Below, in pieces: positions 1-64,000 of a stretch of 64,000 nt of DNA. This stretch comes from Punctularia strigosozonata HHB-11173 SS5. Taxonomy: Eukaryota > Basidiomycota > Agaricomycetes > Corticiales > Punctulariaceae. Position 1 is the stretch's first letter; every line of letters begins with the position of its first letter. The DNA lies in the NCBI RefSeq assembly GCF_000264995.1, contig NW_006767442.1, positions 12,246-76,245 on the forward strand, in the 5' to 3' direction. The notes under the pieces were generated by a model. It did not search any database. It saw only the letters and a list, made by a program, of their open reading frames with translations, and was not told where the DNA came from. The translations under genes and the position numbers were made by a program.

Positions 1-4
1 AATC

Positions 5-89
5 TCACTTGTCGATACCGAAGATGTCCTTCAAGACCTGCAGCGGGTCATTTTCCAGCTCCGCGATATCACCTCCGCTCAGGGCTCGC
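5..89 (-). CDS. duplicated, possibly alternative, last exon of the small secreted protein
   Basis: This 85-base block has the same length, phase and stop as exon 2 of the gene at 155-407, shifted by exactly 150 bases. It is preceded on the minus strand by a pyrimidine run and a possible acceptor (TTTTTCGAAG). Spliced to the same exon 1 it gives the same 64-residue product with one change, Gln to Glu. The two exon copies differ at 14 bases in 13 codons, yet only one codon changes the residue. Only 61 bases (90-150) separate the copies, so there is no room for a second exon 1 between them. Confidence 0.55.
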
Positions 90-154
90 CTTCGAAAAAG
101 TTGAAATTCGATCATCAATATCAATACGCGGGCGTCGAACGATACGAGACAATC

Positions 155-407
155 TCACTTGTCGATACCGAAGATATCCTTCAGCACCTGCAGGGGATCG
201 TTCTGGAGCTCTGCGATGTCACCTCCGCTCAATGCACGCCTATGTGAGTTACGAGTTCAGCGTGCCTGATACGAGCGAATGTGTATGACGGACTTACGGG
301 GCGGCGATCAGCGATTCCTTGGGGAGACGGCTGGGCCCAACTGAAGGGCGAGCGGTGACCAACCCCGAGAGGACCACAGCAAAAGAGAGGGTAGCGAAGA
401 AGCGCAT
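155..407 (-). CDS. small secreted protein, 64 aa, two exons
   Basis: The start codon lies at 405-407. Exon 1 is 298-407, the intron is 240-297 (GTAAGT...ATAG) and exon 2 is 155-239, giving 64 codons plus stop in frame. The N-terminus (MRFFATLSFAVVLSGLVTA) is a clear signal peptide with a likely cleavage near residue 19. The mature part is about 45 residues, has no cysteine, and ends in a short acidic/amphipathic segment (ELQNDPLQVLKDIFGIDK). I do not recognise the family. A second copy of exon 2 lies just downstream at 5-89 and may serve as an alternative last exon. The product could be a secreted peptide or a processed precursor; this is inference. Confidence comes from the signal peptide, the clean splice junction and the conserved duplicate exon. 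Confidence 0.7.
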
Positions 408-960
408 CTTGAGATCGTGACGGGTCGGTCAATAGAATCGATGCTTTGCAAGAGTCGTGAAAAATGAGGAACCTGTAGAGGGCCATGTCAGGTTGCTCTG
501 CCGATTATGTTGTTGGCGGGAGGACGAACCGTTCGCCGGCGAACTGATGCTTGGGATCCTGGAACACGAAAACCCTAAGCATGACCGAGAGCGTGCAAGG
601 CCATCTTATAGTCTGTCCATTCCGACCCTATCAGCCGGGCGGAGAATTCCGTTGATAGGGTAAGTTGATCATGCCGAGTGGATCCTCATGCCTCCTTGGC
701 GCCTGGCAGGTTCACAGCCCTCTGTTCGTTGCTGAGATGGACAAGGCTAGCCGGAAACGACGGTAGGTAGGTAGGTAGGTAGGTAGGTAGGTAGGTTTCA
801 CCGGCTATCAATGCTGGGCTATCCCTTCTATTAGGCTGTGTCTCCAAGGAAAACGCCAATTATCAACGGCAGCCGCGCATCGATATACGATCAAGTGTAG
901 TTGATCGGCAGAGGGCACAGCCTCCCTCAAAAGCAGGTAGATGATGTCATATCCTCAACC
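408..960. other. intergenic, with tetranucleotide repeat
   Basis: This is the 5' flank of the small secreted protein gene and the 3' flank of the F-box gene, which lies on the same strand. The only structure seen is the GGTA repeat at 762-796. No convincing reading frame. Confidence 0.6.
762..796. repeat. (GGTA)n microsatellite, about 9 units
   Basis: An uninterrupted run of the tetranucleotide GGTA over 35 bases. The same motif, on either strand, recurs as shorter runs at 10152-10167, 13443-13459 and 27868-27886, always between genes. Confidence 0.95.
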
Positions 961-2150
961 TCAAGGCGCAAGCAAATTCAACGTCTTGTACGCTTGACTC
1001 CCGCTAGGATGTACTATGCGGGAAGATGGCGATCTGTTGGATCCAATGCCCACAGAGCTGAAGATGCGACGGTCTCGACCTGCGATGTAGAGATCCATTA
1101 TCGTCAACGAGGCGTGTATATCCGCGTCGTCGTCCACGAAGCAGATGAGGCATGGCGGAGAGCCAGATTTGAATGGGAGTGGGTCGCCATCTAAGAGTTG
1201 TCTGAGCGCAAGGGGCGCAAATGAATGGGGGCCGTGGATGCGCAAGACTAATGAACGAAGATGGGTCAGGGATTCCGGGTTGATAGAAGCAACCCATGCT
1301 GGACGCCACGTTAGATGATGAAGTGCACGACTGGATGGATCAACGTACATTCGATATCAGCGTCGGCTCCACACATTGTGAAATCGAGCTCAATTTCTTC
1401 CAGGCCCATCATCGCGCTCGTCAACCGCACCCAGCTTTGGTCTGGAAGTTGACCCGGGCCTATCGACAGTCGAATGGACAACCGCCGCAACACGCTGAAT
1501 TCGATCCGAGAACATGCCCACGCTATCTGGAAGTGCGTATGATCCAGAACGAGGCTATGATACTCAAGACGCCTGGCGGACGTGTATGGTGCTCGTAGAT
1601 TCGCGGAGGCACGACGATATTTGAAGACGCCCTCCATGCGTAGGTCTCGCACATTAGGAAACGAGGAGACAAGGCGGTCCAGCTGATAGTGGGATACGAA
1701 CTCGCACTCCTCCAAGCACAGGCAAGACGCGGTGCGATAGTTCTCCAGCAGGTGAGTCATGGTGGCCTCATCGCATCTCGAGCCCGAGAAGTCCACCACA
1801 GTCAGCGTTTGTACTTGCTGAAGCCGCCCCTTCAGTGCAGGAAAGATGGACTGCATCCACGATGTCCGGTTGCCTCGCTCATATCGAGGAGGCGCATGGT
1901 GGCAAAGGATGGTCAGGGTCCGGACCAGACCACCGATCCATGAGCTGTGGGACAACAGCCTTGAGAAGGGCTTGCTCGTGATAGAGTCAAGAGTAATGTT
2001 TCGGAATAAGATGGACGTCGCAGGCGAGTACCAAGCTTTGCATACGAGGCGCGCGGCTGCCACGTCTGGATCAGGGAATCTGCTCGTACTGGCTGTACCC
2101 GCACAGTTTAGTATGATCTCGAGCAGGATTTCTTCAGGCAACGGTATCAT
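961..2150 (-). CDS. F-box domain protein, 379 aa
   Basis: Exon 1 is 1349-2150 and exon 2 is 961-1298. The 50-base intron 1299-1348 has GTACGT, a CTAAC branch site and CCAG, and the spliced frame gives 379 residues. Residues 1-50 form an F-box-like helix set (PLPEEILLEIILNCAG, then VAAARLVCKAWYSPATSILF), which in known proteins binds Skp1 in SCF ubiquitin ligases. The rest is rich in Leu-containing segments resembling degenerate leucine-rich repeats, the usual substrate-binding part of fungal F-box proteins. The substrate cannot be predicted. Agaricomycetes carry large expanded F-box families, so orthology is unlikely to be informative. Without splicing exon 1 would end at a stop inside the intron. 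Confidence 0.8.
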
Positions 2151-2615
2151 CCTATCATAAGCTGTATGTGGTATTTTCGCGTTCAGCGATATCGAAGAGA
2201 TTGCGATGGGCCTGAAGTGAAAGAAGATACAGGCCTATGCAGGTTGCAATTGGAGAGCCGTGGTGTAGCACAGCATCCGGCGATCGTTCCCATCTCCCAT
2301 CTTTTCTGCTCTGCCTCGTCCTCCCCGGCGCCGCTCTGTAGATATCACCTCAGGCCTCCGCATAGATCTTGAGTCCCGTCTGACCTGAACCTGCTCCCGC
2401 TTCAACGACACTCTATCGTAAAGATCGAGCTAGTCCCCTCGGTTTCGTCGCCGGTCTCTTGCACATTATCCTGGGCGGTGCTGGTCCGCGTGCTCGCGCG
2501 CTCTCTCTCAGGTTCGTCCTGCGCAAAACATTCGCACCCTCCTCTGCCACACCTTCATACGTACTGTCTCGCTCGCAGTACACGCGCTCATTTTCTATAC
2601 AATGTCAGCTATAAT
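2151..2615. promoter_or_regulatory. intergenic region between divergent F-box and importin genes
   Basis: About 465 bases separate the divergent start codons at 2150 and 2616, so it should hold both promoters. It has pyrimidine-rich stretches near the importin start but no obvious TATA box or repeat. Confidence 0.5.
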
Positions 2616-5600
2616 ATGGAGCCTGTCGTCTCCCCGGAAGTCACTGCCGAGCTCACGCAGATTCTCTCCAATCTTGTTCTCGGAGACAACGAAATCCGGC
2701 AAAAGTAGGTGTTTAGCATGCGCTTGCGTGCCATCCGTTGACCAATAGCGCAGTGCAGAGAATGCCGTTAACGAACGCCTTGCTCAGACGCCAGAGCTCT
2801 ATCTTCTGGCTCTGACACAGTTTGCAATATCAGCCGACACCGAAGTGGTAGGCGTTTGGCCATAACACCCTACTCACGCTGAACATATGTTACCCAGATG
2901 CGTTCGTTCTCGTTAGTCCTGCTCCGACGGCTTCTATTCCGTTCATCGCAAGCAACCCCGAAAGCATCGGGTACCATCTCCACTCCATTGTCCGATCTAT
3001 CGCTAGCCTCCACCAGCCAATCTACGCTTTATGACCACCTGAGCGTCAATGCTCACAACGCGCTGGAACGCTTACTCCTTCATTCACTGGCGCGTGAGCC
3101 CGCATTGTCAGTTCGAAGAAAGACCGCGGACACCGTTTGCGAGCTGGCGAACGAGGGTATGGCCCGGGGTAGGCCCTGGCACACTCTGCAAGCGCAGGTG
3201 TTCTCCATGGCTCAAGCCTCAGGTTCTGATGCGGAACGCGATGGACGCGAAGTGGCATTTCGGGTTTTCGCTGGAAGCGTGGGCTTGATCGGCGATCTGC
3301 AGGTCGAAACGGTTGTCGGCGTCTTGACGCGCGGTTTGCAAGACTCGGAAAGCCTCGAGGTGGCGTTCTATATTGTGACTCCGTTGAATGTATTGACACT
3401 GTTCCAGGTTCGCCATGCAGCGCTGAGGGCATCCGTCTCATACCTGTCGTCCATCCCGCCTTCAGACCGTACACAGCTGGCGCAGTGCCTCGGCCTCCTC
3501 CACCCGATGCTCGAGATTCTTCCAAGCTTGCCACATTCACAGCTACCGAAGTTCCTTGCCACCCTCACACCGCTCACGTCAGTACACCCCGTCGTATTCC
3601 AGGAACACATGCCAGCTTTACTCTCCTTTTTCTCTGCGCTTGTCGTTCCCATGGCGGATGCCGGCCCGACTCCGACCGTTGCTAGGCCTTTTCCAAGTAA
3701 AAACGGCAACGGAAGTCCAGGACAAGATAGAGCGTTCTCCTTCGACTTCGTTACGACACCCGGAAAGGGGAAGGAGAAGGCTCCGGAAGACGAGGAAAAG
3801 GAAGAGCGCGACGAGGTTCGCAAGGCGGCGCTAGAGTTCATGGTCAGCCTTAGCGAGGCCAAACCAGCCATGGTGAAGAGGGTGAGCGGCAATGGTTGGG
3901 TAGTGGCGATCGTTCGAGGTTGCTTGGAGGGGATGGGCGAACTGCCGGAAGATGATGATATGCTGCAGGCTTGGCTGGATGCAGATGTAGGTGGCCGCTC
4001 CTGCTTATAGTATTCGCGTTTACATGCTTTACACCATAGCCTGCGGAGGATCCTACGGATGATGTATACCCGCATGTATACGAGCAAGCATTGGACCGCC
4101 TTGCTTGCGCGCTTGGGGGCAAGTCGGTGCTGCCCCCCTCGTTCCAGTACATTCCAGCGATGATGAATTCGCATGACTGGCGGCTAAGACACGCTGGGCT
4201 AATGGCTATAGCAGCTCTGGCAGAAGGCACGAGCAAGGTCCGTGAATATTCGTCTGACATCATGCACCAGTGTTCTGACGAGACTCAAGATCATGGTGAA
4301 CGAAGTTGGTAAGGTCGTCGCGTAAGTACCGACAGTGCAATCTCTATACCGTTGCTGATCAGAGGTCAGCCTGGTTACGCCAATGTTCGGAGACGATCAT
4401 CCCCGCGTGCGGTATGCCGCTTGCCAATGCGTGTTCGTCGTTTTCCAAGACACTTTATGGGCCAAATACAAACGACTGACACATGCTATGGGATGCAGCG
4501 GCCAACTGTGCACCGATTTAGAAGAGATCATTCAGGATAAATATCATGAGCAACTCTTCGGGGTACTTATTCCAACTCTCGAGGCACCTGAGTCACGGTC
4601 ATCTCGGTTCCCTTGATGCCATGCCAGTCATTCTCATGTCTGCTTGCGAACAGGGTTCACGCTCATGCAGCAGCGGCTCTCATCAACTTCTGCGAAGGTG
4701 TCGAGCACGATACCCTCGTGCCCTACCTGGATCCCATTGTCGAACGGTTGCTGAAGCTTCTGCACTCCGGGAATGCACAGACGCATGCGAAGCGCTACGT
4801 GCAGGAACAAACAATCACTACATTGGCTATGGTTGCAGATGCCAGCGAGGCTACGTTTGCCAAGGTTTGCGCCTAGCCCAACTTGCCGGTACACTGAGAG
4901 ATGCTGATCACCTCATGTAGCATTATCCGGCTATTATGCCTCTACTGTTGGATGCGCTAAGGAATGCGAACGGTCCCGAGTACAGAAAACTCAGATCTAA
5001 AGCCATGGAATGCGCGGGTCTGATCGGTATGGCGCCCGCTCTCCCGGACCCTCCGTTATTTGACGTGTTCGTCTAGCGATCGCTGTAGGACGGGACGTGT
5101 TCCGCCCTGACGCAAATGCTTTCATCGAGCTCCTTATGCGGATACAAAGTACGGCCCTTGCGAGAGCTTCGTGTGCACGGCTCTCATTCAGTCACTATCG
5201 CAGATAGCCCCGTCGACCCTGGCGATACGATGTCCACCCACTACCTAATTGCCACCTGGGCGAAGGTCTGCCAAGCCATGGGCCCCGAGTTCGAACCGTA
5301 TCTCCCCGTTGTCATGCCCCCGCTGCTTCAGGCCGCAAGTGCGAAAGCCGATGTGTCTATCTATGGTATATCTTGATATATAGTCGCGACTGTTCGCTTG
5401 CTCATAGAACCTAACGTAACAGATGAAGATGAGGGTGTTGAACAGAAGGAGGGCTGGGAGACTATCATGATGGATGGGCAACAGGTTGGGATCAAGACAT
5501 CTGCTATAGAGGAGAAATGCCAAGCCTTCGAAACTCTGGTGATCTACTGTTCCACGTTGGGCCCCCGCTTCGCGCCATACCTGTCCCAGAGCCTCGAACT

Positions 5601-6171
5601 GGTCCTTCCGTCCTTGCGGTTTTTCTTCCATGATGGTGTCCGGGAAGCGTGCGCGATGTGGGTCTACATCGTTCACTATCGAGATTCACAACCTCACGTC
5701 CGTTTCAGGCTTATTCCTATGCTCATGTCCTGCGGAAAGAGCAGTGGTACTCTGACGCAACAGATGGTTGCCGCCACGTTCACACAGCTGGTCAATTGCA
5801 TAAGTGTGGAACCTGACTCTTCTTTCCTCGCATCCCTCTACAAGGCCTTCGCCGACTCCCTCCGCGTGATAGGCGGTCCCGCCGCTCTTCCTCATGAATT
5901 CCATGCGGGCATTGTCGAGGCTACTAAACGTCAATTACAAAGCCTTGCTGACAGACGCAAAGCACGGTCTCAACGATCGCCGGCGGAAATTGAAGACGAG
6001 AAAGAGGACTTTATGCTCCTTGAGGAGATGGAAGAGTTCGCACTTGAAGATATGACAAAGCTGTTGAAATACTTCGATCCAAATCACCCGCTACTAGTTG
6101 CAGTGGCAAGCGTACGAGATTTAGGTTTGGGTCTGGGACAGTGGGACGAGGATGGGCAAGCTGACGACTAA
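2616..6171 (+). CDS. PSE1: importin beta-3 / karyopherin Kap121 (Pse1/RanBP5 family), 954 aa
   Basis: Fourteen exons join in frame: 2616-2704, 2754-2847, 2898-3359, 3408-3986, 4040-4237, 4290-4321, 4370-4432, 4499-4597, 4654-4864, 4921-5026, 5077-5148, 5204-5365, 5423-5657 and 5709-6171. Introns are 48-66 bases. The protein is a HEAT-repeat solenoid. Family-typical blocks include VRHAALRASVSYL, EDPTDDVYPHVYEQALDRLA, HDWRLRHAGLMAIAALAEGT, GDDHPRVRYAACQCVGQLC and STHYLIATWAKVCQAMGPEF. Kap121 proteins carry ribosomal and other cargoes through nuclear pores and release them on binding Ran-GTP. The family is usually near 1,090 residues; this model is shorter and ends in an acidic tail (QWDEDGQADD). 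The upstream ATG at 2602 is out of frame with the homologous N-terminus, so 2616 is preferred. The gene symbol reflects family, not proven orthology. Confidence 0.88.
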
Positions 6172-6327
6172 AGGACAGGCGAGGGACGGTGATGCATTGG
6201 TTTCCCTTCCGTCCCAACTATCCTTCGCAAAGACTAGGGATTACCATCAACATACAGTATAATAGCAGAGCTGTCATGCTCGGTTTTCCTTTCTCCTGGC
6301 ATCAATGTAGCCTACTTCATGTATTTA

Positions 6328-7797
6328 CTATCCGAGTATGCCGTCCAGAATGCTGATAATCTTCTTCACTTCTTCTATCGTGTTGTAGTGCACCAGGGAT
6401 ATGCGAACCACCCCATCATTCACGTCGAGCTTGGGCTTCAGCTCGTCGACAAGGGTGTATGCGTAGAAATGTCCATAGCGAATTCCAATCTGCAGCGATC
6501 GTTGTTAAAGCGATAGGCCAATGGCGGATAACACACAGGAGCAAACTTACGCCGCCATGCTTATCAAAGACGTTCACGATGTCCTTGCTTTTGATGGGTT
6601 GTTGGCCAACAACCACGAAACTGATGGTTGGCACCCGACCCAGTCCTGCCATTTCCTCCCCGACGATACGTACGCCTTTGTCGTACTTAGAGAGAAGGTA
6701 GTGTATGAGAGGCTCAACCAGAGTTTGCTCATGCTTCGCGATGACATCGAAGGATGCGACGAGGTCGTTCTCGGCGCTCAGGGAAAGTAAGTACGGCACC
6801 ACGGCCGTGGTTCCATAGACAAGCTCGTAGCCCGGGCCGCCAGGCTGTAACTTGTACGTATGCTTATCAACCTTCAAGAAGTGATGTGCAATGGAAGTGA
6901 TGGAGTGCTCCAAAGCAAGAGCTCGTATATATAGGACGGACTGGTGGCAGGCGTAAACCTATGGATTTGATGAGCGTACGTTTGTTTCTGCTGGCGCATT
7001 CAACTAACCTTATAAAAGGAAAAAACGCAATAATCTACGTCCCAATCGCGAACGTCGATCCTGCGATGTGGTGCATACGCAACACAATCAACGGACACCT
7101 CAACTTTGTTCGCTCCCCGGGCAGCAGCTGTTTCGCGGACGGCCTTGACGACCTCCTTCACCGGCACGACGGATCCCAGGATATTGGAGCAGGCCGTGAA
7201 CGCCACGAGACGCGTTTTACTCGTGATCAAGGGAAGAAGATCCGAGACCTTGAGAGAGATCGAGTAAGGATTGGATGGTGATACAGTGGTCACGTTCGGG
7301 GAGGCATGCCAGTACTTGACGACGGCCCCAGTCCTGTTGGCTAGCTTCTTCCATGGACCGCCATTAGCTGGAAGCACATTCAGATTCCATCCGAGGGGTG
7401 ATGAACATATATGATAACGTCGCTACGCACCCTCGTGTTCCCCAGTGACTATCAACTCGTCCCCTGCTTTAATGCCAGCCTCGAGTCCACGAGCTAGATT
7501 TTCCATCAACATCGTAGAGCTCGCGCCGTACGCAATTTCATCGGGGCTTTCTGCGTTAAAGAGCTTTGCAGCTTCAACGTTTCCTTCCGCGACCCTCTGC
7601 GTGCTCAGGACGCTGACACTGTAATCCGCGCCGAGTTGCACATTCGTGTTTATCAGGTAGTCCGTGACCCGATCGACAACGTCCTTCAGGCATTGAGAGC
7701 CGCCCGCGTTGTCGCCGAAGATGTAGCCAGAGGAAAGTGCAGGAAACTGAGCCCGGACATTCTCAATGTCGAGTGTACCAGAGGTCATGACGGTCAA
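6328..7797 (-). CDS. PLP-dependent class V aminotransferase / cysteine desulfurase-like protein
   Basis: Four exons on the minus strand give about 430 residues, starting at 7797 and stopping at 6328-6330. The fold type I PLP signature is present: the cofactor Asp and His in SVDCVAYAPHRRIDV, and the Schiff-base Lys in VFSFYKVY at the end of exon 2. The N-terminal block (FPALSSGYIFGDNAGGSQ) and the C-terminal block (GIRYGHFYAY) fit the SufS/CsdA-like subgroup common in fungi. These enzymes bind pyridoxal phosphate and act on sulfur amino acids or related amines; the substrate here is unknown. After the active Lys most relatives read KVYGPH, but here it is KVYACH across the splice site. There is no organelle-targeting signal. 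It could instead be an isopenicillin-N-epimerase-like member of the same fold. Confidence 0.82.
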
Positions 7798-8148
7798 CGG
7801 TCGATGTGTAACTTGCTATCCGAGTACTGAGATAACGACCACGGGGAAGGATCGCACACATGGCTCCCGTGGAAGACGATGTGGCCGAGATAACATGCGG
7901 GAGTAGTTGACCATGACCATGAACAGAACATCCGACGGCACGATGGCTCAGTGCGTGCACAGCCACGCGCACGCAGCCAAGTAGCTTTCGAGTAAGTACT
8001 TACAGCATTACAGCACGGGCATCAGGTCGAACGCCATTTACGACAGGCTGCTCCAAGTTGGGTATGAACGACACCCTCCCGCTTCGATCCAGATATGTGC
8101 GACATATGCATGGTTTGCCGTGCGCCCGCAACTTGAAGCGCATATCAC
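7798..8148. other. intergenic
   Basis: Lies upstream of the aminotransferase start and downstream of the GH16 stop; it probably holds the aminotransferase promoter. No gene or repeat seen. Confidence 0.5.
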
Positions 8149-9485
8149 CTACTCGTAGACGGACAATCGGGCGAAATCCCAGTATGCGTCCACGAAGGCG
8201 GCAGGGTTCCGGTTAACGTAGTCTATGGAAGGGTATGATGAGCGGGATCCGATCTGGTAACTTCTGTAATATCTTACCTGTGCAGCTGGCACCACAACCA
8301 TTCGAGGTGAATACGGCGCCGGCCCAATCGCCACCTTCGGAGAGACGTTTGATCTGACGCAAGGACGAAAATTCATCGTTTGAAGCTCACAGAGGGTAAG
8401 ATTTATGATGATATTATTCTCTCCGAATTTAGCCTCCAGATCACAGGTAGAAGTCGATGGGAAGCTCGCGTATGGTGTACCCTTCAATCGCATGATGAGC
8501 GGCGCAATGGACATAAGACGGGCGTGTAGCTCACCCAAAATGTAGTATCTATGATGGGGCTACCGGAGTAAACGTCGAGCGGGACGAACTTGCTGTTCCT
8601 TGGCCAGAACCATACTTTAATAAACTTGTTCGTGCGCTCCATAGCATACCTGTATAGATGATTCTGAGTTCCGGGATCGCGAATAATCATCATAGTAGTT
8701 TACATACCATCCACCGCCGGCGGCGTTGAATGCGGGGCCATACGAGTTAGTGGCAGGGGCTTGTACCCCGCAGCCAGCGTTGTAGTTGAAATCCACGTCA
8801 CAGTTTGTGGAGACTGTCGTCCTGGTAGGACAGTTAGCGTGCCATGCGAGAGGGAAGTAGTATCAATACCCGGTCTGAGAACGTGTTTCGGGCATTGTGC
8901 AATTGGAGCTGGTGTGCAACGTGCTCGCGTTCGGCTCCACGTCGTTGACTCCCTCGACGATGTCGATCTCCCCGGAGGCGGGCCAGTCACTCTCCAAGGT
9001 TTCCCATGCCGCAGGCCATGTGGCGCAGCCCTGCGGCATATGACGGATGTCCATCCTGCAAAGCATTGAGTGGAATGTACAGCAGAAACCGCCTTCTTGG
9101 ACGCACACAACAGCATGGGTTGTAAACACGCGTTTGCTTCTGATGCGCACGCTTTGTCTTCCTGGGTCAGAGTCGGAGAGCACAGTCGTATGGTCTGCGC
9201 GTATTACGAAGGAGTGCTGTGATGCGTAGGTAAGATTGCTCGCCAGTGCGGTCGCCTCGTCCACGTATGTCCTAGAGCCATTCGAAGCTAGTAAGTTCCA
9301 TATTCGCTGTGAATAAGCAAACAGGGAAACGCGTACACGCGGCCATGGGTGGGGTCATCGATGGCCTCATGTTCGAAATTGTCGAGGAATTGGCGCCCGA
9401 CGCTGTTTTGCGACTGCAGATAGATGGCACTCCGGGCGAGGAACGCATGCGCGAGCATTACGAGCGCGACCGTAGGACAACGCAT
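8149..9485 (-). CDS. secreted GH16 family glucanase-like enzyme, copy 1
   Basis: A multi-exon gene of about 315 residues starts at 9485 with a signal peptide (MRCPTVALVMLAHAFLARSA) and stops at 8149-8151. The GH16 catalytic motif is intact in SGEIDIVEGVND: the first Glu is the nucleophile, Asp assists and the second Glu is the acid/base. The blocks MPQGCATWPAAWE before it and FGENNIIINLTLCGDWAG near the C-terminus are typical of fungal laminarinase-like GH16 enzymes acting on beta-1,3(1,4)-glucans. The exact substrate is not set by sequence. Intron positions match those of the gene at 11181-12514, and the two proteins align along their length, so they arose by tandem duplication. A clear splice junction joins HGRV to TYVDEATAL. 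Likely extracellular, in wall remodelling or glucan breakdown. Confidence 0.85.
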
Positions 9486-11180
9486 GTTGAAGACTTTGCG
9501 AACCAAACACAAAGCTCGTCAGCGACCTATCAAGCTATAAGTATGCGACGGAAAATCATGAGCGGCAAGTATATCCTGTGGCGTGCGCACATGCGAAGAT
9601 ATTTCGGTGTCATCTGGCTGTCATCGGACGATCGGTGTAGAGCCTACGCAGAAGCTGTTTCGGATTCTACTGTCGTCTCGATCCGGACGGTCTCATCGCT
9701 ACGAATGGGCCGTAGGTAATAGCCGCCCGAGTGGTGTGTTGCTACATGCGTTTTGCGTGAGTCTACTGTTGTCTGCGGCGAGTAAGCCGCTGAATTACAC
9801 GTTAAAAACTGTTCAGAAAATGTCAGTCACGGTCCATGCAACTGCCGAAGGTGTCAGGGCGGGTTTTACTGACCCAGGTCACATCCAGGCACATCAATGG
9901 CATGACCAAGGTCCGAGAGTCTGAGCGTCGAAAACGTCGAGAACCTTAGCTCCAATTCTGCTCTGTCTGTGTATATAATGGAATCCGACGCTATGACTTG
10001 GGACCAGCGACGCAGAGGAGTACCAAATAGAATGGCATCGATGGCAGTTTGTGCGCTCATTTAGCATGAAGGAACTGGGAGGTCATGATAGAGCCATGTG
10101 AAGTTCCGCGCGACAACCGATTGTTCCGCTATTGGGATCGTGCCGGAAATATACCTACCTACCTACCGCATACCCAGGCTCCTAAACCATCCGCACGTAT
10201 CGTGTTCATATCCAGCAATCCTAGAGCGCCGGGCAAGGTTGGATCATAGATGGGAAAATACTACCATTATTGTAAATGCATTATGTAAGAGTCCAAAAGC
10301 GTTAAGCGACATACTCTTTTTGGAAACGTAAGGGCTGGATTGAACACGATACGGCGACACACGGATAAAGAAGTGACCACCATTCGATGGTGTCGCAGAC
10401 AAATATATGAAGAACCGGAGCTCGTCGTGACGTATGTCCAGCGCCCCCCCCCCTCTCTACCTTCATAGTCCAATCGCTTTACCGTTCCATAGTGCTGCAA
10501 TGGATGGTACCACACGAATATGGGCTTCAACGTCTGGTGTCTGTTTGTGAACATTGTCCTAAAATCAAGGAAAAACAAAGGCGTTGGAAATCAGCCCATG
10601 TGGACAATGGATGTCTACGGGCGGGCTTGACGGTCGATTGGGTGTTTACGACATCAAGGTCGATTTCCCAATGTAATCTGTTTATCCACTTTGCGATGCT
10701 CACCCGGTGCTTACAGACTGGGAAGAGGATTGCACGATGGCGGTGGAGCTACAATGGAGGGCAGGACGCTGAATGCCTGCACGATATTGTCTGGCAACAA
10801 TGCGACGATGGCACGAACCGATTCCCGGTAGCTCTGCACAGTCGGGTCGCGTTGCCATCATTAGCCCCACTTAAGCATACGCTTTTGCACCTCGAGTATC
10901 CCGAGTGAAGTCGGAGTGAAAGTAATTCATGCTGCCTTCACCACCGCTTGCCTGCCCTCTGCCTCCTTGTAGGGCATTTTCCCAACCACGGACGATCTGA
11001 AAGTACACCCACCGATTGCTTATAAACCTTCATCTACAGTCTCGGATACAGCAGCGCTGCACATCAAGACCATTCCTTGAGCTCCGAGCGTGACGTCCAA
11101 TAGATAGAATTTAGATAATCTAATATACATCTGTTTTGCTGATATCAATACGGAAACGGCGAGCTTGCCACTGTTTGGTT
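9486..11180. other. 1.7 kb intergenic region between the two GH16 genes
   Basis: No convincing gene. It contains a short CTAC run at 10152-10167 and a run of about eleven C near 10443-10453. It should hold the promoter of GH16 copy 1 and the 3' end of copy 2. Short open frames here have no recognisable domain or splice-supported extension. Confidence 0.5.
10152..10167. repeat. (CTAC)n tetranucleotide run, 4 units
   Basis: Same tetranucleotide as at 762-796, read on the opposite strand; it sits about 670 bases upstream of GH16 copy 1. Confidence 0.85.
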
Positions 11181-12514
11181 TCATTGGTAGACGCTCAAGC
11201 GAGCGAAGTCCCAGTAGGCATTCACGAAGGCCGCTGGGTTCGCATTGACGTAGCCTGAGAGAGGCCGTGCTCAGAAACAGACGGACACACATGGTAAAAG
11301 GCAGATGATACTCACTGACGCAGTCAGAACCGCAGCCGTTGCTGGAGAACACCGATCCGGCCCAGTCGCCGCCTGCGCATAATGTCGTCAGCATTCGAGC
11401 ACAGTCGGGATGTCTCGGAATACTCACAGAGGGTAAGGTTGATGATGATGTTGTTCTCGCCGAAGTGGGACGAAAGGTCGCAGTCGGTGTTCGGGAAAAG
11501 CGCCGTGGGCGTGCCCTGCGGGAAGATGACGTCATTTAGTCTTCCCGCACGCGCAGCGGGGTTCTGGGGCAACTTACCCAGTTGTCGGTGTCGACGGTCG
11601 ACGAACCGCCGGAGACGTCGGAGGGCACGGAGGTGGAGCCTCGGGACCAGAACCAGACCTTGATAAAGTCGTTCGTGCGTTCCATCGCGTACCTGATTCG
11701 AACATTAGCGATGAGCAGCGGAGTGACCGGGGTCAACGCACCATCCTCCGCCAGCGGCGTTGAAAGCCGGTCCGTAAGAGTTGCTATCTGCGGCGTGTAC
11801 GCCACAGCCCGCGTTGCCGTTGTCAGCAGTGTTGCAGTCGGTGCTCACGGTCGCCCTAAAGGTTCACGATTAGCGATGACGTCATGCGTCACCACGCGAG
11901 ACGGTGCCTCACCCGGTTTGGGCGACCGAGGCGGGCATGGTGCACCCGGCACTCGTGTGCAGCGTGCTCTGGTTCGGCTCGACGTCGTTCACGCCCTCGA
12001 TGATGTCCACTTCTCCCGAGTTGGGCCAGTCGGCTTCGTCGGTTTCCCAAGCCGCTGGCCAGGTAGCACAGCCCTGGGGCATGTGGCGGATATCCATACT
12101 GCACAACTACGGTGAGTATGAACGCTGGGACGGGTGTAATCGGACTTACACGACTACGTGCGTGGTGTATGCGGCGTTGCTTTTGATCCGAACGCTGTTC
12201 CGTCCGGGATCGGACGCAGCGAGGGTCGTGGTGGAATCGGTGCGCATGATGAAGGTATCACCAGAGGCGTAAGTCAAGTTGTCTGCCAAGGCAGTGGCCT
12301 GGTCCACGTATGTACTACCGAGGGATATCAGCGTGAGTAACACGGTTTGCAGAGGTCATTTCACGTACACTCTGCCGTTTGTGGGATCCGCGATCGCCTC
12401 ATGGCCGAAGTTGCTGAGGAAATCGGTGCCGACATTGTTCTGGGTGAGCGAGTAGGTCGCGGCCGATACGAACGGGACGAGTGCTACCAAGGCGAGACCA
12501 GCCGAAGCCTTCAT
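11181..12514 (-). CDS. secreted GH16 family glucanase-like enzyme, copy 2
   Basis: Start codon at 12512-12514, stop at 11181-11183. The signal peptide is MKASAGLALVALVPFVSAAT. The catalytic motif reads SGEVDIIEGVNDVEPN, with both Glu residues and the Asp present. Other shared blocks are MDIRHMPQGCATWPAAWETD, GPAFNAAGGGWYAMERTNDF and YVNANPAAFVNAYWDFARL. Exon boundaries correspond to those of the copy at 8149-9485, for example NGRV joined to TYVDQATAL. The predicted mature enzyme is a beta-jelly-roll glucan hydrolase or transglycosylase in the extracellular space. Codon third positions are more GC-rich than in copy 1, which may mean higher expression; that is inference. Retained catalytic residues argue against decay of either copy. 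Confidence 0.87.
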
Positions 12515-13973
12515 GTCGACGATGGATAGAGGGAAAGCTTGGACGCGCCGTGAGGCTCACATCTACCAAGGAAATGTGAACAGCTTACTGGAAATGCGCC
12601 TTGAGACTGCGGGGTAACGCGCTGATGAGCGAAGTCAAGGGCGCTGACCGGCGGAGTCGTAGTGACGATGGGTATTCTCGCCTCCATCTAACGACTCTTA
12701 TAGACGGAACGTCCAGGCGGCCTCCGTGGCAAATACGCGTACCCATGTGGGTCTTCTGCAACACCTGGTCCACCCCAAATCACGTCGCCACCAGTACTGT
12801 CGCTATCGGGGGATGGAAATTGTTGAAAATATCCTTCTCTCAGCGGGCCCGAAGGTCAAGGAAGGGTCATGCTGACGCAGTCATGCAGGACAGAAGCGGT
12901 TCCGGTGACAATGCTATCACACGGCTCGATCGCGGCGACGTAGTTCCAGGAAAGACAGTCTAGGGCGCCTGATAGGCTTCGCGACCGGAGACCTACCGAG
13001 TTGGTCGAGGAGGGAACGGCGGAAGGCGATGGAGGACCCGATAAGGCAAGGATCGCGGGAGATTTTGGACAAAAAGCGCGACGGAACGGGGCTTTGTGCA
13101 TCTTGATAATAGCAGCGGCCGGTCGTCACGCGCCCCCGGGAGCACCGAGCGTTGCCAGGCCTCGACGGAATGGAGGCGTCCATCGGGGAGGTGCATGTGC
13201 GGAGAAGTATCGGATCATCTCCTGCTGTGGGCATCGAGCGCGCTTTGGCTCACGCAAGTTGGTCACGAGCCGCATATTGGGAAAGGACGTCCCGTTCGCA
13301 GACGTCGCGAGCTGGAGTGTACAGAAAGCGACGAAAAGAGAGATGAGGAAGCGGTGGACCGTAGCATATGATTTCGCATCGATAGAAACGCTTCATCCGG
13401 CAGCGCCGACGCTGGGCCAGTGGGGATGGTCTACATTATTCCGGTAGGTAGGTAGGTAGATTGCCGAGGAGGTCCCGATTGAGCGCGACGGACGGGGCGA
13501 GAATAGAGCTGACCCACAGGTCGCAGAGTGTCTGCTAATCGATGCGGACGCATGAGATAGCGTCGAGGATGGGATCAAGCAAATTGCAGTGTCTGGCCGC
13601 TTCTTCAGGTTCTCGAGATGACGAAGGCACATGGAGGTCAAGCTCGTGCGTCACGCGCCGAGGACGTGGCAACGACTGAGTGCGAATGCGTTCGTCATGG
13701 GGAGAAGACGAAGGAGGCGGCAGTCGTTGTGTGCCACTGCCACGCGCGCGTGACGTCATCGCAGCACGCCAGTCGTCCCCGGCTTTGCTCGCCTGTACTG
13801 TCCGTTGCGAGAATGAGATTCGACTTGACCAGAGTTCTGCCTGCGCTCTCCTTGTCCTACCTGAACCCGCTCAACCACAGGCCGATCAACCCGATATACA
13901 GAGCGCTAGCAACCGCAGTCCGTTGCGATCTACTCGAGATGACCGCCTGCTCACCTCGGGCACATTGTAGTCC
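12515..13973. other. 1.5 kb intergenic region, divergent promoters
   Basis: Separates divergent GH16 copy 2 and the NTF2-like gene. A possible TATA element for the GH16 gene (TATAAGAG on the minus strand) lies near 12690-12700, and a GGTA run is at 13443-13459. Overlapping open frames on both strands around 12900-13700 lack splice logic or domains and are not called. Confidence 0.45.
13443..13459. repeat. (GGTA)n tetranucleotide run, 4 units
   Basis: Third occurrence of the window's GGTA/TACC tetranucleotide, about 930 bases upstream of GH16 copy 2. Confidence 0.85.
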
Positions 13974-14639
13974 ATGGCATCGCCCTCTGATCTTCAATCC
14001 TGGGCCCAGAATCAGCTGGCGGCCGTGTATAACGCCGCTTCTGACGAAGACTTTGATGCTGCCGTCGAGCGAACGTTCAGCCAGGATGCACAGATCGAAA
14101 TAGACGGAAAGGCATACGGCTTGTAAGCCTTGCTCAATCTTGCGAGCCATCTTCTCATCCGGCTTGTAGATCTGAAGCCAAGGAAGCGTTCGGAATCCAG
14201 CGCAAGCCTGGTGTATCCACCAAGAACGACTTTGCGTGGGAACAAGAGCCTAAATCCTTGGCTGCAACAGCAGAAGGAGGCAACGCAGACGAAGTACGCG
14301 CCCCTTTTCAGACTTCAACCGCACCCTTCCGATCTTTGTCCCGCAGGTAACCGGCAGCATTCTGCTCACACATCACATGAAGTTTCGCATCCGCGCGGCG
14401 CCCGCCCAGACACAAACCGTCATCAACTTCCACGCAAAGTCTGTCCTGCGCCTTCACGCTCACACGACGACTGCCTGTCTGATTAATCGCGCAGGGTCTC
14501 GGGTGAAGGTTCTGCACGTCGCATCGTCTCACTCAAGGAGTCCATTGAAGGTCGACAAGTGCCCATCAGGTTTCCGCAGGTGAGCACGTGCACGACCTTG
14601 GTTTGCGACACGCCACTGACTTCTTCTCAAGGTTCATAG
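13974..14639 (+). CDS. NTF2-like fold protein, about 169 aa
   Basis: Exons 13974-14122, 14170-14293, 14347-14438 and 14495-14639 join in frame to 169 codons plus stop. The N-terminal pattern (LQSWAQNQLAAVYNAASDED, then a Phe-rich/acidic helix and DAQIEIDGKAYG) resembles SnoaL/NTF2-like proteins, which have a cone-shaped alpha+beta barrel; the C-terminal half has alternating beta-strand character. Family members are small cytosolic enzymes or scaffolds, and function cannot be assigned here. The 3' end is uncertain. An optional intron 14580-14639 (GTGAGC...CATAG) would remove the stop used here and extend the protein. Introns are 47-56 bases, normal for this genome. No signal peptide is seen. 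Confidence 0.6.
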
Positions 14640-15249
14640 GCACGACGAAACATGAACGTAAGAGAGATAATGATGGTTTCATATGCGCTCTCTGCTGTAA
14701 CTGCTACATGTCCAACAAATATCGCACCAACTAGTACGGTTGCGTTGCGCAATCATCTCTATGCTCATAACGTATGTAGCTGCCTACGTGCGGCAAGCCC
14801 CGAATGTGCCACTGCACAGCTTGGGAACCACTTTTGGAAACTCTTTGCTCTTTGATCTGCTCGTCTGCAAACAACATCGCGTTCGTCCCCAGTGTTCGCC
14901 TCTCCGGGCTCTCCTTATGCGAATTAGCGTCCTTTGGCATGCTGCTAAAGACGATACACGTACTTGGCTCGGGTTCTGTCAAAGGGGGTGAATCGTAACT
15001 CCGACACGGGCCACGCAGCCCCTATCTCCACAATGCCACCCCGTTGGGCAAGGCCACAGACCGACAGCCTCGCGTTTCTTTGTCCAGACAATTTCTTTGT
15101 GGCCTTGGCATAAATATGCGAACACGGGGCGTTTTGCTCTTGACCAAGACACTCACCACCCCTCCACTTCGAGGCCCTCCAGTGACCCTCGAATCATCCC
15201 CCACTTGAACATCATCCTACTCGAGCTACATCTCTGTTTAACGCCGGTC
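14640..15249. other. intergenic
   Basis: Between the NTF2-like gene and the acidic low-complexity gene on the same strand. It may contain a further 3' exon of the NTF2-like gene. Nothing else recognised. Confidence 0.4.
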
Positions 15250-16819
15250 ATGCCAAAGGCTCAGTCTGATCTTAAGACTCGCGCATCCGTCGTTCGTCGC
15301 GCCTGGAACTATCTCAAGCGCCATGCATCGACAAATCCCGAGGGACCTCACCTCCAGTGATTCTTTCTTTCATTATCCACACATATCCTCCCATGCCACT
15401 CTTTCCTTCAACGTAAAGGATCTAATCTGATGACTACGTGTTGTAGACTCGCCGAACATGCTGCTGCAGTGACAGCTCCGGCGATTGTTGCTGCCGTGGT
15501 GGCTCCGGCTGTTGTTGCCGCTGGCCCACCCGCCACCTCTGACGACGGCGTCTCCGATTCAGAGTCGGCGACCGACTACCAGGACAGTTCGGACGTGGAG
15601 TCAGCGCCCACATCCGACGGCACTTCCATCGATGCACACCTCGATGCCGACGACGATTCGAAGGCAGGCGACGAGGAGCCACCCGTCATTGTACGCGCCG
15701 CTACCGACGCATCTAGCACTTCGCCCACCGCAACCTCTGCATTTGCGTACGACCAAGAGCCGTCTTACGAAGACGAAGATGATACTCCCTCTCTAGGAGA
15801 AGACAGTCTCATTAACGACGAACATGCTGAGCATGACGCCGGTCGCGCCGCGCCCGCTGCGGAGGTGGATGCATTCCTAGCCACCGTGACACCAAATGTT
15901 GTCACCGCCCCTCCGGCGGATGCGTCGTTCACGGCTGCTGAAGATCCTTCGACGGAGCAGCCGTCCTGCGCGCCTAGCGTCACCGCCGAGGGTGCCGCGT
16001 CAACCACCGCGCCAGCTGCACCATTAGCAAGGTCATCCTCAGTCGCCGCCCCAGCCACTGTCCAAGCTGCACCAAATGGAGGACCGTCCTCGATTGCAGG
16101 GCCGTCCTCGATTGCAGGGCCGTCCTCGATTGCGGGACCATCCTCAGTTGCCGCGCCCACCACCGCGCCAGCTGTACCGCTTGTAGGTCCAACCTCGAAC
16201 GGCGGCCGCGCCGCCCGCAATCCACCTCGTTACAGTACGTGATCACTTACTTTTTTCGCGCTCGTCGACTCACTTTCATCCAGGAGAGGTGACTTACAAC
16301 GAGCTTGAGGTACGCCGCGCCCGATTCGTCCGGGCTGAACGGTCCTTCTACGGCGAGAAACAATTGAATCGACGGATTGCGGCACGTGAGGTGGGCTACG
16401 TGCCGCAAGATGGAGATCACGCACTATACACCAACGTAGTGCAGCGGACGAGGTTGGTAGAGATCGACACCGATGAAGAAACCAACGAAGACGAAGAGGA
16501 TGGGGAAGAGCCGGCACCGCCGGCTCAGGCTGTGGATTTTGTTCAGGGCCAGGATCAGTCCGAGGAAAAGAATGCCGACCAGGACCAAGATCAGCCTGAG
16601 GAGCATAACGCCAGTGCCGGATCCGATCGCAGCGCAACTGCAAGTGCAGATGAAGACCCCGAGATGGAGGACGCGACGGTCGCGCTCGTTCCCGCCGAAC
16701 CCGCCGTGGCTCCAGCCCCTCGCAGGACCAAGCGCCGCAGGGCTGACGAGGATGAGGATGAGGAACGCGCTGACGAACCCATCGCCAAGCGTCTTCGGAG
16801 CTCTGCTCGCTCCCGTTGA
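15250..16819 (+). CDS. acidic, low-complexity, probably nuclear protein, 476 aa
   Basis: Exons 15250-15356, 15447-16234 and 16284-16819 give 476 residues in frame. The N-terminal exon is basic and helical (KTRASVVRRAWNYLKRHAST). The middle is rich in Ala, Pro, Ser and Asp and contains a short tandem repeat of GPSSIA encoded by 18-base units around 16079-16140. A conserved-looking segment follows the second intron (VTYNELEVRRARFVRAERSF). The C-terminus is strongly acidic, then ends with basic clusters (RRTKRRR and KRLRSSARSR) that look like a bipartite nuclear localisation signal. I do not recognise a domain. Most of it is probably disordered. The joins HLQ-LAEHA and PPRY-REVTYN restore one frame, which supports the splicing. 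Confidence 0.7.
16079..16150 (+). repeat. 18-base tandem repeat inside coding region (GPSSIA units)
   Basis: Three near-identical copies of an 18-base unit and a fourth diverged one encode GPSSIA-GPSSIA-GPSSIA-GPSSVA. The unit length is a multiple of three, so length variation would stay in frame. Confidence 0.85.
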
Positions 16820-17398
16820 GCGCTGAGCGCTGCTGACGATCTACGTCGTGGCTGCTGCTGAAGGCGGTCATTCGCCGCCAAGGAGCGTCAGCTTAATGTT
16901 CCGCCTTCTCCCAACGTACGAATTTGTGACCCGTTTTCTTGCGGGATATTTGGACATTTCATGGACTTCTTCCTCGATAATCATCCATCCAATAACCTGC
17001 TTTTTTTTGATTTTTTCGTCATCCCTTCCGCCTCTCCATCGTCCAACCAAAGCTTCGCTCTTCCTCGTTTCTTGCGCGTTTTGATCTATTCCATATCCAC
17101 CATAACGTAGCGGTAGTCTTGTTCTGCGCTTAGTATTCGCATATTTATCTTATCGAATCTCGGCGCGAAAGCGCGCAGCAATCTCCTGTGGAAATGGCCG
17201 AAGCATGGCATTTGAAAAGTTACGGTTATCACAGCGTGGGTTAATGTACAAATGCAAGGATGGTGACGATCTTCCCCTCTATAAATCGCGTTCGTACCAG
17301 CGAATTTCGATCCAGATACATTACGTGTTTGCAAATTAGCACTGCGTGTACGATATCAATGACGATTCCGAAGAACGTATCAGACGGAACACGCACGT
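16820..17398. other. intergenic between convergent genes
   Basis: Shared 3' flank of two convergent genes. It includes T-rich stretches near 17000-17020. No gene seen. Confidence 0.5.
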
Positions 17399-18195
17399 CT
17401 ATTTTCCCAATATCGCCCTGGTCACGTATCCGAGGGCGAACCCGAGCCAACCTGCAAACCGCGGATCGCTCTCTCCGACGATTTCGCGTTTCCTCCCCGC
17501 CCACGATCCGCGGATCTGCTCTTCTCCAGAGTGTCCGGCCTCGACGTCGACCGGGGACCCAGCGCTGCTCCTTCGCTCGCCGGTGGGCCTCCGCCGCGCC
17601 TCCTCCTCCGCTTTCTGCGCCCGCTGCTCCGCCTCGTGTGCGCGCGCCTCGGCGGCCTCCGCCCACGCGTCCGCCTCGAGCTTGTGCCGGTGCGCCTGCT
17701 CGGCCAGTTGCTGCGCCTCGCGCATCCGAGCCTCCGCGTCCGCGAGCCGGGTAGCCGCCTCCGCCGCGAGAGCCTCGGCGTCGCGCGCCGTGGACTCGGC
17801 CTCGTCCGCCCGTCGCTCGGCGGCGCTGATCTGGCCGTGGGCGGCGCCGAGCGCGCGCTGGGTGTCGCGGTGCGCGTCGTGGGCGGCGCCGAGCTCGTCG
17901 GAGAGTTCGCGCAAGCGGTCGTCTCGGGCGGAGAGGGAGGAGGCGAGGAAGGCGAGGTCGGTGAGGAGCCGGGTTTGCAGGTGGGAAAGGCCTTCGCCGT
18001 CGGTGATGGGCGCGAGGGCCGGCGGGGAAGCGTAGTGGTCGCTGAAGGGCGAACCGGAGCGCTCGGCTTCGATGAGTTTGGCGGGGCGGACGGGGCTGAC
18101 GTCCACAATGCTGCTCTGCAGCGATCCTGAAGTGGTCGTCGTGAGCTTTCGGACTGGGGTAGGATGCTTTGACGCTCACCGGCTGAAGAAACCAT
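17399..18195 (-). CDS. Ala/Glu/Arg-rich coiled-coil protein, 247 aa
   Basis: A short first exon (18180-18195, six codons) joins across a 53-base intron (18127-18179, GTGAGC...TTCAG) to exon 2 at 17399-18126. After a proline-containing N-terminus (VDVSPVRPAKLIEAERS), residues about 55-190 form a long Ala/Glu/Arg heptad region (for example AAERRADEAESTARDAEALA), predicted as coiled coil. The C-terminus has a hydrophobic/amphipathic helix (FAGWLGFALGYVTRAILGK) that may contact a membrane. The family is not recognised. The region is extremely GC-rich, so the other frames on both strands are also long and open. This frame is preferred because it splices to an ATG and has coherent heptads. Confidence 0.6.
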
Positions 18196-19866
18196 GATAA
18201 TGATAGAAGAAATCGAGGTGGTTGCAAAGGTAAAGGTGAGAGCTATGGTAGACTCCAGGGGCGGATCGACGGTTTAAATACGCATCGCGCTCTATGTATG
18301 CGTCTGTAGAGCAACATGGATGCCCGTGTCACGGACATGCACTTGCAGCGTTTTCGAGGTGCTTGTGCTGTGCAAAGATATACAGTGTGAGGGTAATATG
18401 AGCCTGGGAGGACGCCCATGCCGTCGGCGCGTGTTCGGCACGCTGGGGCGCATATATGTACGCCTCCCGAGCGCAATATGAGCAGAGAATGCAAGACGGA
18501 TCACACGAGGAAGTTCAGAGCGCATCATAACGAGGAGAGGGTTCTGCCCAGCGCAACACGGAGCAGGCGTCTGGGGTGCGTGCCAAACATAGCGTCAGAT
18601 ACGCAAGGGGCGGAGGCTTGAAGGCTGTTCTGGGCTGTTGAAGGCGGATTTAGATGCAGTCGCTGTACATACCGCGAGCAGTAGCCGATCGATTTCCTCG
18701 GGCCTCGACAAAGAGACATGATACATGTCGATATTAGTATCCGCATGAGCTGTTGCCGTTGCACGCAACGGCGGCGACGGATGGCGGGCATGCAGACAAG
18801 CTCGAGGACGACGGGATGCCTGCTCGGCTGTGGCAAAGAGCATGAGAGTCTAACGACACCCTTGCCCAGGACGGTGCTGCGACGAGAACATGAAAGATAT
18901 GCATATAGCCGCCGAGCATGCGGGTCGTTTTCTCGGAGTTGTCAGCGGGCGGTCCGTCCATCCTGGTCAAGACGGTGACCGTAGCCCCCCACAAAGTGCG
19001 GTCATGGATGAATCCGTTGATGCGGAGATGCGGACCGATGGCAGGTGATTTTGTCGAGATGCGCGTCCCGGAGCCGTGGGAAGGAGGTTTGATGGGCGGG
19101 ACCTTTTTACTTATCCTTCTATCTACGCTCCCGAAACGCGCCACAGATGGCTTTTTTGTTCGATCAACTACACGCGACGACCTTAGCCGCGCGGGGATGG
19201 TCCGAACCCGCCGTGGTCGGTCCAAGGCAGAATATCGAGGCTTGCAAGGCGGGCGGTCTGTCCAGACTGAGCCCGGGGCTCATCGTTCTCCGCAACGGGG
19301 GACCTGCTTAATCCGGGGGAAGCTTCCCCGGACGAGGTCATGGGTTCGCGGGCAATGTGTGGCAAGCGCAAGAAGCCATCAATTCAAACAGTGATATGGG
19401 GTTCTCGTCCTGTTCGTTCAGGTACGCGCAGGCTACGTGTTGGTACGCTCCATCGATATCGGTCGACGCAGAGCGCAGGTGGCAAGCCAGCGTCGAGCGC
19501 GTACACATCGTACACCGCACTCGCCCCGTCAGAGGGGAACGTTCGCCATCCGTCTTATCACCTACGTGTGCGCAGAAGAGTCTGTGGCACCGCGCTGCGA
19601 CGGGTTTGGCTGCAAGAATGGCAGGACCAGCGACGTTTCTCATGCGATGGCTTCGGACCGATCATTTGTGGCCCCCTTTTCTTCTGCTGCTTCTGCGATG
19701 CGCGATGCGCCTGAGCCTTGCCATTTTTCGCCTCTGCACCCCGCCACGATAAATAGCCCACGCCCGCTTCCCCGCATGCCAGAGCTTCCCTGCTCCTCTT
19801 CCCCGCCTCTTCTCTCCGTCCTCCTGCCGACCGCCGCGGCCGAAGCCAGCAGCAGCAGCCGCAGAG
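18196..19866. other. 1.7 kb intergenic region, divergent promoters
   Basis: Between the divergent coiled-coil gene and the sugar transporter. A possible AT-rich promoter element (GATAAATAG) lies near 19748-19756, about 110 bases before the transporter start. No gene recognised despite several short open frames. Confidence 0.5.
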
Positions 19867-21996
19867 ATGTCCTCGCCCTCCCCCACCACCGAGAAGCCGG
19901 ACCCGACCACCTCCCACTTCGAGGTCACCGACCACGTTGACCTCAACAACAACGTCTCCGCCCGCATCCAGAACCCGCTCTCCCACATCCCCAAGGCCCA
20001 GCTCCTTGCCGACGTCGACGCCTTCGCCCGGGAGAATGACCTTTCCGACAAGGTCGAGTTGCTTCGCAAAGGCGCCCTCGTCGGGCAGAACCCTGCCGCG
20101 TTTGAGCGCATCCCCGAGCTCGACGACGCGGACAAGGAGGCTCTCAGGAGAGAGACCACCCACAAATGGAGCCAGCCCTGGTCTCTCTATTTCAGTACGT
20201 TTTTTTATGCTGCTCGTGCTCTGATCCTGATACTCAGATTTTTTTTCAGCCATCATCCTGTGCTCCGTCGGTGCCGCCGTGCAGGGATGGGACCAAACGG
20301 GCTCCAACGGCGCCAATCTCTCCTTCCCCCAGGAGTTTGGCATCGCCGGCAAGGGCAAGGACGAGTGGATCGTCGGCGTCATCAACGCCGCTCCCTACAT
20401 CTCTTCTGCCCTCCTCGGTTGCTGGATGAGCGACCCGATAAACCGGCTGCTCGGCCGTCGGGGCGCCATCTTCATTAGGTATGCATTACGCTTCCATTTC
20501 TCCGCCTCTTTAACATCGTCGTTGACTCTTTTTCCTCAGTGGCATTTTCTGCTTGTTTTCCGTCATCGGCTCGGGGGTCTCCCAGACGTGGGAGCAGCTC
20601 CTCGTCACCCGCCTTTTGCTCGGCCTCGGCATGGGCTGCAAGGCCTCCACCGTGCCCATCTTCTGCGCCGAAAACTGCCCTGCCAACGTCCGCGGCGGCC
20701 TCGTCATGTCCTGGCAGATGTGGACTGCCTTCGGCATCCTCCTCGGCTTTTGCGCCAACCTCATCCTCTACCAGGTCGGCCCCATCGCCTGGCGCCTCCA
20801 GCTCGGCTCCGCCTTCATCCCCGCCATCCCGCTCGTCATCGGTGTTTACATGTGCCCCGAGTCACCGCGCTGGTACATTAAAAAAGGTCGCTACCACGAC
20901 GCCTTCCGCTCCCTTTCCCGCCTTCGCAACACGGAGCTCCAGGCCGCCCGGGACCTGTACATGATCCACGCCCAGCTCCTCGAAGAGTCCCAGTTCCTGT
21001 CCGACTCGACCTACGTCAAGCGCTTCGTCGAGCTCTTCACCATCCCCCGCGTCCGCCGCGCCACGCTCGCCTCCTTCACCGTCATGATGGCCCAACAGAT
21101 GTGCGGCATCAACATCATCTCCTTCTACTCCTCCACCATCTTCTCCTCCGCCGGCTACTCCACCCGCGACTCGCTCATCGCCTCCTTCGGCTACGGCCTC
21201 ATCAACTGGACCTTCGCCTTCCCCGCCGTCTGGACCATCGACACCTTTGGCCGCCGCAACCTCCTCCTCTTCACCTTCCCCAACATGGCCTGGTGCCTCC
21301 TCGCCGGCGGCTTGGCCTTCTTGATCCCCGAGACGGAGCCCAAGACCCGCGTCGGCATCATCGCCATGTTCGTCTACATCTTCACCGCGTTCTACAGCCC
21401 GGGCGAAGGCCCCGTCCCGTTCACCTACTCGGCCGAGGTCTTCCCGCTCTCCCACCGCGAGGTCGGCATGTCCTGGGCCGTCGCCACCTGCCTCTTCTGG
21501 GCCGCCGTGCTCTCCATCACCTTCCCGCGCATGCTCACCGTCATGGGCGGCACCGGCGCTTTCTGCTTCTGTAAGCGCGCATACCGTGCTCCACACCAAC
21601 CCGTTTTCCTGATTTCCGTTTCACAGACGCCGGCTTGAACGTGTGCGCGTTCTTCATGATCTTCCTCTGGTGCCCGGAGACCAAGCAACGCACGCTCGAA
21701 GAACTCGACTACGTCTTCGGTACGCTGTCCTTGGCCATCCACGTCGATTTTTCGACCTCTTTGCTCACAAATGCTCCCCCATACCAGCCGTACCCACGCG
21801 CAAGCACATGTCGTACCAGGTCTTCACCTTCGCGCCCTACTGGTTCAAGCGCTACGTGTTCCAAGACAAGACCGCGCGCCTCCCCCCGTTGTACCACTTT
21901 GAGCAGGAGGAGGAGGACGCTGCCGCTGCCGCAGCAGCAGCAGCGGAAGTCGTCCCTACCGCGGCCTTCACCGACGACAAGAAGGAGAAGGTATGA
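19867..21996 (+). CDS. MFS sugar porter family transporter
   Basis: Five exons (19867-20194, 20250-20478, 20540-21570, 21627-21719, 21788-21996) encode about 630 residues with twelve membrane spans. Sugar-porter signatures are present: [19 protein letters not shown] (loop 2-3 motif with GRR), [12 protein letters not shown] after span 6, [11 protein letters not shown] in the second half and [15 protein letters not shown] after span 12. Such proteins move monosaccharides or related polyols with protons across the plasma membrane; the substrate is not predictable. The C-terminal tail has a poly-Ala stretch and ends in basic/acidic residues in the cytosol. Codons end almost always in C or G, much more strongly than in neighbours, which suggests high expression. 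The start is set by the first in-frame ATG of a hydrophilic N-terminus with a family-like segment ([20 protein letters not shown]). Confidence 0.92.
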
Positions 21997-22248
21997 TGAG
22001 CCCCTGCAGCTCTGATGTTACCGTTACCCGGACGATACCTTATAATCTGTTTCGATGGGTATCCGATGGGCTTGTATTACTCTACACGACTTCACGCCTT
22101 GTTGTTGCGACTCTTTGTATCCATAATCTTGACGAATTTTCACGCGAGGACCGCCATCCTCTTTCACAGATCATCGAGGAGTATCGGGAAACAAAAAGTC
22201 CTTGCTAAGATACGAATAGTACATACATTGGTCCGTCTATACCTGTGT

Positions 22249-23875
22249 TCATACCGCCGCGGGAAACTCCAGGTCGGGCATGTCCTCCAGCGACGACTTC
22301 GAGTCTAGTCGCTGGCGACTGCTGCTCGCCCACGGATCTTCGTCTTGCAGAGGCGGCTTCCAGAAGGCCCAGGCTCTCATGATGTCCTGATGGAGCGCAA
22401 TCAGTTGACATTCAGCTGTCTAGGGACGGGATCACGACTTGCCATCGACGTCCCGAAAATGATGCACACGGCGATGGGCACTGCGAGTACATATTTCAGA
22501 ATAGGATGCGACAAGGAAGATTTTCGACGCGTACTTAGAGCGATGAAAATGTTCGGGACGATCATGTAGAACATTGTCGATTTGATGGGTGTGACGATCA
22601 GGAACGAGACACTGCAATCATTATCAGTGAACGATGCACCGAAACAGTGGTATGGCACGCGTACCCGATCACGAGAACGCTAAAGACCGTGAAAATGACG
22701 ATCCGAATGAGCAACGACACCGGTGGCCGAACGCGGGCTAAAGTGGGTCGCCGTCAAAGGTGAGTTGCTGGGTGTCTGCACGAGCCGTAAGAGGGTCAAG
22801 ATACGCACTGACGGCTTGAGCCTCCTTGAAAGAACGGTCGTTGGCGTGAAAGGCGTATGCGATGTACGCTGCAGAGAGGTTCCAGTAGCTGTGATGTGGT
22901 ATGTGCACGACTATACCTTCCAATCCAAGCGTGATCAGCACGAAGAGGACCACCCATATCGCGCTCAAACGTCCACTGGGTATAGGATGTATCAGCACGA
23001 GCAACACACGCTCACGATGGAATACGCGTATGCTCACGGTGTTCCGGTGGAGATGGTGCAGTATGGGTTCGTGTCACGAACGACGGACTTCCTTTCATTG
23101 ACTCCGGCCTATTCGAGGAGTTCGTGAATGCCTATGTGGAGAAACAATACTGTTCGCTTACAAGCACGCAACCGACGATGACCGCTATCCAGATGAAGTA
23201 AGGGGTGATGATGAGCTGATGAAGAGAACGTGAGCGAGCTGCCACTGTGTAATCAGCGATCTCTCCGGACGTACGGCCGCGTTCTTGATCTTCGTAGCAA
23301 GAATAGGATGGTCCTTCTGCATACGTGGGTGGACAAGCGTGTTGATGTTGACATATAGCTGTGAAGTCAAGAATAGTGAGCATCGTTGGTTCGCGGATCA
23401 ACAGGAGCAGGGATAGAAGAGACGGACCTGGACAAGCAACGCCCAAGCCGAGCACGCCGTCATCGGGGGCGACGCATAGACAAGCGCGGCTTGAATCAGG
23501 CAAATGTCGAAAGGAGGCTCCGGACCCTTCTGCCATCCATGAAAGGCTCTGGATGGGGTCATCGGGGTCACATGCGAGAACGCGCGATGGAACAAGCTAG
23601 GATGCTTACAGCAAGATGTACGCGATACACGATAAAAGCCAGGTGATACACATGTTGAGCCATACGGGATGCCGCGAGCGACGGACGTTCTTCGAGAGCA
23701 AGTACGTCGCAATGAGCAAGCAGACGCCGACAGCCCCCACGGATTCGAGAATTATGAAGACCGTAGGAAGCCATGAAGGGGCCCTGAGTTCCGACACAGA
23801 TTTAGAGAGCAGAGAGTCTGTCGCGTGTGCCGAAGAGGCCAGAGAGAACGTTCCGGAGCGAGAATAAACGCTCAT
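22249..23875 (-). CDS. seven-transmembrane receptor-like protein (fungal GPCR-like)
   Basis: Several exons from the ATG at 23873-23875 to the stop at 22249-22251. Hydrophobic segments appear in order: PTVFIILESVGAVGVCLLIA, WLNMCITWLLSCIAYILL, an Ala/Trp-rich span (ALLVQLYVNI), TPYFIWIAVIVGCVL, an extracellular loop with NPYC, SAIWVVLFVLITLGL, LLIRIVIFTVFSVLVIG, and a last span before IIFGT...MRAWAFW. This layout, with a basic loop after span 1 and an FG(T) plus Trp-rich segment after the last span, matches uncharacterised basidiomycete GPCR-like proteins. The C-tail is Ser/acidic and soluble. Ligand and G-protein coupling are unknown. Splice sites were chosen for frame continuity; one or two internal junctions in 22640-22900 are uncertain. 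Confidence 0.68.
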
Positions 23876-25135
23876 GGCGCCGTAATGGTACAGACCGCCT
23901 GCGGTTCCGCGGCCGGTTGATAGAAAAGTCGAATGTCGACGGCGAACAAGCGCCCAGAATAAATACCGGTATCCGGTCTTGAGAAATAGCAAGGATTAAA
24001 GAGGAGTATAGGGACGTAGCCCGTAGGGCATCCGCACTAGCGCATCAGAGTGGGCAGCAAGGGGAGATAAGTCTTGGCCATAATGATGGCCTAGAGGGAG
24101 GCCAGTGGCTTAGTCAGCGTAGCGCTGTGCTTGATATTGGACGCGGACGTCGGACACAGATGATAGATCACAGATCGTTGCCCGTCTCTATCGACTCGCC
24201 TTAATCTCGACTCCTCTCCTTCTTACTGCCGCATGGCGCTCTCATTGCTCTTTTGACATGGGCAAGGGCAAGGGAAATGCGGGACATCTACGACTGCTAC
24301 CTATCGTCCTACCTCTTCACACAGGAAGGCGCAACTGATGCATTGCATCTCCCGTCGCCGGGCTTGCAAGCGCAGTTGATGTCGTTGATGGACCTTTCGT
24401 CGGCCACCGAACACAGTCGTCTCGGCTCTGCTCTCAGTGCTTACTGCTATTTTGAGTATCTGAGACATGTTGAAAGACTCACACTGCTTACCCTTTTGTT
24501 GGTAATCCGGGAGCCATTGGAGGTACATTGCTAGACACCATCAGTTGCGATTTGGCGACATCACCCGGGGCGATAAATCCGCTGTACATTCTTTTCGTGG
24601 TTTTGGATCGCCCCAGAACGACTGGACACTTGCGTTCCCCCCTTGCAGTACCCGCGTAAACCCGCTCGTGTGTCCCGCATCAGCCCGAGGAGCGCACGGC
24701 AAGGTACCATCTGTACATCATGCGACTGTACGTGAGCTTATTCGACAGTCGCAAAGGTTCACTTGCAGCGTGGTCAAGCCAAGCTTCTCCCCTTCAAGAG
24801 CCAATCAGCTCTGGACTGCTGACAAGCCATCAAAGGTACCGGTACTCGACAGTTCAAAAACTCTTCCAGCGCCGTGCGCGGGAAGTTTCAGTCGTTTACT
24901 GATGGTCTGCAGCCGCGCTTCTTGCCGTCCTGAGGCATTCGGTCAGTAATCATCGGACACTACGCGATATATAGCATAGCTACAAAGGTACACCGTTTGG
25001 CGCGCATATTAGTACAGCGGACTACAAACAGCGTGCATGCTGATAGAACGCCGATAGCGCAGCACAAAGCTTTAGACACGCCAAGGGTTCCGGATGCGAC
25101 TTTTCCTCCGACGTAATGTGCTCGCGACATGTGCA
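23876..25135. other. 1.26 kb intergenic region
   Basis: Upstream of the receptor-like gene and downstream of the bestrophin-like gene, both on the minus strand. No coding region, repeat or RNA gene was recognised. Confidence 0.5.
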
Positions 25136-27654
25136 CTACGCTGCGGCGGGAGCGTCATCGCCTTCGACATGTCCAAAGACCTTATCCAACTCTGGCTTTG
25201 CTTCGCGACCCGCATCAACGAGTGTTGCATGATAAGACCCGAACCAAACATTCACGCAGGGCGTGCGCTTGAGGCGGTCGATATCAGCGTGAACGACATG
25301 TTTGCAAAACAAATCCAGATCCAGGTCGTTCTGAATTGTCTGTGAGATAAATCGATTACTCTGTTAGACTGAACCTATGCGCACCTCGTCATAACCTGGT
25401 GGAGTGTCAGCGCTCGAATTCTGATGCATCATGACTCAACAAGTACTTACCGAACGGCTGTTCAATTTCCTCGCCGGCAGCCAAGAAGCCCAGGTAAATA
25501 AACGCAGCGATGGCTACGCCGAAAATCGAGTACCAGTAGAATTGATCCAGGAGCTGGAATGGGAGGAAGAATAGATAGACCCAGACGGTGCTGGGGAACA
25601 GCTCATCAACGTCAATCAGGCGCTTTGAACGTTATAAACGTACTGTCTGATATGCACAGAGTACACGCTATATGTGATTTATCAGCTCGTGATTTCAGGC
25701 AAAACATCACGAATGGCCTTACAATGGCAGAGGTGTGGTCAAGATCCTCTCAAGACCTGCCAGGCTATGTCAGGCCATGGGATACGTCAAGATGGCAGCA
25801 CTCACCTGAAAGGGTATCTTCGAACGCCGCCAAAGTCCCGATCATAGAGCCAAGACTCGTGCCCGGTACAGTGCCTCTGGCCTCCAGCACGCTCATCCAC
25901 TCGCTAAGACACCTCAAAATGTCCACGGGCAGGTTCTCTCCGCCTCCTGCAATACGTGGTCGATGCTTCTGGTGAGTCAATGCCTCCACCTCGGGTTCGC
26001 CAGCATGACTCCACTTCCGCTGCACGCCGCCTTCTTCACCAGCAGGCTCAGGCGTCTCTTCATCGCCCGACTTCTTACGGGCGAACGGTCGGCCTAAGAA
26101 GTGAACAACGGGGCCAATGATGGAACTGAAGGGTATGAGGTCGGATTCGATCTTAGACATCATCTAGGAAGCATCGTCAGCTTCGAAAAATGAGCGGCAT
26201 GGTTGCAAGGCGTACGGTGTCCTTTTTCATGCGATTGCTCGGTAGCAGCATACGACGCTCTCCATCGGCTCCATGAGGTTGACCTTCATCAGATGAGCAA
26301 GAATCTCCAGATGAGGATGGAGCGCGTGAAAGCGACGGCCTCGCGCCATTGAAGGTGCCTGTTGACGATGAGATCGGGCGCACTCCAACGAGATCGGGAC
26401 TCCTCTCACCATAAGCGTTGATGGGTGGGATGACAGGATCAAGGTCGATCCGAACGCGAGGACGATCGGATTGCTCATCTGAAGCTTGTCGGGAAGAGGA
26501 AGGCCTATCCGAGTTCGCCTTAGCCTTCTCCTCCTTCCTCGACGCTGGCTTCAGTGGAGGATGGTCCGACTCGAACGTCTCGGATGGAGAGGGAGGGTGC
26601 AAGTTGAACCCAGGTATGGCATCCACCCCACCTGGCCGATGAATGCGGTGGTGTTTGTTATGTTCGTGCTATCGAACCATGAGCCATGGCTGTCGCATAA
26701 CTATGGTAGAACGCACTTCATGGAGTGGTTGGACAAGGTGGTAAAGATCTTCGTAGTAGATCCCCATTTCGCTCCGAAGATGGTGCTTCATGGCAACGGC
26801 GAACCTTACGAAAAGAACGAGGTTGACCGACGTGTTGTGGCATAAGCGGCAGCAACGAACCCTTCGATCAGATCAAGAGCTAGGCGCTTTTCCACCATAA
26901 CCTCATGCATCTCGTGAGGAGACCTCTTTAAGACTCCTAAGTCGTTCTCTTCCTGTGTCTTGGGCGTCAAGATCGGCGGTACATGGAACCTATGTGATGC
27001 TAAACTCCTGGGTTCGCGAAAGCAGAGATGACGCACCATATGAGCCTTCCGAGCGTTCTCGAATTCCGCATCAGATCACTCCAGTAGGTCCTGCCCGTCC
27101 AATACCTGTCGTAACCGCTCATGGCACGATACGAAATCACGAAACCGATGACTACGCCGAGCACGGTGAGGAGAATGGGTGGTATATTCAGTTGAAGACT
27201 GGTGGTGAGCGATACGGACACAACAACAGCTGCCCATGTAGTGTGCAGCAGAACTGCGGGCCAGATACGCCATATGACCTATGAACATATGAATGCCGAG
27301 GACAACGAACGAACTTTGCGAACGATCACATACGGTATCGCGTCCAAATGTCCAGCGAAGAAAGGTTTTACGCGGCGCTAGGAGAACATCGTTGTAAAGA
27401 TGTACAGCGCGGCCTTCAGACGCGGGAAGGAGTCTATGTTGTCCTGATCGTGGACGTCTTGCGCAAGTGCACGCTACAGAAGCCAGTCGCGTACATACCA
27501 GTGAAAGAGCGTTTTCCAGATATCCTTGCGGACGTAGTTTGTGTAGGTACTGTTGACATAGTGTCCAGTTCAGCGCTGCGATAGCAATTCTACACCGTTG
27601 GGGCACTATCATGTCATCATACGCTGCTAGAGATGAAGATATATAGACCAACAT
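25136..27654 (-). CDS. bestrophin / UPF0187-type anion channel-like protein
   Basis: A multi-exon gene stops at 25136-25138. The most consistent start is 27654. Family blocks, in order: TYTNYVRKDIWKTLFHW, LRWTFGRDTVIWRIWPAVLL, IPPILLTVLGVVIGFVISYR, SGYDRYWTGRTYWSDLMRNS, RTLGRLIWFHVPP and AVAMKHHLRSEMGIYYEDLY; the second half has LLDQFYWYSIFGVAIAAFIY, GEEIEQPFGYDENDLDLD and a C-terminal histidine/acidic tail. Bestrophins form pentameric chloride channels, and fungal members sit in plasma or internal membranes. Between the two halves lies a long soluble insert of about 170 residues, rich in Ser, Pro and basic residues, likely cytosolic and regulatory. The first two exons are short and less certain than the rest. 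Confidence 0.8.
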
Positions 27655-27981
27655 TCAGGGATACGACGAAGATTGAAAAAGATGCGCGATTAAAGCATAG
27701 CACGGCGAAGACGGAAAGAGAGTGCGCGTCCTTGTGGACGTGGTAGGATGAGGACTAAGAACAGGACTGAGAATGTGGACGCGGATGGCCATGACGCGGT
27801 GCATATTCTTGGAACATGACATACGGCACAGCCACCTCGCAAGTATTCCACATTTCCGGCAGAAGCCACCTACCTACCTACCTACCAAGTGGACGCATCT
27901 GATTTGATCTCATGATGTTCGAGGCTATTCGAGGGTGCGCTTTAACGCCTTACATCGAGTCCATACATTGCGGTAGTAGGC
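27655..27981. other. intergenic, with TACC repeat
   Basis: Between the bestrophin-like start and the oxidoreductase stop. It holds the TACC run at 27868-27886 and nothing else recognised. Confidence 0.6.
27868..27886. repeat. (ACCT)n tetranucleotide run, about 5 units
   Basis: Fourth occurrence of the GGTA/TACC motif in the window, in the 327-base gap between two genes. Confidence 0.85.
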
Positions 27982-29919
27982 TCAGTAATCAAAATTTTCT
28001 CTGTGTATAGCAGTAGCGCGAACACCGGTAGTTGTTGTAAGAAACCCGATCACTGTGTCCTCGAACAACCGTGGGCCACATACGTAGATGTCACGCTCGG
28101 TGGTGTCCAGTATCGGGTAGGACTCACCTGTTAATCGCCCTTGGTGGATGTGCATGCTGAAGCCTGTGGGAATAGTCACCGGAGGCGTATGTGGCGAACC
28201 TGTAGAGAAAATGTGCAGCTCGAGAGAGATCTTCTCCATGCGGCCCAAATCGAGCGCATCCATTACAAGCTGTATGATGAGCTCTGGTTCCTTCGTCGAG
28301 ACAACCAGAGCGACGTCACAATTCTCGTCACCCTCCGATGTCCGAACTGCCAAAGCCCCGAGCATGCTCAGGAATGGGGTGATTCCAATGCCTCCAGCGA
28401 TGAACAGCAGGCGGGATGGTGCTTTGATTGAAGCTAGCGTAAACGCTCCAGCGATACCCACGAGCGGAAGGGTCAACGACAGAGGCGTCGAGTCCTCACA
28501 TAACTCGGGCTTCAGTTCTGCGCAGGCCCTGGCGATGTTCAGAAGGCGAGTCGTCACAGCTCCACCTGGCTTCTGTTGCATGACAATGGAGAACTCCGGT
28601 GCAGGAAACTTGTGGGCAGAGGAAACGGTCCACGTACGCACGCCATCGTCGTTCAGGTTGGTCTCCTGGCCTCTCTGAGCCATATGTTGGTATTCGTGCT
28701 TGCCGACGCCGAGTGTAGAAGTATCGATGATCGCAGCTTGCCCCGGCACGATGACTACAGGAGGGTCCGCCGCGAAAGTGAAGGTGGCCACGGCGGGCGT
28801 GTGCAACCGCATCTTCTTCAGCCTCAACGTCGTTTCTGTGGCCACTGTCTGCGCGCCCTCCGGTTCCTCCAGGAGGAAGCGAACAGGCGGACTATATGGG
28901 CTCCGAATCGCCTCCGTACCAGGTACCTGGCGGAACGGAAACGCATTCGTGACAAGCACGTAACCCGTAACTTCGACCATCGTGAGAGCCCGAACCTGCA
29001 GCATGATAGCCCGGGCATCGGAGCCCAAGTGATTCCTTGCCGAACCGGTCAGATACAACACGTTGCCGGAGAGGAAGTCGACGAAAGTGAGAGAAGCGAG
29101 CGGGGTTTGGTCTATGTTCCCGAGCGACTGCATGAAGCGGTTGCCACTGTAGTCCGGGAGAACGATCGTTCGTTTGTCGGCACGCACTCGTATGAATCCA
29201 GGTCTTCCGCCTCGTTGATTCATGCCCGCATGGGGTGGATATTTGAGATCATCCCCAGGTGCAGGAACATAGGTCGTCCCGAGAAACACCGTGTCTGCCG
29301 CTCGTATGAAGGAAACAATATCGTCCGGAAGCGAAATAGAAGGCGCCATGTTCCACTCTTCGTAGACGACCTTCGGCGTTGTCGATAGTTGGGGTCTGAG
29401 ATCTCGAACGTTGATGTATTTGGGGCAGTTCCTGCGGGAGTATTGTCAATATCTGAGCTAGGAAGCAAATGAGGTATCGCACCCTAATGCCTCGTCCACG
29501 TCGATTGCTAATTCCAGTTGGTCCTTTCCCCTCTGCACAACTCCAAGGCGGCCTGCAAACTTGTTTCTCCTTCGGTTGGCAAACATGATTCCCAACCCTG
29601 CGGCCAGTCCACCCTCGGCAGCCGTCTTCCGTATAGGGTCGCCCTCCCAAACATCGGCGCTGATCTTAATCCTGCTCTCGTTCGGTACACGGATGAAGCC
29701 AGGGCGTCCAGTGCGCGATGTCAGGAGGGATCCCCACGGCCGCCGTTGCTCGTCCAGGGTGGTGATCGCGATGTACGCAAGCTCCCCGTAGAAGATCTGG
29801 TGCTGCTCCGGAATTTCGTAGCTGAAGTGCATGTACACGCCTTGCATTTGCCTGTTCCAACCCATAGCGCATTGAACAGCGGTTTCTCCCGGGTGCCAAC
29901 TATTGGTGTACGCCGACAT
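27982..29919 (-). CDS. flavin oxidoreductase: two PPOX-like split barrels fused to an FNR-type reductase, 628 aa
   Basis: Exon 1 29483-29919, intron 29432-29482, exon 2 27982-29431. The first 200 residues hold a pyridoxamine-phosphate-oxidase-like FMN split barrel (NSWHPGETAVQ start, GRPGFIRVPNESRIKIS). A second similar block follows (AADTVFLGTTYVP, GRPGFIRVRADKRTIVLPDY). The C-terminal half is a ferredoxin-NADP reductase-like module: RTWTVSSAH (FAD contact), LLFIAGGIGITPFLSMLGAL (NAD(P)H site) and DIYVCGPRLF. The end (IHRENFDY) lacks a 2Fe-2S ferredoxin domain. It should transfer electrons from NAD(P)H through FAD, possibly to FMN; the substrate is unknown. It neighbours a P450 and a terpene synthase, so a tailoring or electron-donor role is conceivable. 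An in-frame ATG at 29979 would add 20 residues. Confidence 0.85.
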
Positions 29920-29979
29920 GCTGCTTCGCCGGGCGGTCTCCGGGTCGATGCTGTCTAACGACAGCATGACAGCAAGCAC

Positions 29980-30405
29980 ATCCGAGACACCTATGTAGTC
30001 TCAGGAGTCAGGACACCACCGTCGCGCTTCGTCAGCATTCCCGTAAGCAGGGGCAATGATCTGCGATAGGTCATAGGTGCATGGGGATAGCCTGGCTGAC
30101 GAAGAGATCATGGGATTCGCGATGGGATGTTCGTGAAAAAGACTCACGCAATACAATCACGCGGCGAGGGTATTAAATTGAGTACTTACGCCTGAACGCT
30201 GGTGAACTTGCGTCATCACCCATTGTATCGGATCGGAACCAGAGGTCAGTAGTCATGCAAGATTCGAAGAATGCACCAAAGCGATAATCATGACCGTAAC
30301 AAAATGATATAAACTATACGTAGTAGCACTGTAGCCGTAACATAGGATCGCACTTGATATAAGGTTGCCGCTTCTCTGGATTCACCAGTCCTTGCATACT
30401 CCGAC
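29980..30405. other. intergenic
   Basis: Promoter-side flank of the oxidoreductase and 3' flank of the P450. It is A/T-richer than coding DNA. No gene seen. Confidence 0.5.
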
Positions 30406-32567
30406 TCATTCAATGCTATCCCGCCAAATCTTATTGAAATTGCGGTCCTCCTCGTCGAGCTCCAATTCGTAAGGCTGTAGGAACTCGGCCGCCTTCGCGA
30501 ACGCGCGATCGATGATTTCTACGCGCTCTGTCGAGCGCGGAACGACGCGGCATTTGAATGGTTTCGGGATCGCGGTGATTCCCTGGAAGCGTTTGACGTT
30601 AATTTCGTGACAAGCATATCGCGCTACAAGATCTTACCGTTGTGTGGTTCCAAAGACTGGGAGGATTTTCCTTGCCGGTCTTGGGATCGATTTCGGGCAA
30701 GAAGTTAAACGCCCAGACGAAATTCGCAAGGTTGAGTTCCTGGACTACATGTCATGCGCCGCTCGACGATTACGCACGAAAAAAACGCACCAAAGACGTG
30801 TTCGCAAAGACGAGACCAGGACAAATCCTCCGCCCGCCTCCGAAGATTAGATTCTTACGACGAGCCGGGTCATCCTGAACACCGGCTTTCACGCCGAGCG
30901 GATTCTGAAGGAATCGCTCCGGGATGAATTCCTCGGGATCGTCGAAGTAACGTGGGTCGTGGGAAATCGCCCCTATGGATATTCTCAGAATAATGGTGAT
31001 ACAGGAACCGGTTAGCCTTACACATGTTGATGAAGACGACCGAGTCTTTGGGTAAGAGCATCCCGTCGACCCATTCATCTTCACCCATTTCGTGAGGAAG
31101 TCCAAGAGGCCCAACGGGGCGGAATCGGTGGCACTGAAGCGCAGTGAGTGCAACTCAGTGAATCGGCATCTTCAATCTACCTCTTCTAGGAAGGCTTGCA
31201 GGTAGGGAAGATTTGGAATGTCCTCCCAAGCTGGTGGACGCTCGCTACCCACGACTCGGTCCATTTCCTCCTGAAGCTTCTTTTGCTTATCTTGGAACGA
31301 CACGAGTGCAAGAACGACACCCTGCATTGTACCGGACGTCGTATCGGTACCTTCGAGTAGCGTGCCTCCCAAATTCCTGGACGACGACCGTCAACCATGG
31401 CTTCGATGAATCTTATTATTCAGGACCTACATCAGCAACGTGTCGTCATCGAGGTCCCATTCCTTGCGGTTTATGATCGCCTGCTCCATGAAGACATCGG
31501 TGGCGAGGCCCTTCTCGATCCTCCGCTCCACAGTTCGCAGAAGTCGCCAATACAGAGTCTCGTGCAAGTTGCGAATGTGCTTGACGGTGCGCTTCCATTC
31601 GGCGAAACGCTCGGGAACAAGGGTGAGGATCGGGAAGAGATCGACAGGAGGCATAGTGCCCAACTCGAGGGCGTGCATGAACTGCGGGTGAACCTCCAAG
31701 AAGGCAGCACAGTCCTGCGATTGCCTTCGCGGTGCACGCTTGCCGTAGATGATACCGAGGGCAAACGAGGTGGTGTAGCGATTGATATTAGTGAACCAGT
31801 TCTGAAGAGGCGCGTCAGAATGGCGATACTGAGCCGCGATACAACAAACCTCCGGATCATGAGCGAGATCCCACATGAGTTGGGTGGCTTCCGCATGCTG
31901 ATACGGGCGATGCTTCTTGAGAGTTTCGTTGTTGAGAAGCTGCATCGATGCGCGGCGCATGATCTTCCAGGTGTCATTGGCGTAATGACCGGTCCCGAGG
32001 TTCATGTTGTTTGGCTAGCGCACGGTTAGATGGAAGCGAAGCAAGAAGATAGCGCGAAGGCGTACAGTAATCATGTCAGCCAGAATCCTAGAAGGAAGAG
32101 GTGTCAGCCCGGAGTCGGAGCAGCCCACGGTCAATCTCGAACTCACGAAGCCGGTCGGTTAGTATTTGACGCGCTTCGCTTCTCAATGATTTCTTTCACG
32201 AGAGTCGGAGAACTGATAACGATGATCGTCTTATTCAGCACCTTCAGGGAGAATATATCGCCGTATTGCTTGGCTAAGGTGACCCATCCATCAACGACGC
32301 CGCCAACAGCAAAACGCGATGATACGCACCCCATTCTGTAAACTGGAAGTGAGGAAACTCTTTCGGGAATATACCAGCGTTGCCCAGAATGGGTACAGTA
32401 GGGGGACCTGGAGGCATGTCTTTCGTCCTCGAACCCATGTTTAAGAGGGCGTAAACGCCATAGGTGGAGGCCGCTATGGCCAGAGGGAGAGCTAGCCCAG
32501 AAGAGATGACTTGCTGTAGTGCATCGGTGGGCAGAGCGTTAGACAACGGCTCCAGGATCTGCGACAT
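30406..32567 (-). CDS. cytochrome P450 monooxygenase
   Basis: A many-exon gene starts at 32567 (an in-frame ATG at 32603 is possible) and stops at 30406-30408. An N-terminal membrane helix (ISSGLALPLAIAASTYGVYA) is followed by the Pro-rich hinge MPPGPPTVPILGNAG. Later motifs are in order: the I-helix oxygen-activation site LLEGTDTTSG, the K-helix ExxR formed across a splice (LEECHRFRPVG), PERF in EEFIPERFLQN, and the haem-ligand loop FGGGRRICPGL with its Cys. All are intact, so the enzyme is expected to be active on the ER membrane with a P450 reductase. CYP family and substrate cannot be fixed without a search. It is divergent to a terpene synthase gene 1.1 kb away, suggesting oxidation of the terpene product; that is inference. 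Confidence 0.92.
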
Positions 32568-32622
32568 GGCCAAGCAAGGGAGACGGTTGGCGAATGTTAA
32601 CAATTGTTCCGAGCCATCGTGA

Positions 32623-32629
32623 CCTTATA
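32623..32629 (-). promoter_or_regulatory. TATA-like box of the P450 gene
   Basis: Reads TATAAGG on the minus strand about 56 bases upstream of the start codon at 32567. Confidence 0.5.
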
Positions 32630-33657
32630 ACGGCGAGGCGAACGGGCAAGCACTGGGCACTTAGCGCAGTGGGAAGTGGTGATGTGATGCGGCGCAGACA
32701 GTGGAGCTTGCCGTACCGCTTTGCTTCTAAGACATGACAGTGTCTACCGCAGGAGTAAGTTGACCATCAGCTTCCGTGTGCCGTCGGACATCCGAAGTCG
32801 GGCAGCAAGATCCAAGAGCGCGATCCGCGTTGCTTCTCGAGTCCAGCGTCCAGCCGCGAAGCATGAGTACTGCGTTCATCTTCTTCAACACAGTACAAAT
32901 CTGTTGTCGCGGGGGACCGGGCTCCAATCTCGAGCGGAGGTCGCGAGCGGTCGCGCTCGACGAGACGAGTGCAATCAACATCCGACCGTTGAAGCGGTCC
33001 GCTCCCACACGTCGATGACGTAATCACTTGGTGCCACTGCTTTTGGCCGCCGCACGAGAGTGAATAAAGCCGCGTCTTTTGCTGCAACTATGACTGGCTT
33101 GACGCTGTGGACCTACCTTGTCAGAAGCTGCCGCTATCTGCGACAAGAGTGTTGTATCACTCGAACGCAATTGGCTGCTGCTGTTTTGTTTATGCTCCGC
33201 AAATCAGAAACGGCCGACGCTCGACATAGGGCACCAGAGACAGATACCATTAAACACAAATGCAATCTTTCCTGACATTCAGCCCAGCCGCTCATAGGTC
33301 CTTCTCCAATCTAGAATTGCATACGACGATCAATGAACTTCCGGCATTTTTTACCGGACAGCTTCGATACCGCGGGATGGCGTCTCCACAGCTCGGTTAC
33401 GTGCGACCGCTCGACATGGCGTTCTGTCCAATGACTACGATCTGCGCTTCATAGCGGGCTTATGCTTCGTCACTCTCGGACTCGCCATCAATCCTTAAGT
33501 CCACTTTCTCGTGCGGCAAGGGCCGTCACGCCTGTGTTGACGAGCCTCGCAGTATTCAGCGGCGCCTTCCCAACTCGGCTTGTCGGAACACTATCAGAGG
33601 CGAGTGATACATCGGACTTAGTCCCTCCATTGCACCGGAAGTTTAGCGGTGCACAAA

Positions 33658-33664
33658 TATAAAA
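33658..33664 (+). promoter_or_regulatory. TATA box of the terpene synthase gene
   Basis: TATAAAA lies 48 bases before the start codon at 33712. Confidence 0.6.
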
Positions 33665-33711
33665 CCTTTGTAGCGACTGAACGAACCCTCTTCACCCTTG
33701 CCCGCATCGCA

Positions 33712-34910
33712 ATGACCACAGTTCTGACTACCATTTCCAACCTCATCGGTACCCTTCTGGGCGGCTTATCCCTTGTTGGAGGCCCTGCCCTCAGCTACCT
33801 CGACAACACTTCCGACAAGGGAGTTGGAGAGCGGCTGCCTACTCATGTGCATCCTCAAACTATATCCCGTAAATGGATTCTAATCTAAAATGTAGGAAGG
33901 CGCCGAGATCGACAAGACTCGCGCGATTATCAAGTCATTCTTGCAGCGCTGCAAGATCCCATACCCTCACGTCGTCTATGACGAGGAGTTTGACCGTCTC
34001 GCTCGGGAAGATGCTATTCGTCGCGGCTGTCCTATGTCGGGACCTTACAATCTCGCGCCATTCATCCCTCCTTCCGTATCCATGTCTACCACCGCCTATG
34101 CGCACTATCCGCGCAAGGATACCCAGGTCATGACCTGCATTTACACTGCCTTCCTCATATACCTGGACGACAAGTTCCAGGGCGACATCGACGACGTGCG
34201 CTACTTCAACGAGCGATTTGTGCTCGGCGAGAAGCAGCGTGAGCCCACTCTCGAATGTTTTGCGCAGCTACTGCGCGAGATGCCGCTGCACTACGGCCGA
34301 GTTGTGTCCAACATCATGGTGACATCTACATTGAACCTTGTCACCGCGCTTCTGCTCGAACACGAGACTCAAGGCATGCCGGTGAGTGCATTGTACCATC
34401 GTGTGCTCCGGAACAGCTGAAAATGACACGGCGCCGTTATTAATAGCTTCGAATCGGGGCATTCGGATACCCGACATTCTCTCGCGTCATGTCGGGCGCG
34501 TCTGAAACATATGCGCTCTTTGCGTTCCCATCGGACCTTCCGCTCCAAACGTTTATCCAGTGTCTTCCGGAGATGATGGTATATATCAACAACGGAAAGT
34601 ATGTATTACTTTCCAGCGCGTCATGATTCGTCACTGAGCATTCCTCTCCAGTGATATTCTGTCATTCTACAAGGAGGAACTTGCTGGCGAGACCGTCAAT
34701 CGAGTGTCGTTCCTGGCGGCTGTTCACGGGATCAGCAAAAACGAGTCGCTGAAGCGGCTCGTCGACGAAGGCGTTGCTGCTCACGAACGCGTGCAACAAA
34801 TCTTGGAGGCGCACCAGCCTGCGTTAGATGCATATTTGGCGTTCAGCCATGGATACATAGGATTCCATGCAGGGGCGAAGAGATATCGTCTGACGGAGCT
34901 GGATCTCTGA
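33712..34910 (+). CDS. trichodiene-synthase (TRI5)-like sesquiterpene synthase, 343 aa
   Basis: Exons 33712-33846, 33896-34381, 34447-34598 and 34652-34910 splice to 343 residues. The TRI5-family layout is clear: an aspartate-rich site YLDDKFQGD near residue 115, the NSE/DTE metal site NDILSFYKEEL near residue 250, and a C-terminal RYRLTEL as in trichodiene synthase (RYRLSE). These all-alpha class I cyclases use Mg2+ to ionise farnesyl or a related diphosphate. Basidiomycete TRI5-like enzymes include acyclic terpene alcohol synthases, so product class is open. The first metal motif is DDKFQ rather than the DDSKD of TRI5. Intron 1 is set at GTGCAT (49 bases) because it gives normal intron length and keeps frame. 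A P450 diverges from it on the left, and a zinc-finger regulator lies 1.5 kb beyond its 3' end. Confidence 0.87.
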
Positions 34911-36438
34911 TTCTGAATCGATGCATCGGACGTTCCCATATCTATCGCAAGGAGTTCACTCCCTGCGCGCGCAACATACAATACCGGCGTGTCATGTATA
35001 TTCAATTCTCGAGTAAAATCATTTCTCCCTCTATCTGAGCTTGTTAAGCCGATGGAATAGCGGTGCAGTCTAACGGTAGGACTTGCGAGCATACGTCAAT
35101 TCCACGTTAAGCACTAACTCTGCGGATAAATCGAGGGAGCCACCGCCTCAAGACTTGATCGCCATCCGCTGACTACGATAAAGAAAGAAGCGTGCATCAT
35201 CCCGGGCGTCGTCGCAGTTGATGGACATACCTGCGAGCTTGCGAGATCCTCGTGGGTAGAAGACCTCAACGATGCGTGGTATACGGCATTGTAACACGGA
35301 CGTCATTGGATGGTTTTATCGTGCGCCTATCTTGAGCGTCGAGGGCACTTGTGGTTTCTCCTACGCCGTCGATATCTCCATTTGAACCGGGTGTCCGCCT
35401 CCGGTGGTCGAGGACGGTCGCCCTTGCCAGCGACTACGCAATATGACTGTCCTGGTATCGAATTTAGCCGTTCATCTTCGATATCGATATCAATGCCGGA
35501 ACAACTCCTATCTCCCGATATTAGATCCCCACAGTAACTTCTTCGGGACACTCGTCCGCCAATCGACTGGCGCGCAGCCGAAATGTCTTCTTGAGCTTGC
35601 AACATGTTGTCCCATTGGATGATTCAAGTAACGTCCTCGGAATTTAGCACAGGCACGAACCAAAAGCATCTGCCAGTGAATACTTTCCAGTTCGTCTTGG
35701 CGAGGTGTACGGGCTCTTATCCCCAGCCGATGCGAAGTCGGTCGAGAATGAGCGACGGACGAAGCTCGCGTCGGAGCCGTCTAGGTTTACGAAAGGATCT
35801 GCGCCCTGGATGGAAGCTATAGTCCCCGGCGGCTACATACATCCAGCTCCACATCGTCAATGGATAGAGGCCGCTAGACAGTTCTGCAAAAAGCGCCCGG
35901 GCATGCCGAATTGAGGTACCAGGCGTTCACCATGAGTTCTCGATAAAAAGCGTTGCCAGAGCAGATTGATGTGTCCTCACGGTGTTTATCCACTGTCGTG
36001 CGGCAGCGTCCCTGTTTGATATGCTGGTGACAGTCTCGTCGATAGCGTTATCCAGCACGTTGGCCAGCTGTGTGACCAAAATGCAGACCGCGAAGATATC
36101 AGGCCGTATCTGTTGCCCCTGGTGTACGATGGCGTAGTAAAAGGGCGCGTTCGCGGTTTCTCAGGGAACGCTTGCTTCTCACGGACATTCACCATCGCGC
36201 TCGGGCATTTCAGTCTCCGAGTCTTTGTGATTCGAGGTCAATTACGGGAGCGGTTTTCACGGATTGAGACGCATCATCGGGGTATATCCCAGCATGCTTA
36301 GCACGTCATGTATACTGTTACACGGAGGCGAATGAGATACAAATAACAACACAGAGTCCACCAATCATCAATGTCCGTGCACAACCTATGAAAGTATTCC
36401 ATTACACGGTTCAACTATGAGGCAGGTCTACATTTGGG
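34911..36438. other. 1.5 kb region without a confident gene
   Basis: On the plus strand, 35705-35914 has a protein-like tail (SAPWMEAIVPGGYIHPAPHR) but no upstream exon or domain could be joined with confidence. It could be the last exon of a divergent gene or a relic. Otherwise nothing was recognised. Confidence 0.35.
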
Positions 36439-37845
36439 TTAGCCCTGGGCTTGCCCTGAGTCAACGGATGAAGCTTTACTCGGGATCGCCCATCGAGACT
36501 TGCCCGAAGGCTTCCCGCGACACTTGTGGATGCCAAGCATCTTGGCCGAGCTGAAAAAGTGGTTGCATTGCGGGCAGAGATACTCGCATACCTAGTTAGC
36601 CCCATGAGCTTTGTTTACCCAGTAGCTAGTTTAGTGACGCTCACCTTCCCATGCTGCACAACTTCATGTCGAAGTCGATCGTGCCGTCGACTGAATATCT
36701 CTGAGCAGCCCATCGTGCACGGGAGGACCTTCGAAGGACCACGCTCAACAGTTTTCCCATCAATGTATTGTTCGTCTGCATACCTCGCGTTGTTTTGGCT
36801 GATGGGCCTCAACGTGTACACGCCGAGTGTACTCGCTAGTGAAACTTCGATCACATCCTGGGTGAGTGCAGGGAAACCGTCGCTGGCGCTGCGCGCCCCT
36901 GCCAGAAGCTTGAGTTCCGGGGATAGCCTCAGAACCGACAGAGGCAATAGATGGAGACGGCAGCGAGGGCGAAGGACTTGGTGGCTTCAGCGCAATATTC
37001 CTGTTGTAAGCCGGGGGCGACGGGGACGACGAGAATGCAGGCGTAGGTAAGCTCTGCGCTCCGGAAGATCCGCTTGGAACACCCGGAGACGAATGACGGG
37101 TGTCGAGCGTAAGACCCGCAGATGCGGTATCAACTGTAATCGCCATGGTTAGCTTACCGACATATGACCGCCGGTAACTCACTGTGGCGGCCGAGAGGAT
37201 CGAACTGCGTGGACAGGAAGGGCGGATTGAATGGCACGTTCGCGTCATTCGCGGGTAGACTCCCGTAACATTGTTCCTGAGGGTAACCTGCGACAGAGAT
37301 CATCTCCGAAAAAGAGTCATCTGTCATAGTTTCCATGAGGGAGTCGACAGCGTCGTCGTACAACGATGGCAATCCATCTACCGACCCCCCTAGTAATCCT
37401 CTGAGTGTATATCTCGTCAAAACGTCTGGGCAACATACCTTGAGAGCCGTTTATCGAATGATTCTTGTCGGGTAGGCGCGAAGCTCCGCCGGGCGCTGAT
37501 GCGCCGGGGGTCAAGGGGATAAACAGACAGCCTTGGTCTATGTTCTGATATCAGCAAAACCCTCGCGGGAACGTTATTTGCTTTACTTGATGAAGTCACA
37601 ACGCCCCGATGCTGCGCCTGGCGGTTTGAGGTCAGGTGAGAGCGGGATGCGTACACGCGCAGGCCGAGACCAGTCTGGTCTACGGTGGGCTCAAAGTTGA
37701 TGTTTATGCCCGTTCCGCAGGGAATATGGGGCGTGGGCTGCATCGCGGGATGCATATCGAAGCCGAGGCAATCGTCAGGCAAAAGGTTGCGTCGAACGTG
37801 AAGTTCGACTTGGCCCAACAGTTCAATGGGAAGAGTGAGGGACAT
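36439..37845 (-). CDS. C2H2 zinc-finger transcription factor
   Basis: A multi-exon gene starts at 37845 (MSLTLPIELLGQVELHVR; an ATG at 37869 is also in frame) and stops at 36439-36441. Three C-terminal fingers follow each other on separate exons: FPCTHPGCDRSFTSEYTRRV-HVEAH (C-x4-C-x12-H-x3-H), LPCTMGCSEIFSRRHDRL with H-x4-H, and a third, YLCPQCNHFFSSAKMLGIHKC, ending H-x-C. The central part is Ser/Pro-rich and disordered (SSSPSPPAYNR, PPSPSPSLPSPS). The order fits fungal DNA-binding regulators acting in the nucleus. The junction LSR-GLLGG implies a very short 38-base intron (or a missed donor). It lies next to the terpene synthase/P450 pair and could regulate it; proximity is the only evidence. 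Confidence 0.78.
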
Positions 37846-40800
37846 TTTGGTAGGGACGGCACCAGCCACGCCGCCGACCGACTAATATACCTCTCCGTTC
37901 TGGGGTGGAGCTGGCCTCACTTCTTCGATGTAGCGCTTGTAGGGGGTTAGCGGAGTGTTCCTGGCCTAAACTGGGTTCCGCAGGGCGAGGTTGAATGACG
38001 CTTCGCCTTCTCTCAAACGGGCCTTGGGAAAATGCGTTGGAAACTGAAAATGCGTCAAGAGGCGAGCAGATGTACGAAGATCTCGTATCTCCCCGGCAAC
38101 AACGCCGAACATTAGAAGTGAGAGCACGGCCACCGGACAAATTAAGGAAGTGCGGAATTGCGGAAGCGGGTGAGAGTTGCCAGCGGTTGCTCACCTATGT
38201 ATTTTCATTGGCACACAGCTTGTAAGCGTGACACTTGGTGATCCAGCGAATGATCCTGAAATGGAACGGTAGGACACGCCCAAATCCCACTGATGAACAG
38301 ACCGGGCTTCTACACTCACCGACAAGATCGATGAAGGATCTTTAAGCGGAGTGTTGTAGGACCCCGCTTGATGGTGAGCAGCGGGTGCAGGAAGTCCCAA
38401 AGGTTTCTATCAGCGAATTATAAGCAGTGACCGCCAACACGCCCTCGCTTGTTTCCGCCGTGGATGGTTACGGGTAGCGTCGAACTGGCCAGTGTTCTCG
38501 ACACGCACGTCGTCAAGCGCTTTACTGCAACTCAGATGTAGCTGCATGATTGATGCCGTCACTTATTATTCTCAACGAGGCAGGCCTGATTCGCCGCTTT
38601 GAGCCGGCGCCGCACCGGGGCGGAGCGGAGAGTTGGGAATCCATTGGGATGGGATAGCGCCACCGACGTCCGCGCGACGAACACCCATTGAAGTGCGGAC
38701 ATACCTGATGGGTCGAGCCATTTCGCATGGTTAGTTGCACCGCCCAGGGTCGATATCCCGATAATGGACGAGAAGCCATGGGCCAGGAGGGAGACATCGT
38801 GGGACGGAGGTACATGCGTGCTTATGCTTCCGTTACACGCCGGTCGCTGAGAACGCAGAAACACACTATAGTGGTTATATTTGATCGGAGACTACGATTC
38901 TTGCCTGAGCATCCTCTCCTTCCGTTCCTGACGTACTTGATGCAGAGCAAGTCGGATATCTTCGCTGGTTCACCAACGACGCGCGCAAGCAGTTGCATGC
39001 TTGCTCCTGACATCGATAGCTTGGCGATATGACTCGGAGTACACAACGTCATCGATAGGAGGTAGCGCGGGTTGTATCGCAAGGCCGGTGTGTCCAGTCC
39101 ACGGAGGTTAAAAGACAAATGTAGGTCGAAGATCAACGCCCGGCGATTGCGTGGACTTACGCCTCGGGTGAGCCAGGGCGTGTGAAAGATACTCAACCAC
39201 GAGGTTCACCACACCAGCCCTCCGATGTGAACATCGTAAAGCGCATGGACGATGCTCGTAAGCGGGTATCAACCCGACTTATGTGAGACAATTGAGATCG
39301 CTCTTTCTAGTGTCACATTTCCTGGTTTCATGATTGTACTCGTACAATAGACGTAACAACATCCTTTTTGTTGAGAAACAGGGTGATCAGTGTAGCATGA
39401 AAGCCGCGGATCCCGAATACTCGTCGCCGAGTTACAAGGGGAAACCCAGGGACTCCTTGTGTTGATGCCTGTATGTGCGCAAACCTCGAGAAAATACCGT
39501 CGCGGGCGTCGGCGTTATTCCATTAATCACAGCTCTCGGAGAAACAATGCGTCAGTTTTTCTCTCGATGGGTTTTTGGGCAATGTATGGTAGTATTTCTC
39601 GAATTATCCACTGCTTTTGTGTAAGTATTGCGACCTTCATCGAGCGATCGCAATTCCCTGAAGAGTTTTTTTTTCCGCACTGTCGTTGGTCCTGTCTGTT
39701 TTTATACTTATATGCCTAAAGAGATGAGCAGGAGATGAAAGGTAAAGCTGTTTATAATGCAAGCTGTTGCATCTCTGCGCTGAGGGTGGAGCAGCTATAC
39801 TTCTGCGTACCCGCCACATATCATGACATCCATCTTACCAGGTAGAGATTACTGTGGTGTAACGTCGCACTTCAAGCGGAATTTGTGCCTTGTGGTATCA
39901 TTCGTCAGGAGGTATCACAGCGCGAAGGAGTGTACACATGCGAGCACGTATGGAGACGTCACCTGGATACACTACCCACAAATTTTCGCATGTACGTCCG
40001 AGGATGCCCCATGCTCTGGGATGGTAATCTAGGATAGAATAGGTGCTAAATGCAATTGAGGGAGCTATCAGGTTTCAATGCTTACCAACGGTGTCCTCGG
40101 GCCACGCACTGGGGCCAATGTACAAGCCCATGAAGCTCAGAGGAGTACAAATTGATCTAAAGGTTCGCGTAGCTTCTTTCATCTCCGCTCGACCCTGACG
40201 GCATATGTCGTATACTCTGCCGGGTACGAGGCAGCGCTCACGAGTATCTGCGTCATAATCCACACGTTGCTGTGGAGAAATCGCCGTTTCAGTGCCTTCT
40301 GCGGGAGTCCTCCGAAGTTGTACTACGTATCGCGGCCCCGCCCCGCAGTCGTATTATCTGCACAAAACAAATCTCCAGCGCAGCTCTTGAAATCATTCCC
40401 CCCTCATAAAGTACTTCGTGCGTATTCTGACTATTTCTGCCATTTCGAGCGCAAAGCAAAGTTGAGCCCGGATAGCACCGCGGTCACCAAGCGCTGTGAT
40501 TCCCATGAGTAGAGCACGCAGAATACCCAGTGCACGACTATTCGGTTTGATTGCAGAAAAGGCTTATAATAGGATCGTCTGCAGTCAATGAAATCGACGT
40601 GAGGATGATATCGTGTTCGCCACATTGGCACTAGGTCAACTCGAAGATAGAAGCGCGTGCTCACAGGGAGGTGATGGCTTGTCGAAGAAAAACCGTCCAG
40701 CCAGTATGGTTCCATTCTGTTGACCTGGGCGGCACTGAGCGCTTTTGCAACGTAAGACAGAGAATAAACAGTCGCCTTGAAGTTCGACCGTAGTAAAATC

Positions 40801-43800
40801 ACAGCTATCGCCGCTTCAAATGAATGTTAATCAAGCTGCGACTTCATGTTATTATTGATGCAGTCGAGCACATCCGTTCGTCCGACGGTAAACATAGTAC
40901 AAGTCCAACACATGCCCTGGAAAAGCCCGCGGGTCTGCGGTACTACTTCCTGAAGGTCACGAGGAAGAGCTGGCCACAGAACAAAGGAGAGCAGCGAGTG
41001 AAGGTATCAGTGCTTATATGAGCGCATAGGGCCTGATTGACACGCACGTGGGAAGGGTGGTCAATCATAGTAGCATGGCACGAACATAACATCGTGGCGT
41101 TCTGTACTCTCGCATGTGCTTCTCAAGAAGCACGGCGGAGGATGGCGGAGAATGGATCGCGCGCCAAGACGGGCATCGCTCACAAGCTCGTTTTCCCCGC
41201 GCGCAAAACAGGAAAGCGAGCGAACACCGCAAACGAGCTTCTGAAACTCACCTGCCAATATTTGGTAAGAATTATTCGCCTCCGACCCGGTTGAGTTCAA
41301 TTGTGCTTCACGATTCTTGTTTCGTTAAGCTCGGGGAAGCCGTGAATTGACTATGGTGATGCGGAAGAAGGGCGGTTGCGAGCCTCCAAACCGTCAGTCA
41401 CTACTTTTTTCCGATTGGCACAGCCTGGGGAGGCAACCACCTCGTCCATTTTAGTGCTCTAAGGTGCTTCACCCCTGTACGGAACAGTCAAGCATCATTA
41501 TATACAGATACCGAACCGAGCAGATAGAGTCAACGAACCACATCTCTTGCGCAGGCTCTACGGAATTTCACTTGATGTCAAATTCCGGCTAATGACGAAC
41601 ACGGCCTTCAACGCGAAATCCGAGTACCGGAAGACAAGATCTGAGGTGCCCGATGACATTGCAATTGGTTGACGGGCGCGATCGACAGAGGATCGACGAG
41701 TGGCAAGAGGGAAGGTTGTGATATCACATTCCGGCCCTAACAGTAAACGTGATGACAATTTCCTGTCAGGGTATTGCTGCCGAAAACACGCACCACGTGA
41801 GCATGGCTCCTGAACTGTGCCTTGCCTCGTCCTTTGTTAAGCTTGGCTATTAGCATCGCAGGCTGCAGCTCTAGCCTTCGAGTCTGCTGGTATACAGATG
41901 TTATGGTGATCCTCATCTCATGTGTTTCGCCATATGCAATAAAACGGTATCGCGAATACTGTAGATGTGCTTCTGTATCTATCTGTAGGAATATGCAATG
42001 GATAACTCACCGAGTAGACTCGCCCCAGTGGAGCAAACTTAAGGAACGGGTCTCGGTGGCCAGCAACACGTGCAGACAAAAAGATCTGGCACTGGAGTTG
42101 GTTTACATTTTGAAGCCAGGCTGTGCGTGCGCTGCTGTCCGCCAGTGTCCGCCCTTGAACGCAATGATTACCATAGTCTGAAGTATATCCGTACAGCGGC
42201 GTCTGCTGACTCTGCTCACAGTCCAAGCTGCTACAACTGTCAGCTAGGGAAGGCATGTAGAACCGGTATGTATAGCCAGGTGTGAGTGAGCGGCGTGCGA
42301 ACTCGGCGGACGGCCGCCGGAATTTACCGGACAACAGGCGGCTGCGTGTTGGTTTGCACGACGATATCATGGACTTACGCCTGTCCGGGGCCGACCGGTG
42401 AAAGATCAGCGTGCTCTACGACATACGGTGATGAATGATGCGAAATCAGCCTGTGTAAACTCACTCCGAAATGGGCGTCACCCTGAAGCTCTGCATCGGA
42501 CCAAGAGATGCAATGGACCTTCGTTGGACCTCGAGAGACATCGGACGAAGGTATCTGTGGCATGTTGAGCTCTGCACACACACGGGTACGTCGTAAAGTT
42601 GTGCACCGCTCGTTCTTGTATTTATTGCGGAGTTCACTGATGGCGGTTACGATTTAGTCTAGTTCAGACACACAAAGGCGTCCTTTGCTGTCACGCTGAT
42701 TTCAGAGCAACTCTGTGTACGATGGCGGATACTCAACTGGTTTGGGACAAGCACGGCTTGCGAAACCTCGATATCAACTCTTCAGGATCAGCTCATCTCA
42801 TCTTCGACCACTTTTGCCTCGGTAACTCGCTGCCTAGACGCGCATCATCTCTGCATATTCGCAAAGCTTGACGATCGATCAGGGCCCCTGAGATGTGGAA
42901 AGGATTGATGTACCCGGGTTTCGCCAGGGACTTGGCGCGTAGTAACTACAATCGTGGCGCGAACCCTGTGGAGAGCTCAGAACTCGAAGTGGGGCCCTGC
43001 GGCGAACTTGCAACATTGCAAGGTTTACCGACCTCCATCGTGATGTCTTTGTGACGGACTTCAGTAAGTAAGGATTGTCCGCGTTGTACAGCATCATGCC
43101 ACATGACGTCGTTCATACAACATCTGCGTGTTTCAAGCGACATGCTACATTCGTGCTATCCGCTCGCTCCCAGACCATCCCGCACTGTGACTCCCTGGTG
43201 ACGCCTCCGTTTTTCCGACGAAAACGCTCATCTCACTTGGCGATGCTATTGTATGCATCACGGGAGGTACGGGCCGTACCTGGCGGAGCCCGTCCTACGT
43301 CCGCTTTCGGACCCGTGACGGTAGGTACCTTATGCCGATTACTCTGTGATCGATATTCTCAGTTACATATGCCATAAGTGCGACACGCAAACCTGCCAAC
43401 CGGCGGGACCATTGGAGCAGAATCCGGCACCGACCGCCACTTATTCATGCACGCATGGACAGCGAGCGGGGTTTCATGACTATCAAAGGAGCGTTCGACC
43501 ACGCAAACCGACCAAGAAGGCTATCCCTCAACCGACGTTATACAGCCATCCAACCCGCTCTGAATCTAAGACCATATGTGTCCTTGCTCTCGCTTAACCT
43601 GACGACGGGGGCACAGTCTCCTTCATTTGGCTGCTCGAAGTGCGTCCACGCCGATAGCCGAAATGCCCGGAATCAGCAGGTTCGTTCATAACTCACCACC
43701 GATAGAGAAACCTCCATCGCGCGGGCCAGTGCAAATTCTCGAACCCCATAACATATTTCAGAGAAGAGCGAGACACTTGAGCGCCATTGGGTATTGGGTA

Positions 43801-45836
43801 TCAATCTCGGTTTCTCTCAAGCAGATGTCTAACAAAATTGGCAGAGAAAGCACGATTCGGGATCGTGCGATGGTTCTGTGCAGGAACCGCATGCAATGTT
43901 TCACCGACGGGGACGCCATGGTAGGCGTGATTACAACGTCCACAACAAAACTCTGTCTCCCTGCATAGTGGATTTGCGTGATTCCGTGCGCCAAGGTCCA
44001 GCTGCACGGTGCAACTTTCTGAGCCAGACAAGAACGTTGTGACGATCGAGGTCACATGGCGCGGGGCTGAAGGCGGGTATTAATCCCGATGAGCAAGACT
44101 CTTCGCGTGTATCGGGGCTCGCTCATCTAGCCCGATTCGGGGTCCCAGGCTATCCTGAGGCAGAAGCGCTCTGGCTGAGCCCTATTACGCCCAAAGAGGA
44201 CGAGGACGGCGAGGATGAGGCACTTAACCCCTTTCTGTCTCTGGGGAAACCCCCGCCCCGCTTATTGCGGCTCTTGTCTGAACCAGGTAGTGCTGGAGGG
44301 AGGATTTGCTCAAGAATCAACATTGCGATGGCCACGAGCATCCCCGCCACGCGAACCGTCGCCTGAAACTCTGGCGTCAAAACACCATACCCTGACATCA
44401 TGCATGCTGATTTGCTCCCATACCAGGTACGCATATGCGTGCTCTACGCGGGCATGTGTGAATGTTGATGACGGGCATACCAGTTTGTACTTAGCGCGTT
44501 CAAAGTGTGAACTTGGAGCCCCCTCAACCGGCGACGTTCGGAAGGCGGCATTTCACTCTCGGCACGTCGAGATCCGGCGCGGTCTATCGAAAGAGAATAG
44601 AGAACTTGAATAGCCGGTCGGCGGTGGTATTGCATCATGATCAGACCCTTCACCTCCACTGGTGGTCCGAGAAGACGGCTTGTTCACGCGCTTTTAGATA
44701 GATTCTGGCGGCGACAGTTATCCTGCCTCCACGGTGCGGGACTCAAGCACGCGTCAGCGCGGCGCAATGCGTAAATGAACGTGGGCTCGGTAGCGGGAAC
44801 GTGCGGAGACTCGGTGAGCTCATTGTCTGTGAAACAACGGAGACGTCACTAAACGCTATATCCTCCAGTGATCGCACAAGCCGTATATATGATCGGTCCA
44901 TCGGACTGGAACTTTTCATCGACCCCCATGACGGCTAACGCGGGGATCTCACATACGTCGTGAAGTTGACTTACTTCGGAGGCGGGAAAACCTACGATGA
45001 TGGCTTCTTGCGAGGACGTTCTCTCACCGCTTCAAACGTCGGGAAGAATCAAAAAGAATGCAACTCGTGTTTGAACGCGTGTTCGGAACACCACCGATAT
45101 ACTTTTACCCGCCTGATCGCGAGAACGTCGAGGTGCATTCCGAGTCCCCTAGTGGCGCCGAGTCTCGGCGAGAGACCGTCTCGAAGATCAAGATCGAAGG
45201 TTTTTCGGTTTGTCGTGCGTGTCCAACAAGCCGTTCCTCCCGTTACATTTTCCCTTAGAGTACAGTCTGGATTGTTCTCGCCCTCGGCCACCGAGGCGAT
45301 TCCTCCGAATAACCCGGCGCCATCATTTCTAGGCAGGGTCTGGAGGAGGCTCGTCCGAGTCGATGGACATAGTTGGTATGGTTCTCCTCGACATGCATGC
45401 ACACGAATCTCGTTATGCTGATCATTGCTTGGACTTAGAGTCGCGGCGATGTCAATATCAGGGATCATCGGGGCGTCAAAGTACAGGCTTAATTGCTCTT
45501 TCCCGTCCTCGGTGATCTGAAGGAATGTATCCGTTCTTGACGCCGACTGCATCTCGTCACGGCGTTGCTGAACGGACGGTGATTGCCCACCACTTCATGA
45601 TGGAACTTTCAGGGGGGCCGCGTGTCGGAACGAGATAGGATATCCCGCAACCCTGAGGATGCAAGTGACCAACAATACATGCGTGTGATGAAACTGATAA
45701 ATAATCGCAACTATCGAAATGATGGAATGGGAGTCGAATACTCTGTCGGGCAGCTCGCTCGGGATCATCTGGCCCGGATCGTCTTGTGATCGACCCTCTT
45801 CCTGTCTACAAGCCTCCGCAGCGCTCTCATAGGAGC
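37846..45836. other. 8 kb gene-poor stretch
   Basis: No recognisable gene in 8 kb, in a window that otherwise has a gene every 2-3 kb. Several protein-like but unassignable open frames occur on the minus strand, at 38559-39196, 40075-40263, 41918-42370, 44150-44659 and 45049-45552. They may be eroded or fast-evolving genes. No terminal repeats, transposase or reverse-transcriptase motif was seen. Confidence 0.5.
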
Positions 45837-46561
45837 TTATTCCTCATCGACTGGAGCGCCATTATCCTTGAACCAGTTCAAGAGCCATTCCTTCCCTATC
45901 GCGAAGTCCTTCTTGACCTGCACGAGCAGCTCGCCTATTCGCCTCAAGGCGTCGTCCTCCGTGAGTGCAATGCCTGCTTCTTCATCGCGAAGGTCTCCAT
46001 AATGCTGGATCTTGGTGCACGAGGACTGCACGCGCGCGAGGCCGAGCATCGCAGAGGATCCCTTGAGGAAGTGACCCTTGTCGGAGAGTGTCTTGAGGTC
46101 CTTCTCCTTGCTGCGAGAGGGCAACATGCATCGTGATCAGATGATATGTGAGAGTGCAAATTGTCAGCGATCGGACGTACAATGCCTTATCCATCTCCTC
46201 GAACGTGCCCTCGGCCTGGGAGAAAAATCCGGTGGCGGTCGAGTAGGAGAAATCGTGGGTTGGGTCGTCATCGTCGAGCTCTATGAGTTGCTGGAATATC
46301 TCCATGTTCATGATGCCCTCCTCATCGGCGGGCTTGTCCGACTGCTCAGATGTGTCCTGGTCGTCATCAGGCTTGGCTTCTCGCTCGTCCGCCTTGTCGG
46401 GCACGGCACTGCCCTTTGGCTGCGGATCCTGAACCCGATGTCAATCATCTCGGACGAGGAGGAATATATATTGGTGAGCGCACGATTTGTTTTGCATCTT
46501 TTGTTTCCGATTTTACGGGGCCGTCCAAGCTGGCAGCAGTCTTTGCGGCGGTTGAAGCCAT
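45837..46561 (-). CDS. YPD1: histidine phosphotransfer protein Ypd1, 188 aa
   Basis: Exons 46517-46561, 46181-46428 and 45837-46110 join in frame (introns of 88 and 70 bases) to 188 residues. The HPt four-helix domain occupies the C-terminal two thirds. It opens with GIMNMEIFQQLIELDDDD and carries the phospho-accepting His in LSDKGHFLKGSSAMLG, the hallmark HxLKGSS site. Ypd1 passes phosphate between hybrid histidine kinases and response regulators (Ssk1, Skn7) in the osmotic and oxidative stress relay, shuttling between cytosol and nucleus. An acidic, Lys-containing N-terminal extension of about 60 residues (DKADEREAKPDDDQDTSEQS) precedes the domain and is probably disordered. The start at 46561 follows from the first exon (MASTAAKTAASLDGP) splicing in phase. 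Confidence 0.9.
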
Positions 46562-47990
46562 TGGCATCCCATCGCTATCTACGCATGGCGATCAGCGAGC
46601 CACGGCGTGAGCGTCACTCTTACGGAGTCACGCTCGTGACGTCATTCAACCCATATCTCCTTTTTCGACCGTCTCCAAGCTCGCCCTCCGTATGTTACTT
46701 TCCTGCGCTCCCGCTAAGCTTCGTCGGCCAAGTCCCTCGGCGCGTGCACGAAACATCCCAAATACTCTCTGATCCGCCATCCCGCGATCGCCGACTCTCG
46801 TCGACGCGAATCCTCGCAGTAAACGCGCGCCTTCACCTTCCTTTCTCCCGGGCCCACTGCCTAGGCTACAGCGCGCTCTTCTGGCTCAGACGTCCACCGC
46901 GGCGACTCGGCGACGATGCCATCTGCGACTTAAACGCGCGTCATTACACCGTAAGCCCTCCTGAGCTCTGGATGCGCCGCCTGGCGACTCATACAAAGAC
47001 ACAGAGGCTGTGTGGATCTAGGTCCAAGGGTGAAACGCCCCCAAAGCACTTTAGCTCGTCTGAGTCGTCGGCGATATGCACGTCGCATGCTCCCTCGCCA
47101 AACGCTCAATACCAGAAGCGTTCTCCGTTGTCTAGCCCTTCGACGAGCGTCGGTTCGCCGCAAACTGGGGTTTCCCTCCTCGCAATTCATTGCCACTGGG
47201 CAATCGCGAACGGAGCTCCACCTCGGCGCAAATGCTGTCCTCAAGAGTCGTCTTCCGGTTCGACGTCTCTGTGCCTTGCACCTGAATCTTGGTGTTTTGC
47301 TACTGGCAGACGAAGACAGCGTTAAGATATGTATAACCCGCTACGAATTGTCCGCGGCCGCGGAACCGCGCGACAAGTGCAAAGTATGGCATGATTACGG
47401 GTGTTTCCCTCCGCCATATATTCTCGTTCGCGTCAGGTTATTGTTACTCATTCAATTCATGAGTGGACGACGACAATAACGTGCTCGGCTCAGTGCCCTG
47501 GAGCGCTCGTCCAACCAAATCACGAGGATAACACGTTGAATGCTCTTTCGGCAAACTCGCCGTCGGGTCGCTTGCAGCGCTCAACAGCCGCTTTAAGCTC
47601 TAGAAGTGTACCAATACAGGATTAAAAGATTGATCACCGAGCGCTGCTCTTGCGCAGATAGCTGGATTTGCCTCCGGAATTTCTATGAATAAGGGAGATC
47701 TTGACCCTAACCCCACCTCAGGGCCTCGCAGTTGCCGCGCCGATGACGCGCAGCGCGATGGATACTCACCTCCTTCCGACTCTTCGCATACATAGCGTCG
47801 TATAGTCAAGCATCCCGAGAAGCTTTGTGGACTAGTACATTGTCTCGATAATATCCTCGCAATTGATCTCTGATCTGTACACACCGGATTGAAGGACGAC
47901 CACACTTATTCGTCGTCAATAAATCCTAATACTAGTATCTGCGCAAACGCGGTTCCCAGTCCCGACCGACCTACCTGCTGAAATTCCGTG
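46562..47990. other. 1.4 kb region between divergent Ypd1 and oxidoreductase genes
   Basis: Open frames on both strands are long (for example plus 47012-47479, Arg/Leu-rich) but show no domain and no consistent splicing. An uncharacterised plus-strand gene with Ser/Pro-rich exons around 46900-47300 remains possible. Confidence 0.35.
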
Positions 47991-49728
47991 ATGGTAGTGG
48001 ACATTCTGGTGCTTGGAGCGACAGGTATGCTCCTTTGAACATCTGTGGTATACATCTCTAACTCATCTGCCAGGCTTCACAGGAAAACTGGTCGTTCAAT
48101 ACTTAGCAACCCACCGTGATCGAACATCATTTACTTTTGCCCTCGGCGCTCGCTCGCAAGAGAGACTGCAACGAATTAAGAACGAATTGGGTCTTGGAGA
48201 AGATATTCAACTCGTGTCTGTCGACGTCACGAACCTCGAAGACGTTCAGAATGCCGTGAGCGGATGTCGGGTCGTCATTAACACTGTCGGTCCATTCTAC
48301 AAGTATGACAATCCAGCGTCTCTTAATGTTCGCATACTGACTGAGCCACTAAGATGGGGGCGACCCGTTGTACAGTGCGCTGCGTGTCATCCAGATTCTC
48401 GAGACTTCGCTAAACTGCACCCTTAGAGCTTGTGCTCGTCTTGGGAAACACTACGTAGACCTTGCCGGGGAGCTGCACTATATCCGCGACATCATTCATT
48501 CGTGAGTGCGCTTCATAACTTTCACGTTGAAGTGATTTGAGCTATTTCCTAGGTTCGACTTTCTTGCATCGAAAACGCACGCATGCATCATTCCGGCAGC
48601 CGGATTTGACTCCATCCCATCTGACATGGCTGCATTCCTCGCCAACAAGACTCTGAAGGCACTCGTCGGGCCTGGAGCCGCTATTGAAGGAAGTACGAGC
48701 GCAGTGCGCGTGAGCGGCACACTGAGCGGAGGTACCTTTGCGACTGCCATCTCCAGTATCGAAGACGTCCCACCTGAGGTGCGCAGGGTATCAAGTCAAC
48801 CCTACTCCCTAAGTCCAGGCATGTACTCTTCCTCCCGTGCTTCGCGCATAAACTCATTACGCGCGTTCCACCTGCAGGTATCATGGGCGCGCCTTATCCT
48901 GGGTTGAAGCTGCTGTATACCCTACCTGGACCGCCCTCATTACCTCCTCTTCGCGGCGGCTTGTGGATGATGGCTCCCGTGAACAAAGCGGTGGTGCAGC
49001 GCACTTGGGCATTACACACTCTTGCCGCTTGCAGGGACCCACAAAACAACGCACACCTGGATTACGGAAAGACGTTCACGTATGACGAGTTTCTTACTCT
49101 ACGTAGCCGCTTAGCGAGCCTTGCTATGGGCCTCGGACTTGCGTTGACTGGGCTTTGCCTCATGATTACACCGGTACGCGTCTATTGCTCGCCAGGCTGT
49201 TTGCGTCGGCTGATGGTGCTTCTGTGACTTCAGCTGCGGTGGATATTCAAGCGCATTGTTCCGTCGCCGGGCACCGGTCCTTCGGAGGAGTACGCGATTT
49301 CGAGCTGGATCACTTGTTGGTTGCTCACTTCCTATCGTGACCGCTTAGGGTACAGAAGAAGGGCTTCCTTGAGCTTACCAACATGACATCGTCCGTGCCT
49401 ACCGCTGATGCCCCTAGAAGGTGGGTGCGCACGACCATCAAGGGTCAGGGTGATCCGGGGTATTCTCTTACCGCAGGTACGCGGCAGTCCTATTGTCGCC
49501 CCTTCGGTGGCAATCACTGACACCCACAATTCAGCGATGATATCTGAGGCCGCGCTTGCATTGGCTCTTGAGCACGACAAATTACCCGCGATGGGCCAGG
49601 AAGGCGGCGTTCTGACCCCGATGACTGCACTCGGAGACGTGCTTGTTGATCGTTTCAAGCGCTCCGGGCGGTTCGAGATCGAGAGCGAAGTTATCGTTGG
49701 TGGTGAAGAGTCAAGGAAAACCAGATAG
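47991..49728 (+). CDS. saccharopine-dehydrogenase-like / trans-acting enoyl-reductase-type oxidoreductase
   Basis: Starts at 47991 (MVVDILVLGATG) and stops at 49726-49728, with introns at 48025-48073, 48303-48351 and several later ones. The Rossmann motif GATGFTGKLVVQYL is formed across intron 1. It is followed by VSVDVTNLEDVQNAVSGCRV, the NAD(P)-domain segment VVINTVGPFYKWGRPVVQAC, HYVDLAGELHYIRDI and IIPAAGFDSIPSDMAAF. The last block (GFDSIPSD) is typical of the subfamily annotated as trans-acting enoyl reductases in bacteria and fungi, related to lysine-pathway saccharopine reductase but without a lysine role. The C-terminal part has a hydrophobic helix (MGLGLALTGLCLMIT), so membrane or lipid-droplet association is possible. 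About 410-430 residues, normal for the family. Confidence 0.83.
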
Positions 49729-50196
49729 CCTGGTTCTCGCCTCGCCGTCACGCATAGTAAGTAGGGTGATTGCGTTGGTACCCTTCGAATCTGATGTGAT
49801 TCTCAGAGAATCACAATTGTCTCCAGTCATCAGGTTAGCATGCGTAGTTTGGCTTCGGTCATCAGCCAGCCAAGCAGGAACAACTAGACATTATTCCCTG
49901 CTTCGCCGGTTTTGTGCGCGTTACATTCGAGATAAGGCTCGTAACGCTGATATACATCACGGAACGACTTCCGTAACTCATACATATAACGTAAGAATAG
50001 TATTCTAGCAGCTGTGTGATACCCATCTACTTCGCCCCATGAGCTGCGCCAAGATGTCATGAAAGGTGTTCCTGGAGTACCTTCAGATCCGATATGAAGG
50101 CGCGTATCCTAGCCCGTGGATCCGTCGGCCATGTTCCGCTCGCCAGCATGGACGAGCAGCAATCATTCAGGTAGACTGGCCGCCGTGCCTGCAAGA
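49729..50196. other. intergenic between convergent genes
   Basis: Shared 3' flank of the oxidoreductase and the lactonase-like gene. Nothing recognised. Confidence 0.5.
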
Positions 50197-51539
50197 TCAT
50201 ACCGCCAAGCGCAGAAACCCAGTCGGAGCTTTTATATCCTGTAGTGTAACGATCTCGTGCAATTCACGACCACCACCGACGCGTTCGAAGATTTTGACTC
50301 CGCCTCCATTTGCCCCACCTGCGATCAGGTACTGTATTCATGGTGAGCATCAGGTGCAACGTATAGAGCGAACGCCATGCCACTGACCTTGTCATCCGGA
50401 CCGAAGAAGATCATGCCACGCAGGTGCGCGAGACCACTGCGAATCTCTGCGATGAGCTCCAACTTGCTGGACTCATCGTGTGACGCGACATCGGACTTGT
50501 TAAGCGGCTTGAAGATCGATACGATGTCGCCTTCAGGGTGCGGGTCGTTGCGGTTCGACACGTATACGTAAGGATCCGGGAACGTGGCATTGGGTGGGGG
50601 CAGGAGAATTTCGGCAGCTAGCCTCGGCAGGTCCTCACGCTCGGCAGGAGTGTTATCATTCACAGATAACACTTCGGGAGTCGACTCCGTAACGGAAAGC
50701 TGAGGCCGAGGAGGAGGGTTGGAGAGCGTGAACGCACTTGCGAGGAGGCGAGGGGTTTCGTTGCTGGAGAGCGAGGGGAGAGTATGCGCCGTTACGGTAT
50801 TGCTGAGCTCGAGCAGCGTGTATATCACGCCATCTGCACAATCGGATCAGAACTGGGAAAGCGCTCGGTAATCGAAGGGAACTAACCATGTATTACTACA
50901 TGTCTGGGGCCACCTCCTGCTTCATACGGTATATGGGCTACTGGTGTCCATGTACCCTCCGCGTTCTTGGCAAACCGCCAGGTTTTGTCCGAGCCGAGGT
51001 CGGGGACGAGCAATTCGTCATCGTGCAGCGCCACCTGATGCGGATGCGATGATTCCTGACGGTCCGCCTGTGGACCCTTGCCTGTGAGTTGATGGCGGGT
51101 GGACGGAGGAGAGATATATGGGTCCTGTGTAGAAATAGGGAAAACTGAAACAGTGCCAGACGAGTACTATGACCGAACATCAATATTCGACGTCTGAGTC
51201 GTGGAACGAACCGATTCTACACACATTTCCGACAAACAGCTCTTCTTCTGAGGCGACGAGCGTGCATGGGTCGGCGCCCTCGCTTGCAACTGTCGCCACT
51301 ACTTCAGCCTTTCCCTCGAGATTGACTGACAACGCGTAGACTCTCCCATGGACTTCCTCCGCAGCGGTGAATACGATAGACGGGTCAGTCGGATGTTGGG
51401 TTATCCAAGAGGGGTGGTGTCCGATCCGGACTGAGGAGGTTTGGACGAGCTTTGGCGGCGATTGGGTCGGGTCGAACTCCAAGGTATAGATGGAATCGGT
51501 ATAGGTGGCCACTAGAAAGCGATAAGGAACGCTAGTCAT
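50197..51539 (-). CDS. seven-bladed beta-propeller lactonase / muconate-cyclase-like protein
   Basis: Three or four exons from the ATG at 51537-51539 to the stop at 50197-50199, about 390 residues. The start (PYRFLVATYTDSIYTLEFDP) and blade motifs match the 6-phosphogluconolactonase / carboxy-cis,cis-muconate cyclase family: HHPSWITQHPTDPSIVFTA, NYSSGTVSVFPI formed over a splice, ESSHPHQ, LLVPDLGSDKTWRF, GGGPRHVVIH, and a C-terminal ANGGGVKIFERVG with PTGFLRL. The HPHQ segment is a conserved active-cleft feature. Fungal members are cytosolic propellers; some cyclise muconates in aromatic catabolism, but the substrate here is unknown. No signal peptide. An intron in the centre ends in GGTCATAG and restores the NYSSG frame. 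Confidence 0.82.
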
Positions 51540-52848
51540 TTCTACGGTAAGGGAGGTCTTGTTAGGTTAACCTCGACTTTAGCGAAAGGTTTTATACCTG
51601 CTCCTATCCAGGCTTCCTGACTAGAACGACGGGTTCGGTTGGAGCAATATGAAGGAAGAGCAGGAGAAAATACGAAGGCCGGAGTATGTCCGAGCACTGG
51701 CCATGTTATCGTGTGGTACCTATGTGCGCAATCGATTACCCTTTCAGCGTCCAACACCGCCGCTGGTCCGGTCGATATTGCGCGTTTGCGTTGCTAATCT
51801 CCTCCAACTACGTGCGCTGGCATGATGCGCTGTTCTCCCCAGATTTCCCCTGCGTTTCCCCGGGACCGGTGAGCTCCAGGACCATCTGATGGTTGCAAAG
51901 AGTTCGATGGACGACATCGGATGTTCTTTGCAAGAACAAGCACAGGCCGGGCGGTATCTCAGTGGTCGTCGAGTGCGCACGTTGTTGAGGAGGTGGAAGA
52001 GTAACCGAAAGTGGCAGATATCACGGTGAAAAGGCATGCAGATCATTGTTAATTCAGACACGCCGTATGCTTGCTGTACTTCCAAGACACCTAGCACACT
52101 CGCATAAGGCGGGGGATGCACGATGGCCGCTATTCCGAAGACCACCATTGACTCAATGACATAGGAGCGCAAGGATAGACGATTTCGACGTAACTATTGG
52201 ATGTCTCCGGCCGGCCGTCGCCCAAAGCCCCTGGACCTTGTCTGTATAGGCACTCTGACAGTCTACAGAAGGTCACAATCATTCGCTCCTGATTCCGCCG
52301 AATCTGCTCCGCGTAGCCTGGACGATGCATCCCCTCCACCGGCCAAATCTCGGTAGAGAACGCACGGCATGTAGAATATGGCTGCCCTTGACGTTATGGC
52401 ATGAGACGCGCGCGGACGTTGCGAAGGAGCCACAAGTCGGCTTGGTTTCTCGAATGGTCAAGCTTAAGTCAAGGGCCTGGGTGATGCTTTCGCCATCTGT
52501 CCGTACAACCTGTCCGATATAGTCGCGCAATATCCGCGAGGTAAATCGGTCCAGGTAGGACATCGTCAAGCCATGATCAGTGTTAAGAAACTAACGAAGG
52601 CGGTTTCGCGCTTTTATCATGTCTTGTAGCTAAGGACGGGTCCGCAACTTCCCGTGATCCATTCAGTCAAATGAACGCCATTCATAATAACAGAGAAACC
52701 TGTGAAGAAAGGGACAAAGACGGGACGAATCGGTCTATTCCGACTCTGATTCTTCAGCCATTCATAGCGTACAAAAAGTATGCAAGGTACACTTAACGTG
52801 GCCCATAAGTCCCTACAAGGCGTGGTAACGGAGATGTGAACTACACGT
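51540..52848. other. 1.3 kb region without a confident gene
   Basis: Between the lactonase-like gene start and the OPT gene stop, both on the minus strand. A minus-strand frame at 52279-52569 with an Arg-rich C-terminus is open but has no domain. Otherwise nothing seen. Confidence 0.4.
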
Positions 52849-55800
52849 CTATTGCGCTGGCGCCGCGCATCGGTCCGCCGACAGGTTGATGTCGTTGCCC
52901 CACTGTGCGATACAGGTTACCATGATGAGTCAAAGTAAACAGGTTTATGCACGATGCAAGTGAAACCCACCCATGTAGGGAACGCATGCGCTGTACCCGC
53001 CGCACCGAAGACGGCGAAGTTCAGTATAAAGCTGATGACCTGTGTTCCACCATCCATGGCAGCAGCGACGATGTAGTTGTACCTGGTGGATACATTGAGT
53101 AACGGAACTAAACAACTGCAAGGGTATTTCGTGGCGCTTACTTCGTAAACCAACGAGGGTACCGCGTCCGTACCCACCACTGAGAGAATATGCCGATCAC
53201 CATCGCCGGACTGCTAGCGATGTCAGCTTTCGGATTCGATGAGCATGAGGGACACGTACTTGACGGATGTATTGATGCCGACGGAAAGATAGCAAGAGTA
53301 CTGCATGATGATCGACGTGTTGAAATTCTGGAACCCAACTTTCGGCCAGATGCGGTGAGCGATGTAGAACGGGAAAGGAAGGAACACCCCGATGGCCAAA
53401 GATATTGGCACCATCCGGTAGGTTGCATCCGGGCCGAACATTTGAGGACCGAGTGCGCCCCAGGCAATGGCGTTCGAGTTGTAACTCTGAGCGTTCTGGC
53501 CGGACCACAGACGAGTCCCTGAGACGGACAGGAGGGCCGGGCGCTGGTTTTGGATGATGGACAACGCCATGACGTAGTTCAGGATCGCGCCGACGACGGT
53601 ACCGGAGAGCTGCATGGCGAATGTAACTCTAGGTGCTAATTTCACCTGATTGGGATCGACAGAACGTAAGGATTGGACATCATCGGATTCGAAAAAGACA
53701 GACGAACGTATTGTCCGAGCTTCAAGTCCTGCAGAAGAGCGATTCCCTGGATCATCGGATGTTGGCCGTACAAAGCACCGTACATGTTTGCGACAGGTTT
53801 CCCCGGTAGGATATAAGCGGTGATCATCTGGAAGAATCCCGTACCTACCGATGTGTTATTGTGTTAATCTTTCGTAAAGAGCGATGTCAGCTTACCCGAG
53901 GAATTGAATTCGTAGAAGCCAATGGTGGCAGCTAGCGTGCCGTACAGCGCGCAAAATATGAAAGAGATGAGAACCAGGATCGTCAGTGTCCACCATGGAA
54001 GGCCAGAATGACCGGTATAGTTAGCTGCAGGACGAGGGCTCAACATCTTGAATGCTTTAGGTTTTAGACCGACGTACTGGCTTGCGCGATGGCGTAGGCC
54101 CCGATTAGCACACAGACAAACCACCATCGCGGAATCTGCTTGTAAACCTTCATCTTCTCATAATGCTCGTCATAAATGAGGTGCTTGGTCTTGTTCCACG
54201 GCTGCCGGCGTAGATTAGGCTGGTGAACCCAGGAGCGTTACCAAGCTTCTTACATTCAGCGATTGAACAAAGGGCTTGAGGTCATTCCAGTGCCAGAGGG
54301 CGACGTGTGTGACTACCGCGCCGAGGGACAGGTTCGACGTGATCAAGTACAAGGCGTTGGTTGCGGAGAAGAACGCGGGACCAGCCTTCTCAAACTTGGC
54401 CTGATCGAACTTGCCGTCTAGTTCAAGTGGTTAACCGCTGTGCATCAAACACGAAATTCGGTATTACCGGTCAGAATTTGTGTCTGCGGATACTGACTTC
54501 CATTGGCAGACTACAAACAGCCGGTTGGGAATCATCGATAGAAGTCTGACAGTAAGTTCGGGGACACTCACGAATATCGCTTGGGACATGAACGGGAAAT
54601 CCTTCGCGTGCCAGATATTGCCGTAGTAAACCGCGCTCATGAGGATGTACGTTAAAATGATGCCGATATCTTGGTTGATTTGGAGCCAGATGGGGTTGTA
54701 GAGGCACGCGGAGCCGATCAGGTTCCAGTCGAAAGACCACGAGAGGAGAGCCATGCCCTCGTTGTTCGACGCGCCGCCGAAGATGTTACGGAACACGGTT
54801 GACTTGTTGTTCGCGAGGCAGAATATCGAGACTCCAGTGAGGAGTGGGAAGATCCATTGCGGGAATATCTCCTGCGGGGTCGTGAGTTCAGGATCGTCAT
54901 AGTAGACGAGCAGACAACCAACCCAAACGAATAGAATCTGATGGATGCAGAGCAGTTAGCGGGAAATTCCGAGACGTGATCAGATGCGACGCACTCCGAA
55001 AACTGTCCAGAAGACACGAACTCTCTACATCGCAGCGACGGGGGGCGGGGGTCAGCATTGAACTCAAAAGAGATACGTTTTGGGGTTTACTTTGGACGTC
55101 ATCTGATTGTCTGGCGAGGAGATAAGTGAGGACGCCCGACCATACACGGGATCCAATTACCGTAATGAAGTGCCTGGAACAGGTTGGCCGTGGATATATT
55201 CGCCGGCCAGAAGCACTTGGTCGGCTTAACCAGAACATCAGACAGAAGGCCCGCGAAGCCGTATCCAATCAGCTGGGAGCCGATTAACGTAAAGATCGCG
55301 ACTCCTGCGTTCATCTTGTTGTTGTAGTATAGATCCTGCACGGAGATGACTTGAATCGCGGTCGCAGAACCGGCCGCGGTCGAGCTCATGATGATGATGG
55401 CTACGTGTTCCTTGACTGTGCAAGGCAAGGGGATAAGCCCCATCGCTCATCACCGTGAACAAACTAGGTGGACTTACTGTTGAACGGTCCGGGATTGAAC
55501 AGCCTGAACACGCCCCGATCCGGGAGTAGCATGTGCATGCCGTTGCCGAACCAGTATGTCAAGACGAGAAGAAAGAGGGTCGAGACGCCGAGCGTCTGGG
55601 GTTTGAAGTAGTAGATTTGCGCGAGCACCGCACCGAAGGCCGAGAATCCCAAGCCCAAAAAGAAAGTACGGAATGTAACAGCCTGCAGTTCGGGCTCGTC
55701 ATGCGTCGAGAGGACCTAGTCCACGGTGAACGGGCGGCAAGAGAAAGCAGGAAGGGCGTTGTCACCTTGATCGCGACGTCGTGCGCGTTTTCGACTAGAT

Positions 55801-55999
55801 ATTCGTGATCGCTGGCCTCATCCCGCGCAAGGCGTTCCTCGAACTCCTCTACCTCCTTCACCCTTTTGGCGCCGTCCACCTCGCTCTCGCTCTCATCTGC
55901 TAGCGATCCCGAGTCCTTCTCCTTGAACTCATCCTTGGATGATATCGCTTCGTCCTGTTCGACACGAGGTAGTGTATCGACGCGGGCTGACATGTCCAA
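52849..55999 (-). CDS. OPT family oligopeptide/small-peptide transporter
   Basis: A many-exon gene starts at 55999 (MDMSARVDTLPRVEQDEAIS; a second Met at 55993) and stops at 52849-52851. The N-terminal hydrophilic region is strongly charged, then come many membrane spans. OPT signatures include the family motif around FNPGPFNIKEHVAIIIMSST, IYYFKPQTLGVSTLFLLV near the first spans, GFAGLLSDVLVKPTKCFWPA, MALLSWSFDWNLIG and a late MDGGTQVISFILNFAVFG. The C-terminus is short (WGNDINLSADRCAAPAQ). OPT proteins import small peptides or related compounds with protons at the plasma membrane. About a dozen introns separate exons; exact borders near 53100-53200, 54060-54250 and 54460-54540 are uncertain. 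The length is consistent with the usual 750-900 residues. Confidence 0.88.
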
Positions 56000-57280
56000 T
56001 GGATTCCACAGTCCGATCGTGGTCTGCTAGAGCCGCCAATGGTGGAGGGAGCAGTGTATGCCTCGTGCGTCGCTTGTATTATACCAGCGCTGACGCGCAG
56101 CGTTTTGGTGCCTTTCCCCGAATACAGTTGAGAAAAAAGCGCATGGAGCGATGACTGTGCCTCCACAGCGGGACCGGCGTTCCGCGATAAGGAGTGAACG
56201 AAGCTTCGCCAACATGACGGCACGCGGTTCGTGCAGTCGATTCCGGCTGCGCCGATGGTGGCCTATAGGAACAGCAACGTTGGATGTTACGCAGCAGGTC
56301 TGTCTTCGGCGCTGAACGCATGAGAGAGGGACAGATAAGGGAGCAATACCGCCGTTGATGGCTGCATGCTGTGGTACTAGGCTAGAGATATCGTCGAAGC
56401 GCGAGTGGGCACTTCGATTGATCGTAAGTGCTGGTCGCGGAGCTTCCCCGACGTATACTCGGCCCGTGTTCTCAGCGCTCGTCCGCGTAGAGAGGGCTGG
56501 AATCAGCGAAAGCAAACACCTGGGAGACCAAGGAGGTCTACGGCAACGGGCTTGAGAAAGGGAGGAGGATAAATAGACCATTGTTGGCTGCAGTTCTGCC
56601 TGGCGTAGCTTGGCCGTGGAAGCAAACCCCGGTTGGTGAGAAGCAGCGCCAAGGAGCAGCCTCCGATAGACTTATATTCGCACAAGACCAACATTGTAGT
56701 AACTCGAAAGCGTAGGACTGACGCCAATCGCGCCTCGGGAACAGCCGCTTGGCACGATCACGTGAGTGCCATGTCCACCGATCGTCACTGTCAGTGTCAG
56801 TGTGGGCAGCTGCAGGTGGGGCTCGACGCTCGTCCCGGACATCCTTCCCTGCACTACCTAAGTCATCTCAGTCGGCGACGCACTCCTTCTGCCTTGGCAG
56901 CGCGTTGGATCACAAGATATATCCGGGCAGAGGGTACGGCTTTTCCAAGCATGCTCAGCATCTACCACAGCACCACAAGTGTAACTTCTCCTCGCTCGCT
57001 ATTGCGCGGTACGGTGCAATCTTACACCAGAATCCCGACGCCCACAGCGACCCTTGCTCAGACCTTCCCTTGCGCCTGACTTCTGGCGAAACAGCCTTGC
57101 ATCGATACATAACGCGCGTTCTTCAGAGCGATTGTCGGCAATTACCAATTCGGCGGGGCTATGCACGCGCACATGACGGAAGCTGCGCCCAGCAGCTTGC
57201 GCAAAGCTGCGGCATGCGCGCCCGCGCACATATGAGCCTCTTGTCTAGGCACTACGGGCTTTCCCTTACTGCTCGCTACT
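56000..57280. other. 1.3 kb divergent promoter region
   Basis: Between the divergent OPT transporter and the PPxY/CaaX protein. Several overlapping open frames on both strands lack domain or splice support. Confidence 0.5.
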
Positions 57281-58844
57281 ATGATCCTAGATAAAGTCCC
57301 ATTGCCAGACGATCCCACCTTTCCTGACGCCCCACCCTCCTACGAGAACGTTACAGGCAGCGCAGCCACCGCAGGCGCTCGCGGCCCCTCCGACGCAAAG
57401 CATCCTCAAGGACCCCAACCCGGCCCTTCTACTTTACCCCCTCCTTCCTCGTTCCAAGAGCGCTTACAATCCGTTGCACGCGCAAAAAGCAAGGATAAAG
57501 GCAAAGGCAGGGCCGCGCCACCCAGCTCCGGTTGGTTTCCATTCGGTCTGTCACGGTCCGGCAGAGAAGTTCGGGATACGGTACTCGGACTCGTACGCGG
57601 GCTCGTCCAACAACCGTGCGATGGCGCAACAGCATCCATTCTCGACAGCTGCGAGGAAGCCTGCGCCACGCAGGGTCTCTCGTTCTCCGCGTTGTTGCAG
57701 GAACCATCCATCGAAGAACATACGCCTATCTACTGGGCTATTGTCAAGCGCCCGCGGCGGAGCAACGATGTCGACGAACCTCAGGACGATCTCCTCATAG
57801 CGCTCCTCTCCCGCTCTGCTCCCCTCAACAGCGCCACTGTCGCGGATATCCGCCTCGCATGTGCCGTTACGTCCGATAATGATCTGTTCCAGAACCTCAG
57901 ACGCTCCCCTGGATTTTGGCCTACCGCCGGTGTAGATAGACTACTGCTCTCGGGAGACGGTCAAGCAGACAACGTGATCGTGGAGGACGCAGGGAACGAG
58001 CAAGGGGCATTTGTTGCTCACCTTACAATTCCGTTGTTTCAACAACGAATGCGTGTCTCCAGATTGATCGAGGTGGAGCTCATCGCACGAGGCGAGTATT
58101 TCTTGTCTGCTGTAGTGGATGCTGCTGCTCAACGATTGAAACCAGGCCGCTTGTGGTCGCTTGCATTCCTGGTCTGGCCTCCTACCCAGGAACGCGAAAG
58201 GAGGCGAGCTTGGGGAATGCGAGATAGGCAAATCAAGCCAGGTACATGGCTTGTCTCGGTAGCGCTCCTACCACATAGCCCGCCTACATGGCTCGATTCC
58301 AGGTTGGTCATAGAGGACTACGCCTATTCACACCCCCGCCCGACATCACCGGATACATCGTCGCCATCATCACCGTCCGCCTCTTCACGGTTGAGCACGA
58401 ATAGGAATGGTAGAAGCGATGGAAGTCCAGGTGACCTCATCTTCCTGGAGGCTCTCAGTCCTCAGAGTGGAAACTCATCGCGGGAAGGCTTGGCCAGTTC
58501 TGCGCCACTGTCACCGGCACCTTCTGTATCACGTACGAACAAGCCGAAGGGCAAACCCAAACCATCCATATCTCTCCGGATCAAGCCATCGGCCTCGGGC
58601 CAGCTGGCTCCGCCAGAGCTGTGCGACCACCACAACTTCCGGAATGAGGTCATCGTACCGTTCGACGAAAGCCTCATGGCCTCCAGTTTGCAATACGAGT
58701 GAGTTGCTGTTAGCGACGTGTCGTCCCCCTCATCTGACTCGCGATCTGTTCAGTGACAGCCCATATATCGCTCCGAACGGGACGTTATACGCCAGATTCG
58801 AAGCACGATTGTCGAAAGCGGAGGCGGATTGCGTGATATGCTAG
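57281..58844 (+). CDS. uncharacterised protein with N-terminal PPxY and C-terminal CaaX box, 502 aa
   Basis: Exon 1 57281-58698 and exon 2 58754-58844 give 502 residues; the 55-base intron has GTGAGT...TTCAG. Residues 18-21 are PPSY within FPDAPPSYENV, a WW-domain ligand of the kind used by Rsp5/Nedd4 ubiquitin ligase adaptors. The second exon ends in ADCVIC and a stop, a CaaX-type end that could be farnesylated. Between them, residues 100-380 look folded (REVRDTVLGLVRGLVQQPCD, HTPIYWAIVKRP, LLIALLSRSAPLNSATVADI, FWPTAGVDRLLLSG), followed by a Ser/Pro-rich linker and a short conserved-looking C-terminal block. I do not recognise the domain. It could be a membrane-tethered adaptor; that is inference from the two end motifs. 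Confidence 0.82.
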
Positions 58845-59076
58845 TTGTTCATCCCGTGCCTCTGATTCTTTATGGCAGGCACAACGTCATTTTGTAACCT
58901 CGTCGGACCCACTTGCTTTCAATGGCTCCTAAAGATTGCATTGCCGTTTGCTGTGTCTTCCTACGCTGTCCTTCTTACTTTTCGATACGACCTCCAGCAT
59001 ACGAACGCCCCCCGATTATATAAATGTTCTATAATACGCGACGCTGGAAACTAGACCCTCGCAATAACAAACACGT
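58845..59076. other. short intergenic between convergent genes
   Basis: Shared 3' flank of the PPxY/CaaX gene and the aspartic protease gene. Nothing recognised. Confidence 0.5.
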
Positions 59077-60833
59077 TCAGTTAGTCTCCGATGTCCCGTG
59101 CGGCGAATCAGCAACCCAAACACCATTGTTGCCGGTGTCGTACACGCTGTAGAACCGTTCCGACCAAGCGAATCCATTGACGAAATCCAGTCCCTTCCCC
59201 GATGGTGCCCCGATGTCGTTGATCATGAGGTAAACATAGCCCTTCTGGCCGCCCTACGAACGGTGCGCGTGAGCCACTGATCCATACCACCTGGGAAGAC
59301 TCACGATGTATGCATTCATAGTTCGAGGCCACACTTGGCCGTTCGGACTGAGAGTGTACGTCCGCGTTCCCAAGGCGAACTTGAGAGGTTTCAGCGATTT
59401 GAACTGATCGTTGCGTATCCGCAGAAATCCGGTATCCCTGTCTATGGCACCTTTGACAGCAAGCTTGTATTTCTGGAATGCGTCTGCGAGAGGTCCAATC
59501 ATCGGAATGGGACTACGGAGCGAGCCTCGCACGAACGTACCACTGGGGAGGTAGATCAACGTGGTTCCAGTGTCGAGAATCCCTGCCGTCTGTGGCATGA
59601 TGACTGTTCCGTCGTAAACTATTTGCTGATCGACGCCCCAAAACTGGTTGGCGGGCTTGGTCTTGGTCACAGGCACCCAGCTGAGTTTTCCGATGAAACG
59701 AGTGCGGTCATAACCTCCGAAGGTTAAAGCGCCGTTTGGGGTGCTGTATGCCGCCTGAGCCTGGTATTCGCCACTGTCGTCTTCGGCGCCCTCGTCTCCT
59801 TGAAGAGCGCCGTTTAAGCTCGGAACTTGGGTCGTCGCGGCCGCTCGTTGATGAACCCGTCCCATAGTTGTCTCTCCTCCGCGTTGGTCCGTGTGGACGC
59901 CATAAGGGGCGAACGCGACACCGACCGCAGGCCAGGCTATCGCATGGTCTCCGTAGAGCGTGTCAACCACGGTTGGTACCATAGCGGTGTTGTCGACCGT
60001 GCCTTGCGCCAGCGTTCTTGGTCCAAGGCCTAGGACACCATCGATTCCAGCCTCGGCGAACCCAGACGCTTTCTTGGCGCCGCCGATTGGCTGCTGCCGC
60101 ATCTTGAGCGCATTGGTGATAGTAACAGCGTCGATATCTGAAACAGATCGATGACATTAGTGGCCGTATAAGAAACATGCTTTGGATTATATCAACGCAC
60201 ACTGTTCACCCGAAAAGGATCCCGAGCCGTATTTCACTGCAACATGGTTGCCGGTGTCACGGCTTGTTCGAGTTCTCTTGTACGTGGATCGCGCACCGAC
60301 CCATATATTAGCCGAGCCAGTGTCGATGAGCAAGTCATACGTGCTTGGAGGGTTTCCGACATTAACTTGCATGGTGTATGTGAACTTGGACGATGCATTA
60401 GCATTATGTCCGGGGAGGCGCGAAAAAAAAAAACCCCCCGATTAGGACTCACCAGGCGATTAATAGCGCCATACGCTCCATGAGCTCCCTTGGAGGCACG
60501 CGCGCGGAGACGGTCGCCTTCGTGAGCGTCCTGTTGACATTCGTCGAGCGCCTGGCCTCCCAATAAGCAACTGCCCCTCCGCTGGGTTAGTTCGACTCTC
60601 GAAGCGAGTGCACCAAGGTCGATGCCGCTCTCTCCGGACGACTGCGCCATGATGTCTTCCGCATGTTGCATCAGCTGGCGAATTCGTTCTCGATCGGCGT
60701 CAACGATCCTTGCGGGCCCTGTGACGTTGAACTTGGAAGCAAAGACTGCATCCGGCGTGTCCGTGTCCGTGGCGTCGCCAGGAACAATAGCCCAAGAAGT
60801 CAACAGGAGAGGAATGAGGAGCTTGTGATGCAT
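59077..60833 (-). CDS. secreted pepsin-like aspartic protease (A1 family, polyporopepsin type)
   Basis: Starts at 60833 with a signal peptide (MHHKLLIPLLLTSWAIVPG) and stops at 59077-59079. A propeptide with a run of charged residues precedes the catalytic domain. The first active-site loop is YDLLIDTGSANIWVG, the flap is VAVKYGSGSFSGEQ and the second active-site loop is AGILDTGTTLIYLP, all intact. The end matches the family (VWVADSPHGTSETN after YDTGNNGVWVA). Such enzymes are secreted and cleave proteins at acid pH. A block after THTDQRGG carries extra polar residues (ALQGDEGAEDDSGEYQ), a surface insert. Intron 1 contains a run of twelve T and six G on the coding strand, so its acceptor is somewhat uncertain. 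Roughly 500 residues including the propeptide. Confidence 0.88.
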
Positions 60834-61894
60834 GATCGCGACTCTCTAGGTGCTGTATACCCGGCGTCGGTAGTGATGTGAGTAGTCTGTGCCGACAACG
60901 AGAGACCGCGGACAAGCATATTCTTATGGCTCGGACTTGCAGATCTGGGGAGATTGTGATTGACAGGATATTGGATGGCAGAGACACGGTTGAAACGTTG
61001 ATGACAATGACGGGTCGACCCGAGGCTTATGTAGCACGTGTTCAGGGTCTACCGCATTGCAGGGCAAACAGACAGTACATAGTATTCATACCACGACACC
61101 CGGGCGCACAGGTCCCGTTCGTTATGAACACGACAGACTTCGATATAGGCCTATCACCATGTGATCACATATTGCCCGCCGCTGCCGCCGTCGCCGTTCC
61201 TACCGCGGAATGTCATCCGATTACCATGCTCTTCGGGAACATCATAGATCACTGTCATACTAAGCCGGTTCAAGCAATCTGCGCGGATGATGTGGATGCC
61301 ATGGAAGATGGTGCGAGGGACTTGATCCTGCGACAAGAGTAGCATCAGCCCAGGTCATAGCTACATGAGCAAAATGCAAGTTACCTCGACAAGTTGGACA
61401 ATCTTAACGACTGTCCAGACGCGGTAGCTCCACTGAGCGTCGATTTACCATGAGGACTCCGTCGCGTGTGTTTAGTGCCTCTGAGGAAGGCAGGATGTGT
61501 CCTGTTCAACGTCATAATGGATCGACGTCGCCACTTGCGATGAACACTGGAGACGTAACCTTCATCAAGCAGACAGACTCCAATGTCAACGAACTTACAC
61601 ATCGAGCGGACATCTAGCGCCATGATAGACCATCTGCTCGTAGACTCTGCAGGCGGAGCCCGTTCTGTCGTGGAAGTGAAGTCAGTTATTCACTCCAGCC
61701 AGCCCGCAAGTACGCCCCTTACATGATTATCACTAAATGTCTGGTTAGCGTGTATGAACACGATAGGCATGGACGAAGTCGCTCACTAGAGATCCACATT
61801 GCACTCTGGCATTACTTGATTATGACCGATATCGAGATATAACGCATGAATAGTACGTACCTTGTATTGATCTGTTGGAAGGGAATCATGAGCT
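60834..61894. other. 1.1 kb region without a confident gene
   Basis: It holds the protease promoter. A plus-strand frame at 60878-61342 and minus-strand frames at 61154-61345 and 61381-61623 are open but show no domain or clear splice partners. Confidence 0.4.
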
Positions 61895-62890
61895 TTATGG
61901 CGATTTCATTTCACGAATGTCACAATCCTCACCGTGACCTTTAACGTCAACCACCATTGCCACCACGCTACTCACAGTAGCCAGCAGAAAATAGGGGATT
62001 GATCGGTTTCTGGCCATCTGGAAGAAATATGCAAGTGTTTCCCAGTATGCCTCATGCGGTTCACGAGCAGGCACATCCACACTTGACGGATCCTCGTTCA
62101 CGGATTCCAAATGGGACTCTGGCATAGCCGTGGCATTGGGCGGGATCTGGCGCCATATACCCCCTATGGCAAGGGCTGTCTGCGCGAAGAAAAAGAAGGT
62201 GACTACATACACCTGTGGCATCAATCCTTCATCCATAGCCGGAAACAAAGACTCACGGTAGACCAGCATGACAGTGACAACATGTCTATCAGAGAATCTT
62301 CCGCGGACAAGAAACATTCCTGAGAGGTACACGGACAATCAGCACACGACCGTGGGCTCGTCAAACGATCTAACCTCTAAATAGTATTCCCCAAAATGCA
62401 AGCTCTATGACAATCGAAACGGCATTAACCCTTCGATGACCCCAAATGGAGCACCTGAAGGGATTGTCAGTCAGCCGTCAACTCTAGCGGGAGAGATGTG
62501 CTTGCATTTGCGAGGCGAACAGAGAGCTCGATATTCCCCAGGATATAGACGCAGCGATCTCAGCCGCATAAGTTAAGTTCTGTGACCATGAGACATGCGA
62601 TGAAAGATGCAGAAGCTGACATGCTCACCGGGAGTTGGACGAGAGCCGCCGAGTCGATCACCCCGACGAGAGTTACGATCGAAAGGACGGTAGCACATCG
62701 AGAGGCGATGTACATAATAGTACCATAGCGACATCCGCGTGAGTTGAGTGCGAGGTCCAGAAGGAACGAAGGCGATCGAGCAAGTTCCCATCTGGCGCTA
62801 GCATCAGATGGTCGAAATCATAGCACCAATGATGGAGTGACGGACATGTAAAATCCAGAGACGAGATGTATAGCAAAAGAATAGTCATCT
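61895..62890 (-). CDS. putative multi-span fungal membrane protein, exon structure unresolved
   Basis: Several hydrophobic segments occur in order on the minus strand: RYGTIMYIASRCATVLSIVT with LVGVID near 62640-62720, then AFWGILF near 62380, a hydrophilic segment, VYVVTFFFFAQTALAIGG near 62170-62210, and SIPYFLLATVSSVVAMVVDV near 61930-62000. The polar linker PESHLESVNEDPSSVDV lies between the last two. This pattern resembles the uncharacterised multi-helix proteins that are abundant in Agaricomycetes (DUF6533-type), but the fit is by eye only. Splice sites could not all be fixed, the start is unknown and upstream exons may extend to about 63200. Some exons might be decayed. Confidence 0.35.
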
Positions 62891-63487
62891 GAAGACAATC
62901 AGCCAGAGTTCATCTTTGGTTCAACCAGAAGGCGTCGTGTTGCGTACCGCTTGGTAGAGGCCCCGCGTTGGACGTAATTGCACGCACCGCATGCTCCATG
63001 AGACGGCAATAGTACTAGCGGACTGTGGTCGCCCCGTAGTCGGGTGATGGTGGTGGAGTTTCCAACGAGCAAGAATGGAAAGAAAGAACGGAGGTGCATC
63101 GTTGGCCAAATCGACGTAGTACGCGTTCTGGCGAATGCCGTTGTGTCGCCTTCGGTGCCGGCTTCGGTTACTCATGTAGCCCCGGTAATTTAACCTTCGT
63201 TGGCAAGTGACATAATCAACCCCCCCGATTGAATCGGAGATGGAGAGAAACGCGGGCACAATCACAACGGTAATGTTACATAGCACTCTATGAAGACATG
63301 ACCGCTAATCGAATCAGGTCGCGGTTCGTCCGGTTGAACTCGCGATCTGCAGCATCGCCTTCCAGTTCAAACGGTGCTAGGTGCTTAGCTGCCTTGGAAA
63401 ACTGACGGTTGATTACTGTAGTTTTACGACCTTATGTTCGTCCCCTGTCCCCATGGCTTCATCGTCTATCGCAATATATGATTGACG
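62891..63487. other. intergenic or 5' part of the membrane protein gene
   Basis: Between the unresolved membrane protein and the transposon end. Open frames on the minus strand at 62899-63286 are not assignable. Confidence 0.35.
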
Positions 63488-64000
63488 TACTGTGGCGAAA
63501 ATAAGTATTGCCCACCCCCTCCTTGGCAACCTTTGGCAGTTGCTGCTCCTCCAGGGGTGGGCAAAATTTTGAGATTACGTGCATAAATAAAGCTCACAAG
63601 GTGCACATTACAGTAGTATACGCTGTCGTAAGTTTGCTTGGAGTTTTCGCTGACAACAGCTGGGAGCACACGATCACGCTTACATAATGGCCGCGTCGAG
63701 TGTACGCGTTGCGCACTCCTTGAGCAACGAACATCCCACACATTTGCACAATCCACACTGTACATTGTTTCTATCGGTCATATATCACGGCTCCTCATGG
63801 CAAAATACACCACACCCACCACAAAGGCCCGAATTGTCACGAGCATCGAGCTGGGACTGTCTCCAAAGACAGTGGCACGCTTGGTGGGTCGTGACCGGCG
63901 CACAGTCCAACGTGTCTATCAGAAATACCACGTTACACGAGACTTCTATCATATTTCACCGAAACCTGGACGTCCACGAAAGTTTTCGGACCGCGACGCG
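63488..64000 (+). mobile_element. Tc1/mariner DNA transposon, left part, cut by window edge
   Basis: A TA dinucleotide at 63488-63489 is followed by CTGTGGCGAAAATAAG, which looks like a Tc1/mariner terminal sequence after its TA target. Inside, an exact 11-base inverted pair lies at 63508-63518 (TTGCCCACCCC) and 63554-63564 (GGGGTGGGCAA). The transposase starts about 310 bases in, at 63797, and is open to the end of the window. The right terminus and second TA lie outside, so completeness cannot be judged. Confidence 0.65.
63797..64000 (+). CDS. Tc1/mariner-type transposase, N-terminal part
   Basis: From the ATG at 63797 the frame stays open through the window edge for 68 codons. The first about 50 residues form a helix-turn-helix (KARIVTSIELGLSPKTVARL, then VGRDRRTVQRVYQKYH), which in this family binds the terminal inverted repeats. 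It is followed by the GRPR hook (SPKPGRPRKFSDRDA), the conserved linker between the two helix-turn-helix units of Tc1-like transposases. The DDE catalytic domain lies beyond the window. No intron is needed, in contrast to host genes here. Family subgroup (Tc1, pogo/Fot or other) cannot be decided from this part; the GRPRK hook favours Tc1/mariner. Confidence 0.8.
   Translation, partial: MAKYTTPTTKARIVTSIELGLSPKTVARLVGRDRRTVQRVYQKYHVTRDFYHISPKPGRPRKFSDRDA

Follow-up and report, generated by a model that had tools for sequence, protein, structure and literature searches.

The minus strand of positions 407-1 in the window, i.e. the whole stretch of 64,000 nucleotides of Punctularia strigosozonata DNA analysed here, consists of an exon with an ATG, an intron of 58 bases and two copies of one unit, referred to as A and B. 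Exon 1 (407-298, minus strand; 110 bases) carries the start codon, a probable signal peptide (MRFFATLSFAVVLSGLVTA, 407-351; a hydrophobic start with Ala at -1 and Val at -3, as judged by inspection only) and a pro-region, and it ends in phase 2 (CC/GTAAGT, the slash marking the exon boundary). Intron 1 (297-240, minus strand; GTAAGT...TAG) belongs to the most enriched length class of 50-59 bases, and its donor holds an in-frame TAA. The preliminary description reported a secreted product of 64 residues without cysteine; translation gave the same product, which by inspection also looks secreted. A Pfam profile search with this product yielded only DUF7683 (E 0.054; 14.3 bits against a cut-off of 27), a sequence search of the PDB yielded a single match (E 1.1), and four exact peptide fragments had no match in the literature searched. 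Our best guess is that the peptide functions as a secreted signal or interaction peptide.

An open reading frame for an F-box-like protein (Pfam PF12937; 1311-2150, minus strand) adjoins the peptide gene, and a GGTA microsatellite (762-793) is located between the two. Further along, an importin-5-like gene lies in pieces on the plus strand (2898-6171), with matches to TPR_IPO5, Importin_rep_4 and Importin_rep_6 in two ORFs.

Exon A (239-159, minus strand) and exon B (89-9, minus strand) comprise 81 bases each from the acceptor to GTGAGA, are spaced 150 bases apart and encode one core peptide apiece (ALSGGDIAELQNDPLQVLKDIFGIDK in A and ALSGGDIAELENDPLQVLKDIFGIDK in B, each preceded by an Arg). 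When the TGA is included, the copies extend from 239 to 155 and from 89 to 5, i.e. over 85 bases. Both the coordinates and the minus-strand spacing are as previously described, except that the gap between the copies had been given as 61 bases and measures 65 bases from the stop of A to copy B (154-90). The claim that this gap offers no space for a second signal-peptide exon was borne out. A separate gene for B was considered and rejected; the upstream frame has an ATG, and no signal peptide was seen in it by inspection (MIEFQLFRRRALSGG).

The recount of differences between A and B over 27 codons also agreed with the earlier one: 14 bases differ in 13 codons, of which 12 are synonymous and one exchanges Gln for Glu. 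Third codon positions account for eleven of these differences and first positions for three, and six of the ten fourfold sites are changed. At the protein level, 26 of the 27 residues are identical, i.e. A and B are near-identical repeats as in fungal Kex2-processed repeat proteins (KEPs). When 14 random changes were placed on A, an average of 9.2 residues were altered at kappa 2 and of 8.8 at kappa 5; the lowest number reached in 200,000 trials for either kappa was 2, compared to the single change observed. The in-frame coding scores of A and B lie at percentiles 99.4 and 99.2 of random open 81-mers, and the other two forward frames of both copies score strongly negative; the first 81 bases of exon 1 reach only percentile 64.4. 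The duplication is real, and the few amino-acid changes in comparison to the simulation and the high in-frame coding scores indicate that both copies were kept as protein-coding under purifying selection, as had been proposed before.

For comparison, 264 kb were surveyed, i.e. the window and 200 kb of the same genome, with 3,933 bases of N. A scan of this DNA for neighbouring similar peptides revealed 58 pairs, among which the A/B pair ranked third by score. Among the best 40 of the 58 pairs, those outside the window with a DNA identity of 0.80-0.88 carry at least three amino-acid changes each; the same 40 include other frames of the A/B duplication with lower scores. Searches of the readable parts of this genome for further copies of the unit, at the DNA and the protein level, found A, B and exon 1 and nothing else.

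At their 3' ends both units read GAC AAG TGA GAT T, i.e. AA/GTGAGATT. The preliminary description took this for the same stop in both copies. The TGA is indeed in frame in both of them (157-155 in A, minus strand), but AAG TGA G is also AA/GTGAGA, a possible phase-2 splice donor (158-153 in A), which was not weighed at that time. Any GTRAG donor at the end of a phase-2 exon places an in-frame TAA or TGA immediately behind the exon. Exon 1 ends in GCC CC/G TAA GTC, and a protein match over exon 1 in the own genome crossed one TAA. An in-frame stop is thus present in the donor of exon 1 as well, so that the TGA behind A and B cannot be taken as proof of last exons. The TGA of A would act as a stop only if the following intron is kept. 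After B, GTGAGATT occurs again (8-1, minus strand), identical to the putative donor of A, and represents a true stop or else another donor, for an intron that would extend beyond the window.

Removal of positions 158-90 (proposed intron 2, minus strand, 69 bases; GTGAGATT...TTTTTCGAAG) joins A to B in frame and gives ...DIFGIDKRALSGGDIAEL...; the joined protein is MRFFATLSFAVVLSGLVTARPSVGPSRLPKESLIAAP-RALSGGDIAELQNDPLQVLKDIFGIDKRALSGGDIAELENDPLQVLKDIFGIDK. This frame symmetry follows from the in-frame G-TGA and is therefore not an independent support. If spliced, the joint consists of Lys (AA from exon A, 160-159, and G, the first base of B) and Arg (CGA, 88-86) exactly between the cores (...FGIDKRALSGG...), and positions 89-86 are thus a predicted Kex2 site. 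In 27 uncurated ORFs of at least 350 codons, 0.31% of all residue pairs are Lys-Arg and 1.77% are one of the four dibasic pairs, a rate that is descriptive and leaves the joint a post hoc observation, since the joint was spotted before the rate was computed.

The length of the proposed intron is in accordance with this splicing. Strong donors (GTRNGY) were paired with acceptors consisting of a branch site plus YAG, and relative to a baseline of 38.8 pairs per ten bases an excess of 18 pairs was found at 40-49, of 66 at 50-59 and of 33 at 60-69 bases; none of the other bins from 30 to 259 bases exceeded the baseline by more than 6.2. Intron 2 is located at the edge of the enriched class of 40-69 bases, and a length of 208 bases, which is needed to join exon 1 directly to B, is outside of it. 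The intron sizes, together with the gene content, were the grounds on which the analysis regarded the DNA as fungal. The nine usable gaps between S10-peptidase exons measured about 83, 58, 53, 55, 62, 53, 50, 59 and 77 bases; they were obtained from 21 of 47 rows chosen as seeming neighbour exons, which formed 14 pairs, and five pairs on contig C1 that mixed two genes were dropped. Furthermore, positions 158-90 have a GC content of 0.42 and a T content of 0.36, in comparison to 0.556 and 0.20 in exon A, 0.483 and 0.24 in intron 1 and a GC content of 0.568 in exon B, and the coding score per codon is 0.036 in this stretch and 0.248 in exon A. Intron 1 and intron 2 are no more similar to each other than shuffled sequences (score -0.5 vs -1.7, sd 2.7).

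Several observations speak against splicing of A to B. As a donor, GTGAGA showed no enrichment in the 264 kb, as only 3 of 94 occurrences were followed by a branch site and an acceptor at 46-75 bases (3.9 expected); other donors were followed by both in 24 of 161 (GTGAGT), 24 of 177 (GTGAGC) and 13 of 99 cases (GTAAGT, as in exon 1). The acceptor of intron 2, AAG, is less used, with an excess of 20 (62 observed, 41.7 in the control) compared to 86 for CAG and 46 for TAG; for GAG acceptors, which were expected to be rare, the excess is 27, so that these counts are noisy. A CTRAY branch motif is absent from intron 2, and the nearest sequences are two TTGAT, located 25 and 31 bases from its 3' end. 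In addition, the standing in a small PWM is low: the donors of A and of exon 1 both lie at percentile 7.1 of introns (93.9 and 95.8 of all GT, respectively), and both acceptors score below all 14 introns (percentile 71.2 of all AG for A and 61.8 for B). This PWM, built from strict candidates, rests on 14 introns, and other candidate sets were noisy; the enrichment counts, although noisy as well, were given more weight. As the donor of A is weak in the PWM, it may be inefficient, which would suit partial retention of intron 2.

Taken together, A and B are probably, though by no means certainly, consecutive units of a Kex2-type repeat precursor, of which the window holds the 5' part of the gene. 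Exon 1 would supply the signal peptide and a short pro-region, followed by the tandemly duplicated exons A and B, each with 81 bases, phase 2 at both ends and one core of 25 residues. Splicing of A to B would remove the 69-base intron and thereby create the Lys-Arg between the cores. Kex2 would then cut after Lys-Arg and perhaps also after the Pro-Arg preceding the first core, and the basic residues would be removed by a carboxypeptidase of the Kex1 type, so that two near-identical acidic peptides differing only in Gln/Glu are released. The TGA taken for a common stop would be situated within the donor of A, and if intron 2 is kept, translation would stop at ...FGID-Lys-stop, after one complete core. 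The expected core, ALSGGDIAELQNDPLQVLKDIFGID together with its Glu form, is free of Lys and Arg.

Two repeats seem few for a KEP, which is an impression and counts against the precursor reading. The presence of the processing enzymes was counted in its favour: the genome harbours two kexin-type loci (L028 and L029) with P-domain and S8 protease matches, and 47 S10-carboxypeptidase matches, counted by exon. With regard to the Pro-Arg, peptides obtained from Coprinopsis KEPs expressed in Pichia apparently resulted from cutting after a single Arg, according to the results given in PMC9769878, and PMC2515848 mentions that sites with a different residue at P2 are processed too. On account of these reports, the Pro-Arg before the first core is regarded as a possible site.

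It is conceivable, but clearly less probable than a precursor as such, that the locus represents a peptide array controlled by splicing, in which each core resides on a phase-2 exon with a stop within its donor and which maybe continues past the window. Retention of an intron would then let the precursor end after a whole core, and its removal would add an extra core and a Lys-Arg; the splicing efficiency at weak donors would set the number of peptides per precursor.

The precursor organisation proposed here can be compared to several known systems. The precursors of dikaritin RiPPs (ustiloxin type) likewise contain repeated cores parted by Kex2 sites. A tyrosine in the core matters for dikaritins, and unlike in these the core found here has none. 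No UstYa (DUF3328) match was obtained in the readable DNA of the contig of the window (C10), and all eight matches are on the contigs C4, C14, C19 and C22; a dikaritin cluster is thus not indicated. We know of no precursors of the Ustilago maydis Rep1 type with one exon per repeat. Rep1 is similar insofar as it is a basidiomycete precursor cut into longer peptides, which have 37 residues in that case, as described in PMC6339444. KEPs, as characterized in PMC6339444, PMC7329392 and PMC9769878, share with this locus the near-identical repeats, probably also a secreted precursor and, if the intron is spliced, a dibasic site between the repeats, and the core of 25 residues fits the class of 25-50 residues counted for KEPs in PMC6339444. 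Unlike in KEPs, each repeat has its own small exon here, the dibasic site would be made at the splice joint, and two repeats are seen. In the main text of these three articles, the strings 'exon' and 'splic' do not occur, and 'intron' occurs once, with reference to an intron-less cDNA. Among the titles and the beginnings of abstracts searched, no description of an exon-per-repeat layout was found, which does not show that it is unpublished.

According to the preliminary description, the simplest explanation was one of mutually exclusive alternative last exons, A and B, each with a TGA of its own, resulting in two proteins of 64 residues that differ only in Gln/Glu. Exon 1 can be joined to A and to B in frame, purifying selection acts on both copies, either of them has a valid stop in AAG TGA, and the likely donor would be the GTAAGT of exon 1, an enriched hexamer (13/99). 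Animal mutually exclusive tandem exons are also two homologous neighbouring exons of equal length, as A and B are. In contrast to such exons, A and B can be joined without loss of the frame, and a plausible cleavage site is gained thereby; hence nothing demands that they be kept apart. This explanation is unlikely and was not supported as the simplest one: removal of a 69-base in-frame intron would yield Lys-Arg, whereas the alternative requires an intron of 208 bases (297-90), a length without a clear excess (2.2 over 38.8 at 200-209 bases), and skipping of the 81-base exon A. The gain would be a single Gln/Glu difference, and the Lys-Arg at the joint and the GATT that extends beyond the stop would be left unaccounted for. 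Data on alternative splicing in fungi point in both directions. Alternative first or last exons ranked second only to intron retention in a study of fungal pathogens, and 171 genes of Schizophyllum commune showed mutually exclusive exon events, primarily in UTRs, according to the figures in PMC6176087 and PMC5034255, respectively. The same sources give intron retention as the commonest type; exon skipping made up 1% of the coding-region events in S. commune (PMC5034255) and less than 1% of the events in the fungal pathogens, in which mutually exclusive exons accounted for less than 0.2% (PMC6176087).

The last 25 readable bases are the same in both copies (ATCTTCGGTATCGACAAGTGAGATT, positions 1-25 and 151-175), and the identity runs four bases (GATT) past the stop to the edge of the window, which was not included in the preliminary description. 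Thirteen of the first 21 codons differ, yet the 25 bases at the 3' end are identical, which might be due to conversion or to a constraint at the nucleotide level. Given 13 changed codons out of 27, the chance that the last six sense codons remain unchanged is 0.010 (calculated post hoc). A plain stop would give the four bases behind it no reason to match, for which a chance of approximately 0.4^4 = 0.026 can be assumed. A donor clearly requires only one of these four bases (G at +5), and conversion could also explain the identity; the 25-base run therefore stays partly unexplained. RNA structure was considered as a cause and rejected, as three stretches, comprising the 3' ends and intron 2, fold like shuffled sequences (z 1.74, -0.18 and 0.22).

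The resemblance of the 25 identical bases to a conversion tract, with the post hoc chance of 0.010 for the unchanged codons, would suit another explanation, namely that A alone is used, with B as a relic of recent origin in the 3' UTR, whose conservation would be only apparent and due to gene conversion or late loss of function. The less used AAG type of the B acceptor agrees with this as well. On the other hand, 12 of the 13 changed codons are synonymous, which means that for most of the divergence both copies were constrained as coding sequence, or that this divergence preceded a recent loss, and such a relic is quite improbable. Readthrough of the TGA is hardly credible: the frame is open from A across positions 154-90 into B, and this spacer ends with Arg-Arg-Arg before ALSGG, but it scores low as coding sequence, with 0.036 per codon (percentile 68 among random open stretches) in comparison to 0.248 for A and 0.24 for B, it is richer in AT, and the Arg run is partly trivial, because AG/G at an acceptor gives the codon AGG (Arg) when the genomic sequence is translated through, as is also the case before A.

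If splicing takes place as proposed, the locus would be a repeat-peptide precursor built by whole-exon duplication, with protease sites at the splice joints. Since the first in-frame stop lies within a donor, annotation could overlook such genes or present them wrongly as short proteins with one core. If true, a direct link would furthermore exist between intron retention and the number of peptides that a precursor yields. At present, the locus is a single unproven case.

Elsewhere in the DNA scanned, at about 8349-8572 of the stretch L011, a pair of neighbouring peptides was detected in different frames and 155 bases apart (SCKPGVPCPRLCHIITVTPTSTT and SCPPGVPCPRVCEIVTITPTPTS). This pair may be another instance of a coding segment that was duplicated, with an intron between the copies.
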